Source of the DNA: an uncultured Bacteroidales bacterium
GTDB lineage: Bacteria > Bacteroidota > Bacteroidia > Bacteroidales > UBA932
Assembly: GCA_900319405.1 (NCBI GenBank)
Contig: ONOH01000012.1
Location: 25,137 to 77,027, forward strand
DNA: 51,891 nt
Direction: 5' to 3'
The notes beneath the pieces are model-generated. The model worked only from the letters and a program-made list of their open reading frames with translations, made no database searches and had not been told where the DNA came from. Made by a program: the position numbers and the translations under genes. Of the stretch, positions 1 through 51,891 are shown one piece after another; position 1 is the first letter of the stretch; every line of letters starts with the position of its first letter.

Positions 1-547
1 CTCCGGACGTACGGATGAGCAAGTCCGGATCCGGGATGCCGGCCGTCACGAGATAATTGGCAAAATCCTTGATCTCCAATGCCTGGAACTGCTCCGGAGA
101 CAGCTCCGCAGCAGCTTTTTTCATGGCTTGGAGAATATCCCACTGGCCGCTGTAACTGAGGAAAACGATAAAGACGGTTCCCTGATTTGGGGCCGATTCG
201 GCCATTACCTCATCTATCAGGGTATTCACCTTTTCGCTCAGTCGGGCCCGGTTGCCAAGGGCCAAAAAGCGGATGTTGTTGGTCATCAGGTTGGAAAGCT
301 CCTGCTTCAGGTATTTCACAAGGAGTTCCATCAGGGCGTTCACCTCCTCCTCCGGGCGCCCCCAGTTCTCCTCCGAGAAAGCGTAGAGGGAAAGGTATTT
401 CACCCCTTTTTCCACGGCGAGTTCCAGACAGGCGCGCACACTCTCCGCGCCCTCCATATGACCATATACGCGCTCTTTTCCGCGGGCCTTCGCCCATCGG
501 CCATTGCCGTCCATAATAATGGAGACATGCTGCGGGAAATTGTCCAT
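1..547 (-). CDS. uppS: Isoprenyl transferase (undecaprenyl diphosphate synthase), 3' end outside window
   Basis: Cis-prenyltransferase that condenses isopentenyl diphosphate with farnesyl diphosphate to make the C55 lipid carrier for peptidoglycan and other envelope glycans. About 182 codons are present; the window edge removes the C-terminus. The ATG at 547 gives MDNFPQHVSIIMDGNGRWAK, where the MDGNGRWA motif carries the catalytic Asp (residue 13). Further family signatures are SEENWGRP (usually STENW.RP) and, just before the edge, IPDPDLLIRTSG, the diphosphate-binding region. The start lies 4 nt after the nadK stop, so the two genes are very likely co-transcribed. Identification is secure; the symbol follows the family. 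Confidence 0.95.
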   Translation of the reverse strand, partial: MDNFPQHVSIIMDGNGRWAKARGKERVYGHMEGAESVRACLELAVEKGVKYLSLYAFSEENWGRPEEEVNALMELLVKYLKQELSNLMTNNIRFLALGNRARLSEKVNTLIDEVMAESAPNQGTVFIVFLSYSGQWDILQAMKKAAAELSPEQFQALEIKDFANYLVTAGIPDPDLLIRTSG

Positions 548-551
548 AAAA

Positions 552-1376
552 TTATCCGTTGTTTCTCATATCCTCACCCCAGAACAGCCGGGAAGTAAGC
601 GCCTTCACGAAACCGGACTCGGCGAGCCGGATACGTTTAAGCGAAAATTGTGCCATCTCGATGTGGATGGTCCAGTCCGGCCGGATTTCCACGACGCGAT
701 TGTCGTTGGACATCGTGGCGCGCCCGTCGCGGGATTCGAAGGAGATGTCCACCTTGGCCGTTTCCGGAAGGACGATGGGGCGTACATTCAGGTTGTGCGG
801 AGCGATGGGAGCCAGGACCAGCACCTTGGTGTCCGGCATACAGATGGGACCGCCCACACTGAGCGAATACGCCGTGGAACCGGACGAGGTAGCCACCAGA
901 AGACCGTCGGCCCAATAGGTGGGCAGGGGTTCCCCGTCAATGCTCACGTTGATGCCCAGGACGGAGGAGCCGCTGCGGTGGAGGGCAACCTCGTTCACCG
1001 AATAGGGCAGCATTCCAATCGTGCGGCGCGCGTCCGGGCCTTTGAGAGTGGCGTTGAGCACCGTCCGGTACTCGATGCTGAAGTCCCCTTCCATCAGGGC
1101 GGTGCGCACGGCCTCAGGACGGTTTTCGCACAAAAAGCCGATGCGGCCGAAATTCACGCCCAGGATGGGAAGGCCGATATCGGCCACCACGTGGGCCGCG
1201 CTGAGGAAGGTTCCGTCCCCGCCCATCGACAGGACCAGGTCCGTCTCCGGCTGCACGTCATTCTTGGTTTTGATTTCATACAGCTCGAAGGTGGCTTCTT
1301 CGAGCCCGCCCAGGAAAGACACCATTCTGGGGTCGGTCCTCAGGTCATCGTTCAGAATAAAATATCCGATTCGCAT
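552..1376 (-). CDS. nadK: NAD kinase
   Basis: ATP-dependent NAD kinase, 274 aa, making NADP in the cytoplasm. The GGDGT motif is at residues 52-56 (catalytic Asp54), followed by GVNFGRIGFL and the conserved WADGLLVATSSGSTAYSLSV block that forms the NAD site. Length is usual for the family. It is the first gene of a minus-strand unit with uppS, divergent from pdxJ. The 133-bp divergent spacer has only a weak -7 candidate for this gene (TTATTTTG-like, just upstream of the ATG). Confidence 0.96.
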   Translation of the reverse strand: MRIGYFILNDDLRTDPRMVSFLGGLEEATFELYEIKTKNDVQPETDLVLSMGGDGTFLSAAHVVADIGLPILGVNFGRIGFLCENRPEAVRTALMEGDFSIEYRTVLNATLKGPDARRTIGMLPYSVNEVALHRSGSSVLGINVSIDGEPLPTYWADGLLVATSSGSTAYSLSVGGPICMPDTKVLVLAPIAPHNLNVRPIVLPETAKVDISFESRDGRATMSNDNRVVEIRPDWTIHIEMAQFSLKRIRLAESGFVKALTSRLFWGEDMRNNG

Positions 1377-1436
1377 TTCTTTGCAAAATAATCAGCCTGC
1401 GAAATTAACACTTTTCCCGAAGATATCAAACAAATA

Positions 1437-1451
1437 GCCGGCAAAGCCGGC
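1437..1451. repeat. Short GC-rich inverted repeat between nadK and pdxJ
   Basis: GCCGGC-AAA-GCCGGC lies in the middle of the divergent spacer, upstream of the pdxJ -7 box. Each arm is itself palindromic. No T-tract follows and neither neighbouring gene ends here, so a terminator is unlikely. It could be an operator or a chance hairpin. Confidence 0.3.
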
Positions 1452-1480
1452 CTTTGGGTTTCGATTATCAAGAAAAATCT

Positions 1481-1488
1481 TATCTTTG
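1481..1488 (+). promoter_or_regulatory. -7 promoter box for pdxJ (TATCTTTG)
   Basis: Exact match to the Bacteroidota -7 consensus TAnnTTTG. The expected transcription start is near 1495, which puts the ATG at 1510 on a roughly 15-nt leader. This excludes the in-frame upstream TTG at 1486, which lies inside the box. Confidence 0.75.
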
Positions 1489-1509
1489 CGAAATAATCAT
1501 GTGAGAGAT

Positions 1510-2232
1510 ATGACCCGATTAAGCGTAAATATCAACAAGTTTGCCACCCTTCGCAATGCCCGTGGAGGCAATCTGCCCGACGTAACCCGCGCAGCTCTGG
1601 CGTGTGAACGCTTCGGTGCCGAAGGCATCACCGTCCATCCCCGCCCCGACGAGCGCCACATCCGTTACGCCGATGTCAGGGAGATTCGTCCGCTCGTCAG
1701 GACCGAATTCAACATCGAAGGCAACCCCACGGTCCGGAGTTTCGTGGACCTGGTGCTGGAAGTGGTGCCGGACCAGGTAACCCTGGTGCCGGACGGTCAC
1801 AACGCCCTCACCTCCAATGCGGGGTGGGACACCCTTACCAACAGGGATCTCCTGACGGAACTTTGCAGTACTTTCCGCGCCAAGGGCATCCGCACTTCCA
1901 TTTTCATAGACCCGGACCCCCGGATGGCCGAAGGGGCCGCCGCCTGTGGGGCAGACCGCGTGGAGCTGTACACGGAGGGCTATGCCGCCGGATACTCCCT
2001 GGACCGGAAAAAGGCCATCGCCCCTTACCTGGAAGCTGCCAAGGCCGCCCGCAGCGCCGGGCTGGGCCTCAATGCCGGGCACGACCTCTCCCTGGAAAAC
2101 CTGGCCTGGTTCATCCGCACCATCCCCTGGACCGAGGAGGTCTCCATCGGCCACGCGCTCATTTCCGACGCCCTTTATCTGGGTCTTGAGCAAACAATTC
2201 AGGCTTACCTTGGGGAAATCCGCAAAAAATAA
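1510..2232 (+). CDS. pdxJ: Pyridoxine 5'-phosphate synthase
   Basis: Condenses 3-amino-2-oxopropyl phosphate with 1-deoxy-D-xylulose 5-phosphate to give pyridoxine 5'-phosphate, the last de novo step of vitamin B6 synthesis in the DXP-dependent route. The protein is 240 aa, a TIM barrel. It begins with the family-typical [20 protein letters not shown] and has the active-site [12 protein letters not shown] segment near residue 45 and a C-terminal [12 protein letters not shown] block with the phosphate-binding residues. The start was chosen from the conserved N-terminus and the promoter position. Confidence 0.95.
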
Positions 2233-2233
2233 C

Positions 2234-2241
2234 TAACTTTG
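2234..2241 (+). promoter_or_regulatory. -7 promoter box (TAACTTTG) for the OmpH-like gene
   Basis: Matches TAnnTTTG, directly after the pdxJ stop and 38 nt before the next ATG. A TTGGGG about 21 nt upstream could serve as the -33 element. It supports a separate transcript starting near 2248. Confidence 0.65.
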
Positions 2242-2278
2242 CACACTTTAAGTGGATTTATCAATTAAAACAAGAATA

Positions 2279-2884
2279 ATGAAAAAGACCCTCATCGCAT
2301 TTGGCGCCGCAGCCATCCTGGCCGCCGCCGTTTCCTGCCAGCAGAACCAGACGACCGCTCCCGCAGCAACTTCCGCCAAAGACAGCATCGCCGTCGCCGG
2401 CAGCATTGTCTATTTCAATATGGACAAAGTAATGGAAGGCTACGATATGGCCAACGACCTCAACTCCGTATTCGAGACCAAGACCTCCGGCATTCAGGCC
2501 GAGATCGACCGTCGCGGCAAGAAACTGGAGAAGGACGCCAACGATTTCCAGAACAAGGTGGACAAAGGCCTTCTCACCACCTCCGTGGCCCAGGCCCAGT
2601 ACCAGAAACTCCAGCAGCAACAGCAGGAATACCAGCAGTACGCCATGCGCAAGCAGCAGGAAATGGCCGAAGAGCAGCAGGTGATGATGAACCAGATTGC
2701 CAACGCCATCGCCGAATACGTGGTGGAATTCAACGCCGAGCACCAGTATGCCCTCATCCTCACCACGGCCGGCGGCATCCTTTCCACCCCCGTCGTTGCC
2801 GGAGACCCTAAACTGGACATCACCGACCAGCTCCTCGCCGGCCTCAACGCCGCCTACATCAAGACAAAACAGGAAAATAAATAA
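2279..2884 (+). CDS. OmpH/Skp-family periplasmic chaperone-like lipoprotein
   Basis: 201 aa. The ATG at 2279 starts a lipoprotein signal (MKKTLIAFGAAAILAAAVSC, Cys20). The mature part matches the Skp/OmpH pattern: a short beta strand (IVYFNMDKVMEGY), a long Gln/Lys-rich coiled coil (about residues 65-150, with QKLQQQQQEYQQYAMRKQQE), then a closing strand (YALILTTAGGILS). Skp-like proteins hold unfolded outer-membrane proteins in the periplasm. A lipid anchor is unusual for classical Skp but occurs among Bacteroidota homologues. The next gene starts 2 nt after the stop. Confidence 0.8.
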   Translation: MKKTLIAFGAAAILAAAVSCQQNQTTAPAATSAKDSIAVAGSIVYFNMDKVMEGYDMANDLNSVFETKTSGIQAEIDRRGKKLEKDANDFQNKVDKGLLTTSVAQAQYQKLQQQQQEYQQYAMRKQQEMAEEQQVMMNQIANAIAEYVVEFNAEHQYALILTTAGGILSTPVVAGDPKLDITDQLLAGLNAAYIKTKQENK

Positions 2885-2886
2885 AG

Positions 2887-4002
2887 GTGCGCATCGCCAT
2901 CCTTTCAAGCTTCTACCCGCTCCGCGGTGGCATTTCCCAGTTCAACGCCAGCTTGCTGGAAGAACTGGGAAAATGTCAAGATACCCGTGCCTATTCCTTT
3001 TCGCGGCAGTATCCCAGCCTCCTTTTTCCCGGAAAAACGCAGTACGTAACCCCGGATGACGAGGCCACTCCTGTCCGGGCCGAAGCTTTGCTGGATACGG
3101 TGAACCCCATCAGCTGGATCAAGACCGCCCGCGCCATCCGCGCCTGGAAACCGGACCTCCTGGTAATGAAATACTGGATGTCCTGGTTCGCCCCGTCCCT
3201 GGGCTATGTCGCCCGCCACTGCGGCTGCAAGAGCGTCGTGGTCCTGGACAACGTGATCCCGCACGAACCGCACTGGTTTGACAAGCCCCTCACCCGCTAT
3301 TTCCTGAAGGGCTGCACCGGATTCGTCAGCATGTCGGACCGGGTGGAGGAAGACCTCCTGACCCTCTGGCCCGAAGCCCCGCACATCCGGCTGCCCCACC
3401 CCATCTATTCCCACTTCGGCCCGCTGATGGAAAGGGAAGAGGCCGCCCGGCTCCTGGGGGTGGATCCCTCCCGCAAGACCCTTTTGTTTTTCGGACTCAT
3501 CAGGGACTACAAGGGGTTGGACATCCTTCTGGAAGCCTTCCGGGACCTCCCCGAAGACTATCAGCTGGTCATTGCCGGAGAACCGTACGGCTCTTTCGAT
3601 AAATACCGGGCCATCATAGAAAGCCTCCCCGGAAAAGACCGGATACACGTCTTTCCGGATTATATCCGTGACTCGGAAGTGAAAAAATTCTGGAGCGTGG
3701 CCGATGTGGCCGTCCTCCCCTACCGCAGCGCCACCCAGAGCGGAATCAGCGCCATCGCCTGCCACTTCGGCGTCCCGATGATCGTCACCGACGTGGGGGG
3801 GCTGAAGGAGACCATCGGCGCCCGTGGCACGGGAATTGTCGCTCCGGAGGCGACGGTGGAAGCCGTCCGGCAGGAAATCCTCCGGTTCTTCGCAGACGAA
3901 GCCCTCCGCGACAGCTGCCGGAAAGCCATCGGTCTGGAAAAGGAACGCCTCGGCTGGGAGCGTTTTTGCACCCGCCTTACCGATTTCGCCGCTACCTTAT
4001 AA
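2887..4002 (+). CDS. Glycosyltransferase, GT4-like (GT-B fold)
   Basis: 371 aa, GTG start. The N-terminal half has the GT-B opening RIAILSSFYPLRGGISQFNA with the glycine-rich acceptor loop. The C-terminal half has the donor-site signatures LLFFGLIRDYKGLDILLEAF (residues about 198-217) and VLPYRSATQSGISAIACHFG...TDVGGLKE (about 277-310), usual for family 4 retaining transferases. The substrate cannot be read from the sequence. The 2-nt spacing to the upstream lipoprotein gene suggests one transcript; an envelope polysaccharide role is inference. Confidence 0.85.
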   Translation: MRIAILSSFYPLRGGISQFNASLLEELGKCQDTRAYSFSRQYPSLLFPGKTQYVTPDDEATPVRAEALLDTVNPISWIKTARAIRAWKPDLLVMKYWMSWFAPSLGYVARHCGCKSVVVLDNVIPHEPHWFDKPLTRYFLKGCTGFVSMSDRVEEDLLTLWPEAPHIRLPHPIYSHFGPLMEREEAARLLGVDPSRKTLLFFGLIRDYKGLDILLEAFRDLPEDYQLVIAGEPYGSFDKYRAIIESLPGKDRIHVFPDYIRDSEVKKFWSVADVAVLPYRSATQSGISAIACHFGVPMIVTDVGGLKETIGARGTGIVAPEATVEAVRQEILRFFADEALRDSCRKAIGLEKERLGWERFCTRLTDFAATL

Positions 4003-4014
4003 TATTATAGCAAG

Positions 4015-5676
4015 ATGAAACGACTGATCACATTGATTGCCTCGCTCCTTGTCCTGAGTTGCGCTGCAGCCCTGGCCCAGGAATACGTACCCACCCCCGT
4101 CACCGTATCCAAGGAGAAAGTGAAACTGAACGGGAAGGTATATCTTTCCCACGTCGTGCTGGAGCGCCAGACGCTATACAGCATCTGCAAGGCTTATGGG
4201 GTCACCGAAGAAGACCTGTACGAAGCCAATCCCGCCCTGAGGGAAACCGGTTTGCAGAAAAATGCCATCCTGCTCATTCCCATCAAGGAGAATGCCGCCA
4301 CGGAATCCAAGGGGGAAACGGTCCCGCAAAAGCAGGCGGAAGGCGCGTCCTCCTATGCGGAGCATACGGTCAAATGGTACGAGGACATTGACGATATCGC
4401 CCGTCGCTACGACGTGACGGTGAAGGACATTATGGACCTGAACGGTCTCAAGAACAAGAAATTGAGCACCCGACAGGTGCTTAAGATTCCCGTAAAGACG
4501 GTAGCCGAAGCTGTGCCGACCGCAGCGGCCGATACCGTGAAGACCGTGGAGACGAAGGAACCCGATGCCGAGGAAAACCGCCTCCCGGCCCAGGAACTGC
4601 AGGTTCCGGAGGTCTCCGACAGCGAACTTCTGAACCTCCGCTCCCGGGACGTGGTGGATTTCTCCCTGGTGCTGCCCCTCCGCGCCAGCTCCAAGCCCAG
4701 CGAGGTGAATATGGACTTCTACTCCGGCGTACTCCTGGCCCTGAAAGACCTGGAAGCTGAAGGCCTGAAGGTACAGGCCCACGTATATGACCTGTCGGCC
4801 GGCCTTCCTCCCATCGACGCCCTTGTCCGGAGCGATTTCGTCCTGGGCCCCGTCGCATCCAGGGACCTGGAAGCCATCCTGCAGCGAGTGGACGGACGCG
4901 TTCCCGTCATCTCCCCCCTGGACCAGAAGGCCTCTTCCCTGAGCAGCTATTACCGGAACTTCATCCAGGCTCCCTCCTCCACCGACAACCAGTATGACGA
5001 TCTGGGCCAGTGGGTGAAAGACGATGCCGGGGAAGAAGACAAAATTATCCTCATCAGCGAGAAAGGCGCCGGCAGCGTAACGGCCTCGGTGGCCATCCGC
5101 AGCGCCCTCGCCCGCCGGGAACTCACCTACGACATCCTCAACTACGCCATCGTGGAAGGCCGGGGCATCCCGAACATCCTGAGCGCATCCATGACCAAGG
5201 AAGGCACCAACCGCGTAGTAGTTGCCTCCGAAAGCGAAGCCTTTATCGGCGACGTGGTCCGCAACCTGGGCATTATGCTGGGCAAGGGCTACGACATCGT
5301 GATGTACGCTCCGTCCAAACTGCGCACCTTCGATACCATCGAAGGCAGCGCCTACCACAAAGCCGCCCTGCACATCTGCACTTCCTACCACGCCGACTAC
5401 GCCGCACCGGAAGTGGACCGCTTCACCCGCACCTACCGGGCCCTGTTCCGCACTGAACCCTCGCAGTTCGCCTTTCAGGGCTACGATACCGCCCGTTATT
5501 TCATCGTGCGCGCCGCCCGTTACGGCAGCAACTGGGCCGATCGGCTGGGCCACGAAAGAAGTTCCGGCCTGCACACGGATTTCCTCTTTGACACCGACGC
5601 CAACGGCAACCACCACAATGTAGCCGTGCGCCGCATCGTCTTCAAGAAAGATTACACCACCACCCTGTACAGATAA
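4015..5676 (+). CDS. LysM-domain protein with periplasmic-binding-protein-like domain
   Basis: 553 aa with an N-terminal signal peptide (MKRLITLIASLLVLSCAAALAQ). Two LysM modules follow: residues about 45-85 (HVVLERQTLYSICKAYGV...NAILLIPIK) and about 116-162 (HTVKWYEDIDDIARRYDVT...RQVLKIPV). After a Pro/Glu-rich linker, residues about 215-553 resemble a type 1 periplasmic-binding fold (VDFSLVLPLRAS, MDFYSGVLLALKDLEAEG, VLGPVASRDLEAIL, FQGYDTARYFIV). LysM binds N-acetylglucosamine-containing glycan, so a peptidoglycan-associated sensor or scaffold is plausible. Fusions of this kind are common in Bacteroidota but poorly characterised. Confidence 0.85.
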   Translation: MKRLITLIASLLVLSCAAALAQEYVPTPVTVSKEKVKLNGKVYLSHVVLERQTLYSICKAYGVTEEDLYEANPALRETGLQKNAILLIPIKENAATESKGETVPQKQAEGASSYAEHTVKWYEDIDDIARRYDVTVKDIMDLNGLKNKKLSTRQVLKIPVKTVAEAVPTAAADTVKTVETKEPDAEENRLPAQELQVPEVSDSELLNLRSRDVVDFSLVLPLRASSKPSEVNMDFYSGVLLALKDLEAEGLKVQAHVYDLSAGLPPIDALVRSDFVLGPVASRDLEAILQRVDGRVPVISPLDQKASSLSSYYRNFIQAPSSTDNQYDDLGQWVKDDAGEEDKIILISEKGAGSVTASVAIRSALARRELTYDILNYAIVEGRGIPNILSASMTKEGTNRVVVASESEAFIGDVVRNLGIMLGKGYDIVMYAPSKLRTFDTIEGSAYHKAALHICTSYHADYAAPEVDRFTRTYRALFRTEPSQFAFQGYDTARYFIVRAARYGSNWADRLGHERSSGLHTDFLFDTDANGNHHNVAVRRIVFKKDYTTTLYR

Positions 5677-5678
5677 GA

Positions 5679-6611
5679 ATGGAACACGTCAAAACCCTGA
5701 TTCTGGGCGGAGGTCCCGCCGGTTTTACCGCCGCCATCTATGCGGCCCGCGCCAACCTCTCCCCCGTCGTATATGAGGGCATCCAGCCCGGAGGTCAGCT
5801 CACCACCACCACCATCGTGGAAAATTTCCCGGGTTTTCCCGAAGGGGTGGATGCCAATACCCTGATGGAGAATATTCGGCAGCAGGCCCGCCATTTCGGG
5901 GCCGATGTCCGGCAGGGAACAGCTACCGCCGTGAACCTGGACCGGCGTCCTTTCCGCATCACCATCGACGCCGAGACGGAAATCGAGGCCGAAAGCCTCA
6001 TCATCGCCACCGGCGCCCAGGCGCGCTACCTGGGACTTCCCTCCGAGGAGAAATTCAAGGGGGCCGGCGTATCGGCCTGCGCCACCTGCGACGGGTTCTT
6101 CTACCGGAAACGCACCGTGGCAGTCGTGGGCGGCGGAGATACGGCCTGCGAGGAGGCCCTGTACCTGGCCAGCCTGGCCAAGAAGGTGTATATGATTGTA
6201 CGCAGGGATGTATTCCGAGCCTCCAGGATCATGCAGGAGAAGGTTCTCTCCACTGATAACATCGAGGTGCTCTGGAACTGCAACACGCAGGAAGTCCTGG
6301 GCGATGCGATGGGGGTCACCGGCGCCCGCCTTCTCCGCAAGGACGGCAGCGTCTTTGATATCGCCATCGACGGATTTTTCCTGGCTATCGGCCACACGCC
6401 GGCATCGGCTCTGTTCGCTCCCTGGCTCAAGCTGGACGAGAACGGCTACATCCTCACCGAAGGTAAAAGTTCCTGCACCGCCGTCCCCGGGGTATTCGCC
6501 GCCGGCGATGTCCAGGATCCCCGTTACCGCCAGGCCGTTACGGCTGCCGCTTCGGGATGTATGGCTGCCCGGGATGCGGAAAAATTCCTTTTGGAGCATG
6601 TAAACGCATAA
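5679..6611 (+). CDS. trxB: Thioredoxin-disulfide reductase
   Basis: 310 aa FAD flavoenzyme that passes NADPH electrons to thioredoxin. The FAD-binding GGGPAG is near residues 10-15, the redox-active CATC at Cys134/Cys137, the NADPH-binding GGGDTACEEA near 153, and the C-terminal FAD motif AAGDVQDPRYRQAVTAAASG near 275. Starts 2 nt after the LysM gene stop and is followed 4 nt later by bamD. Confidence 0.96.
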   Translation: MEHVKTLILGGGPAGFTAAIYAARANLSPVVYEGIQPGGQLTTTTIVENFPGFPEGVDANTLMENIRQQARHFGADVRQGTATAVNLDRRPFRITIDAETEIEAESLIIATGAQARYLGLPSEEKFKGAGVSACATCDGFFYRKRTVAVVGGGDTACEEALYLASLAKKVYMIVRRDVFRASRIMQEKVLSTDNIEVLWNCNTQEVLGDAMGVTGARLLRKDGSVFDIAIDGFFLAIGHTPASALFAPWLKLDENGYILTEGKSSCTAVPGVFAAGDVQDPRYRQAVTAAASGCMAARDAEKFLLEHVNA

Positions 6612-6615
6612 AACA

Positions 6616-7452
6616 ATGAATAAACTCAAAATCACAGCCCTCGGGGTGCTTGCGCTTGGCCTGTTCGCCTGCAAGAGCCAGTACGAAATTCTGTTGTCCT
6701 CCAACGACCTGGACGCCAAGTACCAGGCCGCAATGGAGTTTTTCAACACCAAGAAGTACCAGAAGGCTGCCCAGTTGTTTGAATCGATGGCCGTCCTCAC
6801 CAGCGGCACCGCCCGGGACGACACGGTCCAGTACTACTGGGGCCTGTCCAACTACCGCAACAAGGATTATTACACGGCCGAATCCAACTTCGAGCGCTTC
6901 GTGCAGAATTTCCCGCGCAGCCCCTTCGCTGCCGAAGCGGCGTTCTACCGTCTGGACTGCCTGTACCGTTCCACCTACCGCTGGGAGCTGGACCAGCTCC
7001 CCACCCGCACCTGCATGGCCCACATCGCCGAGTATATGCGGGAATACCGGGGAGACGACGTTCATATGGAAGTCTGCCGCAAAATGATGGCTGACCTGCA
7101 GGACCGCCTGGACCGCAAGGACTTCGAAGCCGGCCGGCAGTACTACCGGATGGAGTACTATCCCTCGGCTCGGGTGAAACTGCTCAACGTGCTCAAGACC
7201 AACGCCAACAACAATTACCGGGAAGACGTCCTTTATTACACCGCCATGTCTTCGTTCCACTATGCCCGTATGAGCGTCTGGCAGAAGCAGCGCGAGCGTT
7301 ATCTCACTTTCGTGGACGACTACCTCAATTTTGTGGGAGAGTATCCCGAGTCGCATTACCGCAAGGAACTGGACGGGCATTATCGCCAGGTGCAGAAAAT
7401 CCTGGGGAAAGACGGCGTGGCCGACGAACAGCTTACGAATGAAAATAATTGA
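6616..7452 (+). CDS. bamD: Outer membrane protein assembly factor BamD-like lipoprotein
   Basis: 278 aa. The lipoprotein signal MNKLKITALGVLALGLFACK has its lipobox Cys at 19. The mature protein is built of TPR-like helical pairs (YQAAMEFFNTKKYQKAAQLFESM, YYWGLSNYRNKDYYTAESNFERFVQNFP, then AEAAFYRLDCLY), the layout of BamD/YfiO. BamD is the essential lipoprotein of the outer-membrane beta-barrel assembly machine. It lies upstream of rpoZ and recN, an arrangement seen in other Bacteroidales. Confidence 0.88.
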   Translation: MNKLKITALGVLALGLFACKSQYEILLSSNDLDAKYQAAMEFFNTKKYQKAAQLFESMAVLTSGTARDDTVQYYWGLSNYRNKDYYTAESNFERFVQNFPRSPFAAEAAFYRLDCLYRSTYRWELDQLPTRTCMAHIAEYMREYRGDDVHMEVCRKMMADLQDRLDRKDFEAGRQYYRMEYYPSARVKLLNVLKTNANNNYREDVLYYTAMSSFHYARMSVWQKQRERYLTFVDDYLNFVGEYPESHYRKELDGHYRQVQKILGKDGVADEQLTNENN

Positions 7453-7504
7453 AACTTGTTGTTTCCCCGCCGGGTATCTTATATAGACAATACAATTATA
7501 AGCA

Positions 7505-7849
7505 ATGGATAGCAAGAAGAAAATCCCAGTAAACACCGTTACGCGAGACATCAAGACCCTCGCTGCCCCTACCGGCAACATCTACGAATCCGTGGTCATC
7601 CTTTATAAGCGCGCCAATCAGATTGCCGTCGCCGAGAAAAAGGAACTGATGAAAAAACTGGACGAGTTCCGGGGAGACCGCGACACAATGGATGAGGTCT
7701 TCGAGAACAAGGAGCAGATTGAAATCTCCAAATACTATGAGCGCCAGCCCAAACCGGACCTGGTAGCCATTTCCGAATTCGAAAACGGAGACTTGTTCTA
7801 CCGCAAGGCCCAAAACGACAATCCCATCGACATTTCTAGCGGCAAATAG
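7505..7849 (+). CDS. rpoZ: RNA polymerase omega subunit, Bacteroidota type
   Basis: 114 aa, matching the phylum-specific omega/Rpb6-like family: NTVTRDIKTL...PTGNIYESVVILYKRANQI, then EVFENKEQIEISKYYERQPKP. Omega helps fold and assemble the beta' subunit. The gene is 52 nt downstream of bamD and 3 nt upstream of recN. The spacer has only an imperfect -7 candidate (TATCTTAT at 7475-7482). Confidence 0.88.
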   Translation: MDSKKKIPVNTVTRDIKTLAAPTGNIYESVVILYKRANQIAVAEKKELMKKLDEFRGDRDTMDEVFENKEQIEISKYYERQPKPDLVAISEFENGDLFYRKAQNDNPIDISSGK

Positions 7850-7852
7850 GCA

Positions 7853-9493
7853 ATGCTTTACAGCCTCACCGTCTCAAACTACATTTTGATCGGCTCTTTG
7901 GAAACCCGGTTTCCGGAGGGCCTTGTCATTATTAGCGGAGAGACGGGAGCTGGAAAATCCATCCTCCTCGGAGCCCTTTCGCTGGTTCTCGGCGCCAAGG
8001 CCGAATCCGGGATGGTGGGACCGCACTCGGACAGTTGCGTAGTGGAAGCGGAGTTTGGCCTGGATGAAGACATCCGGACGGTTCTGGCCGATGCCGACCT
8101 TCCCGCCGAAGGGGACCGGCTCATCCTCCGCCGCACCGTAGCCCGAAGCGGCCGCTCCAGGAGTTTCGCCAACGACGAACCCGTCAGCGTCAATGTCCTG
8201 CAGGAGTTGGCCACCCGCTTGGTAGACATCCACTCCCAGCACCAGACACTCCGCCTGTCGGACCAGCGTTTCCGGATGGAAGCCCTGGACCTCTGGGCCG
8301 GAGCAAGCACAGCACGAAGAGCCTGCACTGCTGCCTGGACCGCCCTTCAGGAAGGAAGGCGTGAACTCGCATCCCTGCAGGACCGGCTCACCCGCGCCCG
8401 GCAGGAGCAGGAGTACAACCAGGCCCGCTGGGAACAGCTGGACCGGGCACGCCTCAGGGAAGGAGAACTGGAAGAGCTGGAAAGCGAGCAGAAGCAGCTG
8501 GCCCACGCCGAAGAAATCAAGGAAAACCTGTATAGGGCCCAGCATCTTCTGAGCCCGGAAAACGAAGAGGCCCTTTCCCGGCGCCTGCGGGAATGTGCCA
8601 GAATGCTGGAGAAAGCCGGCGCCTTCCTGCCGGAGCTGCAGGGTCTGGCCGCGCGGCTGGCATCGGCCCGGTTGGAAGTCGAAGACATCGCCGCCGAGAT
8701 TGTCACGGCCAACGAGCGCACGGACACATCGCCCGAAAGGCTCCAGACCGTGGAAGACCGTCTTTCCCTGCTTTACGAGCTGATGCAGCGGTACGGTGCC
8801 GCTTCCGTCGAGGAACTCATCGCCGGCCGCAACCGGCTGGAAAGCCTGGTGACAGATGCCACGCATCTGGTTTCGCAGGTGGAATCGGCCCGGAAAGCGG
8901 TGGAGGAGAAGGAGCGTCTTTTTGCAGGGCATTGCGAGCAGCTGCACCGGCTTCGCAAAGAAGGGGCGCCCGGATTTGCAACGGCCATTCAGGAGCAGCT
9001 TCGCGCCCTGGAACTGGATCACGCCCTTTTCCGGGTGGAGCTGGAAGACAGCACCCCGGGAGCCGACGGCGGAGACAGCATCCATTTCCTCTTTTCTTCC
9101 ACCGGGCATACACCGGCCGATGTGGCCAAAACAGCCTCGGGCGGAGAGCTTTCCCGGATTATGCTCAGCATCAAAGCCGTTATGGCCCGCTTCACGCATA
9201 TGCCCACTTTGATTTTTGACGAAATCGACAGTGGCGTCTCCGGCAGTACAGCCGACAAGATGGGCTCCCTCGTCTGTGCGATGGGAACCGAAATGCAGGT
9301 TTTCGCCATCACCCACCTTCCCCAGGTAGCCGCCAAGGGGAATGCCCATTACCTTGTATCCAAAACCGGCGATTTGACGTCGGTCAGATGCCTTGACGAC
9401 AAAGGCCGCGTGCAGGAACTGGCCCGGATGCTTTCGGGCTCCACCATCACGCCCGCTGCCATTGCCAACGCCCAATCCCTTTTGCACCCATAA
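7853..9493 (+). CDS. recN: DNA repair protein RecN
   Basis: 546 aa SMC-like ATPase of recombinational double-strand-break repair. Walker A GETGAGKS is at residues 29-36, a long coiled coil spans about 155-370, the ABC signature ASGGELSRIMLSIK is near 425, and Walker B TLIFDEIDSGVSG near 455, followed by the ITHLPQVAAKG switch His. Length is typical. Begins 3 nt after rpoZ. Confidence 0.96.
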   Translation: MLYSLTVSNYILIGSLETRFPEGLVIISGETGAGKSILLGALSLVLGAKAESGMVGPHSDSCVVEAEFGLDEDIRTVLADADLPAEGDRLILRRTVARSGRSRSFANDEPVSVNVLQELATRLVDIHSQHQTLRLSDQRFRMEALDLWAGASTARRACTAAWTALQEGRRELASLQDRLTRARQEQEYNQARWEQLDRARLREGELEELESEQKQLAHAEEIKENLYRAQHLLSPENEEALSRRLRECARMLEKAGAFLPELQGLAARLASARLEVEDIAAEIVTANERTDTSPERLQTVEDRLSLLYELMQRYGAASVEELIAGRNRLESLVTDATHLVSQVESARKAVEEKERLFAGHCEQLHRLRKEGAPGFATAIQEQLRALELDHALFRVELEDSTPGADGGDSIHFLFSSTGHTPADVAKTASGGELSRIMLSIKAVMARFTHMPTLIFDEIDSGVSGSTADKMGSLVCAMGTEMQVFAITHLPQVAAKGNAHYLVSKTGDLTSVRCLDDKGRVQELARMLSGSTITPAAIANAQSLLHP

Positions 9494-9497
9494 ATCT

Positions 9498-9953
9498 ATG
9501 ATTTCCACACCTCCTCCTACTCCAACGCTGGAAGATTTTCACTCTCAGCTTCGCAGACACAAGCTCAAAGCCACTCGCCAACGCATCGCCGTTCACGAGG
9601 TAATGATGGATTTGGGTCACGCATCGGTCGATATGGTGCGGGAACAGCTGGAAAGCCGCGGATCAAAAGTCACCGCCGCTTCCGTGTACAACATCCTGTC
9701 CCAATTGGCCGATCTCCGCATCTACAGCCGGCGCCTGTCCTCCACCAACAAGATGTTCTTCGACATCAACACCTTCCGCCACATCCACCTCTACGACCGG
9801 GAAAACCACACCTTCCGGGATGTGCTGGACGAAGAGCTTCACAGCCTCATCACCTCGCATATGAAACGGCGCAAATTCCGTGGATACACCGTAGAAGATA
9901 TCGATATTCAGCTGATTGCACGCCCGACAACCCGAAAATCCAGAAACGTATGA
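9498..9953 (+). CDS. Fur-family-like transcriptional regulator without cysteines
   Basis: 151 aa from the ATG at 9498, 4 nt after the recN stop. The N-terminal winged helix has the Fur pattern: LRRHKLKATRQRIAVHEVM, then VTAASVYNILSQLADLRIYSR as recognition helix and wing. The dimerisation half is recognisable (NKMFFDINTFRHIHLYDREN...FRDV) but there is no cysteine anywhere in the protein. Both structural-zinc CxxC motifs are therefore missing, and only scattered His and acidic residues remain. It may sense something other than a metal, or use a reduced site. The target is unknown. Confidence 0.8.
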   Translation: MISTPPPTPTLEDFHSQLRRHKLKATRQRIAVHEVMMDLGHASVDMVREQLESRGSKVTAASVYNILSQLADLRIYSRRLSSTNKMFFDINTFRHIHLYDRENHTFRDVLDEELHSLITSHMKRRKFRGYTVEDIDIQLIARPTTRKSRNV

Positions 9954-10618
9954 AAAAGTTCCTTCTTCCCCTTATCATCTGCCTGACGGCCAGCCTTGCC
10001 TCCTGCAACAAGGAGAGCACCTTCGTGGTCAACAATTACCGGGATTTCGTCACTTCTTACCAGGGCTCCCTTCTGTCGGACAGCGGCGGCTCCTTCCGGG
10101 TGGTGGAAAACAAAACGGACAGCGAAGCCTGGAAGCAGGAAGGAGGACGTTTCTATATCCTTTGCGACATCCTGAACCGGGAACTTGATATCGTTCTTAA
10201 AGACTTCATCATCGTCCGGATGCTGAATCCCAAGCCCTTGGATCAGATGGAAACCGAGTTCAAGGACCCCATCATTGTAGAAGACAGCAGTGTCAGCGGC
10301 GGTTGCCTCAACCTGTTTTACACCTATTATTACAACCCCGCCTCCAACTATGCCCACAACGTTCAGGCCTGGTGGGAACTGAACGGCATCGAACTCAACA
10401 TCTACCTTTTCCACGACGGTAACGGAGAGAATCCCTCGCTAATGAATGCCGAGCTTCTGAAGGAAAAGAGCGATGTCCTCAGCGTCCCCCTTGCCGATAT
10501 CCTCAAGGATGAGAACTACGACCCGTACAACAGCCTCCACCTTTCCATCACCCTCTACGAACTCACTTCCGACAAGAAAGAGGTCAAGAAGAACACCTAC
10601 CACCTGAATGGCAATTAG
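9950..10618 (+). CDS. Hypothetical lipoprotein, possibly NigD-like
   Basis: 222 aa. Signal MKKFLLPLIICLTASLASC has its lipid-attachment Cys at 19. The middle region (ILCDILNRELDIVLKDFIIV, then CLNLFYTYYYNPASNYAHNV) recalls the two-domain NigD-like lipoproteins of Bacteroidales, but only at the level of pattern. The start overlaps the stop of the Fur-like gene by 4 nt (ATGA), so the two are probably translationally coupled. Last gene of the plus-strand run; a terminator follows within 30 nt. Confidence 0.6.
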   Translation: MKKFLLPLIICLTASLASCNKESTFVVNNYRDFVTSYQGSLLSDSGGSFRVVENKTDSEAWKQEGGRFYILCDILNRELDIVLKDFIIVRMLNPKPLDQMETEFKDPIIVEDSSVSGGCLNLFYTYYYNPASNYAHNVQAWWELNGIELNIYLFHDGNGENPSLMNAELLKEKSDVLSVPLADILKDENYDPYNSLHLSITLYELTSDKKEVKKNTYHLNGN

Positions 10619-10644
10619 TTTGTCCCAAGCAGCATAACAAAAAA

Positions 10645-10674
10645 GGCAGCCTCCCGAAAAGAGGCTGCTTTTTT
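10645..10674. terminator. Bidirectional rho-independent terminator
   Basis: An 8-bp perfect stem GCAGCCTC (10646-10653) / GAGGCTGC (10661-10668) with a 7-nt loop, preceded by an A-run and followed by six T. It ends the plus-strand gene at 10618, and through the A-run it can also end the minus-strand tRNA-His transcript. Confidence 0.9.
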
Positions 10675-10675
10675 G

Positions 10676-10752
10676 TGGGGTGGATGATGGGACTCGAACC
10701 CACGACACTCGGAACCACAATCCGATGCTCTACCAGCTGAACTACATCCACC
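10676..10752 (-). tRNA. tRNA-His (GTG anticodon)
   Basis: A complete cloverleaf reads on the minus strand. The acceptor stem is GTGGATG/CATCCAC with the extra G-1 opposite discriminator C, the hallmark of tRNA-His. The D stem is GTTC/GAGC, the anticodon arm TCGGA-TTGTGGT-TCCGA, and the T arm GTGGG-TTCGAGT-CCCAT. The 3' CCA is encoded (10676-10678). Confidence 0.97.
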
Positions 10753-10764
10753 GTATTGGGATTG

Positions 10765-10796
10765 CAAATGTAAGGATTATTTCCGGTTTCACAAAA
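10765..10796 (-). promoter_or_regulatory. Promoter of tRNA-His
   Basis: On the minus strand, -7 box TACATTTG (10765-10772) and -33 box TTTTG (10792-10796) are separated by 19 nt, close to the ideal Bacteroidota spacing. The expected transcript starts a few nt before the mature tRNA 5' end. Confidence 0.75.
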
Positions 10797-10803
10797 TATT
10801 TTT

Positions 10804-10811
10804 TATCTTTG
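10804..10811 (+). promoter_or_regulatory. -7 promoter box (TATCTTTG) of the carboxyltransferase gene
   Basis: Exact TAnnTTTG match; transcription would start near 10818, leaving a 20-nt leader to the ATG at 10839. No good -33 TTTG is visible (GGTTTC near 10785). Confidence 0.7.
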
Positions 10812-10838
10812 TAGATAGACCAATATTATCATTCCTAT

Positions 10839-12623
10839 ATGGCAAAACGTGAAATCAAGTTCTCCCTGGTGTACAGGGATATGTGGCAGAGTTCAGGGAA
10901 ATATGTTCCGCGTGTAGACCAGCTGGTGGAAGTGGCTCCCGCCATCATCGAAATGGGCTGCTTCGACCGGGTGGAAACCAACGGCGGCGCTTTCGAGCAG
11001 GTGAACCTCCTGTTCGGAGAGAACCCCAACAAGGCTGTGCGCGCCTGGACCGCACCCTTCCACAAGGCCGGCATCCAGACTCATATGCTGGAACGCGGCC
11101 TCAACGCCCTCCGGATGAACCCCGTACCGCTGGATGTCAGGGAACTGATGTTCAAGGTGAAGAAAAAGCAGGGGACGGACATCGCCCGTTCCTTCTGCGG
11201 CCTCAATGACCACCGCAACCTAAAGGGCTCCGTCATCGGCGCCAAGAAGGGCGGAATGATTTCACAGGTCGCCCTCTCCGTCACACACTCCCCCGTCCAC
11301 ACGGTAGCCTATTATATGGACATTGTGGACAAGGTGGTGGAATACGGGGCCGATGAAATCTGCCTCAAGGATATGGCCGGTATCGGCCGCCCCAACGTGC
11401 TGGGGCAGCTGGTGGCCGAAATCAAGAAGAAGTATCCCCACATCCAGGTGCAGTACCACGGGCACACGGGCCCCGGCTTCTCTGTAGCCTCCATGCTGGA
11501 AGTGGCCCGCGCCGGAGCAGACTATCTGGACGTGGCCGTGGAACCGCTGTCCTGGGGAAAGGTTCATCCCGACGTGATTACCATCCGCGAGATGCTCCGC
11601 TGCGACGGTTTCCAGGTCAAGGACCTCAATATGGATGCCTATATGGAGGTGCGCCGCCTCACCCAGAAGTTCATAGACGATTTCCTGGGGTATTGGATCA
11701 ACTCCTCCAACGCCCGGATGACCTCGCTCCTGGTGGGCTGCGGCCTTCCCGGAGGAATGATGGGGTCGATGATGGCCGACCTCAAAGGCTTCCAGGGCGC
11801 CATCAATGCCGCCCAAAGGGCTCACGGACGCCCCGAGATGAGCCTGGACACCCTGATGGTCAAGCTCTTCGAAGAAGTGGAGTACGTGTGGCCCCGCCTG
11901 GGTTATCCGCCGCTGGTAACCCCGTTCAGCCAGTACGTGAAGAACACGGCCCTGATGAACCTTTTCAATATGCTGGGCGACAAGCCCCGCTGGACCACCA
12001 TCGACAAGGACACCTGGGGAATGATTCTGGGCCAGATGGGCAAACTGCCCGGAGAACTGGATCCGGAAGTCGTGGCCCTGGCTAAGGAAAAGGGAATGGA
12101 ATTCTCCAGCGGAAATCCGCAGGACAATTATCCGGACGAACTGCCCAAGTTCCGCAAGATGATGGACGAAGAAGGCTGGGAGTACGGAGAGGACGATGAA
12201 GAACTCTTCGAACTGGCCATGCACGAGCGCCAGTACCGCGATTACAAGAGCGGCATTGCCAAGGAGCGCTTCAACAAGGAACTGGAAGACTTCAAGGCCA
12301 AGGCCGGTGCCCCCATTATCGTAGAACGGCCCGTTGTGGAAATGCCCAAGTATTCCATCGAACAGTACACGGAGCGCTATCCCAAGGCCACTCCCGTGCA
12401 GTGTCCGGTCAAGGGCCAGTTGCTCTGGGAACTGGATGTGGACGACAGTTCCAAGGCCCCGGTCGTCGGAAAGAAGATCAAGGCCGGAGAAGTGATCGGG
12501 CATGTACAGACCTTCTACGGAATCGAAGACATCGTGGCTGCCGTGGACGGTCTTCTTGTAGCCGTTCCCGCCAGGCAGGGAGACCGGGTGGAGAAGGGAG
12601 AAATCATTGCCTTCATTCAATAG
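10839..12623 (+). CDS. Carboxyltransferase (oxaloacetate decarboxylase alpha / pyruvate carboxylase B-like) with degenerate biotinyl domain
   Basis: 594 aa. Residues 1-300 are the TIM-barrel carboxyltransferase: YRDMWQS (metal ligand Asp14; the family norm is LRDAHQS), CLKDMAG (Lys177, at the position of the carbamylated lysine) and HGH (His207, His209) are all present. A conserved PYC_OADA-like middle follows. Residues about 525-594 fold like a biotin/lipoyl carrier (KAGEVIGHVQ...VDGLLVAVPARQGDRVEKGE), but the AMKM biotinylation motif reads TFYGI, with Tyr560 where the acceptor Lys should be. The protein therefore cannot be biotinylated there. No carboxylase, biotin carrier or beta-subunit gene lies next to it. 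The substrate is uncertain; family enzymes handle pyruvate/oxaloacetate or methylmalonyl-CoA. Confidence 0.82.
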   Translation: MAKREIKFSLVYRDMWQSSGKYVPRVDQLVEVAPAIIEMGCFDRVETNGGAFEQVNLLFGENPNKAVRAWTAPFHKAGIQTHMLERGLNALRMNPVPLDVRELMFKVKKKQGTDIARSFCGLNDHRNLKGSVIGAKKGGMISQVALSVTHSPVHTVAYYMDIVDKVVEYGADEICLKDMAGIGRPNVLGQLVAEIKKKYPHIQVQYHGHTGPGFSVASMLEVARAGADYLDVAVEPLSWGKVHPDVITIREMLRCDGFQVKDLNMDAYMEVRRLTQKFIDDFLGYWINSSNARMTSLLVGCGLPGGMMGSMMADLKGFQGAINAAQRAHGRPEMSLDTLMVKLFEEVEYVWPRLGYPPLVTPFSQYVKNTALMNLFNMLGDKPRWTTIDKDTWGMILGQMGKLPGELDPEVVALAKEKGMEFSSGNPQDNYPDELPKFRKMMDEEGWEYGEDDEELFELAMHERQYRDYKSGIAKERFNKELEDFKAKAGAPIIVERPVVEMPKYSIEQYTERYPKATPVQCPVKGQLLWELDVDDSSKAPVVGKKIKAGEVIGHVQTFYGIEDIVAAVDGLLVAVPARQGDRVEKGEIIAFIQ

Positions 12624-12654
12624 CAATCGTAAAAAACAGCTAAAAAACATCTGA

Positions 12655-12690
12655 AACAACACAATCTTTTTTACGATTGTGTTGTTTTTT
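12655..12690 (+). terminator. Rho-independent terminator after the carboxyltransferase gene
   Basis: A perfect 12-bp stem AACAACACAATC (12655-12666) / GATTGTGTTGTT (12675-12686) with an 8-nt loop, running into a T-tract (12685-12690). It ends 12 nt before the radC -7 box. Confidence 0.85.
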
Positions 12691-12702
12691 GTCCATCTGC
12701 CT

Positions 12703-12710
12703 TATCTTTG
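12703..12710 (+). promoter_or_regulatory. -7 promoter box (TATCTTTG) for radC
   Basis: Exact consensus. A TTG at 12682-12684, inside the preceding terminator stem, is a possible -33 at 18 nt. Transcription from about 12717 fits the ATG at 12730 and excludes upstream in-frame starts. Confidence 0.7.
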
Positions 12711-12729
12711 GAGCAATGGATTTGCGCGT

Positions 12730-13413
12730 ATGAAAATCAAAGAACTGTGTCCGGATGAGAGGCCCCGGGAAAAGATGCGCCTCAGGGGCGCGAAGGCCCT
12801 TTCCAATGCCGAGCTCCTGGCCATCCTTCTGGGGAGCGGAACCGAAGGAAGAAGCGTGATGGAAGTGGCGCAGGAGCTGATGGTCAGCGCCGGGGGAAGG
12901 CTGTCGCTGCTGCGCGCCATGCCCCTGGAGCGGCTCATCTCTCACAAAGGAGTGGGCGAAGCCCGTGCCATCGGCATAAGCGCCGCCCTGGAATTGGGAA
13001 GGCGTTGTTTCGAAGAGGCATCGGTCATCGACAAGCGCTCCGTCACCTCGCCGCAACTGGTGTACCAGCTGATGCTTCCCAGCCTCAAGAACCTGGATCA
13101 CGAGGAGTGCTGGGCCCTGTTCCTGAACAAGGCCAATTACATCATTGGCAAGGAAATGATCACTTCCGGATCCCTGGACCAGACGCCGCTGGATATCGGC
13201 CGCATTCTCAAGAAAGCCATCGAGAAGCAGTGCAGCAACCTCATACTGGTACACAACCATCCTTCCGGCTCGCCTCTCCCCGGACAGGCCGATATCTTCC
13301 AGACCGACCTCCTGAAAAAAGCCCTCGGGGCCATCGGCATCATCCTCACCGACCACGTCATCGTGGCCGAAGGCTCTTTCTACTCCTTCAGCGAAGAAAG
13401 GGTGGGGAACTAA
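12730..13413 (+). CDS. radC: RadC-family JAMM-domain protein
   Basis: 227 aa from the ATG at 12730. The N-terminal helix-hairpin-helix region (LRGAKALSNAELLAILLGSG, then HKGVGEARAIGI) is followed by the MPN/JAMM metal site HNHPSGSPLPGQAD. Called RadC for historical reasons; a repair role is disputed and the biochemical function is unsettled. Length and motif order are standard. Confidence 0.93.
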   Translation: MKIKELCPDERPREKMRLRGAKALSNAELLAILLGSGTEGRSVMEVAQELMVSAGGRLSLLRAMPLERLISHKGVGEARAIGISAALELGRRCFEEASVIDKRSVTSPQLVYQLMLPSLKNLDHEECWALFLNKANYIIGKEMITSGSLDQTPLDIGRILKKAIEKQCSNLILVHNHPSGSPLPGQADIFQTDLLKKALGAIGIILTDHVIVAEGSFYSFSEERVGN

Positions 13414-13428
13414 TTCGGAAATTATTTG

Positions 13429-13436
13429 TACATTTG
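13429..13436 (+). promoter_or_regulatory. -7 promoter box (TACATTTG) for upp
   Basis: Matches TAnnTTTG 26 nt before the upp ATG, just after the radC stop. No clear -33 is seen. Confidence 0.6.
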
Positions 13437-13462
13437 TAAGCCTATCTATAATCCCCGCCGCT

Positions 13463-14116
13463 ATGAAAGTTGTCAATCTTGGAGAGAACAATACGGTTTT
13501 GAACAACCATATGGCCGAAATCCGGGATGCCCGCATCCAGAAGGACAGTCTCCGCTTCCGCATCAACCTGGAGCGGGTGGGCCGCATTTTCGCCTACGAG
13601 ATTTCCCGCACGCTGGCGTATTCCGTCAAGGATGTCACCACCCCGCTGGGCGTGGCCAGGGTATCCACCATCGACACCCCGCTGGTGATTGCCGCCATCC
13701 TGAGGGCCGGAATGCCCCTTCAGAGCGGGGTCCTGGACGTTTTCGATCATGCCGAATGCGCCTTTCTCTCCACTTACCGCCGACACGGAAAGGGAGACTA
13801 TTTCAAAGTGTACTCGGATTACTGCACCTGTCCCTCGCTGGAAGGGAAAACCCTCATCGTGACAGACCCGATGCTGGCCACCGGCGCCTCGATGGAAAGC
13901 GCCCTCCAGAAGTTGGAGGAAGAAGGCGGGGAAGCGGAGCGGATCCATCTGGTCTGCCCCGTCGCCAGCCGCTACGCCGTGGACCAGCTCCTGCAGAAAC
14001 TGGATGACCGCTACACCCTCTGGGTAGCCGCCATCGATGAAGAACTCACCAGCCACAACTACATCATTCCGGGCCTCGGAGATGCAGGAGACCTGGCCTA
14101 CGGGGGAAAACGCTGA
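13463..14116 (+). CDS. upp: Uracil phosphoribosyltransferase
   Basis: 217 aa; converts uracil and PRPP to UMP (pyrimidine salvage). The PRPP-binding loop reads VTDPMLATGASM near residue 134, and the C-terminal uracil-binding GLGDAGDLAYGGK matches the family ending (usually GDAGDR.FGT). IAAILRAGMPLQSG is also diagnostic. miaB begins 3 nt after the stop. Confidence 0.94.
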   Translation: MKVVNLGENNTVLNNHMAEIRDARIQKDSLRFRINLERVGRIFAYEISRTLAYSVKDVTTPLGVARVSTIDTPLVIAAILRAGMPLQSGVLDVFDHAECAFLSTYRRHGKGDYFKVYSDYCTCPSLEGKTLIVTDPMLATGASMESALQKLEEEGGEAERIHLVCPVASRYAVDQLLQKLDDRYTLWVAAIDEELTSHNYIIPGLGDAGDLAYGGKR

Positions 14117-14119
14117 ACG

Positions 14120-15430
14120 ATGAAAAAAGCCTATATCGAAACCTACGGGTGTCAGATGAACATCAATGACACCGAAGTCATTTTTGCCATTCTCCGCGAG
14201 GCCGGATATGAGCGCACGGAAAAGATGGAGGAGGCCGGGCTCATTATGGCCAACACCTGCTCTATCCGGGACAACGCCGAACAGCGCATCTGGGGCCGGC
14301 TGGAGGTATTCGGACAGCAGAAAAAAGCCCGTCCGCAGGTGCTGGTAGGCATTGTGGGCTGTATGGCGGAACGCCTGAAAGACAATCTTCTGGACACCGG
14401 TAAGGTGGACCTGGTGGTGGGGCCGGACGCCTATCGCTCACTCCCCCGCCTCCTGGAGGCCATTACCCCGGAGCACCCCCAGATAGACGTTCTCCTGTCC
14501 CGGGACGAAACCTATGCCGACATCTCCCCCGTCCGGACCGACCGCAACGGCATATCGGCCTTTATTTCCATTATGCGGGGATGCAACAATGTGTGCTCCT
14601 ACTGCGTGGTGCCCTATACCCGCGGGGCCGAGCGTTCCCGGGATCCCCACTCCATCGTGCGGGAAGCCTGTGACGTCTATCGGCGCGGCTATAAGGAGGT
14701 CACCCTGCTGGGCCAGAATGTGGATTCCTATCTCTGGAAGAGTGCCGACGAAACGGTGAACTTCGCCCGCCTCCTGGAGCGTGTAGCCGCCATCGCACCG
14801 GACCTTCGCGTCCGTTTTGCCACCTCGCATCCCAAGGACATCAGTGACGAGGTCATCGAAACGATGGCAGCCCAGCCCAATATCTGCCGGCACATCCACC
14901 TGCCCGTCCAGTCCGGCAGTTCCCGGATGCTGGAAAAAATGCGCCGGAAATACGACCGGGAATGGTATCTGGAACGTGTGGCCAAAATCCGAAGCCTCCT
15001 CCCCGACTGCGGTCTCACCACGGACGTGATTGCCGGATTCTGCTCGGAAACGGAGGAAGACCACCGGGAAACCCTGTCCCTGATGGAACAGGTGGGTTTT
15101 GACTGGGCTTTTATGTTTGCTTATTCCGACCGTCCGGGCACCCTGGCCAACCGCACGATGCAGGACGATGTCCCTGCCGACGTCAAGAACCGCCGCCTCA
15201 ACGAGATTATCCGGCTCCAGAACCGAAAGTCGCTGGAGCGTTACCGCGCCCAGATCGGCAAGGAAGTGGAAGTCCTGGTGGAAGGCCCCTCCAAAAGGGA
15301 TCCCGGCCAACTCTGCGGCCGTGCATCCAACAATATGATGTGCGTCTTCCCCGCCCTGGACCGCCGGGAAGGCAGCTATGTTCGCGTGCGCGTGAAAGAC
15401 TGCACATCGGCCACCCTTATCTGCGAATAA
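14120..15430 (+). CDS. miaB: tRNA-2-methylthio-N6-dimethylallyladenosine synthase
   Basis: 436 aa radical-SAM methylthiotransferase acting on i6A37 of tRNAs that read UNN codons. The N-terminal UPF0004 domain carries its cluster cysteines at Cys11 (YGCQMN), Cys47 (NTCSIRD) and Cys81 (VGCMAE). The radical-SAM CxxxCxxC is at Cys155/159/162 (RGCNNVCSYC), and a C-terminal TRAM domain starts near residue 375. Everything expected is present. Confidence 0.95.
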   Translation: MKKAYIETYGCQMNINDTEVIFAILREAGYERTEKMEEAGLIMANTCSIRDNAEQRIWGRLEVFGQQKKARPQVLVGIVGCMAERLKDNLLDTGKVDLVVGPDAYRSLPRLLEAITPEHPQIDVLLSRDETYADISPVRTDRNGISAFISIMRGCNNVCSYCVVPYTRGAERSRDPHSIVREACDVYRRGYKEVTLLGQNVDSYLWKSADETVNFARLLERVAAIAPDLRVRFATSHPKDISDEVIETMAAQPNICRHIHLPVQSGSSRMLEKMRRKYDREWYLERVAKIRSLLPDCGLTTDVIAGFCSETEEDHRETLSLMEQVGFDWAFMFAYSDRPGTLANRTMQDDVPADVKNRRLNEIIRLQNRKSLERYRAQIGKEVEVLVEGPSKRDPGQLCGRASNNMMCVFPALDRREGSYVRVRVKDCTSATLICE

Positions 15431-15441
15431 AAAATTTTCAC

Positions 15442-15449
15442 TACCTTTG
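15442..15449 (+). promoter_or_regulatory. -7 promoter box (TACCTTTG), start codon 6 nt downstream
   Basis: TACCTTTG ends 5 nt before the GTG at 15455. The expected transcription start is at or beside that codon, so this mRNA would be leaderless or nearly so. Confidence 0.65.
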
Positions 15450-15454
15450 CGCCT

Positions 15455-15925
15455 GTGAAAGCACTCCGGCATATTGGCATTTTTATTGCAGCGGCCCTCG
15501 CCCTCTGCTCCTGCGGTCTGTCCAAAGTGAAAGACATCGCGATCACAGGTGTCGGGGTGGCGTATATCGTCCCCACGTCGGCCCGTTCGGTAGATGCCAA
15601 ACTGCTGCTGGACATTGACAATCCCGCGCGCAGCCTGGCCGTCCACGAGGTGAGCGGCGTGATCCGTTACAACGACAAGCCCATCGCCCATTTTGCCACC
15701 GGCCCGCTGGAACTGGAAGGGAAGACCATGCAAACCTACGAAGTCCCCTGCACCGTGGTGCTGGACGAAGGCGTCTCCATCCTGGAAGTGTTCCTGATAG
15801 CTTCCAAGAGCTCTCTGGAGGGCCTCAAGGCCGATGTTGACATCCAGGGTGCCCTCAAGAAAAACAGTGTTCTGAAAAAACCCATTTCGTTCCGGGACCT
15901 GGACATCTCCCAATTCAAAAAGTAA
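15455..15925 (+). CDS. LEA/WHy-type lipoprotein, hypothetical
   Basis: 156 aa, GTG start. The signal peptide ends at a lipobox (ALALCSCG). The mature part is a single beta-sandwich resembling LEA type 2: LLLDIDNPARSLAVHEVSGVIRYNDKPIAHFATGP (written in pieces, residues about 50-85), where the NP pair and alternating hydrophobics are the usual signature. Function unknown. Followed 4 nt later by the SPOR-domain gene. Confidence 0.65.
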   Translation: MKALRHIGIFIAAALALCSCGLSKVKDIAITGVGVAYIVPTSARSVDAKLLLDIDNPARSLAVHEVSGVIRYNDKPIAHFATGPLELEGKTMQTYEVPCTVVLDEGVSILEVFLIASKSSLEGLKADVDIQGALKKNSVLKKPISFRDLDISQFKK

Positions 15926-15929
15926 GACT

Positions 15930-16388
15930 ATGAAACGTTTCCTTCTCATACTCGCGGCCCTTTGGCTGGGCGTCGTCTCCCTGCAGGCACAGGATACCAC
16001 CCGTACCGCTCCGGTTGATTCCGCCCTCATCGGGAAAAGCATCCTCTCCGTCCTGGGCTCAGGCGTCCAGGTGGAACAGAGCGCTCCCGTGCGTCAGGCC
16101 CTGGAGAAGCACATTCACGACAATGCCGCCAAACCCATCTCCGGATACCGCATCCGGGTCTTTTACGACAACGGCCCCCAGGCGCGCTCCCGCTCCGAGA
16201 GTATCGAGCACTCCCTGAAGAAACAGTTTCCCGGAACAGGCGTTTACCGCTCTTTTGAGAGTCCCAATTACAAGGTATGCATAGGAGATTTCCGCTCCAA
16301 GGATGAAGCCCTGCGCATTTTCAACACCCTCAAAGGTACGTATCCTACCGCTTTTATCATCAAGGAAAGCATCAATTATCCGCGTTAA
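15930..16388 (+). CDS. Secreted SPOR-domain protein
   Basis: 152 aa. Signal peptide MKRFLLILAALWLGVVSLQAQ is followed by a short linker and a C-terminal SPOR-like domain: GYRIRVFYDNGPQARSRSES, then SPNYKVCIGDFRSKDEALRI near residues 112-131. SPOR domains bind denuded glycan at septa, which fits the nearby division cluster, but the protein could act anywhere in the wall. rpoN starts 3 nt downstream. Confidence 0.78.
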   Translation: MKRFLLILAALWLGVVSLQAQDTTRTAPVDSALIGKSILSVLGSGVQVEQSAPVRQALEKHIHDNAAKPISGYRIRVFYDNGPQARSRSESIEHSLKKQFPGTGVYRSFESPNYKVCIGDFRSKDEALRIFNTLKGTYPTAFIIKESINYPR

Positions 16389-16391
16389 GCT

Positions 16392-17843
16392 ATGGCAGCC
16401 ATCGAACAGGGACTCCAGCAGAAACAGCAGCAAAAGCTGTCACCGCTCCAGATTCAGACCATCAAGCTGATCGAGATGCCGGTGCAGGCCCTGGAACAGC
16501 ACGTACGAGAGGTTCTGAATGACAACCCTGTCCTGGATGATACCCCCCAGAAGAAAGAAGACGAGCCCCGGGATGTCTCCATCTCGGAAGTGGAAGAAAA
16601 GGAGCAGAGCGGAGGCTCCCTGGAAGAGAATTACGGCCCCCAGGACGATGACATCCCATCCTACAACCTTCACGTAAACAACTGGGGAAAGGACGAGCGT
16701 CCGGAATACAACACCTTTTCAGTCAAACAAAGTTTCACCCAGAGCCTCCTGGAACAGCTGGGGTACCGAAACTTGTCGGAGCACCAGCGCACCATCGCCT
16801 CCTTCATCATCGGCTCGCTGGATGACGACGGCTATCTCCGCCGGGATATCGAGGCCCTGGTGGATGACCTGGCCTTCAGGGCAGGCATCGAATCCAATGC
16901 GGAGGAAGTGGAGAAGATGCTGAAGGTGGTGCAGGAGTTCGAGCCTTCCGGCGTAGGCGCCCGGGACCTTCGGGAATGCCTTCTGATCCAGCTGGAAGAC
17001 AAGAAACGCACTTCGTCCGTAGGCAATGCCCTTCGCGTTCTCACAGACCAGTTCGACGCCTTCAAGAACCGCCATTTCCACAAGATCATGAACCGCCTTC
17101 ATCTGACGGAGGAAGAAATGAAGGCCGTTCTGGAAGAGATCCGCCATTTGAATCCTTCTCCCGGTGGCCAGATTGACGACTCCTACAACGACCAGGCCCA
17201 ACAAGTGGTCCCGGATTTCCAGCTGGACTATGAAAACGGCCATATGATTCTGTCAATGCCCCGTTTCAGCATCCCCGAGCTCCGCATCAACCGAAAGTAT
17301 TCCGAAATTATGGAAAACGGCCGGACATCCCAGTCCCGGGCCGAAAAGGAAGCCGCCACATTTGTCAAGCAGAAGATTGACTCGGCCAAATGGTTCATCG
17401 AAGCGCTGCGCCAGCGGCAGAATACCCTGGAAAGCACGATGCGTGCCATCATCGAATACCAACACGATTATTTCGTGGACGGAGACGAAAGTTCCCTGAG
17501 GCCGATGGTGCTCAAGGACATCGCGGAGAAGACCGGTTTCGACATCTCCACCATCTCCCGCGTGGTGAACAGCAAGTGGATTGAAACCCACTTCGGAATC
17601 TTCCCCCTCAAATACTTCTTTTCAGAAGGTCTGGAAAACCACGACGGAGAGGAAGTTTCCACCCGCGAAATCAAGAAGGCGCTCCGTGAAATGGTGGACG
17701 GGGAAGACAAGCATAATCCCCTCACCGACGACGAACTGGTGGAAGGCCTGGCAAGCAAGGGCTACAAAGTGGCACGCCGCACCATCGCCAAGTACCGCTC
17801 CCTGCTGGACATTCCCAAGGCCAGTCTCCGCCGGGAACTCTGA
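16392..17843 (+). CDS. rpoN: RNA polymerase sigma-54 factor
   Basis: 483 aa. The N-terminal Gln-rich activator-interacting region (GLQQKQQQKLSPLQIQTIKL) is followed by an acidic stretch, the core-binding domain and the C-terminal RpoN box ARRTIAKYR (near residue 463) that reads the -24 element. DISTISRVVNSKW marks the HTH. No sigma-54 activator or -24/-12 promoter was recognised in this window. Confidence 0.95.
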   Translation: MAAIEQGLQQKQQQKLSPLQIQTIKLIEMPVQALEQHVREVLNDNPVLDDTPQKKEDEPRDVSISEVEEKEQSGGSLEENYGPQDDDIPSYNLHVNNWGKDERPEYNTFSVKQSFTQSLLEQLGYRNLSEHQRTIASFIIGSLDDDGYLRRDIEALVDDLAFRAGIESNAEEVEKMLKVVQEFEPSGVGARDLRECLLIQLEDKKRTSSVGNALRVLTDQFDAFKNRHFHKIMNRLHLTEEEMKAVLEEIRHLNPSPGGQIDDSYNDQAQQVVPDFQLDYENGHMILSMPRFSIPELRINRKYSEIMENGRTSQSRAEKEAATFVKQKIDSAKWFIEALRQRQNTLESTMRAIIEYQHDYFVDGDESSLRPMVLKDIAEKTGFDISTISRVVNSKWIETHFGIFPLKYFFSEGLENHDGEEVSTREIKKALREMVDGEDKHNPLTDDELVEGLASKGYKVARRTIAKYRSLLDIPKASLRREL

Positions 17844-17866
17844 TTTCCATCCACCCCGCTTTTTAT

Positions 17867-17895
17867 GACGTTCCGCTCAGGAGCGTCTCTTTTTT
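17867..17895 (+). terminator. Rho-independent terminator after rpoN
   Basis: Stem GACGTTCC (17867-17874) / GGAGCGTC (17880-17887), 8 bp with one G-T pair and a 5-nt loop, then TCTTTTTT. It separates rpoN from the dcw cluster. Confidence 0.8.
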
Positions 17896-17898
17896 GTG

Positions 17899-17949
17899 TG
17901 TGGAAAACTTTGTGGAAAATTTTGGAATAAAATGTAAGAAAATGGAAAA
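17899..17949 (+). promoter_or_regulatory. Direct repeats TGGAAAA upstream of mraZ, candidate MraZ operator
   Basis: TGTGGAAAA occurs at 17899 and again at 17911. TGGAATA at 17923 and TGGAAAA at 17943 follow on the same strand, so the TGGAA cores sit at 17901, 17913, 17923 and 17943. In E. coli and Mycoplasma, MraZ represses its own operon by binding short direct repeats at near-helical spacing. The position here, between the rpoN terminator and the -7 box, suits that role. Assignment is by analogy. Confidence 0.55.
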
Positions 17950-17956
17950 CTTTTCT

Positions 17957-17964
17957 TATCTTTG
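17957..17964 (+). promoter_or_regulatory. -7 promoter box (TATCTTTG) of the dcw cluster
   Basis: Exact consensus 36 nt before the mraZ ATG; transcription from about 17971. No other consensus box was noticed in the short spacers between mraZ and ftsZ, so this may drive all 13 genes. No TTTG -33 stands at 19 nt; a TGGAAAA repeat occupies that space. Confidence 0.7.
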
Positions 17965-18000
17965 TAACCAAGCGTGAAAGTAAAAAGTTCAACTGTTTTT

Positions 18001-18462
18001 ATGGTCAGATTTTTCGGCAAAGCCAACGGCAAAGTGGATGACAAGGGGCGCATCGTGCTCCCTGCCATTTTCCGTGACGCCCTGGTGCGCGGCGGTGCCG
18101 AAGAGATGACCCTCATCGTGAAAAAGAACGTCCAGCAACGTTGCCTGGACGTGTTCGCGTATGAAGAATGGATCCGCCGGAGCGACCTCGTTCTGGAAGG
18201 CCTGGATCCCGAACTCAACACGGAAGACGCTGACTTTTGGACCAAGTACAATGACGGCGTCTTCACCGCCACCCCGGATGGAAAACTGGGCCGGCTGAAC
18301 ATCCCGTCAGAGCTGCTTGATAGTGCAGGTATTACCAAAGAGGTAGTATTCGGCGGTGTCGGCTACAAACTCCAGATCTGGGCCGCGGAGGCCAGGGAGG
18401 CCGACCTTCTCTCCGACGAGAAGTTCAAGGAAACCGCATCGAGACTATCTTCCAAGAAATAA
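18001..18462 (+). CDS. mraZ: Transcriptional regulator MraZ
   Basis: 153 aa, two tandem SpoVT/AbrB-like MraZ halves: FFGKANGKVDDKGRIVLPAIFR near the N-terminus and NDGVFTATPDGKLGRLNIPSEL in the second half. MraZ is the dcw-cluster repressor that assembles into a ring and binds repeats upstream of itself. The ATG at 18001 is preferred over the GTG at 17974, because the latter would give a 3-nt leader and a non-conserved extension. Confidence 0.92.
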   Translation: MVRFFGKANGKVDDKGRIVLPAIFRDALVRGGAEEMTLIVKKNVQQRCLDVFAYEEWIRRSDLVLEGLDPELNTEDADFWTKYNDGVFTATPDGKLGRLNIPSELLDSAGITKEVVFGGVGYKLQIWAAEAREADLLSDEKFKETASRLSSKK

Positions 18463-18464
18463 AG

Positions 18465-18470
18465 GGAGGG
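18465..18470 (+). promoter_or_regulatory. Shine-Dalgarno-like GGAGGG before rsmH
   Basis: GGAGGG sits 7 nt upstream of the rsmH ATG. Strong Shine-Dalgarno matches are rare in Bacteroidota and in this window, so this may be coincidence or may lift rsmH translation after mraZ. Confidence 0.35.
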
Positions 18471-18477
18471 TCTCAAA

Positions 18478-19389
18478 ATGTCTGAATATCATATCCCCGT
18501 GCTCCTGGCAGAAAGTGTTTCTGCCCTGGTCACAAATCCCGATGGAATATATGCCGATGCCACTTTCGGAGGCGGTGGACACACCGCTGCCGTACTTTCA
18601 CGCTTAAACGATGGCGGGAGAGTCATCGCCTTCGATCGTGACATCGATGCCATAGCCAACGCAGCCGAAGATCCACGTCTGACGCTTATCCACAACAATT
18701 TCCGATTCATTGAGAATTATGCCCGCCACGAAGGGGTGCAGTTCGACGGCATCCTGGCCGACCTGGGGGTCTCAAGCCACCAGTTCGACACGGCCGAGCG
18801 GGGCTTCAGCTTCCGCTTTGAAGATGCGCCGCTGGATATGCGGATGAACCGGGAAGCCGCCCTGACGGCGGCGGAAGTGGTGAACACGTATGCCGAGGAA
18901 GACCTGGCACGCATTCTGGGCCTGTACGGAGAAGTGGCCGGCGAGCGCAACATGGCCCGCCTCATCGTGAAGGCGCGCGCCGAAAAGCCCCTGGAGACCA
19001 CCGGGGACCTGGACCGCGCCATCGGCCGGATGCTGCCCCCCGCCGCCGCCCACAAGCTGCTGGCCAAAGTGTACCAGGCGCTCCGCATCGAGGTGAACCA
19101 GGAAATGCGGGCCCTGGAGAAATTCCTGGAAGGCGCCACCCGCAGCCTCAAGCCGGGAGGACGGCTGGTGATCATTACCTACCACAGCCTGGAAGACCGG
19201 ATGGTAAAGAACTACATCAAGAGCGGAAACGTGGAGGGAAACGCACAGAAGGATGCTTTTGGCCGGATAGAAACGCCGCTGGAAGCCGTGGGCCGAAGGC
19301 CCCTTGTCCCGACGGAAAGTGAAATCGCCGGAAATACCCGCGCCCGCAGCGCGAAACTCCGGGTAGCGAAAAGGAGGGCCGCCCTATGA
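18478..19389 (+). CDS. rsmH: 16S rRNA (cytosine(1402)-N4)-methyltransferase
   Basis: 303 aa (MraW). The SAM-binding motif ADATFGGGGHTAAVLSRL is near residue 27, DLGVSSHQFDTAERGFSFR near 97, and the catalytic-region ITYHSLEDRMVKNYIK near 232. It methylates C1402 of 16S rRNA. Its last 4 nt overlap the ftsL start. Confidence 0.96.
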   Translation: MSEYHIPVLLAESVSALVTNPDGIYADATFGGGGHTAAVLSRLNDGGRVIAFDRDIDAIANAAEDPRLTLIHNNFRFIENYARHEGVQFDGILADLGVSSHQFDTAERGFSFRFEDAPLDMRMNREAALTAAEVVNTYAEEDLARILGLYGEVAGERNMARLIVKARAEKPLETTGDLDRAIGRMLPPAAAHKLLAKVYQALRIEVNQEMRALEKFLEGATRSLKPGGRLVIITYHSLEDRMVKNYIKSGNVEGNAQKDAFGRIETPLEAVGRRPLVPTESEIAGNTRARSAKLRVAKRRAAL

Positions 19390-19727
19390 GTTTCAACAGT
19401 GCCTGGGCCACCTTCCGCAACCTCCTGCGAGCCCTCAGAAACGGAGAATTCCTGCTCCGCATCCGGGCCGACAAGTACTATATGCACATTATGTACCTGT
19501 TCCTCCTGATGTGGGTCACCATCCTCCTGAGCCTGCAGGTGGACAAGACCCTTACCCGCGCCGGCGACAACCAGGCCGCCCTGGACGTCCTCCGCATCCA
19601 CTATGCCGAGAAAGAGGCCGCCCTGGTGAAACTGCACAGCGCATCGGCCGCGGAAAGCCGGCTGAAAGAGCTGGGTGCAGAACTGACCCTGCCCCAGGAA
19701 CCCGCCACCATCATCAAAAAGAAATGA
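19386..19727 (+). CDS. ftsL: FtsL-like cell division protein
   Basis: 113 aa bitopic protein: a basic cytoplasmic N-terminus, one membrane span (about residues 33-52, MHIMYLFLLMWVTILLSLQV) and a periplasmic helical stretch. It is placed exactly between rsmH and ftsI, overlapping both by 4 nt (ATGA). FtsL sequences are poorly conserved, so position and topology carry the call. Confidence 0.8.
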   Translation: MSFNSAWATFRNLLRALRNGEFLLRIRADKYYMHIMYLFLLMWVTILLSLQVDKTLTRAGDNQAALDVLRIHYAEKEAALVKLHSASAAESRLKELGAELTLPQEPATIIKKK

Positions 19728-21814
19728 GCAAGAAACAGAGCGAAATAAAGGACACCATCGAAAACCGCGACAGAATCCACGTGGTGATGTTCTTCCTGTC
19801 CCTGCTGTTTATGCTCCTGGGCATCGCCATCGTGGTGCGCATCATCCATATCCAGGCCACTTACACGGTGGACGAGAGGGTCATCGGCCTGTTCCGTCCT
19901 TCTGTGCAGAAGCACGTGGACCAGCCGGTGCGCGGAAAGATCCTGGCCTCCGACGGCCGTCCGCTGGCGATATCGGCCCCGCTATACGACATTTATATGG
20001 ACTGCACCGTCCGGAAGCAGGACTACATTGACCTCGGGAAAGACAGCCTGGAGCGCGCCTGGAGGGCCAAAGCCCGGGAACTGGCAGTTTACCTGAGCAA
20101 CGAGTTCCGGGACAAAAGCGCCGAAGCTTACGCCAAGGCCATCCTGGAGGGCCGCGACAAAGGTGCCAAATACCTCCGTATCCAGAAGAATGTGGATCTG
20201 AGCACCCTGGACAAGGTAAAAAGCTTCCCCCTGTTCCGCGAAGGGCCCTATACCGGAGGATTCATCGTGGAGAAGCACGAGGAACGCATCTATCCGTACG
20301 ATTCCCTGGCCCGTCGCGTCATCGGCTATGTGAAAGACCACAACCGCATTGGCCTGGAGTCCAGCTTCGACAGCGAATTGCACGGCCACGAGGGCTACGA
20401 GTACCGCCGCGTGACCGACAACAAGCGCTGGGTGCGGGACCTGGATTCGGCCCAGGTGAAAGTGGTGGACGGCAACGACATCCGCACCACCCTCAATGTG
20501 GATTTCCAGGACATCGCCGACCGCGCCCTCCGCGCCCAGATCCAGGCCGATGACGAGGTCCGCGCCGGCATCTGCATCATTATGGAAGCCAAGACGGGCG
20601 CCATCCGCGCAATGGTGAACCTCTCCCGCGGCGACACGCCGCAGACCACGCTCTGGGAGCGGGAAAACCTGTGCCTGAGGGAAGTGGGCGAACAAGGCTC
20701 CGTGATGAAGACCGTCACCCTGGTTTCGCTGGTGGAAGACGGGCACGTGAAGTCCCTGGAGCAGACCCTGCCCACCAACAACGGCTTCGTCCCCGGCGGG
20801 TACAACCAGGATGTGCATATCCTGGACTACCAGCGGGAAACCGGCCGCCGGGACATCAGCGTGATGCACGGATTCGAGATTTCCTCCAACTACGTCTTCA
20901 CCTGGCTGGCCGAAAACTACTATGGCAAAAAGCCACAGGAAATGTTCGACCACATCTACTCCTACCGTTTCGGAGAGGCCTTTGACTTTGACATTTCCGG
21001 TATGGGCACCCCCGTGGTAAACCGTCCCGGAACCCCGGGCTGGTCCAGAACGACGCTTGGAACCACGGCTTACGGATACAGCCTCAGCATTACGCCACTG
21101 CACGTGGCCACCTTCTACAACGGTATTGCCAACAAGGGACGGATGATGAAGCCCTACCTGGTGGAGAGCGTGGAGAAAGACGGCAAGGTGCTTCGCCGTT
21201 TCGAGCCCAGCGCCCTGAACAGCAGTATCTGCTCTCCCGCCACGGCCGATACCGTCACCCGGGCCCTCCGCGCCGTGGTGAACGAAGGTACCGCCACGCG
21301 TCTGAAATCGGCCAAACTGCCCGTGGGCGGAAAGACCGGAACCGCCCGCGTGGTGCTTTCCGCCAAGGAAAGGGGCGGCAGTACCAATCCCTACAGCGAC
21401 GCCTATGGACGCAAGAAATTCCAGGGCACCTTCGTGGGATTCTTCCCAGTGGACAATCCCAAATACACCATCCTTGTGACCGTCTATTCCTATCCTTCGC
21501 ACCGTAACTTCTATGGCGGCACCAAACCGGCCATGGCCGTGCGTGAGATTGTGGACAAGCTCTATGCGCTGGACGGGGAATGGGACCAGGCGCTGCGGCC
21601 CGCCGCTTCCGTACCGGTGATGGAAAGGGAAATCGTGGCGGAAAACGGCCGTGTGCCGAACCTGAAGGGCTTCGGCCTCAAGGATGCCCTGTACACCCTG
21701 GAATCGATGGGGCTGAACTGCCAGTACAGCGGAACCGGACACGTGGCGGCCCAGTCCCCTGCCGCCGGAACCGAATGCAAGAAAGGACAAAGCGTGAAAC
21801 TTACCCTGAAATAA
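19724..21814 (+). CDS. ftsI: Septal penicillin-binding protein (peptidoglycan transpeptidase) with PASTA domain
   Basis: 696 aa from the ATG overlapping the ftsL stop. One N-terminal membrane span (about 20-42) precedes the pedestal (VRGKILASDGRPLAIS). The transpeptidase has the three active-site motifs: Ser326-Val-Met-Lys329 (the preceding residues are EQG, where EPG is usual), SSN at 387-389 and KTGT at 537-540. A C-terminal PASTA domain spans about 643-696 (VPNLKGFGLKDALYTLESMG). It cross-links septal peptidoglycan with FtsW. An in-frame upstream start would reach far into ftsL and was rejected. Confidence 0.95.
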   Translation: MSKKQSEIKDTIENRDRIHVVMFFLSLLFMLLGIAIVVRIIHIQATYTVDERVIGLFRPSVQKHVDQPVRGKILASDGRPLAISAPLYDIYMDCTVRKQDYIDLGKDSLERAWRAKARELAVYLSNEFRDKSAEAYAKAILEGRDKGAKYLRIQKNVDLSTLDKVKSFPLFREGPYTGGFIVEKHEERIYPYDSLARRVIGYVKDHNRIGLESSFDSELHGHEGYEYRRVTDNKRWVRDLDSAQVKVVDGNDIRTTLNVDFQDIADRALRAQIQADDEVRAGICIIMEAKTGAIRAMVNLSRGDTPQTTLWERENLCLREVGEQGSVMKTVTLVSLVEDGHVKSLEQTLPTNNGFVPGGYNQDVHILDYQRETGRRDISVMHGFEISSNYVFTWLAENYYGKKPQEMFDHIYSYRFGEAFDFDISGMGTPVVNRPGTPGWSRTTLGTTAYGYSLSITPLHVATFYNGIANKGRMMKPYLVESVEKDGKVLRRFEPSALNSSICSPATADTVTRALRAVVNEGTATRLKSAKLPVGGKTGTARVVLSAKERGGSTNPYSDAYGRKKFQGTFVGFFPVDNPKYTILVTVYSYPSHRNFYGGTKPAMAVREIVDKLYALDGEWDQALRPAASVPVMEREIVAENGRVPNLKGFGLKDALYTLESMGLNCQYSGTGHVAAQSPAAGTECKKGQSVKLTLK

Positions 21815-23271
21815 TGAAACTTAACCTACTCATACAGCATCTTGATACGGTATCTGTCCAGGGACCTGCCGATGTGAACGTAAGCGCCATCTGCAGCGAT
21901 TCCCGGAAAGTAACGCCGGGGGCATTGTTCATCGCCGTCAGAGGTTTTGCCGGCGACGGACACGCCTATATCTCCCAGGCCCTGGACAGAGGTGCTGTGG
22001 CCGTCATCTGCGAAGAAATCCCGGAGGAGAGCCCTTCCGAAGTATGCTTCGTGCAGGTGGACAACAGCCGGAAGGCCCTGGCCCTTGCGGCCGATGCCTT
22101 CTGGGACCATCCTTCCGGGAAAATTACCCTGGTGGGCATCACCGGTACCAACGGGAAAACCACCACGGTAACGCTGCTGTACCACCTTTTCCGCAGCCTG
22201 GGCTACTCCTGCGGCTTGCTCTCGACCATCGCCAATTATGTGGGAGAAGAGCGGCTGGAAACTGAAAACACCACGGTGGACCCCATCACCCTCAACAGCC
22301 TCCTGGCCCGGATGGTGGAAGCCGGCTGTGAGTACTGCTTCATGGAGGTGAGTTCCATCGGCGTAGAGCAGGACCGAGTGACCGGCCTCCGCTTCGCGAT
22401 GGGCATTTTCTCCAACCTCACCCACGACCACCTGGACTATCACAAGACCTTTGCCGAATACCTCCGTTGCAAGAAACTGTTCTTCGACCGGCTTCCCAAG
22501 GACGCCGTCGCCCTCGTCAACAAAGACGACCGTAACGGTTCCGTGATGGTGCAGAACACCGCGGCAAAAGTGGTCAGCTTTTCTGTACAGGGCCTGGCCG
22601 ACCACACGGCCCGCATCCTGGAACAGAACTTCGACGGAATGCTCCTGAAATTAGACGGCACCGACACCTGGTGCCGCCTCATCGGACGGCACAACGCCTA
22701 TAACCTTCTGACCATCTACAGCTGCGCCGTGTGCCTGGGAGCCGACCCCACCGAAACCCTGGTGGCCCTGTCCCGCCTGGAGAGCGCTCCGGGAAGGCTG
22801 GAGAACCTTCGCGGCCCCAAAGGCCTTTCAGTCATCATCGACTATGCCCATACGCCCGACGCTCTGGAAAATGTACTGGGCACGCTTCGGGACATCGCTC
22901 CGGAACGGACGCTGGTGTGCCTTTTCGGCTGCGGCGGAGACCGCGACAGGACCAAGCGCCCGGAAATGGCCCGGGTAGCCGCCAGGCTGGCCGACCGCCT
23001 GGTCATCACCTCGGACAATCCCCGGACGGAAGATCCCGAAGCCATTATCCTGGACATCAAGGCGGGGCTGGACGTCAAGGGGCTCGCAAAGTCGCTCATC
23101 GTCACCGACCGTCGCGAAGCCATCCGCACCGCCATCCTCACCGCCCCCCGGGAGAGCACCATCCTCCTGGCCGGAAAGGGACACGAGACCTACCAGGTCA
23201 TCGGCCGGGAAAAACGCCATTTTGACGAAAAAGAAATCGTTACCGAAACCTTCAAACTGCTTGCCGAATGA
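21814..23271 (+). CDS. murE: UDP-MurNAc-tripeptide synthetase (diaminopimelate-adding)
   Basis: 485 aa Mur ligase adding meso-diaminopimelate to UDP-MurNAc-L-Ala-D-Glu. The ATP loop is GITGTNGKTTT (108-118), LTHDHLDYHKTF holds the Mg-site His, and TSDNPRTEDP contains the DNPR signature that selects DAP over lysine. One oddity: MEVSSI at 177-182, where most homologues read MEVSSH. TAATG overlap with ftsI and a 4-nt overlap with mraY indicate tight coupling. Confidence 0.95.
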   Translation: MKLNLLIQHLDTVSVQGPADVNVSAICSDSRKVTPGALFIAVRGFAGDGHAYISQALDRGAVAVICEEIPEESPSEVCFVQVDNSRKALALAADAFWDHPSGKITLVGITGTNGKTTTVTLLYHLFRSLGYSCGLLSTIANYVGEERLETENTTVDPITLNSLLARMVEAGCEYCFMEVSSIGVEQDRVTGLRFAMGIFSNLTHDHLDYHKTFAEYLRCKKLFFDRLPKDAVALVNKDDRNGSVMVQNTAAKVVSFSVQGLADHTARILEQNFDGMLLKLDGTDTWCRLIGRHNAYNLLTIYSCAVCLGADPTETLVALSRLESAPGRLENLRGPKGLSVIIDYAHTPDALENVLGTLRDIAPERTLVCLFGCGGDRDRTKRPEMARVAARLADRLVITSDNPRTEDPEAIILDIKAGLDVKGLAKSLIVTDRREAIRTAILTAPRESTILLAGKGHETYQVIGREKRHFDEKEIVTETFKLLAE

Positions 23272-24560
23272 TTTATCTGTTGTTCCAATACCTGAAGTCG
23301 GCCGGGGTGGATTTCCCCGGTATGGGACTGATGAACTACCTCAGTTTCCGGGCGATGCTGGCCGCTGTTACGGCCGTGCTCACCTCCATGTTTGCCGGCA
23401 AACGGATCATCGCCCGCCTGCAGCGGCTGCAGATCGGGGAAACGGTGCGGGACCTGGGCCTGGAGGGACAGATCCAGAAGAAGGGCACCCCCACGATGGG
23501 CGGCCTCATCATCATCCTGTCCATCCTCGCCGGCGTACTGCTGTTTTGCGACCTGAGCAACATCTATGTGATTCTCCTGCTGGTGAGCACCCTCTGGTGC
23601 GGCGCCCTGGGCTTTGCCGATGACTATATCAAGGTGTTCAAGCACAACAAGGAAGGGATGTCGGAAAAGGGGAAACTGCTGGGACAGGTGCTCCTGGGTC
23701 TTGTCATCGGCCTTACCGTCTGGATGAGTCCGGACATTGTAGTGCGCGAAAAAGTGGCAGTGGACAGCAGCATTGAAAAGGTGTTGGAGACGGAAACCGC
23801 CGTAACCCACGGCCGATATGTAGAGGAGGATGTGGTGAAGAGCACCAAGACCACCATTCCCTTCGTGAAGAACCACGAGTTCGATTACCGCTGGCTGTCG
23901 CCGGTCAAAGGTGCATGGGGCTGGTATGCCAAGTGGGCCATCTATGTGCTGATGATCGTCGTCGTGATTACCGCCTGCTCCAACGGAACCAACCTCACCG
24001 ACGGGCTGGACGGTCTGGCGGCGGGGACATCGGCCATCGTGGGCGTGGTGCTGGGCATCATCGCCTGGCTGGGCGGCAACCTTATCAACTCCAATTTCCT
24101 GAATATCATGTATATCCCCGGGTCGGGAGAAATCGCCATCTTTTTGAGCGCCTTTGTGGGTGCGCTCATCGGCTTCCTCTGGTACAATTCTTTCCCGGCC
24201 CAGGTGTTTATGGGGGATACGGGCAGCCTGACCATCGGCGGAATCATCGGCGTAAGTGCTGTGCTGATGCGTAAAGAACTCCTGATTCCGCTCCTGTGCG
24301 GAGTGTTCTTTGCCGAGAGCCTGTCGGTGCTGATGCAGCGCAGCTGGTTCAAGTTCACCCGGAAGCGCAACGGCGTGGGAACCCGTATCTGGAGTATGAC
24401 GCCGCTCCACCACCATTACCAGGACAAGAAGGCGCCCGACGGACCGGTCATCTTCCCCAAACCGGTGCCGCCGCAGCACGAAGCCAAGATTACCGTCCGT
24501 TTTTGGATTGTAGGAATCATCCTGGCAGTGAGTACATTAGCATTGTTAAAGATAAGGTAA
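23268..24560 (+). CDS. mraY: Phospho-N-acetylmuramoyl-pentapeptide-transferase
   Basis: 430 aa polytopic membrane enzyme making lipid I from UDP-MurNAc-pentapeptide and undecaprenyl phosphate. GTPTMGGLIIILS, ADDYIKVF, NLTDGLDGLAAG and the C-terminal MTPLHHHYQ are all present. It is longer than E. coli MraY (360 aa) because of a hydrophilic insert of about 60 residues around positions 155-215, as is common in Bacteroidota. Confidence 0.96.
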   Translation: MIYLLFQYLKSAGVDFPGMGLMNYLSFRAMLAAVTAVLTSMFAGKRIIARLQRLQIGETVRDLGLEGQIQKKGTPTMGGLIIILSILAGVLLFCDLSNIYVILLLVSTLWCGALGFADDYIKVFKHNKEGMSEKGKLLGQVLLGLVIGLTVWMSPDIVVREKVAVDSSIEKVLETETAVTHGRYVEEDVVKSTKTTIPFVKNHEFDYRWLSPVKGAWGWYAKWAIYVLMIVVVITACSNGTNLTDGLDGLAAGTSAIVGVVLGIIAWLGGNLINSNFLNIMYIPGSGEIAIFLSAFVGALIGFLWYNSFPAQVFMGDTGSLTIGGIIGVSAVLMRKELLIPLLCGVFFAESLSVLMQRSWFKFTRKRNGVGTRIWSMTPLHHHYQDKKAPDGPVIFPKPVPPQHEAKITVRFWIVGIILAVSTLALLKIR

Positions 24561-24566
24561 GAAGAT

Positions 24567-25901
24567 ATGTCTCGAGTAGTTGTATTGGGCGGAGCCGAAA
24601 GTGGCGTAGGAGCCGCCGTTCTGGCCAAAGTGAAAGGTTTTGATGTGTTCCTGAGCGACAAGGGGCAGATCAAGGAAGAATATGCCGCTGAGCTGCGCAA
24701 GTGGGAGATTCCCTTCGAACAGGGGCAACACACGGAGGAGAAGATTCTCAATGCCGATGAGATTGTCAAATCTCCCGGCATCCCCGAAACCGCCCCGATG
24801 ATCCGGAAAATCCGGGAACAAGGCATCCACCTGGTGTCGGAGATCGAGTTCGCCAGCCGCTTCGACCCGGCCCGGAAAATCTGCGTCACCGGCTCCAACG
24901 GCAAAACCACCACCACCTCGCTCATCTACTTCCTGCTGCAGAACGCCGGACTCAACGTGGGCCTGGGCGGCAACATCGGCAAGAGTTACGCCTACCAGGT
25001 GGCTACCGAACACTTCGACTATTATGTACTGGAAATCAGTAGCTTCCAGTTGGATGACATTTACGATTTCCGTCCGGATATCGCCATCATCACCAACATT
25101 ACCCCGGACCACCTGGACCGCTACGACCACAAGATGGAGAATTACGTAGCTGCCAAGTTCAAGATTACCAAGAACCTCCGCAGCGACGACTGCTTCATCT
25201 TCGACTCCGACGACACCATCACCATCGGCCACCTGTCCCAGATTGTGCTCCGCTGCAAGATGCTCCCCTTCTCGCAGGAGAAAGAAGTTCAGCAGGGTGC
25301 CTTTGTCAAGGATGAGCGGATGGTACTCCGCTACGAAAAAGAGGAAACTGACATTTTCCTGAAGGAACTCGCCCTGGGTGGAAAACACAATGTGTACAAC
25401 TCGATGGCAGCCGCCCTGGCCGCCAAGGCCGCCGGCATCGAAAACGAGGTCATCCGCCGCTCGCTGGCCAGCTTCCAGCCCATCGAACACAGGCTGGAGC
25501 CCGTGCTCAGCATCAAGGACGTCCTGTATATCAACGACTCCAAAGCCACCAACATCGACAGTGCCTGGTATGCCCTGGAGTGCCAGACGCGCCCGGTGGT
25601 CTGGATTGTGGGCGGAACCGACAAGGGAAACGACTACGGCATCCTGGAGGAGCTGGTGAGCCGGAAGGTGAAGGCCATCGTATGCCTGGGCGTGGACAAC
25701 AGCAAGATTCACGCGGCCTTCGAGGGAAAGGTTCCCGCCATTACGGACGCGCTATCGGCCCAGGAAGCCGTCCAGAAGGCGTCCCGCCTGGCCAGCGCCG
25801 GAGACGTGGTACTCTTGAGCCCCTGCTGCGCCAGTTTCGACCTGTTCAAGAATTACGAAGACCGGGGCGAGCAGTTCAAGGCTGCCGTCCGTAATCTGTA
25901 A
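24567..25901 (+). CDS. murD: UDP-N-acetylmuramoyl-L-alanine--D-glutamate ligase
   Basis: 444 aa cytoplasmic Mur ligase adding D-glutamate. The N-terminal Rossmann domain starts VVLGGAESGVGAAVLA, the ATP loop is VTGSNGKTTTTSL (near 112), then ITPDHLDRYDHKMENY and the C-terminal INDSKATNIDSAWYAL and LLSPCCASFDLFKNYEDRG. Six nt after mraY, 3 nt before ftsW. Confidence 0.96.
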   Translation: MSRVVVLGGAESGVGAAVLAKVKGFDVFLSDKGQIKEEYAAELRKWEIPFEQGQHTEEKILNADEIVKSPGIPETAPMIRKIREQGIHLVSEIEFASRFDPARKICVTGSNGKTTTTSLIYFLLQNAGLNVGLGGNIGKSYAYQVATEHFDYYVLEISSFQLDDIYDFRPDIAIITNITPDHLDRYDHKMENYVAAKFKITKNLRSDDCFIFDSDDTITIGHLSQIVLRCKMLPFSQEKEVQQGAFVKDERMVLRYEKEETDIFLKELALGGKHNVYNSMAAALAAKAAGIENEVIRRSLASFQPIEHRLEPVLSIKDVLYINDSKATNIDSAWYALECQTRPVVWIVGGTDKGNDYGILEELVSRKVKAIVCLGVDNSKIHAAFEGKVPAITDALSAQEAVQKASRLASAGDVVLLSPCCASFDLFKNYEDRGEQFKAAVRNL

Positions 25902-25904
25902 GAT

Positions 25905-27275
25905 ATGACCGAAGAAAAGACAAAAGGCAGCTTCCTGGGACACCTGACCAGTTTTATGGACCGATTCTCGGGTGACAAGGTAATCCTCCTGATTGCCCTG
26001 TTCCTGATGCTCATCTCCGTAATCTCGGTGTTCTCCAGCACGCCGCGCCTGGCGAATGACACCGGGAGCGACCGCGTTTCCATTATGGTGGAACAGCTCA
26101 AGGTGGTGGCGCTGGGTTTTGTCATCATCTTCAGTTTCTATTACTTCGTAAAAGTGGAATGGTATCGGAAACTGTCCCAGTTCGGCTTCCTGCTCAGTTT
26201 CGGCATCCTCATCATCCTGGTTCTCAACCTGAACCTGGGTCTGGTGCGGGCCGGTTCCATCAACGGCGCCAGGCGCATCCTTCTGATAGCAGGAAAACAG
26301 GTACACGTTTACGAATTCGTAAAACTGTTTATGGTGATGTACCTGGGATGGGCCCTGGACACTTTCAAGAACGGAGATTTCAAATGGGCGCCGCGACTGG
26401 CCCGCCTCTTCCCCCGCCTGTCCTTCCTGGAGAAGGATCTGTGGCAGAAGATTTTCTATATCTACCTTCCCATTCTCCTGACCACCCTGATGGTGATGAT
26501 GGGGTCCAATTCCAGCGCCCTGTTCATCGGTGCCATTATGGTGCTGATGGTGCTGGTGGGCGGTATCGACTGGCGGGACATCGGATATGTGGTGGCCATC
26601 GGACTGCTGGGAGTGGGACTGATGGTCGGGGCCTATAAAGCCGGCTGGCTCAAGGAAAGCCGTATCGGCACGGCTATCGGCCGCATCACGCGCGACGACG
26701 ACGCCACGATGCAGCAGCTCCTCTCCTCCAAGCGCGAATCGCTGGAATGGCGACAGGCCCGGGGAAAACTGGACCAGCCCGTAGGAGCCCTCCTCGCCAT
26801 CAAGGAGGGAGGCCTGATGGGCAAAGGATTCGGCAACAGCACCCAGAAATACCAGGTCCCGGTGATTTTCGGGGACTATATGTTCAGCTTCATCGTGGAA
26901 GAAACTGGATTGTGGGGAGCCTTTATCCTCCTGATCCTGTATTTCAGTCTCCTGGCTCGCGGAACGATGGTGGCCAAAGAGTGCGAAAGATACTATGACA
27001 AGGTTATTATGACCGGACTCATCATCCTGGTCACCGGGCAGGCGTTTATGCATATGGCGGTGAACGTTCACCTGCCGTTGGTTCCCCAGACGGGACAGAC
27101 CCTCCCCCTGGTGAGCCACGGAACCAATGCCTTCCTGGTCTTCAGCGTGGTATTCGGCATCCTGCTGTCCATCTCCAAGGATGCCCGCGAGAATATGGCC
27201 CGGCGGGAGGCGGAAGCGGCCCCCATCATTGAGCACGACAACAGTTCTACCTGGACGCAAGACAGTACAGTATAA
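25905..27275 (+). CDS. ftsW: Septal peptidoglycan glycosyltransferase FtsW (SEDS family)
   Basis: 456 aa, about 10 membrane spans. SEDS signatures are NGARRILLIAGKQVHVYEFVK (near 122; family form NGA.RW...G...QPSE), KEGGLMGKGFGNSTQKYQVP with the large periplasmic loop, and LPLVPQTGQTLPLVSHGTNAF near the C-terminus. It polymerises lipid II at the septum with FtsI. The stop overlaps the murG start by 1 nt (TAATG). Confidence 0.93.
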   Translation: MTEEKTKGSFLGHLTSFMDRFSGDKVILLIALFLMLISVISVFSSTPRLANDTGSDRVSIMVEQLKVVALGFVIIFSFYYFVKVEWYRKLSQFGFLLSFGILIILVLNLNLGLVRAGSINGARRILLIAGKQVHVYEFVKLFMVMYLGWALDTFKNGDFKWAPRLARLFPRLSFLEKDLWQKIFYIYLPILLTTLMVMMGSNSSALFIGAIMVLMVLVGGIDWRDIGYVVAIGLLGVGLMVGAYKAGWLKESRIGTAIGRITRDDDATMQQLLSSKRESLEWRQARGKLDQPVGALLAIKEGGLMGKGFGNSTQKYQVPVIFGDYMFSFIVEETGLWGAFILLILYFSLLARGTMVAKECERYYDKVIMTGLIILVTGQAFMHMAVNVHLPLVPQTGQTLPLVSHGTNAFLVFSVVFGILLSISKDARENMARREAEAAPIIEHDNSSTWTQDSTV

Positions 27276-28405
27276 TGGATTACAAGCCTATCAGAGTCAT
27301 CATCAGCGGCGGCGGAACGGGAGGTCACATCTTCCCGGCCGTCTCCATCGCGAACAAGCTCAAGGAACTGAATCCCGCCACGGAAATCCTCTTCGTGGGG
27401 GCCGAGGGCAAGATGGAAATGGAAAAAGTACCTGCCGAAGGGTATGCCATCAAGGGCCTGCCCATCGTGGGGGTACAGCGGCAGTTGAACCTGAAAAACC
27501 TTCTCAACAACGTCACGGTTCCCTTCCGGGTGCTGGACAGCATCCGCCAGGCCAGGGCGATAGTCCGGGAATTCAAGCCTGACGTGGCCGTAGGCGTGGG
27601 CGGATTCGCCAGCGCTCCACTCCTATGGGCAGCTACAGGGATGAAGATTCCCTCCCTCATCCAGGAACAAAACGGCTTTGCGGGCCTGACCAACAAACTG
27701 CTGGGCAGCCGCGTACAGTCCATCTGCGTAGCCTACGAAGGAATGGAGAAATTCTTCCCGGCCGATAAAATCGTCCTGTCCGGCAATCCCATCCGCACGC
27801 CCGTCTCCCAGCCGGCCACCCCCCGGATGAAGGCGGAGGCCCTGGAGTACTATCATCTGAGCCCGGAAGCCCGCCACCTTTTCATCGTGGGCGGGAGCCT
27901 GGGCAGCGGCACCTTGAACCGGGCCGTAAAACACTGGATCCAGGACGGATGTCCCGACGGCGAAGGCGTGGAGATCATCTGGCAGTGCGGCAAATACTAC
28001 AAGAAGGAAATCGATGCCTTCATGGAAAGCCATCCCCAGGTGAAAGGAATTGTCCACTACGACTTTATCGCTCGGATGGACCTGGCCTATGCTGCGGCCG
28101 ACGTAGTGGTTTCCCGAAGCGGCGCCAGCACGGTGAGCGAACTCTGTGCCATGGGGAAAGCCACCGTCTTTGTGCCTTCCCCCAACGTGGCCGAAGACCA
28201 TCAGACCCATAATGCGATGGCCCTGGTGCGGAAAGACGCCGCCTCGCTGGTAAAGGACGGGGAGGCCCTGGACGAGCTGATGCCCACGGCCCTGGGCCTG
28301 TTGAGGAATCCGGAGCGCATTGCCATCCTGGAAAAGAATGCAGAGAAAATGGCCCTGCGCAACGCAGCCCAGGTAATTTGTGACGAGATTTATAAACTGG
28401 TATAA
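27275..28405 (+). CDS. murG: UDP-GlcNAc:lipid I N-acetylglucosaminyltransferase
   Basis: 376 aa GT28 transferase making lipid II on the inner face of the membrane. The N-terminal GGTGGHIFPAVSIA, the acceptor-side EQNGFAGLTNKLLG and the donor-side VVSRSGASTVSELCAMGKATVFVPSPN region (written in full only as a motif; near residues 280-306) are conserved. Confidence 0.96.
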   Translation: MDYKPIRVIISGGGTGGHIFPAVSIANKLKELNPATEILFVGAEGKMEMEKVPAEGYAIKGLPIVGVQRQLNLKNLLNNVTVPFRVLDSIRQARAIVREFKPDVAVGVGGFASAPLLWAATGMKIPSLIQEQNGFAGLTNKLLGSRVQSICVAYEGMEKFFPADKIVLSGNPIRTPVSQPATPRMKAEALEYYHLSPEARHLFIVGGSLGSGTLNRAVKHWIQDGCPDGEGVEIIWQCGKYYKKEIDAFMESHPQVKGIVHYDFIARMDLAYAAADVVVSRSGASTVSELCAMGKATVFVPSPNVAEDHQTHNAMALVRKDAASLVKDGEALDELMPTALGLLRNPERIAILEKNAEKMALRNAAQVICDEIYKLV

Positions 28406-29788
28406 ATGAAGAACGTTTATTTCATCGGTATCGGGGGTATCGGGATGAGCGCCCTGGCCCAGTACTACAAGTTCAAAGGCCTCCAGGTGGCCGGCTACGA
28501 CCGCACCCCGTCGGACCTTACCTTTGCGCTGGAGCGGGAAGGCATCGACGTGCATTATATGGACCGGCCCGACCTGTTGCCCCCGGACAAGAATGAAACG
28601 CTGGTGGTCTATACGCCGGCAGTTCCGGCCGATCTGAAAGAAATGGTGAAGGCACGCGAGGAAGGATATCTCCTGATGAAGCGTTCCCGCGCCCTGGGCG
28701 AGCTTGCCCGCGGACAGCACTGCCTGGCTGTGGCCGGCACCCACGGAAAAACCACCACCTCCACCCTTCTGGCGCACATCCTTACCCGGAGCGGAGAGGG
28801 ATGCAGTGCCTTTCTGGGGGGCATTTCGCGCAACTATGGCACCAATCTCCTAATGTCCGAAACCCCTGCCATCGTGGCGGAGGCCGATGAATTCGACCGT
28901 TCCTTCCTGGCGCTGTACCCGGAAATCGCCGTCATTACCTCCGTGGATCCGGACCATCTGGACATCTACGGAGACTATACCCACGTGGTGGAAGCCTTCA
29001 GGACCTTCGCCTCGCAGGTGAGCGGCACCGTCATCGCCAAAAAGGGCACGCCCATCGGCCCGGAGGATACCCCTGCCAAGCTTCTTACCTATCACTATAC
29101 TGACCGGACGGCCGATTTCTACCCGATCGGAGCTGCACCCGACGAGTGCGGGTATTTCCACTTCGACCTCCACACTCCATCCGGAATCGTGAAGGACTTC
29201 CGTGTGGGAATTCCCGGCTGGGTCAACTGCGAAAACAGCGTCGCGGCGGCAGCCGCCGCCCTCTGCTACGGCATTCCGGCCGATGCGGTGCGGGAAGCCA
29301 TCGGCTCCTTTGAAGGGGTGAAGCGCCGCCTGGAAGTGCACGTAAACACGCCACGGCTCTCGTACATTGACGATTATGCCCACCATCCGGCCGAGCTCAA
29401 TTCGGCCATCAGCTCGATGCGGGACATCTTCCCCGGACGCAAGTTGACGGCCATTTTCCAGCCGCATCTGTACTCCCGCACCCGGGACTTCGCCCCGGCC
29501 TTTGCCGAGGCCCTTTCGAAGGTGGACAAACTGATCCTCCTGGATATTTATCCCGCCCGGGAAGAGCCCATCCCCGGCGTCACTTCCGAGATGATTTTCA
29601 AGGATGTTACCCTCCCGGAAAAGGTGCTCCTGAAAAAGGAAGAACTGATGGACTACCTGTCCGAAGAGCCGCTGGATGTACTCGCCACCTTCGGAGCCGG
29701 CAATATCGACCGCTTCATCGAACCCATCACCGAACTGGTCAATACCCGTCTCGGATCCCAGGCAGCAACGAAGCTGTATAACCTTTAA
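28406..29788 (+). CDS. murC: UDP-N-acetylmuramate--L-alanine ligase
   Basis: 460 aa Mur ligase adding the first peptide residue. IGIGGIGMSALAQYYK opens the Rossmann domain, VAGTHGKTTTSTLLAHIL is the ATP loop near residue 110, EADEFDRSFL and SVDPDHLDIYGDY follow, and DDYAHHPAELNSAI lies in the C-terminal domain. The ATG directly abuts the murG stop. Confidence 0.96.
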   Translation: MKNVYFIGIGGIGMSALAQYYKFKGLQVAGYDRTPSDLTFALEREGIDVHYMDRPDLLPPDKNETLVVYTPAVPADLKEMVKAREEGYLLMKRSRALGELARGQHCLAVAGTHGKTTTSTLLAHILTRSGEGCSAFLGGISRNYGTNLLMSETPAIVAEADEFDRSFLALYPEIAVITSVDPDHLDIYGDYTHVVEAFRTFASQVSGTVIAKKGTPIGPEDTPAKLLTYHYTDRTADFYPIGAAPDECGYFHFDLHTPSGIVKDFRVGIPGWVNCENSVAAAAAALCYGIPADAVREAIGSFEGVKRRLEVHVNTPRLSYIDDYAHHPAELNSAISSMRDIFPGRKLTAIFQPHLYSRTRDFAPAFAEALSKVDKLILLDIYPAREEPIPGVTSEMIFKDVTLPEKVLLKKEELMDYLSEEPLDVLATFGAGNIDRFIEPITELVNTRLGSQAATKLYNL

Positions 29789-29799
29789 CGTTTCATAGA

Positions 29800-30588
29800 A
29801 TGAAACCCATATTTCGTCGGGGACTTGGTCTCCTTGTCATCTTAAGCTGCTGCCTTGTCTGGGTGCTCTCCACGAGTATGGCCCGGAAGCAACGCCGCAG
29901 CAGGACATGCCAGGGTAAAGGGAAACTGGAGGTTCTGGTGACCGACAGCCTGGAGCGCCGTTTTGTCACCCGCGAAGACATAGAATTCTGGCTGGACAAC
30001 GAATACAGGGCCTATGCCGGCCTGCCGATGGACAGCGTGGACCTGGACCGGATAGAGAAGATTATCTGCAGCCACAGTGCCGTGCGCGAATGCGAATCCT
30101 GGCTCACCGACGACGGTATCCTGCACGTCTCGATAAGCCAGCGGGAGCCGGTGGTCCGCTTCCAGGACGGACAGAACGGTTATTATTCCGACGCGGACGG
30201 ATTCCTCTTTCCCCTGCAGTCCCGGGGCAGCGTACAGGTTCCCGTAGTGGACGGTAATCTGCCGCTGAAGGTCCCCCGTGGATTCAAAGGGGAAGTCACC
30301 AGCCCGGAAGAGAAAGCGTGGCTCCTCCAGGTAATCCACCTGGTCCGGCATATGGAAGGCACCGTCTGGCAGCAGAACATCAGCCAGATTCACGTGAACA
30401 AGGACAAGAACCTGGTCCTGATTCCCCGCGAAGGGAAAGAGCGTTTCCTTTTTGGACCTCCGTCCCGGGTAGAAGAAAAATTCGGCCTGATGGCCGCCTA
30501 TTATGAAAGTGTAGCACCCTCGAAAGATCCCGGCTGGTACAGCCTGGTGGATGTCCGCCACCGGAAACAACTGGTCTGCAGAAAATAA
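29800..30588 (+). CDS. ftsQ: Cell division protein FtsQ
   Basis: 262 aa bitopic protein. It has a short basic N-terminus and one membrane span (about residues 10-27), then a POTRA-like domain (LEVLVTDSLERRFVTREDIE, about 44-63) and a beta domain (VVRFQDGQNGYYSDADGFLF, about 127-146). FtsQ recruits FtsL and DivIC/FtsB to the septum. Sequence conservation is low, but position between murC and ftsA and topology are decisive. Confidence 0.88.
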   Translation: MKPIFRRGLGLLVILSCCLVWVLSTSMARKQRRSRTCQGKGKLEVLVTDSLERRFVTREDIEFWLDNEYRAYAGLPMDSVDLDRIEKIICSHSAVRECESWLTDDGILHVSISQREPVVRFQDGQNGYYSDADGFLFPLQSRGSVQVPVVDGNLPLKVPRGFKGEVTSPEEKAWLLQVIHLVRHMEGTVWQQNISQIHVNKDKNLVLIPREGKERFLFGPPSRVEEKFGLMAAYYESVAPSKDPGWYSLVDVRHRKQLVCRK

Positions 30589-30599
30589 AACACTACGAT

Positions 30600-32048
30600 A
30601 TGGAAGAAAAATACATTGCCTCTATTGATCTGGGAAGTTCGAAGTTCGGACTTTGCGTCGCCCGTGTAAACGGGGAAGACATCCAGATCGTGTACTACAA
30701 GGAAACCCCCTCCGAGGGTATCCGTACCAGTCTTATCTCCAACCCGATGAAGGCGGCCAACCGCCTCAAGGAAGCCATTCGGGAGGCCGAGAGGGAGCTG
30801 ATGATCCAGATTCTGCAGGTAGTGGTGGGAATGCCCCGCAGCGAAGTGGCGCAGGTGACGGCATCGGCCCGTATCGAACGCACCAACGCCGACGACTACA
30901 TTTCTTCGGAAGAGGTGCAAAACCTCAAATCGATGGCCCTGGAGACTTATCCCCTGTCCAATCCCGATCGGCAGATTATGTACGGAGCCGTCGCCCAGTC
31001 CTTCTCCATCGACGACGAGATTCAGCTGGTGGAGAACGAGGTAGTGGGAACGCTTTCCTCCTCGCTCGAGGGCAATTTCAAGGTGTTTGTGGGAAACCGC
31101 AGCGCCACCACGGCCCTTGACAAGATCTTCAACCAACTGGACATTGCCATCGCGAAGAAATACTTCCTGCCCGAGGTGGTGGCCCACGCCGTTCTGACAG
31201 AGGACGAGATGGCCGGCGGCGTGGCGCTCATCGACGTGGGGGCCGGTGTTACCTCCGTCGCCATCTACCACGGCGGCATTATGCGCTATTATGCCTCCAT
31301 CCCCTTCGCCGGCAAGGTCATTACCAACGACATCCGCACCGAATGCTCCATTTCCGAGGATCTGGCCGAGAAGATCAAGAGACGCTTCGGCGCCTGCATC
31401 CCCGGCAAACTGGCTTCCCTGAGCGAGAAAGTGCTCCAGATTCGCCTGGAACCGCCGTACAAGGAGGTGCCCGTACGCTATATCTCCGAGATTATCGATT
31501 GCCGCTGCCGCGAAATCATCGAAGCCGTCCTGTACTACATCCAGGAGAGCGGCCTGCAGAACTCTCTCCGCAGCGGACTGGTGATTACCGGCGGCGGGGC
31601 CGAACTGGCCAACTTCGTCCCGCTGGTGAAGGAGATATCCGGTTATGAAGTTCGCAAGGGCTATCCCCGCTATATGTTCTCCGCTTCGGTGGGAAGCGGG
31701 GTGTATTCGACCGGCGCCACATCGGCCATCGGCATGGTGCTGGCCGCCAAGGAAGACCACCTGCCCGACTGCGTGACCCGTCCTGAGAAAGTGGAAGAAC
31801 CGGCCGAAGAAGAGATGATCGAAGTGGAAGTCACCAACGAGACCCCGTCCACCCCGGACGAAATGCTCTTTGCGCCCGAAGAGTTCGGAGAGCCCATTCC
31901 CGAACCGGAGAAGCCCAAGAAACAGCCGCCGATGACCAAGAAGGTAAAGGTGCCTAAGAAGGAAGGAACCGGCATCCTGTCCATTTTCTGGAGCAAAGTG
32001 GAGAAAACCGCCCTGAACATTTACGACAAAGCCAACGAGGAGGAATAG
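30600..32048 (+). CDS. ftsA: Cell division protein FtsA
   Basis: 482 aa actin-like ATPase that tethers FtsZ to the membrane. ASIDLGSSKFGLCVARV is the phosphate-1 motif, ALIDVGAGVTSVAIYHGG the phosphate-2 motif near residue 208, and VITGGGAELANFVPL the adenosine motif near 328. After a Pro/Glu-rich linker, the last 27 residues form a probable amphipathic membrane-targeting helix (ILSIFWSKVEKTALNIYDK). Confidence 0.95.
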   Translation: MEEKYIASIDLGSSKFGLCVARVNGEDIQIVYYKETPSEGIRTSLISNPMKAANRLKEAIREAERELMIQILQVVVGMPRSEVAQVTASARIERTNADDYISSEEVQNLKSMALETYPLSNPDRQIMYGAVAQSFSIDDEIQLVENEVVGTLSSSLEGNFKVFVGNRSATTALDKIFNQLDIAIAKKYFLPEVVAHAVLTEDEMAGGVALIDVGAGVTSVAIYHGGIMRYYASIPFAGKVITNDIRTECSISEDLAEKIKRRFGACIPGKLASLSEKVLQIRLEPPYKEVPVRYISEIIDCRCREIIEAVLYYIQESGLQNSLRSGLVITGGGAELANFVPLVKEISGYEVRKGYPRYMFSASVGSGVYSTGATSAIGMVLAAKEDHLPDCVTRPEKVEEPAEEEMIEVEVTNETPSTPDEMLFAPEEFGEPIPEPEKPKKQPPMTKKVKVPKKEGTGILSIFWSKVEKTALNIYDKANEEE

Positions 32049-32051
32049 ACC

Positions 32052-33293
<1,242 letters not shown>

Positions 33294-33338
33294 CCGCCTT
33301 TATCCCAAAAAACCTGTCCTACAGCATACCCATCTGGT

Positions 33339-33356
33339 CAAAAACACCTGTTTTTG
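33339..33356. repeat. AT-rich hairpin between ftsZ and the REP element
   Basis: CAAAAAC-acct-GTTTTTG, a perfect 7-bp stem with a 4-nt loop, about 45 nt after the ftsZ stop. It could act as a weak terminator for ftsZ, although no T-tract follows, or be part of the adjacent REP array. Confidence 0.4.
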
Positions 33357-33359
33357 TCC

Positions 33360-33439
33360 GGGTGGGTAGGCTTTCGCACGGGCAGCCTCGCAAAAACGCC
33401 CCCTTTTGCAAGGGTGGGTAGGCTGGACTTTGTTATCGG
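33360..33439 (+). repeat. REP-like element, copy 1 (adjacent to RAYT)
   Basis: The element opens with GGGTGGGTAGGC (33360-33371), which recurs at 33412-33423. The GTAG tetranucleotide is followed by an AGGCT/AGCCT hairpin and then by GCAAAA-acgccccc-TTTTGC. Bases 33370-33439 are repeated in inverse orientation at 37145-37214 with 5 mismatches in 70. The last bases run into the stop codon of the transposase gene. A GTAG head plus hairpin is the hallmark of REP sequences processed by RAYT enzymes. Confidence 0.7.
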
Positions 33440-34365
33440 TCTTTCCCGTAGTCCTTGGAACGGAGAGTTTGCAGGATAATCTGCTCCGGGATTCTCAGGC
33501 ATAGACTCAAGTCTCTGGCCGACAAACGGTATCTGTCACTGAGTTCTACGGCAGCCCGGCATTTCTCCTGCGATGACAGATTGGCCGGACTTTTTTCCGG
33601 AAACAGAATCCTGAGCATCCGGGAGACAATATCCCGGACCTCTTCGGAAGAAAAGGAGATTTCCTCTCCCAATGAATCTGAAAGGGAGACGAAGGATTCG
33701 TAATCCTTCACCAGGCGGCTCAGGTAGTCCTTGGGCGAAGAGAACAGTTCCCGTATCTTTTCCGTATGGACAAAGTTCCTGGGAAGGATGCCCAGCTCGG
33801 GATGGATTTCCCATTCGGGGGGAAACGACTCCATACTTCCCGTAAGCCGGTTCACTTCCCGCGAGGGCATCTGTCCGGACGGAATGCCCCGGACGGCCTC
33901 CGAGAACTGGTTGAACAGCAGATAACTGCTCCCCCACAAATGCCCTCCCGGAAGGCAATAGCCTTTTTCATAAGGGTTCCGGGCCAGGTAAAGGACGTTT
34001 TTTCTGAAGGCTTCGGCCGACTCCACGGGGATGAGTCTGAAGTCGTAGCTCTCCGGGAGCGGAGGATAGCCGTCGTAATGGAGCTCCATATTGAGTTTCC
34101 ATTTGATGAAGCCGAACAAATCCACACAGGTGGATCCGGAAGCGCTCAGGAGGATGTGCAGATGATTGGGCATCAACTCGAATGCGTAGATGCTCAGGTC
34201 GTACTTCAGGGAGGCAAGACCCATCATCGCCATTCCGTCCCGGAACTCCTCCCTGTCGTTGAAGATTCTTCCTTCCTTCCATCCATCCGTACACAGGTGA
34301 TAGCAGCCCTTTTTCCAACTGCGGTACAGCTGATGCCTTTTCTGTTTTGCGTCCATGCATTCCAT
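33433..34365 (-). CDS. REP-associated tyrosine transposase (Y1_Tnp/RAYT)
   Basis: 310 aa. The N-terminal HUH single-strand nuclease domain shows GCYHLCTDG, FELMPNHLHILLSA with the HLH metal pair at His68/His70, and YLARNPYEKGY, whose Tyr126 is the likely nucleophile. RAYTs cut and join DNA at GTAG-headed REP hairpins and are usually single-copy and domesticated. The C-terminal part (about 235-310: SSQEKCRAAVELSDRYRLSA...LRIPEQIILQTL) looks like a helix-turn-helix DNA-binding region. It is convergent with ftsZ, with a REP between them. The start may instead be Met4. No terminal inverted repeats of an insertion sequence are seen. Confidence 0.82.
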   Translation of the reverse strand: MECMDAKQKRHQLYRSWKKGCYHLCTDGWKEGRIFNDREEFRDGMAMMGLASLKYDLSIYAFELMPNHLHILLSASGSTCVDLFGFIKWKLNMELHYDGYPPLPESYDFRLIPVESAEAFRKNVLYLARNPYEKGYCLPGGHLWGSSYLLFNQFSEAVRGIPSGQMPSREVNRLTGSMESFPPEWEIHPELGILPRNFVHTEKIRELFSSPKDYLSRLVKDYESFVSLSDSLGEEISFSSEEVRDIVSRMLRILFPEKSPANLSSQEKCRAAVELSDRYRLSARDLSLCLRIPEQIILQTLRSKDYGKDR

Positions 34366-34408
34366 TTTTCACAAAAATGGGCAAAGGAAGGGGCATCCGC
34401 AAGGGCTG

Positions 34409-34444
34409 AAAAAAACAGGCCGCCCGAAACGCGGTCCGGGCGGC
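34409..34444 (-). terminator. Rho-independent terminator of gltX
   Basis: Read on the minus strand: an 8-bp stem GCCGCCCG/CGGGCGGC with a 10-nt loop, followed by CTG and seven T (A-run 34409-34415 on the plus strand). It lies 33 nt after the gltX stop. The rest of the 34366-34477 gap holds only a weak -7 candidate (TTCCTTTG) for the transposase gene. Confidence 0.85.
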
Positions 34445-34477
34445 ACAGAAAGCACTTTCCTGAAAAAAAACAGATTC

Positions 34478-36262
34478 TTATTTCCTTCCCAGTCGGTCGG
34501 CCACGTAGCCCATCCGGCGAGCGAATTCCCTGCGGCCGATGAACGAAAGGATATCGGCGATGCCCAGGCCGCTGGCGGCGCCGGTAAGCGCCAGGCGGAG
34601 ACTGTTCATCACCTTGCCCATCGGGTACTCTTCCTTCTTGATGTACTCCTCGATGGCGGACTCCAGGCTTGCCTTGTCCATAGCGCCCCGGTAGCTGTCC
34701 AGGTCGTCAAAGCCGAAGGCGGCGCCGGAGATGTACTGCGTAATCTCGAAACAGTATTCGTAGTGATCTTCCTTCCAGAACTTGTCCACGTCCTTGGCCA
34801 GGAAGGGAGCCGTGAGGCTGTCGTCGTACACTTTTGCACGGGGGTCTGCCGGGCGATTGGGGTCTGCAGCCTTGGTGGGCAGACCGGCGCCGGCCTTGAC
34901 GCCATAGGTCCCGAATTCCTCGGGGGAGATGAAAAGGTAGGCGGCGATGTCCCAGAAGTCGGCCACGAAGGTAGCGCGCTCCTTGACCAGTTCCACCACG
35001 GCCTGCACGTATTCGCGGGTGTAGATGTGGTTTTTGAAATCGGCCCCGAAGCCTTCGAAACTGGCGCCAGCGGTGAGGGCGTTGCAAGGGCAGTCCACCA
35101 CTTTCATTCCGTGCTCCTGGAGGACGGGAATGAAGAGGTCTGTGAGCTCCTGCGCCGTTTTCATCCGGAGGTACTCCTTGTTGTACCATTTGGCCTTGTC
35201 CGGGTTGAACTTGGCACCGGCTTTCTGCACCTTGTCCAGGGAGAAGGCCTGCACCAGCTCCTCCATCGTGAACAGTTCCCGCTCGTCTCCGGGATTCCAG
35301 CCCAGCATGGCCAGCATATTCACGAAAGCTTCCGGGAAGTAGCCGTCCTCGCGATAGCCGCGGGAGACTTCTTCCGTTACCGGGTTCTTCCAGCGCAGCG
35401 GGAACACCGGGAATCCCATTTTGTCACCGTCGCGTTTGGAAAGTTTTCCATTGCCGATGGGTTTGAGCAGCAGGGAAAGATGGGCGAAACGGGGCATCGT
35501 GTCTTTCCAGCCGAAAGCCTCGTACAGGAGGTAGTGAAGGGGCAGGGAGGGAAGCCATTCCTCTCCGCGGATGACCTCCGTGATTTCCATCAGATGGTCG
35601 TCCACGATATTGGCGAGGTGGTAGGTGGGGAGTTCATCGGCCCTTTTCCAGAGCACTTTGTCGTCCAGGGTGTCCGTGTTCACCTCCACGTGGCCGCGGA
35701 TCAGGTCTTCCATTTCCACGATACGGCCCAGCGGCATCTTGAAGCGGATGGTCCAGTCGGTGGTGGTTTCCAAAAGCCGCTTCACTTCTTCCGGGCTCAG
35801 GGTGAGCGAATTGCGGAGACCACCCCGCGTGGCGGAATTGTACATGAACGTCTCCTTGGCAGCCTCGGCGGCAGCGCGACGGCAGTCCAGCTCTTCGGCC
35901 GAATCAAATGCGTAGTACGCCCATCCGGCAGCCACCAGCTGCTCTGCATACTGGCGGTAGATGGCGCGCCGCTGGCTTTGCCGGTAGGGAGCGTGCGGAT
36001 GACGGGGGGATGCCGTTTCCACCACCTTTCCGTCCTGGTCCACGCCCTCGTCGGGGATGATGCCGCACCAGCCCAGGGCTTCGATGATGTATTCTTCGGC
36101 CCCGGGGACGAAACGGTTGGAATCCGTATCCTCGATGCGGAGGATGAAGTCTCCTCCTTTCTGTTTGGCATAGAGGTAATTATACAGGGCCGTGCGCACG
36201 CCGCCCATATGGAGCGGACCGGTGGGGGACGGGGCAAATCTTACGCGGGTTCTTTTTTCCAT
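34478..36262 (-). CDS. gltX: Glutamyl-tRNA synthetase
   Basis: 594 aa class I synthetase charging tRNA-Glu. The HIGH-type motif is PSPTGPLHMGG (11-21), RIEDTD follows at 42-47, and KLSKRDG (about 280) is the KMSKS equivalent. The C-terminal helical anticodon domain is complete. It is clearly longer than the usual 470-510 aa; extra segments are visible in the C-terminal half (for example the AGAGLPTKAADPNRPADPRA stretch). Confidence 0.95.
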   Translation of the reverse strand: MEKRTRVRFAPSPTGPLHMGGVRTALYNYLYAKQKGGDFILRIEDTDSNRFVPGAEEYIIEALGWCGIIPDEGVDQDGKVVETASPRHPHAPYRQSQRRAIYRQYAEQLVAAGWAYYAFDSAEELDCRRAAAEAAKETFMYNSATRGGLRNSLTLSPEEVKRLLETTTDWTIRFKMPLGRIVEMEDLIRGHVEVNTDTLDDKVLWKRADELPTYHLANIVDDHLMEITEVIRGEEWLPSLPLHYLLYEAFGWKDTMPRFAHLSLLLKPIGNGKLSKRDGDKMGFPVFPLRWKNPVTEEVSRGYREDGYFPEAFVNMLAMLGWNPGDERELFTMEELVQAFSLDKVQKAGAKFNPDKAKWYNKEYLRMKTAQELTDLFIPVLQEHGMKVVDCPCNALTAGASFEGFGADFKNHIYTREYVQAVVELVKERATFVADFWDIAAYLFISPEEFGTYGVKAGAGLPTKAADPNRPADPRAKVYDDSLTAPFLAKDVDKFWKEDHYEYCFEITQYISGAAFGFDDLDSYRGAMDKASLESAIEEYIKKEEYPMGKVMNSLRLALTGAASGLGIADILSFIGRREFARRMGYVADRLGRK

Positions 36263-36281
36263 ATTTTCTGCAATTGCACTG

Positions 36282-36289
36282 CAAAGATA
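36282..36289 (-). promoter_or_regulatory. -7 promoter box of gltX (TATCTTTG on minus)
   Basis: CAAAGATA on the plus strand, 19 nt upstream of the gltX ATG. It lies back-to-back with the folP box, 12 bp apart. Confidence 0.75.
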
Positions 36290-36301
36290 GTGATTTTTTC
36301 C

Positions 36302-36309
36302 TACCTTTG
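36302..36309 (+). promoter_or_regulatory. -7 promoter box of folP (TACCTTTG)
   Basis: Ends 6 nt before the ATG at 36316, so the transcript should begin at or next to the start codon. Confidence 0.7.
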
Positions 36310-36315
36310 CCGTGG

Positions 36316-37119
36316 ATGGAACGCAAGATTCATATTATGGGCATCGTGAACCTCAACGGAGATTCCTTCTATGCCTCCAGCCGGGCCGATTCGGCTACGG
36401 CCGTCCTCCGTGTACGACAAATGTGGGCCGACGGGGCCGATGTCGTGGACCTCGGAGCCTGCTCCACCCGTCCCGGTTCCGCACAGCCCTCCCAGGAAGA
36501 GGAGTGGGCCCGTCTCGAGCCCGTCCTGACACAACTGGCTGATGAAAGAGGCTCTTCCTTCCATCCCGCCATTTCCATCGACACCTACAGGAGCGGAATT
36601 GTCCGGCGGGCCTTCGATATCATCGGCCCTTTTATGGTGAACGACATCAGTGCCGGCGCCATGGATTCCGAAATGCTGGAAACGGTGGGACGGCTGGGCC
36701 TTCCCTATGTAGCGATGCATATGAGAGGAACTCCCGAGACGATGCAACAACTCACCTCCTACGAAGACATCGTGGCCGAGGTAAAGGCGTATTTTGAGGA
36801 TTTCGCTTCAAAAGCCCGCGAAGCCGGCATCCGGGAATGGATTCTGGACCCGGGCTTCGGCTTTGCCAAAACCCTGAAACAGAACTACGAATTGCTGGGC
36901 GGGATGGACCGGCTCCTTTCCCTGGAGCATCCCATCCTTGTGGGAGTGTCTCGTAAAAGTATGATTTACAAGTTGTTCGAAATCACCCCGGAGGAATCCC
37001 TTCCCGCTACTCAGGTGGTGCATCTTGCCGCCCTGGAGCGGGGCGCCTCCTGGCTCCGCGTCCACGATGTCGCCGAGGCCGTCCGTACCGCCCGCCTCTT
37101 TTCCCTTCTCTCCCGATAG
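36316..37119 (+). CDS. folP: Dihydropteroate synthase
   Basis: 267 aa TIM barrel joining p-aminobenzoate to dihydropterin diphosphate in folate synthesis. DLGACSTRPGSAQPS (pterin site), SIDTYRSGIVRRAF, VNDISAG, HMRGTPETMQ, ILDPGFGFAKTLKQN and VGVSRKSMIY are all present. Loop 1 reads MGIVNLNGDSFYASSR, where the usual form is GILN(V/L)TPDSF, so Thr-Pro is Asn-Gly here. The start was fixed by the promoter; a GTG at 36313 is also possible. Confidence 0.93.
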   Translation: MERKIHIMGIVNLNGDSFYASSRADSATAVLRVRQMWADGADVVDLGACSTRPGSAQPSQEEEWARLEPVLTQLADERGSSFHPAISIDTYRSGIVRRAFDIIGPFMVNDISAGAMDSEMLETVGRLGLPYVAMHMRGTPETMQQLTSYEDIVAEVKAYFEDFASKAREAGIREWILDPGFGFAKTLKQNYELLGGMDRLLSLEHPILVGVSRKSMIYKLFEITPEESLPATQVVHLAALERGASWLRVHDVAEAVRTARLFSLLSR

Positions 37120-37144
37120 CACCTGGCCGGGCGACCATCGCAGG

Positions 37145-37214
37145 CCGACAACAAAGCCCCGCCTACCCATCCCTGCAAAAGGGGGCGTTTTTGCGAGGCT
37201 GCCCGTGCGAAAGC
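37145..37214 (-). repeat. REP-like element, copy 2 (inverted)
   Basis: The reverse complement of this stretch equals 33370-33439 at 65 of 70 positions, including GTAGGC and the GCAAAA/TTTTGC hairpin. It fills most of the 108-bp gap between the convergent genes folP and divIC. No transposase gene lies beside this copy. Confidence 0.75.
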
Positions 37215-37227
37215 GTTATTTCGTGGA

Positions 37228-37548
37228 TTATTCTACGATATAGACATCGTCTCCGGGAGCGGCGAAGTGGTAGGTGTCGCGGGCGAAGGATTCCAGGGAA
37301 TCCCGGTTGTTGCGCAGATCGTCAATCTCCTGCTGCATCCGGTCAATCTCGGACTGGAGTCGGGCCATTTCCTTTTCCTGGCTTTTCACCTCCACCGTGG
37401 CACGGATCCAGTTGAGCACGCTGTTATGGGCGAAAAAGAGCAGCCACAGGGCCACCAGCGTGGTGACAACAATCACGAACGGTATCAGGTAGTTGTGATC
37501 ACTGCGCTTGAGGATGGACAGGCGTGCTTTCTTCTTCTCCTGTTCCAT
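37228..37548 (-). CDS. Septum formation initiator DivIC/FtsB-like
   Basis: 106 aa from the ATG at 37548. A charged N-terminus is followed by one membrane span (about 21-42, YLIPFVIVVTTLVALWLLFF) and a coiled coil (EKEMARLQSEIDRMQQEIDD). The conserved closing segment reads LESFARDTYHFAAPGDDVYIVE, matching the DivIC family ending. Partner of FtsL and FtsQ in septal synthesis activation. An in-frame TTG at 37557 would overlap the upstream gene and is less likely. Confidence 0.88.
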   Translation of the reverse strand: MEQEKKKARLSILKRSDHNYLIPFVIVVTTLVALWLLFFAHNSVLNWIRATVEVKSQEKEMARLQSEIDRMQQEIDDLRNNRDSLESFARDTYHFAAPGDDVYIVE

Positions 37549-37549
37549 A

Positions 37550-38482
37550 TCAGTCAATGCTTAGTTCCACGCTGTCGATATTGCCCCTTTCCTGCTCCAA
37601 CGGAATGCGGCGGAAAACCATCAGGCAAACGGCCAGGGCAAGCAGTCCAACGACATACAGGCCGATAAAAACGGGCATCGGCATCATCTCCACCCAGAAA
37701 TCCGTTTCCTGCAGTGAAGATACCTGAGTCAGGATAACGGCCGTCCCGTTGTTCACGAAATGGATGAGCATCGTCAGGAGAAGGGAGCCGGTCTTGTAAT
37801 AGACATACCCCATCACCAGGCCAAGCAAGAAGGCATTGAGCGCCTGCCAGGGATTCATGTGGATGAGGGCGAAGAACAGGGCCGATACCACGATGGCCCA
37901 GACGGGCTTCATCCGGGTGAGAAGGCCCCTGAGGACCATTCCCCGGCACAGCCATTCCTCAAAGACGGGAGCGAAGATGGCCACCAGGAGGAAAGAGCTC
38001 CAGAGGGGGCCGTCCATCATCTGCTGGAGAACCTCATTGATGAGGTCGTAAAAGGTCTTCATCCACGGAATGGACGTAGTGAGTTTGAAATTCCAGTAGT
38101 TGGGAATGTCTGCCACCATCATCGTAGCATAAGTAAGGACTATGGTGACAAGGGCCAAGTGCCAGCCTTTGAAAGGGCCGAAGTGGCTGTTGTTGAGCTT
38201 GTAACCGGGTTCGAACAGGCTGTTTTTCCGGCTCTTCTGGGCGGCATAGACCATCGCCGGAAGGAAAGACAGCGGATACACGATGAGTTCGCTGTAATGA
38301 TTGACGATTTCCTTGGGAACGAAAACGGTGAAAACGGCCACGACAAGGGCCCCCAGAAGGTTTCCCAGCAGGAACCAGCCCAGCAACGCAAACATACCTT
38401 TAATGCCCGGCACATACCAGGCGTGATTGGCGAAAAGGTCGTAATTGTTTACCTTCCGGCCTTTTTTAAAAACAGGGACCAT
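37550..38482 (-). CDS. CPBP-family intramembrane metalloprotease
   Basis: 310 aa, about 8 hydrophobic spans. The CPBP/Abi motifs are EEWLCRGMVLRG (motif 1, EExxxR), FFALIHMNPWQALNAFLLG (motif 2 His) and LIHFVNNGTAV (motif 3 His). Substrate unknown; relatives process prenylated or signal peptides, and some give phage or bacteriocin immunity. The ATG at 38482 follows the nucleotidyltransferase stop by 1 nt, and divIC follows at once, so the three form one unit. Confidence 0.87.
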   Translation of the reverse strand: MVPVFKKGRKVNNYDLFANHAWYVPGIKGMFALLGWFLLGNLLGALVVAVFTVFVPKEIVNHYSELIVYPLSFLPAMVYAAQKSRKNSLFEPGYKLNNSHFGPFKGWHLALVTIVLTYATMMVADIPNYWNFKLTTSIPWMKTFYDLINEVLQQMMDGPLWSSFLLVAIFAPVFEEWLCRGMVLRGLLTRMKPVWAIVVSALFFALIHMNPWQALNAFLLGLVMGYVYYKTGSLLLTMLIHFVNNGTAVILTQVSSLQETDFWVEMMPMPVFIGLYVVGLLALAVCLMVFRRIPLEQERGNIDSVELSID

Positions 38483-38483
38483 A

Positions 38484-39416
38484 TCAGTACAGGGGGCTAG
38501 GATAAACACCATGTTCGACCAGTTCCGCGAACTTGGCCACCACGCCGGGGCGGTCTTCCTTGTAGGTGACGCCAAACCAGCGGGACGGGGTGGACAGGAC
38601 TTCGCAGGCACCCTTTCCGCTCTTGACGATGACATCTACGGCGTAGGGGATGTAATACTCTTTCTTGGGTTCCGTAATATGGTCCTCCAAGAAAGTTTTG
38701 AAGATGTCTGCACTCTTGACAAAATAGTCCGGGGTGAATCCCCACATATTCATCGAGCAGAGGGCCTTGGCCTGAAGCAGCACGTGGTTTTCTCCGCTGA
38801 CGGAATTGTTGCCATAGACCTTTCCGTCCTCCTCGCGGGCGATTTCCAGATGTTCGGCAATGTCGCTGAGGTTTCCGGAAGCGTCGTAAGAACAGATGCC
38901 GCGGGAAACGCTTCCGTTCTCGCTCAGGGTGTTCTCCAGTTCAAAGCCGACGATGCAGTACTGCCCTTCGGTATTCTCGTGCTTCCGGCACCAGTCTCCC
39001 AGGATCCTGAAGGACTCCTTGCCATAGAAATCGTCTCCGTTAATGACGGCAAAGGGCTCCCGGATGACATCGGCCGCCATCAGGACGGCGTGGGCGGTTC
39101 CCCAGGGCTTCACCCGTTCTTCCGGTACGGAGAAGGGAGCGGGAATCTTGTCCAGCTCCTGAGTGACGAAAACAAACTGGAGGGGTTCACCGTCAACGGT
39201 TTTGACCCCGGCATATTTATCCTTGACAGCCTGCTCCATCTGGGCTTTGAAAGACTCCCGGACAATATAGACCACCTTGCCGAATCCGGCCTCCACGGCA
39301 TCGTGGATGCTGTAGTCGATAATGGTTTCGCCGTGCGGGCCCAGGCCGTCCATCTGCTTGAGGCCGCCGTAACGGCTGCCCATTCCGGCCGCCAGAACAA
39401 GTAATGTAGGTTTCAT
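38484..39416 (-). CDS. Sugar/phosphocholine-type nucleotidyltransferase
   Basis: 310 aa. The N-terminal Rossmann-like GT-A fold has LVLAAGMGSRYGGLKQMDGLG (nucleotide loop, residues about 5-25, with the GxGxR signature), then WGTAHAVLMA and FAVINGDDFYGKESF (metal-binding Asp pair). It belongs to the NTP_transferase superfamily (GalU/RfbA/LicC-like). The activated product cannot be told from the sequence. First gene of the minus-strand unit with the CPBP protease and divIC. Confidence 0.82.
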   Translation of the reverse strand: MKPTLLVLAAGMGSRYGGLKQMDGLGPHGETIIDYSIHDAVEAGFGKVVYIVRESFKAQMEQAVKDKYAGVKTVDGEPLQFVFVTQELDKIPAPFSVPEERVKPWGTAHAVLMAADVIREPFAVINGDDFYGKESFRILGDWCRKHENTEGQYCIVGFELENTLSENGSVSRGICSYDASGNLSDIAEHLEIAREEDGKVYGNNSVSGENHVLLQAKALCSMNMWGFTPDYFVKSADIFKTFLEDHITEPKKEYYIPYAVDVIVKSGKGACEVLSTPSRWFGVTYKEDRPGVVAKFAELVEHGVYPSPLY

Positions 39417-39449
39417 TATGCTATCGTTTAAGTTTTATTTGCTAAAATA

Positions 39450-39457
39450 CAAAGATA
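39450..39457 (-). promoter_or_regulatory. -7 promoter box of the nucleotidyltransferase unit (TATCTTTG on minus)
   Basis: CAAAGATA on the plus strand, 33 nt upstream of the ATG at 39416. Confidence 0.7.
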
Positions 39458-39470
39458 AGAAAAAATTGAG

Positions 39471-39478
39471 TAACTTCG
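39471..39478 (+). promoter_or_regulatory. -7-like box of murQ (TAACTTCG)
   Basis: Seven of eight positions match TAnnTTTG; it ends 9 nt before the murQ ATG and lies 13 bp from the divergent minus-strand box. Confidence 0.5.
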
Positions 39479-39487
39479 CATCTGCGT

Positions 39488-40294
39488 ATGAAAACGACAG
39501 AACAATCGTCCCGCTACGAGCATCTGGAGAGGATGGGAACCCTGGACATCCTGGAGGCCATCAATGCCGAAGACCGCAAGGTGCCACTTGCTGTAGCGGA
39601 GGCCATTCCGGCCATCGGGGAGCTGGTGGAAGGCATCGTGGAGCGGATTCCCCGCGGCGGCAGGGTCTTCTACATCGGCGCCGGCACTTCCGGCCGGCTG
39701 GGCATCGTGGACGCTTCCGAGATTCTTCCCACCTACGGCGTGGACCACACCTTCATCGGCCTGATGGCCGGCGGAGACGGTGCCATCCGTCACGCGGTGG
39801 AAGGAGCCGAAGACAAGGAAGACCAGGGCTGGAAAGACCTCCAGGCCTTCCATCCGGGAAAGGAGGATACCCTGGTAGGAATTACCGCTTCCGGCAGCGC
39901 TCCCTATGTGGTGGGAGCCCTCGGGGAAGCCCGAAAGGCCGGTCTTCTGACCGGCGTCATCACCAATAATGCCGACAGCCCCGTCACCCGGGTGGCCCAG
40001 ATTGCGATGGTCGCCCAAGTCGGACCGGAATTTGTCACCGGGAGCACCCGGATGAAGTCGGGCACATCGGCCAAACTGATCCTGAATATGATTTCCACCG
40101 CCGCGATGGTCCGCCTCGGGCACGTGCAGGGCAACAAAATGGTGGATATGCAGCTGACCAACCGGAAACTCGTGGACCGGGGCACCCGGATGATTATGGA
40201 AAAAACCGGCATTGCCGATTACGAAAAAGCCAAGGCCCTCCTGCTCCGCTACGGACAGGTGCGCGCCGCCGTTGAAGCCTATACTAAAAAATAA
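39488..40294 (+). CDS. murQ: N-acetylmuramic acid 6-phosphate etherase
   Basis: 268 aa SIS-domain lyase converting MurNAc-6-phosphate to GlcNAc-6-phosphate and lactate during wall recycling. It starts with the family-typical TEQSSRYEHLERMGTLDILE. RVFYIGAGTSGRLGIVDASE is the sugar-phosphate site, GITASGSAPYVVGAL a second SIS loop, and EFVTGSTRMKSGTSAKLILN carries the catalytic region. It is about 30 aa shorter than E. coli MurQ, ending after the SIS core. No recycling partner genes are adjacent. Confidence 0.95.
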   Translation: MKTTEQSSRYEHLERMGTLDILEAINAEDRKVPLAVAEAIPAIGELVEGIVERIPRGGRVFYIGAGTSGRLGIVDASEILPTYGVDHTFIGLMAGGDGAIRHAVEGAEDKEDQGWKDLQAFHPGKEDTLVGITASGSAPYVVGALGEARKAGLLTGVITNNADSPVTRVAQIAMVAQVGPEFVTGSTRMKSGTSAKLILNMISTAAMVRLGHVQGNKMVDMQLTNRKLVDRGTRMIMEKTGIADYEKAKALLLRYGQVRAAVEAYTKK

Positions 40295-40301
40295 ATCTCC
40301 T

Positions 40302-40739
40302 ATGTGGCAGAGAATCCAAACCTTATATCTCCTGATTTCGGCCGGCCTTGTCGCCGCCCTTTGTTTCAGCACCGCCTACAGCGTAGCCCAGCCGGAAGGA
40401 CTCCTCAAAGTGTCGTACTGGCAGCTCCAGAAGCCTTATTTCGGCATTCTGCTGGGCATCCTGGCCGCCCTGGTCGCCCTGGCCCTGGTGGTGTACAAGT
40501 CCCGTATCCTGCAGATGCGCCTGGCCACCCTTTCGGCCATCGTGGCGCTGGGAATGCAGGGCTGGCTGGCCTGGATGTATTTCACCTTCGAGGGTCCCGT
40601 GTTCAGCTGGACGGTCATTTTCCCGCTTCTGGTGTGCATCTGCAACCTGCTGGCCGCCCGCGGCTGTTTCCAGGACCAGTTGATGGTGGAAAGCGCCTAT
40701 CGCGTCCGCGAAAGCAGAAAAAGAAGCCGTAAAAAATAA
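40302..40739 (+). CDS. DUF4293-like four-helix membrane protein
   Basis: 145 aa starting MWQRIQTLYLLISAGLVAAL, the opening seen in this Bacteroidota-specific family. Four hydrophobic spans lie at about 6-25, 48-66, 76-95 and 103-121, followed by a very basic tail (RVRESRKRSRKK). Function unknown. Seven nt after murQ, probably the same transcript. Confidence 0.72.
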   Translation: MWQRIQTLYLLISAGLVAALCFSTAYSVAQPEGLLKVSYWQLQKPYFGILLGILAALVALALVVYKSRILQMRLATLSAIVALGMQGWLAWMYFTFEGPVFSWTVIFPLLVCICNLLAARGCFQDQLMVESAYRVRESRKRSRKK

Positions 40740-40745
40740 TTTTTG

Positions 40746-40753
40746 TATCTTTG
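40746..40753 (+). promoter_or_regulatory. -7 promoter box (TATCTTTG) of the fab genes
   Basis: Exact consensus ending 9 nt before the ATG at 40763; the leader would be only about 3 nt. The box overlaps an in-frame TTG (40751), which is therefore not the start. Confidence 0.75.
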
Positions 40754-40762
40754 CAAATTGCT

Positions 40763-41716
40763 ATGATACACAGCCCGATATGTGAAATACTGGGCATTGA
40801 GAAACCCATTTTTCAGGGGGGTATGGCCTGGATTGCCGATGCCCGCCTGGCGGCTGCCGTTTCCGAAGCCGGCGGCCTGGGACTCATCTCCTCCATCAAC
40901 AGCGGAACAGAAGCCGTGCGGGACGAAATCCGCAAGGCCCGGGCACTCACCTCCAAGCCCTTCGGCGTCAACATCATGCTGGCTGCCCCCAACGCGGCGG
41001 AAGTCGCAGAGCTGGTGGTGAAAGAAGGTGTCCGCATCGTCACAACGGGAGCCGGCTCCCCCGCCCCTTATATGGAAAAATGGCTGGAAGCGGGCATCCG
41101 CGTGATTCCGGTGGTCGCCTCAGTCGCCTATGCCCTCAAGATGAAGGAGCTCGGCGCCACGGCCCTTATCGCAGAAGGGGCTGAATCCGGCGGCCACGTG
41201 GGCGAGACCCACACGATGGCCCTGGTTCCGCAGATTGTGGATGCCGTGGACCTTCCCGTACTCGCCGCCGGCGGCATTTTCGACGGACGCAGCGCCGCCG
41301 CAGCCTTCCTGCTGGGAGCCTGCGGCGTCCAGGTGGGAACACGCTTCCTGGTGGCCGACGAGTGCTGCGTGCATCCGGTGTACAAGGAGCGGCTCATCAA
41401 GGCCTCCGACATCGGCACGATGGTAACGGGGAAAAGCCTGGGAGACGCCGTCCGAAGCCTCAAAACCCCCTTCACCAAGCAGTTCGCCAGGATGGAGGCG
41501 GACCCTTCGGTATCGGCCGAAGCGATCCGCGCCTTCGGCACCGGATCGCTTCGGAAGGCGGTCTTCGAAGGAGACCTCTCCGGCGGGAGCTTCCTGGCCG
41601 GGGAAGTGGCCGGTCTCATCCGCAAGACAGAACCGGCGGCGGCCATTGTTAACGACATTATGGGGGGAGCCGAAAAATGGCTCACCCGAGCCAATAAACT
41701 GATTTATGGATCCTAA
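40763..41716 (+). CDS. fabK: Enoyl-ACP reductase II-like (FabK / nitronate monooxygenase family)
   Basis: 317 aa FMN-dependent TIM barrel. KPIFQGGMAWIADARLAAAV opens the barrel, IVTTGAGSPAPYM and AEGAESGGHVGE carry FMN and catalytic residues (the His of GGHVG), and LAAGGIFDGRSAAAAFLLGACGVQVGTRF (given as a region, about 170-198) is the phosphate site. Sequence alone does not separate FabK from nitronate monooxygenases. The immediate fabF and fabZ neighbours favour the last reduction of fatty-acid elongation. Confidence 0.82.
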   Translation: MIHSPICEILGIEKPIFQGGMAWIADARLAAAVSEAGGLGLISSINSGTEAVRDEIRKARALTSKPFGVNIMLAAPNAAEVAELVVKEGVRIVTTGAGSPAPYMEKWLEAGIRVIPVVASVAYALKMKELGATALIAEGAESGGHVGETHTMALVPQIVDAVDLPVLAAGGIFDGRSAAAAFLLGACGVQVGTRFLVADECCVHPVYKERLIKASDIGTMVTGKSLGDAVRSLKTPFTKQFARMEADPSVSAEAIRAFGTGSLRKAVFEGDLSGGSFLAGEVAGLIRKTEPAAAIVNDIMGGAEKWLTRANKLIYGS

Positions 41717-42962
41717 GAGAGTAGTAGTGACCGGGATGGGAGTCATCTCTTCCATCGGTCTTGATGTAGATACCTATTGGAAAAACCTCATCAACGGTGT
41801 CTGCGGCATTGATTTCGTGGACGAGTTCAAGGATATGCCCGTCACCTTTGCCGGCAAAGTAAAAAATTTCGACGCCGAACAATTCGGGATGGACAAGCCT
41901 TTCATCCGCAAACAGGACAATTTCACCCTGTATGCCATGGCATCGGCCTGGCAGGCCATGCAGCAGGCCGGGCTTTTGACGGAAGGGGAAAACGCCAACA
42001 TCGACCCGTATCGCCTGGGTGTCTATGTAGGCTCCGGCATCGGAGGCTTTGAAGTGCAGTACCGAGAAACCAAGAAGATGATCGAGGACCCTTCCGGCAA
42101 GTGGATTTCTCCGCTTTTCATCGCCACGATGATTTCCAATATCGCTGCCGGACATATCGCCATCAAGCACCAGGCCAAGGGACCGTGCCTGGACATCGTG
42201 ACGGCCTGCGCCACCTCGTCCCACTGCATCGGAGAGGCTTTCCGCGCCGTCCGGCACGGGTATGCCGACGCCATCATCGCCGGGGGCAGCGAACACGCCT
42301 CCATTCCCCTGGGCGTAGCCGGTTTTTATAACGCCAAAGCCCTCACCCGGGCGACGGATCCCAAGTATTCCTCCCTCCCCTTCAACGCCAACCGGCAGGG
42401 ATTCGTCATGGGGGACGGTGCCGCCGTCCTGGTCCTGGAATCCCTGGAGCACGCCCTGGAGCGCGGCGCCACCATCTACGGGGAGATTGTGGGCTACGGA
42501 AACACCTGTGACGCCTACCACGCCACGGCCCCGCGTCCCGACGCCAGCACCCAGGCCCGCTCCATCTGCGACGCCCTCGGAGAAGCCGGCTTCGACCCGT
42601 CCAGGGATAACCTCTACATCAACGCCCACGGCACCGGCACCCACCTGAACGACGTAGCCGAGACGATGGCCTGCAAACTGGCCCTGGGAGATTTCGCCTA
42701 CAAGGCGCATATCTCCTCCACCAAGTCTATGACCGGACATATGTTCGGCGCCGCCGGTGCGGCGGAGGCCATCGCCACCATCCTGGCCCTGAAGGAAGGC
42801 ATCTGCCCGCCCACCATCAACCTGGATGCCCCCGACCCGGAATGCGACCTGGACTACACCCCCAACGTGGCCGTGAAGACCCCGCTCACGCTGGGCCTTT
42901 CCAATTCCTTCGGTTTCGGCGGACACAATGCCTGCGTGGCTTTCAGGCCCTACAAAGGATGA
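41706..42962 (+). CDS. fabF: 3-oxoacyl-ACP synthase II
   Basis: 418 aa condensing enzyme of fatty-acid elongation. The catalytic triad Cys168 (VTACATSSH), His308 (NAHGTGT) and His345 (SMTGHMFGAAG) is intact, with the C-terminal SNSFGFGGHNA. The first 11 nt overlap the end of fabK in another frame, suggesting coupling. Confidence 0.95.
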   Translation: MDPKRVVVTGMGVISSIGLDVDTYWKNLINGVCGIDFVDEFKDMPVTFAGKVKNFDAEQFGMDKPFIRKQDNFTLYAMASAWQAMQQAGLLTEGENANIDPYRLGVYVGSGIGGFEVQYRETKKMIEDPSGKWISPLFIATMISNIAAGHIAIKHQAKGPCLDIVTACATSSHCIGEAFRAVRHGYADAIIAGGSEHASIPLGVAGFYNAKALTRATDPKYSSLPFNANRQGFVMGDGAAVLVLESLEHALERGATIYGEIVGYGNTCDAYHATAPRPDASTQARSICDALGEAGFDPSRDNLYINAHGTGTHLNDVAETMACKLALGDFAYKAHISSTKSMTGHMFGAAGAAEAIATILALKEGICPPTINLDAPDPECDLDYTPNVAVKTPLTLGLSNSFGFGGHNACVAFRPYKG

Positions 42963-43378
42963 AACGGGAAGAAATCATAAAGCTGCTCCCCCACCGGGAG
43001 CCGATGCTGCTGCTGGACGAGGCCTGGCAGGATGCTGAAGGAACAGCGCACGCCACCTACCGCATTCCCGAAAAGCCGTATTTCTGCGAGGGACATTTCC
43101 CCGGAAATCCCATCGTGCCGGGGGTCATTCTCTGCGAGATAATGGCCCAGAGCTGCTTCACGCTGTTCATCGACGCGTTCGAGGAGCATCTCATCCTGTA
43201 CCGGGGGCTGGATGCCGTAAAATTCCGTGGCACGGTACATCCCGGGGACTTGTGCGAAATGCAAGCCACCCTCGTGGAACACAAGGGCAGCATCTATCTC
43301 TGCGAAGCTGCGCTTTCGGTGAACGGGAAACGCTGCGCCCAGGCACGGATTACCCTCGCGCTCACGCCCAAGGTCTAA
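42959..43378 (+). CDS. fabZ: 3-hydroxyacyl-ACP dehydratase, FabZ-like
   Basis: 139 aa hot-dog protein. [14 protein letters not shown] is the FabZ opening, and [20 protein letters not shown] contains catalytic His46 and Glu60. A second FabZ, often fused to LpxC in Bacteroidota, may exist elsewhere, so this copy may be the elongation enzyme of the fabK-fabF set or a specialised one. ATGA overlap with fabF. Its stop overlaps the convergent queF stop. Confidence 0.88.
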
Positions 43379-43836
43379 ACGCCCTCGTGTTTTGACAGAC
43401 GCTCCCAGGCCAGGTCTTCCCACTTGGTTCCGGGACGGCCGTAATTGGCGTAAGGATAGATGGAGATGCCTCCGCGAGGCGTGAAGAAACCGGTTACTTC
43501 CAGGTATTTGGGATCCATCAGTTTCACCAGGTCTTTCATAATGATGTTCACGCAGTCCTCGTGGAAATCTCCGTTGTTGCGGAAACTGAACAGATAGAGC
43601 TTCAGCGACTTGGATTCCACCATCTTCACATCGGGCACGTAACTGATGCGGATTTCGGCAAAGTCCGGCTGGCCCGTGATAGGGCAAAGCGTGGTGAATT
43701 CCGGGCAGTTGAAACGCACCCAGTAATCATTTTCAGTATGCCGGTTTTCAAAGGCTTCCAGCACCTGGGGGGCATATTTCTGGCTGTAAACGCTCTCGCG
43801 TCCCAGGGCCTGCAGTTCTTCCCTTTTGCGTGCCAT
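43375..43836 (-). CDS. queF: NADPH-dependent 7-cyano-7-deazaguanine reductase
   Basis: 153 aa short (type I) QueF reducing preQ0 to preQ1 for queuosine. [10 protein letters not shown] holds the nucleophile Cys51 and the acid Asp58, ESKSLK (74-79) is the NADPH-binding QueF motif, and [11 protein letters not shown] carries the substrate-binding Glu/His. Starts at the prfA stop (TAATG). No other queuosine genes are nearby. Confidence 0.95.
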
Positions 43837-44933
43837 TATGCTTCCTCCCCCGCTTCCTTGAGCCTTTCGGCGTTCTCTGCAATCTGGAGCTGGTCTATGC
43901 ACTCCTGGATATCACCGTCCATGAACACCGGCAGATTGTACATGCTCCAGCCGATACGGTGGTCCGTCACACGGCCCTGCGGATAGTTGTAGGTGCGGAT
44001 TTTGGCGCTGCGGTCTCCGGTGGACACCATTGTCTTGCGCTTGGCGGCGATGCCGTCCAGGTACTTCTGGTGCTCCATATTGTACAGACGGGTACGAAGC
44101 TCTTCCATGGCGCGGTCCAGATTCTTGAGCTGGGAGCGTTCCTCCTGGCACTGCACCACGATGCCGGAAGGGATATGGGTCAGACGAACGGCGCTGTAGG
44201 TGGTATTCACCCCCTGGCCGCCGGGGCCGGAGGCGCAGAAAAGGTCTTTTCGGATATCGGCCGGATTGAGCTCGATATCAAACTCGCCGGCTTCGGGGAA
44301 GACGGCTACGGATGCGGCCGATGTCTGGATGCGGCCCTGGGTCTCCGTCTGGGGAACGCGCTGTACGCGGTGTACGCCGGATTCGTACTTCATCACGCCG
44401 TACACGCCGTCCTGGCTGCTGGAGAGCTTGAAAACAATCTGCTTGAAGCCGCCGGAGGTGCCGGGAGCCTGGTCGGTGACTTCCAGTTTCCAGCCCCTAC
44501 GCTCGGCGAAATGCTGGTACATCCGGAAGAGGTCTCCGGCAAAGATGGCGGCCTCATCTCCACCGGTTCCCCCGCGGATTTCCACCATCGCGTTCTTGCT
44601 GTCGTCAGGATCGGCCGGAATCAGGAGAAGCTTGATGTTCTGCTCCATCTGGGGAAGCCGGGGCTCAATCTCCGCAATCTCTTCCCTGGCCATTCCCCGA
44701 AGGTCCTCGTCCTTCTCGTTGATCAGGATGTCCTTGGCCTGCGCGAGTTCCTCCACCAGGCGCTCGTATTCCAGGCCGGCGACGATGATGGGCTGCAGTT
44801 CCTTGTAATCCTTGTTCAGCTGGACAAACTTCTTCATGTCCGCAATCACTGCAGGGTCGGCCAGCTGCTGCTCCAGCTTCTTGTATTTGTCCTGAAGGCT
44901 CAGTACCTTCTCCAGCAAAGTGTTTTCTGCCAT
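43836..44933 (-). CDS. prfA: Peptide chain release factor 1
   Basis: 365 aa, reads UAA and UAG. The GGQ motif at 238-240 (GPGGQGVN) hydrolyses peptidyl-tRNA. The codon-recognition PxT motif is PQT at 194-196 ([22 protein letters not shown] or PVT in many bacteria). N-terminal helical domain and length are usual. Confidence 0.94.
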
Positions 44934-44953
44934 ATCGATTTTGTTCTAGCCTG

Positions 44954-44961
44954 CAAAGATA
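44954..44961 (-). promoter_or_regulatory. -7 promoter box of prfA-queF (TATCTTTG on minus)
   Basis: CAAAGATA on the plus strand in the 36-bp gap between sstT and prfA, 20 nt before the prfA ATG. It makes prfA-queF independent of the symporter gene upstream. Confidence 0.75.
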
Positions 44962-44969
44962 GTAAAAAA

Positions 44970-46202
44970 TCAGGACTTCTCGCGCAAGGCGGGGTTATCG
45001 CGGTATTCGGCCGTCGCGGTAAAGAAGACATCTCCGCTGGAATTGAGGGCGGTTTCCACGGAATCCTGCACCACGCCGATGATGAAGCCCACGGCCACGG
45101 CCTGCATGGCCACGTCATTGCCGATGCCCAGGAAAGAGCAGGCCAGCGGGATCAGCAGGAGCGAGCCTCCCGCCACACCGGAAGCGCCGCAGGCCCCCAG
45201 CGTGGCCACTACGCTCAGGAAAACGGCGCTGAGGAAATTGACTTCGATTCCCAGGGTATGGGCCACGGCCAGCGACATCACCGTAATGGTGACGGCGGCG
45301 CCGTTCATATTGATGGTAGCACCCAGCGGCACGCTGACGGAGTAGAAATCCCGGTCCAGTCCCAGCTTCTTGCAAAGGGCCATGTTGATGGGGATGTTGG
45401 CGGCCGACGAGCGGGTGAAAAAGGCTTGCAGTCCGCTTTCCTTGAGGCAAATCCACAGCAGCGGGAAAGGATTCCGGCCGGTGGCCAGGAAGGCCCACAA
45501 AGGATTGAGGACCAGTGCATTGAAAAGCATACAGCCCACCAGAAGCAGAAGGAGCCGGCCATAGGTGGAGAAGATTTCCATGCCGCTTTGCGACACCGCC
45601 GTAAACACCAGGCCCATGATGCCGAAGGGGGCGAACTGGATGACCCAGCGGACGATGAGGGAAACCACGTCGGCCAGGTCTGACACAACCTGGATGGTCG
45701 CCTTGCCGGCCACCAGCTTCAGCCCCAGGCCGACAAGGAGGGACCAGAACAGGATGCCGATATAATTGGCCGTACTCAGGGATGTCACCGGATTGGCGAC
45801 CATGTTGGTGAGCAGGTTGGAAAACACGTCCGAAAGTTCTACCGGTTTGCCGGTTTCCACCACATCTGTCAGTTGCATGGTGACCGGGAAAAGGGAACTG
45901 CCCACTACGGCCACCAAGGCGGCAGAAAGCGTGCTGATCAAATAAAAGGCGATTACCGTGCGGAAACGGGATCCAAGTTCGCCTCCCTGGGCACTGGCGA
46001 CCGAGGAGGCGACCAGCACAAATACCAGGACGGGGGCAATGGCCTTGAGGGCGCTCACGAAGAGCGTTCCGAAGAGTCCGACCCAGCTCCAACCGGGTAC
46101 CAGCAGTGCCAGAGCGGCACCGATGACCAGGCCGATGACGATACGGAGAATCAGGCTGACGGACGCCCATTTTGCCAGGAGTTTGGAAAACTGGTTTTTC
46201 AT
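44970..46202 (-). CDS. sstT: Na+/serine-threonine symporter, SstT-like (DAACS family)
   Basis: 410 aa with about 8-9 membrane spans and two re-entrant loops. The family motifs are FTRSSAANIPINMALCKKLG (serine-rich loop), PLGATINMNGAAVTITVMSL (NMNG of the cation site) and ACGASGVAGGSLLLIPLACS (second hairpin). The opening FSKLLAKWASVSLILRIVIG is typical of SstT. The ATG at 46202 follows the CoA-transferase remnant, whose promoter probably now serves it. Confidence 0.92.
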   Translation of the reverse strand: MKNQFSKLLAKWASVSLILRIVIGLVIGAALALLVPGWSWVGLFGTLFVSALKAIAPVLVFVLVASSVASAQGGELGSRFRTVIAFYLISTLSAALVAVVGSSLFPVTMQLTDVVETGKPVELSDVFSNLLTNMVANPVTSLSTANYIGILFWSLLVGLGLKLVAGKATIQVVSDLADVVSLIVRWVIQFAPFGIMGLVFTAVSQSGMEIFSTYGRLLLLLVGCMLFNALVLNPLWAFLATGRNPFPLLWICLKESGLQAFFTRSSAANIPINMALCKKLGLDRDFYSVSVPLGATINMNGAAVTITVMSLAVAHTLGIEVNFLSAVFLSVVATLGACGASGVAGGSLLLIPLACSFLGIGNDVAMQAVAVGFIIGVVQDSVETALNSSGDVFFTATAEYRDNPALREKS

Positions 46203-46218
46203 AGGACAATCATTGGAT

Positions 46219-46365
46219 TTATCGGTGGAACCGCTGGAAGGCGGCACGTTCCAGGGCCTCAATGAGGATATGCGGCACGCTGGCGATGCTGGACAGGTGC
46301 ACATGGTCTCCGCTGCGCACCACGCGGACGGCTTCTTCGGCACTTATGAATACAGGCTTACTCAT
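46219..46365 (-). pseudogene. N-terminal remnant of a CoA-transferase / acetyl-CoA hydrolase gene
   Basis: A 48-codon reading frame with its own promoter and ATG encodes MSKPVFISAEEAVRVVRSGD and continues HVHLSSIASVPHILIEALERA before a TAA. This is the N-terminus of the CoA-transferase family (ISAEEAVKLIKSGDRV-type opening), whose full length exceeds 400 aa. Only 16 nt separate its stop from the sstT start, so the remainder appears to have been deleted. A functional short leader peptide is possible but unsupported. Confidence 0.65.
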
Positions 46366-46374
46366 TGGAGAAGA

Positions 46375-46382
46375 CAAAGGTA
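46375..46382 (-). promoter_or_regulatory. -7 promoter box upstream of the CoA-transferase remnant and sstT (TACCTTTG on minus)
   Basis: CAAAGGTA on the plus strand, 9 nt before the remnant ATG. It is the only good box found for the sstT transcript. Confidence 0.65.
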
Positions 46383-46396
46383 AGCAAAATTTGTTG

Positions 46397-46404
46397 TATA
46401 TTTG
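46397..46404 (+). promoter_or_regulatory. -7 promoter box of mazG (TATATTTG)
   Basis: Matches TAnnTTTG 19 nt before the mazG ATG; 14 bp from the divergent minus-strand box. Confidence 0.7.
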
Positions 46405-46423
46405 TGCTCCCAAATCAATTTCT

Positions 46424-47215
46424 ATGCACACACGCGAAGAAAAACTGGCTGCTTTCGGCCGCCTGCTGGACGTTATGGACGCCCTTCGGGAGCAGTGCCC
46501 CTGGAATGCCGAGCAAACCATGGACTCCATCCGTCGCTTGACGGAGGAAGAGGTGTACGAGCTTAGCGACACCATCCTGGAAGGAGACCGGCAGGGCACG
46601 GCCAAGGAAATCGGCGACCTGCTCTATCACATGGTCTTCTATGCACGCATCGGGCAGGAAGAGGGCGCCTTCGACATTGCCGACAGTATGAACAAGGTGT
46701 GCGACAAAATGGTCTTCCGCCATCCGCATGTCTTTGGCCCCGAAGCGGGGAAAACCACCAGCGCAAAGGAAATTGCCGACACCTGGGAACTGGTGAAAGC
46801 CAAGGAAAAAGGTGGCAACAAAACCATCATGGGCGGCATTCCCAAGGCTATGCCGGCGCTTCTGAAGGCCCTTTCCATGCAGGAAAAAGCCCGCGGCTGT
46901 GGTTTTGACTGGGAAAAGAAGGAAGACGTATGGGCCAAAGTGCAGGAAGAAGTGGCCGAGGTATCGGAAGCCGTGTGCGGGGCTTCTGCCGCCAAGGTGG
47001 AGGAAGAGTTTGGAGACCTGCTTTTTGCCGTGATTAACGCCGCCCGCCTCTATGGAGTGGAGCCGGAGGCGGCCCTTAGCCGCAGCGCGGAGAAGTTCCG
47101 CCGCCGTTTCAACTATGTGGAGGCCCAGACCCTTGCCTCCGGCCGGCAGCTAAAAGACATGACTCTTGCCCAAATGGACGCCCTCTGGGACGAGGCCAAG
47201 GCCAAAGGCCTGTAG
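46424..47215 (+). CDS. mazG: Nucleoside triphosphate pyrophosphohydrolase MazG
   Basis: 263 aa with two tandem MazG domains. The first has CPWNAEQTMDSIRRLTEEEVYEL and KEIGDLLYHMVFYARI (EExxE...ExxD metal site). The second has VQEEVAEVSEAV and VEEEFGDLLFAVINAARLYG. It hydrolyses NTPs to NMP and PPi and clears non-canonical nucleotides. The ATG at 46424 fits both the promoter and the conserved start. Confidence 0.94.
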   Translation: MHTREEKLAAFGRLLDVMDALREQCPWNAEQTMDSIRRLTEEEVYELSDTILEGDRQGTAKEIGDLLYHMVFYARIGQEEGAFDIADSMNKVCDKMVFRHPHVFGPEAGKTTSAKEIADTWELVKAKEKGGNKTIMGGIPKAMPALLKALSMQEKARGCGFDWEKKEDVWAKVQEEVAEVSEAVCGASAAKVEEEFGDLLFAVINAARLYGVEPEAALSRSAEKFRRRFNYVEAQTLASGRQLKDMTLAQMDALWDEAKAKGL

Positions 47216-47280
47216 CGTTTAAGCGTTACGTTGTACTCGAATGCGGAACGCCCTGCATCATGCCGCCGTCCGTCCTTTTA

Positions 47281-48153
47281 TTATTCTACGGTTTTGCAAA
47301 GCTTGCCATATACCGTTTCTTCCCGCACCGCGTCGAGAATCTTGTTGAAGATCGTTGGGAACGGACGGGCAACCCGGTCGGCCATCGCCTTGGGGATTTC
47401 CTTGTAGAAAGCCTCGGCGATGCCACCGGTAATGCAGGCCAGCGTGTCGCTGTCACCACCGAGAGAAACAGCCTTGCGGATGGCATCTTCGAAATTCTCG
47501 GAATCCTGGAAGGCGATGATAGCCTGCGGTACGGTCCCTTCGCAACCGGATTCCCAGTGATAAATGGGATGCCAATATTCATACGTTTTGTGAAGGTCGT
47601 ACCCGTAAGTCTTCTCGATGTACTCCCGGATTTCCTCTTTTGACTTTCCATTCCTGGCCATCCAAATTGCGGCAGCAGTAGCCTGTGCGCCCTTGATTCC
47701 CTCCGGATGGTTGTGGGTGATGGCAGCCGAGATTGCCGCCACGCGCTCGGTCTCCTCCAGGGTGTCAAAGAACCAACCCACAGCACTCACACGCATCGCA
47801 GAACCATTGCCCCATGAACCATAAGGATGACGACCAGTCTTGGATTCATACGGCGCGTCGCCATGAGGGTCACCATAATTGTACAAATCTTCAGGGTGGA
47901 AAAGCCAGGTATAAAATCCGCCACCATAGCCGCCCATTGGGCAGGGACAATTCTCCCCGAACATAACCATGATGTCCTCAAGCCCCTGGTAAGAGTGCTC
48001 TTTATCCTTGAGCAGCCAGTACGCGATGGCCATCGTCATCACGCTGTCATCCGTATAAGCGCTGTTTCCTAGGAATAGGGTAAAGTTATAGTCCTTGGTA
48101 TTGTGGAACTCATAGGCCGAGCCAATGGTGTCTCCTGTGATTGCTCCTAACAT
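47281..48153 (-). CDS. ADP-ribosylglycohydrolase family protein (DraG-like)
   Basis: 290 aa from the ATG at 48153. The all-helical dinuclear Mg site is visible in MLGAITGDTIGSAYEF, AYTDDSVMTMAIAYWLL (N-terminal Thr-Asp-Asp) and SLGGDSDTLACITGGIAEAF (C-terminal Asp pair). The enzymes remove ADP-ribose from proteins or nucleotides; the target is unknown. It lies 19 nt downstream of the amber-interrupted gene. No partner ADP-ribosyltransferase is seen in the window. Confidence 0.9.
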   Translation of the reverse strand: MLGAITGDTIGSAYEFHNTKDYNFTLFLGNSAYTDDSVMTMAIAYWLLKDKEHSYQGLEDIMVMFGENCPCPMGGYGGGFYTWLFHPEDLYNYGDPHGDAPYESKTGRHPYGSWGNGSAMRVSAVGWFFDTLEETERVAAISAAITHNHPEGIKGAQATAAAIWMARNGKSKEEIREYIEKTYGYDLHKTYEYWHPIYHWESGCEGTVPQAIIAFQDSENFEDAIRKAVSLGGDSDTLACITGGIAEAFYKEIPKAMADRVARPFPTIFNKILDAVREETVYGKLCKTVE

Positions 48154-48172
48154 AGTAAATAACTGATACTGA

Positions 48173-49057
48173 TTATTGCTGATTTGCAATTGATCCCAAC
48201 TTTTCTAAGGCAGCGTCGATGGCGGCAAAGCACTGGGCGAGGAATTCTTCATCGTAGTCGGACTTGTTTTCCAGCAGGTAATCCCGGAAATCCGTCCAAG
48301 TGGTTTTTGCCTAGTCGAGCTTATCAACATAAGTATACATCTGAGCCAAAAGCTGAGTGGCGACATAGTTGCAATACAGGACATCACCGGTAAGGCCGTA
48401 AACACCCCTTGCCATGTCAGAGGCCAGCCCTTCCGCCTCCTCCATTTCTCCCATTACGGCCAGTCCCAGGCACAGGTCCCTGAACACAAATGGATACACT
48501 TCCGGCACATATCTATTGGTTTCGGCCGATAAATCGATGGAGGCGTCTTCCATGGCTTTCTCCAACCGAAGAGCATTTACGTATGCCTCCAAAGCATAGT
48601 CGGCACCTTTGTATTCAAACATCAGAGGACGTAAAACCTGTGAAAGAAAAGGATATCGTTGGGAAGAATGTTTTAGGAACAGCAGGAAATCACCTGCTTT
48701 TTTCCCGTTTTCATCCTCGCTAAGGTAGAAGTCCAGGGCTTTTTCGTATTCATCGGCATCAATCAGCTGCTTGAAATGCGTCCATGTGACGCGTGCCTGG
48801 TTGTAGGCCACCTGCCGGACGGAACCTGCGCTTTGTATCGGATGGTCGGGAAGTTGGTCGAGTATAGATGCCATCAGGGTGTCCGTGGCAGGGTTGTAAG
48901 TAGAATCGGCCGGTTCCCAGCCGTACATGGAGGTGACGGCAGAGTCAATCTGTGCCACTACCTCCTTGACACCAACGAGGTTTTCGGGGACATCCGTTGT
49001 TTGTGCGCAAGCGACAACGCTTGCCAGCATAAGGGCTGATGATAGAAGTTGTTTCAT
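48173..49057 (-). pseudogene. Secreted hypothetical protein gene interrupted by an in-frame TAG
   Basis: From the ATG at 49057 a signal peptide (MKQLLSSALMLASVVACAQ, possible lipobox Cys18) leads into an all-helical protein of 248 aa that ends at TAG 48311-48313. The same frame then continues for 45 protein-like codons (AKTTWTDFRDYLLENKSDYD...CFAAIDAALEKLG) to a TAA at 48173-48175, 19 nt before the DraG-like start. TTWTDF echoes VTWTHF earlier in the protein. The natural gene was therefore probably 294 codons and the TAG is a nonsense change or sequencing error. The shortened product may still fold. Family not recognised. Confidence 0.7.
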
Positions 49058-49061
49058 AGCT

Positions 49062-49271
49062 TTATAGTATCGGCTTTCTTCTAATGGTGCGACTATATTT
49101 TTTTTCAGAGACAATGATATGCGTTTTTCTAAAATCATCGCTCTCTTGGTTCAACGTATTACGGCAGTTCTCTAATGAGCCGTTATAGAGAATCATTCTA
49201 TCGTTCCTGGCGATAATATGATATGTATGGGCTGTGCTTGCGAATAAATGGATTATGTCAGTAAATATCAT
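49062..49271 (-). CDS. Small hypothetical protein
   Basis: 69 codons with an ATG start, ending 4 nt before the start of the next gene on the strand, which is operon-like spacing. The product is hydrophilic and basic at its end (EKKYSRTIRRKPIL), with a strand-rich middle (YHIIARNDRMILYNGSLENC). A degenerate -7 box (TAAGTTTT, 49278-49285 on minus) precedes it. No family recognised; it could be non-coding. Confidence 0.4.
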   Translation of the reverse strand: MIFTDIIHLFASTAHTYHIIARNDRMILYNGSLENCRNTLNQESDDFRKTHIIVSEKKYSRTIRRKPIL

Positions 49272-49456
49272 GCCGGAAAAACTTATAAAACAGGGTTCCT
49301 TATATTCTCAAAAATGCTCAGGCCGTTAGTCTATTCCTGATTTCCTAATAGTGTGCGACTTCCTATAGAACTTCAGCCGTTAAGCTTATAATTACAGTAT
49401 GTCGTAAATACTTTTCTCACTCTGGATTGAAGGTTAATTGAACTGATGATTATAAT
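49272..49456. other. AT-rich intergenic gap between mtgA and the small ORF
   Basis: 185 bp, visibly richer in A and T than the rest of the window. It holds the degenerate minus-strand -7 candidate near 49278 but no terminator hairpin or RNA gene that I can support. Confidence 0.5.
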
Positions 49457-50122
49457 TCACTGCTGTAATGATGCAATCAATTGGTTTCTTCTGCGCATTC
49501 CTTTCCCGGAAAGATTTAGAGGCGAATACCTTAAGGGTTCTGGGAGGCAGACTGCTAAACAGACAGATTCCTTTGCCGACAATTCGTCGGCAGATACCCC
49601 GTAATACTTCTGAGCTGCAGCCTGCATTCCATACAATCCCTGTCCCATTTCGACGACATTCAGGTAAACCTCCATAATCCTTTCTTTGCCCCAAATCACC
49701 TCTATCAGAGCAGTCCACCATGCCTCTAGTCCTTTCCTGATAATGGTCGGTGAACCGAATGTAAATACGTTTTTGGCAGTCTGTTGCGAGATGGTACTAC
49801 AGCCGCGGACACGTGCGCCTTCCTGCCGATGCGATTCCCACATCATGCGGATTTCCTCCCAGTCAAAGCCGTGATGCTTCCAAAACTTCTGGTCTTCTGC
49901 CAGAATAACTGCTTTGATGAGTTCCGGGGAGAATTCATCCAGTGATACCCATTCCTGTTCCGAATGGTAGCCGGGCTCCTGACGGAACTGAAACGCACGC
50001 TTCAGCATCACGGGAGTGTACCGCACCGGAACCCATCGCAGCAGCGTTACAAGTGCTATACTGGTCAGAAGGAACCAGAATGGTACTCTGACAAATATCC
50101 AGTATTTCCAGCCTTTCCCCAT
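49457..50122 (-). CDS. mtgA: Monofunctional peptidoglycan glycosyltransferase
   Basis: 221 aa GT51 enzyme polymerising lipid II. One N-terminal membrane span (about 8-28) is followed by the GT51 motifs AVILAEDQKFWKHHGFD (catalytic Glu), RGCSTISQQTAKN, KERIMEVYLNVVEMGQGLYG and AAAQKYYGVSADEL. No transpeptidase domain, as expected for MtgA. It follows the WG-repeat gene by 1 nt. Confidence 0.94.
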   Translation of the reverse strand: MGKGWKYWIFVRVPFWFLLTSIALVTLLRWVPVRYTPVMLKRAFQFRQEPGYHSEQEWVSLDEFSPELIKAVILAEDQKFWKHHGFDWEEIRMMWESHRQEGARVRGCSTISQQTAKNVFTFGSPTIIRKGLEAWWTALIEVIWGKERIMEVYLNVVEMGQGLYGMQAAAQKYYGVSADELSAKESVCLAVCLPEPLRYSPLNLSGKGMRRRNQLIASLQQ

Positions 50123-50123
50123 A

Positions 50124-51026
50124 CTATTTCGTCACTTCGCCCTTAGCATTAAGGATGACTTCAGAATAGTAATCCAGAAGAGTAGCTCTGAACATATTTT
50201 TGTTCACGGCATCGATACTGCGGTAAAGGGGCTCAGTTAAGCGGTGGCAATTCGAGTCCATCAGTCCATAGCGGCCACCTACACGGTAAGCAAACAAGCC
50301 GGTCTTAATTGTTTTGGTGACATACTCAAGTTCGCCTTCACGGTTTTCGTAGCGTTCTTGCTCATCGAAGGTTAATTCTTTAATGGTATCCAGAACGAAT
50401 GAGTTCAAAACGCTCCCGTCATAGGCCATCTGTTTGGTTACGCCGGACTTGGTCACAATTGCGTATTCCTTATATGCGCTGATGTTGTCATATTCCGGCC
50501 CAATCAACCATTTGCCTTTCCGGTCAATGACTCCGCATTTGCCGGTAGTATCGGCGACAACACAGTGGCCGTCATCAAAGATGAATTCCGACAATGGATT
50601 GCCATGGAAGGGATACTGGAAGTCGATGACTACGTCACCTTTACGGTTAATAAAACCGATGTTCCCGTTTTTCTGAACGGCGGCCAGTCCTTCAGCAAAA
50701 ATCCAGGCTCGTCGATACTGGGCTGGAATCGCGATCTCGCCCGTGTACATATTATAGTAGCCACGTTTGTTCTCAGAACAGAAAACGGCCAGTGAATCAT
50801 TACGGGAAGGAGCCGTCCAGTCCAGTTTGATGTCCTTGATGGTCACTTTACCGGTGGTGGCGTTTTTGATGGAGACCTTTCCATCATAAGTGCGGACGGC
50901 CACCAGGTCATCGTTGAGAAGGAGCCCGTCATCGGAGATTTCTTCTGCTACCGTTCCGCGGGAATTGCAGCCGGTAAAAATGGCTGTAGCGGCAAGTGCC
51001 GCAAAAAAGAAGAAGCGTGTTTTCAT
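50124..51026 (-). CDS. WG-repeat lipoprotein
   Basis: 300 aa from the ATG at 51026. The lipoprotein signal MKTRFFFFAALAATAIFTGC has Cys20. The rest is a run of degenerate WG-type beta repeats of about 40 residues (AAVQKNGNIGFINRKGDVVIDFQYPF, GKCGVIDRKGKWLIGPEYDNISAY, GGRYGLMDSNCHRLTEPLYRSIDAV, each quoted in part). Such repeats probably form a beta-propeller-like surface for binding. Function unknown. Co-transcription with mtgA is likely. Confidence 0.8.
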   Translation of the reverse strand: MKTRFFFFAALAATAIFTGCNSRGTVAEEISDDGLLLNDDLVAVRTYDGKVSIKNATTGKVTIKDIKLDWTAPSRNDSLAVFCSENKRGYYNMYTGEIAIPAQYRRAWIFAEGLAAVQKNGNIGFINRKGDVVIDFQYPFHGNPLSEFIFDDGHCVVADTTGKCGVIDRKGKWLIGPEYDNISAYKEYAIVTKSGVTKQMAYDGSVLNSFVLDTIKELTFDEQERYENREGELEYVTKTIKTGLFAYRVGGRYGLMDSNCHRLTEPLYRSIDAVNKNMFRATLLDYYSEVILNAKGEVTK

Positions 51027-51203
51027 AAGGCGTATTGATTTGGTTTCTGCTGCAAAAATGGCGTTTTTAAAGTGCTCTTCCAAGGATTTTCGGGCACGAT
51101 GTACGGAGTGAAAACGGGCTGTATGAGAGCATCTGTCCGGGCCCATTTCGTACTGTATTTTTGGATTTCGTACAATGGCGTTTCTCAGCTGAAAAGAAAT
51201 CGC

Positions 51204-51211
51204 TAAATTTG
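51204..51211 (+). promoter_or_regulatory. -7 promoter box (TAAATTTG) of the LytTR gene
   Basis: Matches TAnnTTTG. Its final G is part of a GTG (51211) that would otherwise look like the start codon, so translation must begin further downstream. Confidence 0.7.
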
Positions 51212-51225
51212 TGCAGCGCTTCAAA

Positions 51226-51594
51226 TTGAACAAGGTAATAGTCATATCGAAAGGGACGGAACTGCTCCGTATTCCTGCCCATCGGCTGGTATTTATATCG
51301 GCCGATGGAAACTATTCTGAGGTGATGACACAGGATAACCGGAAGCGGATTGTCTCTTTCCAACTGGGTCAGATTGAGGATTTGATAGGTGACCAATTGG
51401 GCGACGATGGCTCCAATTTTATCCGTCTGGGCCGGGGGCTTATCATCAATCTGGACTTCGTGTACTGGGTAGATGTGGCCAAGCAAACACTGATTCTTTC
51501 AGATTGTGCCAGTTGCTACCATGAATTGAGTGCCTCCAGAGAGGTTCTCATCAAGTTAAAGGCTTATATTGATGCAATTGTGAATAATGGCTGA
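51226..51594 (+). CDS. Single-domain LytTR DNA-binding regulator
   Basis: 122 aa if it starts at the TTG at 51226 (MNKVIVISKG), about 9 nt after the predicted transcript start. No in-frame ATG is available near the N-terminus. The LytTR fold is clear: ELLRIPAHRLVFISADGNYS, RIVSFQLGQIEDLI, FIRLGRGLIINLDFVYWVDV and ILSDCASCYHELSASREVL. There is no receiver domain, so it is not a classical response regulator. It overlaps the next gene by 8 nt. Confidence 0.83.
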   Translation: MNKVIVISKGTELLRIPAHRLVFISADGNYSEVMTQDNRKRIVSFQLGQIEDLIGDQLGDDGSNFIRLGRGLIINLDFVYWVDVAKQTLILSDCASCYHELSASREVLIKLKAYIDAIVNNG

Positions 51595-51891
51595 AAAGAA
51601 TAAAGATATTAGGGATGACGAGTTCCGAGTAATCGGACATGCTCCCGCACCCGATGCTTCGGCTTCTGAAAAGAGCCGGAGGAAAATGGGCGTGGCTATT
51701 GTATCGGCCTTCCTTGTAATAGCAATAGGGATTCTGACTATTGTGAATTGGCCGAAGGATGTTCCGGAAGATCCGAATGAAGGACTGTTCGAGAATGCTC
51801 CCGAGCAAGTGGTCCATAAGCCTGTTTCCCCGCTTGGCACAGCTACTGATGCACACTATACGGAGAAGCTGGATACTGTTATCAATGACGT
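51587..51891 (+). CDS. Single-pass membrane protein, N-terminal part (cut by window edge)
   Basis: 101 complete codons from the ATG at 51587, overlapping the LytTR gene by 8 nt. A cytoplasmic N-terminus (EKNKDIRDDEFRVIGHAPAP) leads to a membrane span (about 35-53, GVAIVSAFLVIAIGILTIV) and an extracytoplasmic acidic region. The arrangement suggests a membrane partner coupled to the LytTR regulator, such as an anti-regulator or sensor, but the rest of the gene is needed. Confidence 0.6.
   Translation, partial: MAEKNKDIRDDEFRVIGHAPAPDASASEKSRRKMGVAIVSAFLVIAIGILTIVNWPKDVPEDPNEGLFENAPEQVVHKPVSPLGTATDAHYTEKLDTVIND

Follow-up and report, generated by a model that had tools for sequence, protein, structure and literature searches.

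The stretch of DNA analysed here (the window; 51,891 nt of contig ONOH01000012.1, from an uncultured Bacteroidales bacterium) carries a RAYT-type transposase gene and two inverted copies of a palindromic repeat, in the order ftsZ, REP, RAYT, gltX (minus strand), folP (plus strand), REP, divIC. As the initial annotation had it, the locus lies by the end of the dcw cluster; ftsZ is directly upstream. The features are as follows.

33324–33371, plus strand: REP half A, 48 nt, delimited by gapless alignment with the A halves of the 11 dispersed 100-bp copies
33370–33442, plus strand: left arm of a 73-nt inverted repeat, from self-comparison of the window
33372–33375, no strand: 4-nt spacer, TTTC (GATC in 6 of the 11 dispersed copies)
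33376–33423, plus strand: REP half B, 48 nt, direct repeat of half A at a shift of 52
33433–34365, minus strand: RAYT-type HUH/Y1 transposase, intact ORF of 310 aa with an N-terminal HUH/Tyr domain and a long C-terminal extension
34478–36262, minus strand: gltX, within the block enclosed by the inverted REPs, which relatives carry in either orientation
36274–37119, plus strand: folP (Pterin_bind, dihydropteroate synthase type), same block as gltX; start codon approximate
37142–37214, minus strand: right arm of the 73-nt inverted repeat, from self-comparison of the window
37161–37208, minus strand: second window copy, a single REP half B, 46/48 identical to 33376–33423, inverted

The inverted pair beside the RAYT, described earlier as 70 bp long, was recovered as 73 nt of 92% identity with its arms about 3.7 kb apart, and in a genome search the second copy matched the first at an E value of 1.1e-21, far beyond chance. 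The core said to occur twice in the first copy does so: GGGTGGGTAGGC is exact at 33360 and 33412, and recurs with one mismatch at 37161. The full RAYT-adjacent element extends over 33324–33423, and the second window copy has one 48-nt half only. The full element is a direct doublet with a shift of 52 nt, half B being reversed relative to the dispersed copies. An Rfam search of positions 33200–37300 gave no match at E values up to 0.1.

At 11 further places of this genome the element takes the form of an exact, REPIN-like inverted doublet of 100 bp (48 + 4 + 48 nt), and all 11 copies align without gaps over exactly 100 columns. Their halves A and B stand head-to-head, with GTAGGC-type ends meeting at the 4-nt centre, and three copies have the termini GCATAC..GTATGC. 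In arrangement these copies match REPINs, in which two inverted REPs can form one hairpin. The window element and the half element bring the family to 13 places in the assembly, which is 2.13 Mb long and 89% complete, so that the genome does hold more than the two copies first noticed, but not the tens that the initial annotation envisaged. The two window halves at 33376–33423 and 37161–37208 agree with the other copies at 28–40 of 48 positions, versus 46 of 48 between themselves. Two of the dispersed copies overlap no ORF of at least 70 aa, eight overlap only ORFs of 73–120 aa, and one overlaps a 292-aa ORF that is without a Pfam match and lies antisense to a DUF4294 gene whose end precedes the element by 19 nt. 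The copies sit between convergent, codirectional and divergent ORFs, not at gene ends alone. Since six of the 11 have flanks common to several copies (C24, C44, C22 and C8 together, and C18:26903 with C39:34546), independent insertions must be fewer than 11. No target-site duplication was seen by eye in the flanks of the dispersed copies.

Folded as single-stranded DNA, one dispersed copy is far more stable than its shuffles (z of −7.9 and −8.1 for the two strands), and the window element is moderately so (−3.3 and −2.5); the stability of C44, another dispersed copy, does not exceed that of most shuffles (z of −1.1), and the single window halves fold no better than shuffles (+0.6 and +1.2). 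Covariation within this repeat family is nearly nil, at an uninformative 1 of 27 pairs. Across the group, the 3' flanks of RAYT genes fold somewhat better than control flanks (median z of −2.0 vs −1.3, p = 5e-4; 48 flanks, with the second lineage, L071–L075, excluded).

The transposase scores below the cut-off of both curated family models, with weak matches to Pfam Y1_Tnp (E = 1.4e-3, 19.2 bits; cut-off 23) and NCBIfam REP_Tyr_transpos (NF047646; E = 2.5e-5, 24.2 bits; cut-off 80). The same models match 26 and 22, respectively, of 35 aligned family members (E up to 0.1) that form a subset of the RAYT sequences collected. When a profile of these 35 was compared with the PDB, the best chains were transposases of 140–143 residues (2xm3, 2xo6 and 2xma; E about 0.0013), and HTH-type matches to the family were weak and limited to single members. 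The HUH histidines His68 and His70, together with Tyr126 and Asn130, are invariant in 47 of 47 aligned proteins, the window RAYT included (rows with internal stops or shorter than 280 aa were excluded from this alignment and tree). An intact ORF, consistent though weak family matches and invariant catalytic residues all uphold the earlier assignment of 33433–34365 to a Y1/HUH transposase of RAYT type, and with its HUH motif and predicted catalytic tyrosine the protein belongs to the RAYT or TnpA-REP group (class 2 TnpA-Y1). Its tyrosine motif is YLARNP, and its tryptophan motif WGS. The closest paralog in the same genome is 42% identical, which points to one gene per repeat type and not to a self-copying IS.

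RAYT relatives were detected in 124 of 151 same-genus genomes (150 and this one; E up to 1e-5), the nearest to the window protein being 48% identical. This particular RAYT occurs in this genome only, so that co-occurrence for its own repeat family rests on one genome. The titles of 16 named relatives read Bacteroidales in 14 cases and Bacteroidia in two, and six of them mention a ruminant gut site. The element was sought in the same 151 genomes by scoring up to five candidates in each, a procedure that may miss weak copies; a full copy was found in one of the 150 others (G038; one copy, 97% identical), and G104 has a 21-nt core match only, which by its surroundings is part of another repeat. 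The G038 copy occurs without a close RAYT, in an assembly that is 83% complete. A RAYT–REP link would have been called into question by a genome total of two copies, or by equal copy numbers in relatives lacking the transposase. Neither was observed, all three genomes with an element match having RAYT matches as well, albeit with this RAYT in one of them only. The suggestion that the RAYT has a cognate repeat family is thus borne out by the dispersed copies and by the near absence of full copies from the 150 other genomes.

Two other repeat families were followed through ten genomes, four of which (G013, G041, G052 and G067) have no RAYT match. Three genomes, G149, G064 and G003, make up the L064 RAYT clade, and all of them have the L064 repeat, which none of the 7 others has; the L057 repeat is present in G054 but in none of the 9 others. 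In these four genomes the matches number 5, 5, 6 and 4. About half (3, 3, 3 and 2) fall within about 2.3 kb of the RAYT, and only 2, 2, 3 and 2 lie away from it. Pairing of a repeat family with a RAYT was observed in three cases. More generally, in 13 of 15 further loci the RAYT 3' flank has another copy within the locus at a distance of 300 nt or more, compared with 25 of 97 control ORF flanks (p = 1e-5; the controls were called mechanically as ORFs of 100 aa or longer, and some may be spurious). Without two duplicate loci (L140 and L143, which duplicate L076 and L087) the count is 11 of 13 (p = 6e-5). The flanking repeats of related RAYTs differ in sequence, yet stand in the same place and recur locally. 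Palindromic repeats, as predicted from sequence, lie beside the gene and are dispersed in the host genome, and in relatives the copies cluster near the gene. Two REP elements do not make up the whole system: six RAYT genes of this genome were examined, and five have an adjacent 51–52-nt repeat array. For the paralogous RAYT of C30, two clear repeat copies were found in this genome; they share the contig of that gene and lie no more than about 1.2 kb from it. G038 and G005 give weaker matches (71–73%).

The feature that these diverse repeats have in common is their spacing. Strong direct repeats (at least 70% identity over 38 nt, shifts of 30–75 scanned) are present in 23 of 48 RAYT 3' flanks (53 minus the five of the second lineage, L071–L075), as against 12 of 133 controls (p = 4e-8). 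The shifts in the 23 are 51 (eight flanks), 52 (twelve) and 53 (three), with no others, and the 12 control flanks are likewise all at 51–53; 25 of the 48 RAYT flanks have no such array at the threshold used. A wider scan covered 38 relative loci (387 kb), which had been chosen because they contain a RAYT, a REP or ftsZ and so were not drawn at random. At 80% identity over 40 nt and shifts of 20–150, it placed 18 of 27 matches at 51–53. Of the 13 matches no more than 400 nt from a RAYT, 11 had this spacing, as did 7 of the 14 others. Shuffling 20 of these loci left no direct repeats at 75%. With a laxer threshold of 70%, arrays at a shift of 51 or 52 were seen in this genome beside the RAYTs of C31, C27, C17, C42 and C59, which include both lineages; no adjacent 51–53 array was found for the C30 RAYT. 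Open-access literature on RAYTs and REPs of Bacteroidetes or Bacteroidales, represented mostly below full-text level, yielded no spacing of 51–53 nt. By helix geometry, 52 bp correspond to about five helical turns. As the repeat sequences diverge while the array spacing stays at 51–53 nt, constraint appears to act on spacing and hairpin shape, and the enzyme may read these and not a GTAG tag.

Several further arrays were noted along the way. In C59 of this genome (G000; L095, with the RAYT at about 301–1155), which belongs to the second lineage, a near-identical direct repeat of more than 100 bp lies on both sides of the gene; it is built on the palindromes GCTCCAGGTGTCC and GCAGACCAGGAGC, and a 51-nt array adjoins it. 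Another family, CCGTGTGCAAAAC..TTTTGC.CAC, forms a 51-nt tandem at four places of this genome (L100:4173 and 12598, L101:12841 and L102:10376), one of them beside the C27 RAYT. A direct 51-nt array is also present at L105:7653.

The GTAG head ascribed to the repeats does stand at the end of units of the window's own family, but it is not enriched beside related RAYTs, being present in 15 of 48 flanks versus 46 of 133 controls (p = 0.72; control flanks near RAYTs or containing N were removed, and L143 and the second lineage were excluded). GTAG was therefore rejected as a common hallmark. GTGG is not enriched either (30 of 48 vs 90 of 133, p = 0.59), and a GT[AG]G guide at the hairpin foot, which characterizes RAYT/TnpA-REP systems, was not found group-wide. 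The most overrepresented 6-mer in RAYT flanks is AGCACG/CGTGCT (12 of 48 vs 3 of 133, p = 9e-6 over 1740 words). A core of the form A-run/GGC/A-run, picked after the flanks had been viewed, occurs in 14 of 30, with 0.3 expected by shuffling. In further loci it occurs in 5 of 15 vs 9 of 97 controls (p = 0.02), or in 4 of 13 without the two duplicates (p = 0.05); this genome's C30 flank, which is among the 15, had been viewed beforehand. The core is frequent, not universal, and was rejected as a universal mark. Upstream of the genes, the palindrome CCGTTT..AAACGG, perhaps an operator or a hairpin, is found in 3 of 30 RAYTs of the main lineage and was not found in the window. Palindromes of this type directly precede the RAYT start codon in L054, L056, L087 and L067. 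For the counts of GTAG, of the 14-of-30 core and of this palindrome, L077, L079, L086, L091, L084 and L085 had been set aside because they duplicate, or nearly duplicate, other loci.

We favour, at a probability of roughly two in three, the reading that the locus holds a REPtron-like pair, namely a single-copy HUH/Y1 transposase and a low-copy, non-autonomous palindromic element that is most likely its substrate. The 100-bp doublet, made up of two imperfect hairpins of 48 nt each, would be the mobile unit. Folded single-stranded DNA is the substrate of TnpA-REP and IS608 according to the accounts of them at hand, and by analogy the RAYT would bind the doublet in that form. Tyr126 would then nick and rejoin the element, which would be copied or moved to other intergenic sites. 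Enzyme–repeat pairs would have diverged across the group until the repeat sequences seem unrelated.

The alternative that survives best, although we consider it improbable, is that the repeats are ordinary intergenic hairpins, such as transcription terminators or mRNA stabilisers, that have grown by recombination, and that the RAYT merely adjoins one of them. The units do carry GC-rich hairpins with A/T runs, the 3' flanks of control ORFs also have cores and 51–53-nt arrays, and half of the strong tandem matches away from RAYTs show the same spacing. Yet the repeats are enriched beside RAYTs, two families are restricted to genomes with the cognate RAYT, and neither the fixed 100-bp length nor the presence of copies in convergent, codirectional and divergent gaps would be expected of such hairpins. 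Somewhat less probable still is that the element is a MITE of another transposase, with the RAYT gene itself a target or hitch-hiker. Inverted termini in three copies and the exact length are MITE-like, and cleavage by the RAYT is an activity that we infer; however, the lack of a target-site duplication by eye and the different-sequence repeats that related RAYTs carry at the same place argue against it. That an idle IS200-like transposase happens to lie by a segment duplicated during a gltX–folP inversion would account for the window halves being closest to each other and bounding the flipped block, but is very hard to reconcile with an intact ORF with invariant catalytic residues and with the element at 11 further places.

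The RAYT and its element resemble the RAYT/REP and REPIN systems of Escherichia coli and Pseudomonas in having an HUH/Y1 gene beside its own palindromic repeats and inverted doublets between genes. Those repeats are GTAG-tagged (PMC3733652), as are chiefly the pairs described in the part of the literature at hand, and REPs usually exceed 100 copies per genome (PMC2817692), whereas here there are 13 places, 4–6 matches for two other families and no group-wide GTAG. The REP/RAYT pair of the window is of low copy number, and a subclass lacking GTAG is already known from Bacteroidetes. In the portion of that account at hand, subclass 2.6 TnpA-Y1 (Bertels group 5) has a median length of 179 aa, the motifs YIH[QN]NP and WQ, and, around its genes, atypical secondary structures without GTAG that recur at other places of the genome (PMC6006769). 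The window RAYT is likewise an HUH/Y1 protein of Bacteroidetes with such flanking structures, but with 310 aa, YLARNP and WGS at the tryptophan it falls outside the subclass as there described, and the 51–53-nt spacing is absent from what the same portion says of it. Subclass 2.1, which has a C-terminal HTH, the motifs YIELNP or Y[IV]HLNP and no REP-like sequences (PMC6006769, as far as consulted), probably equals the TIRYTs, flanked by moderately abundant non-GTAG inverted repeats in dimeric or clustered families with the TIR consensus GGGGWSAS (PMC3733652, likewise). The window RAYT shares the long protein with a C-terminal extension and the non-GTAG inverted repeats in dimeric or clustered families, but differs in its YLARNP motif and in having REP-like repeats. 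By these published descriptions, as far as they were to hand, the window-type proteins are apparently set apart from both subclasses in length or motif.

A wider reading, which we offer tentatively and regard as rather doubtful in its entirety, is a Bacteroidales expansion of long RAYTs that would have given up the GTAG guide, each enzyme recognising its own sequence family. Two hairpin units set at a fixed 51–53-nt register, about five helical turns, would form the basis of the recombination complex. Spacing would then be the conserved code, and sequence would diversify rapidly; several systems would coexist per genome, and inverted copies would be standing inversion sites. Relatives in 124 of 151 genomes of one genus, with varied repeats and a common spacing, form a natural series for studying how transposases choose their DNA, and the same series serves the study of repeat–enzyme co-evolution. 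It may also link REPs to visible flips of gene order beside ftsZ.

Such flips are seen around gltX and folP. G037 has ftsZ, gltX (minus), folP (plus) and divIC without a RAYT and with about 200 bp from ftsZ to gltX, and G005 agrees with it as far as the contig reads, part of the gap being N. G126 and G038, the two closest relatives by FtsZ among ten fetched (95.6% and 93.7%), have folP (minus) and gltX (plus) between ftsZ and divIC, with no RAYT there. Same-contig ftsZ–gltX neighbours, among the matches listed, have the window orientation in at least 8 relatives and the opposite one in at least 19; these counts and the flips in G126 and G038 indicate that block orientation changes repeatedly. 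G038 has its own inverted repeat of 123 nt and 95% identity at both ends of the block, and within this repeat lies a similarly organised element, GCATAC..GATA..GTGC, which aligns without gaps to that of the window genome at 54/100 identity. On the favoured reading, inverted copies would act as recombination sites that flip the intervening DNA, here gltX–folP. As no such repeats were seen by eye at the block ends of G126 and G037, we only infer that REPs cause the flips. Another ORF of transposase look was noted by eye in the ftsZ–gltX gap of G028 (L176, 3160–4500), so that transposases may have landed here repeatedly.

For the C22 copy, the flanking sequence had no match in any of six relatives. 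At the C24 site, where the other five relatives matched the upstream gene only, G038 shares the neighbours but lacks some 360 bp, the element among them, and its two matches overlap by 54 bp on a unit repeated on both sides of the element in the window genome. This fits an element that was gained after divergence from G038, along with a local expansion of repeats, though a loss in G038 may be the alternative. The C24 REPIN is surrounded by a GGCCGATTTTGCG..GCGTTTGGGG repeat (L109, about 7740–8250) of which G038 has one unit, an instance of nested repeat families.
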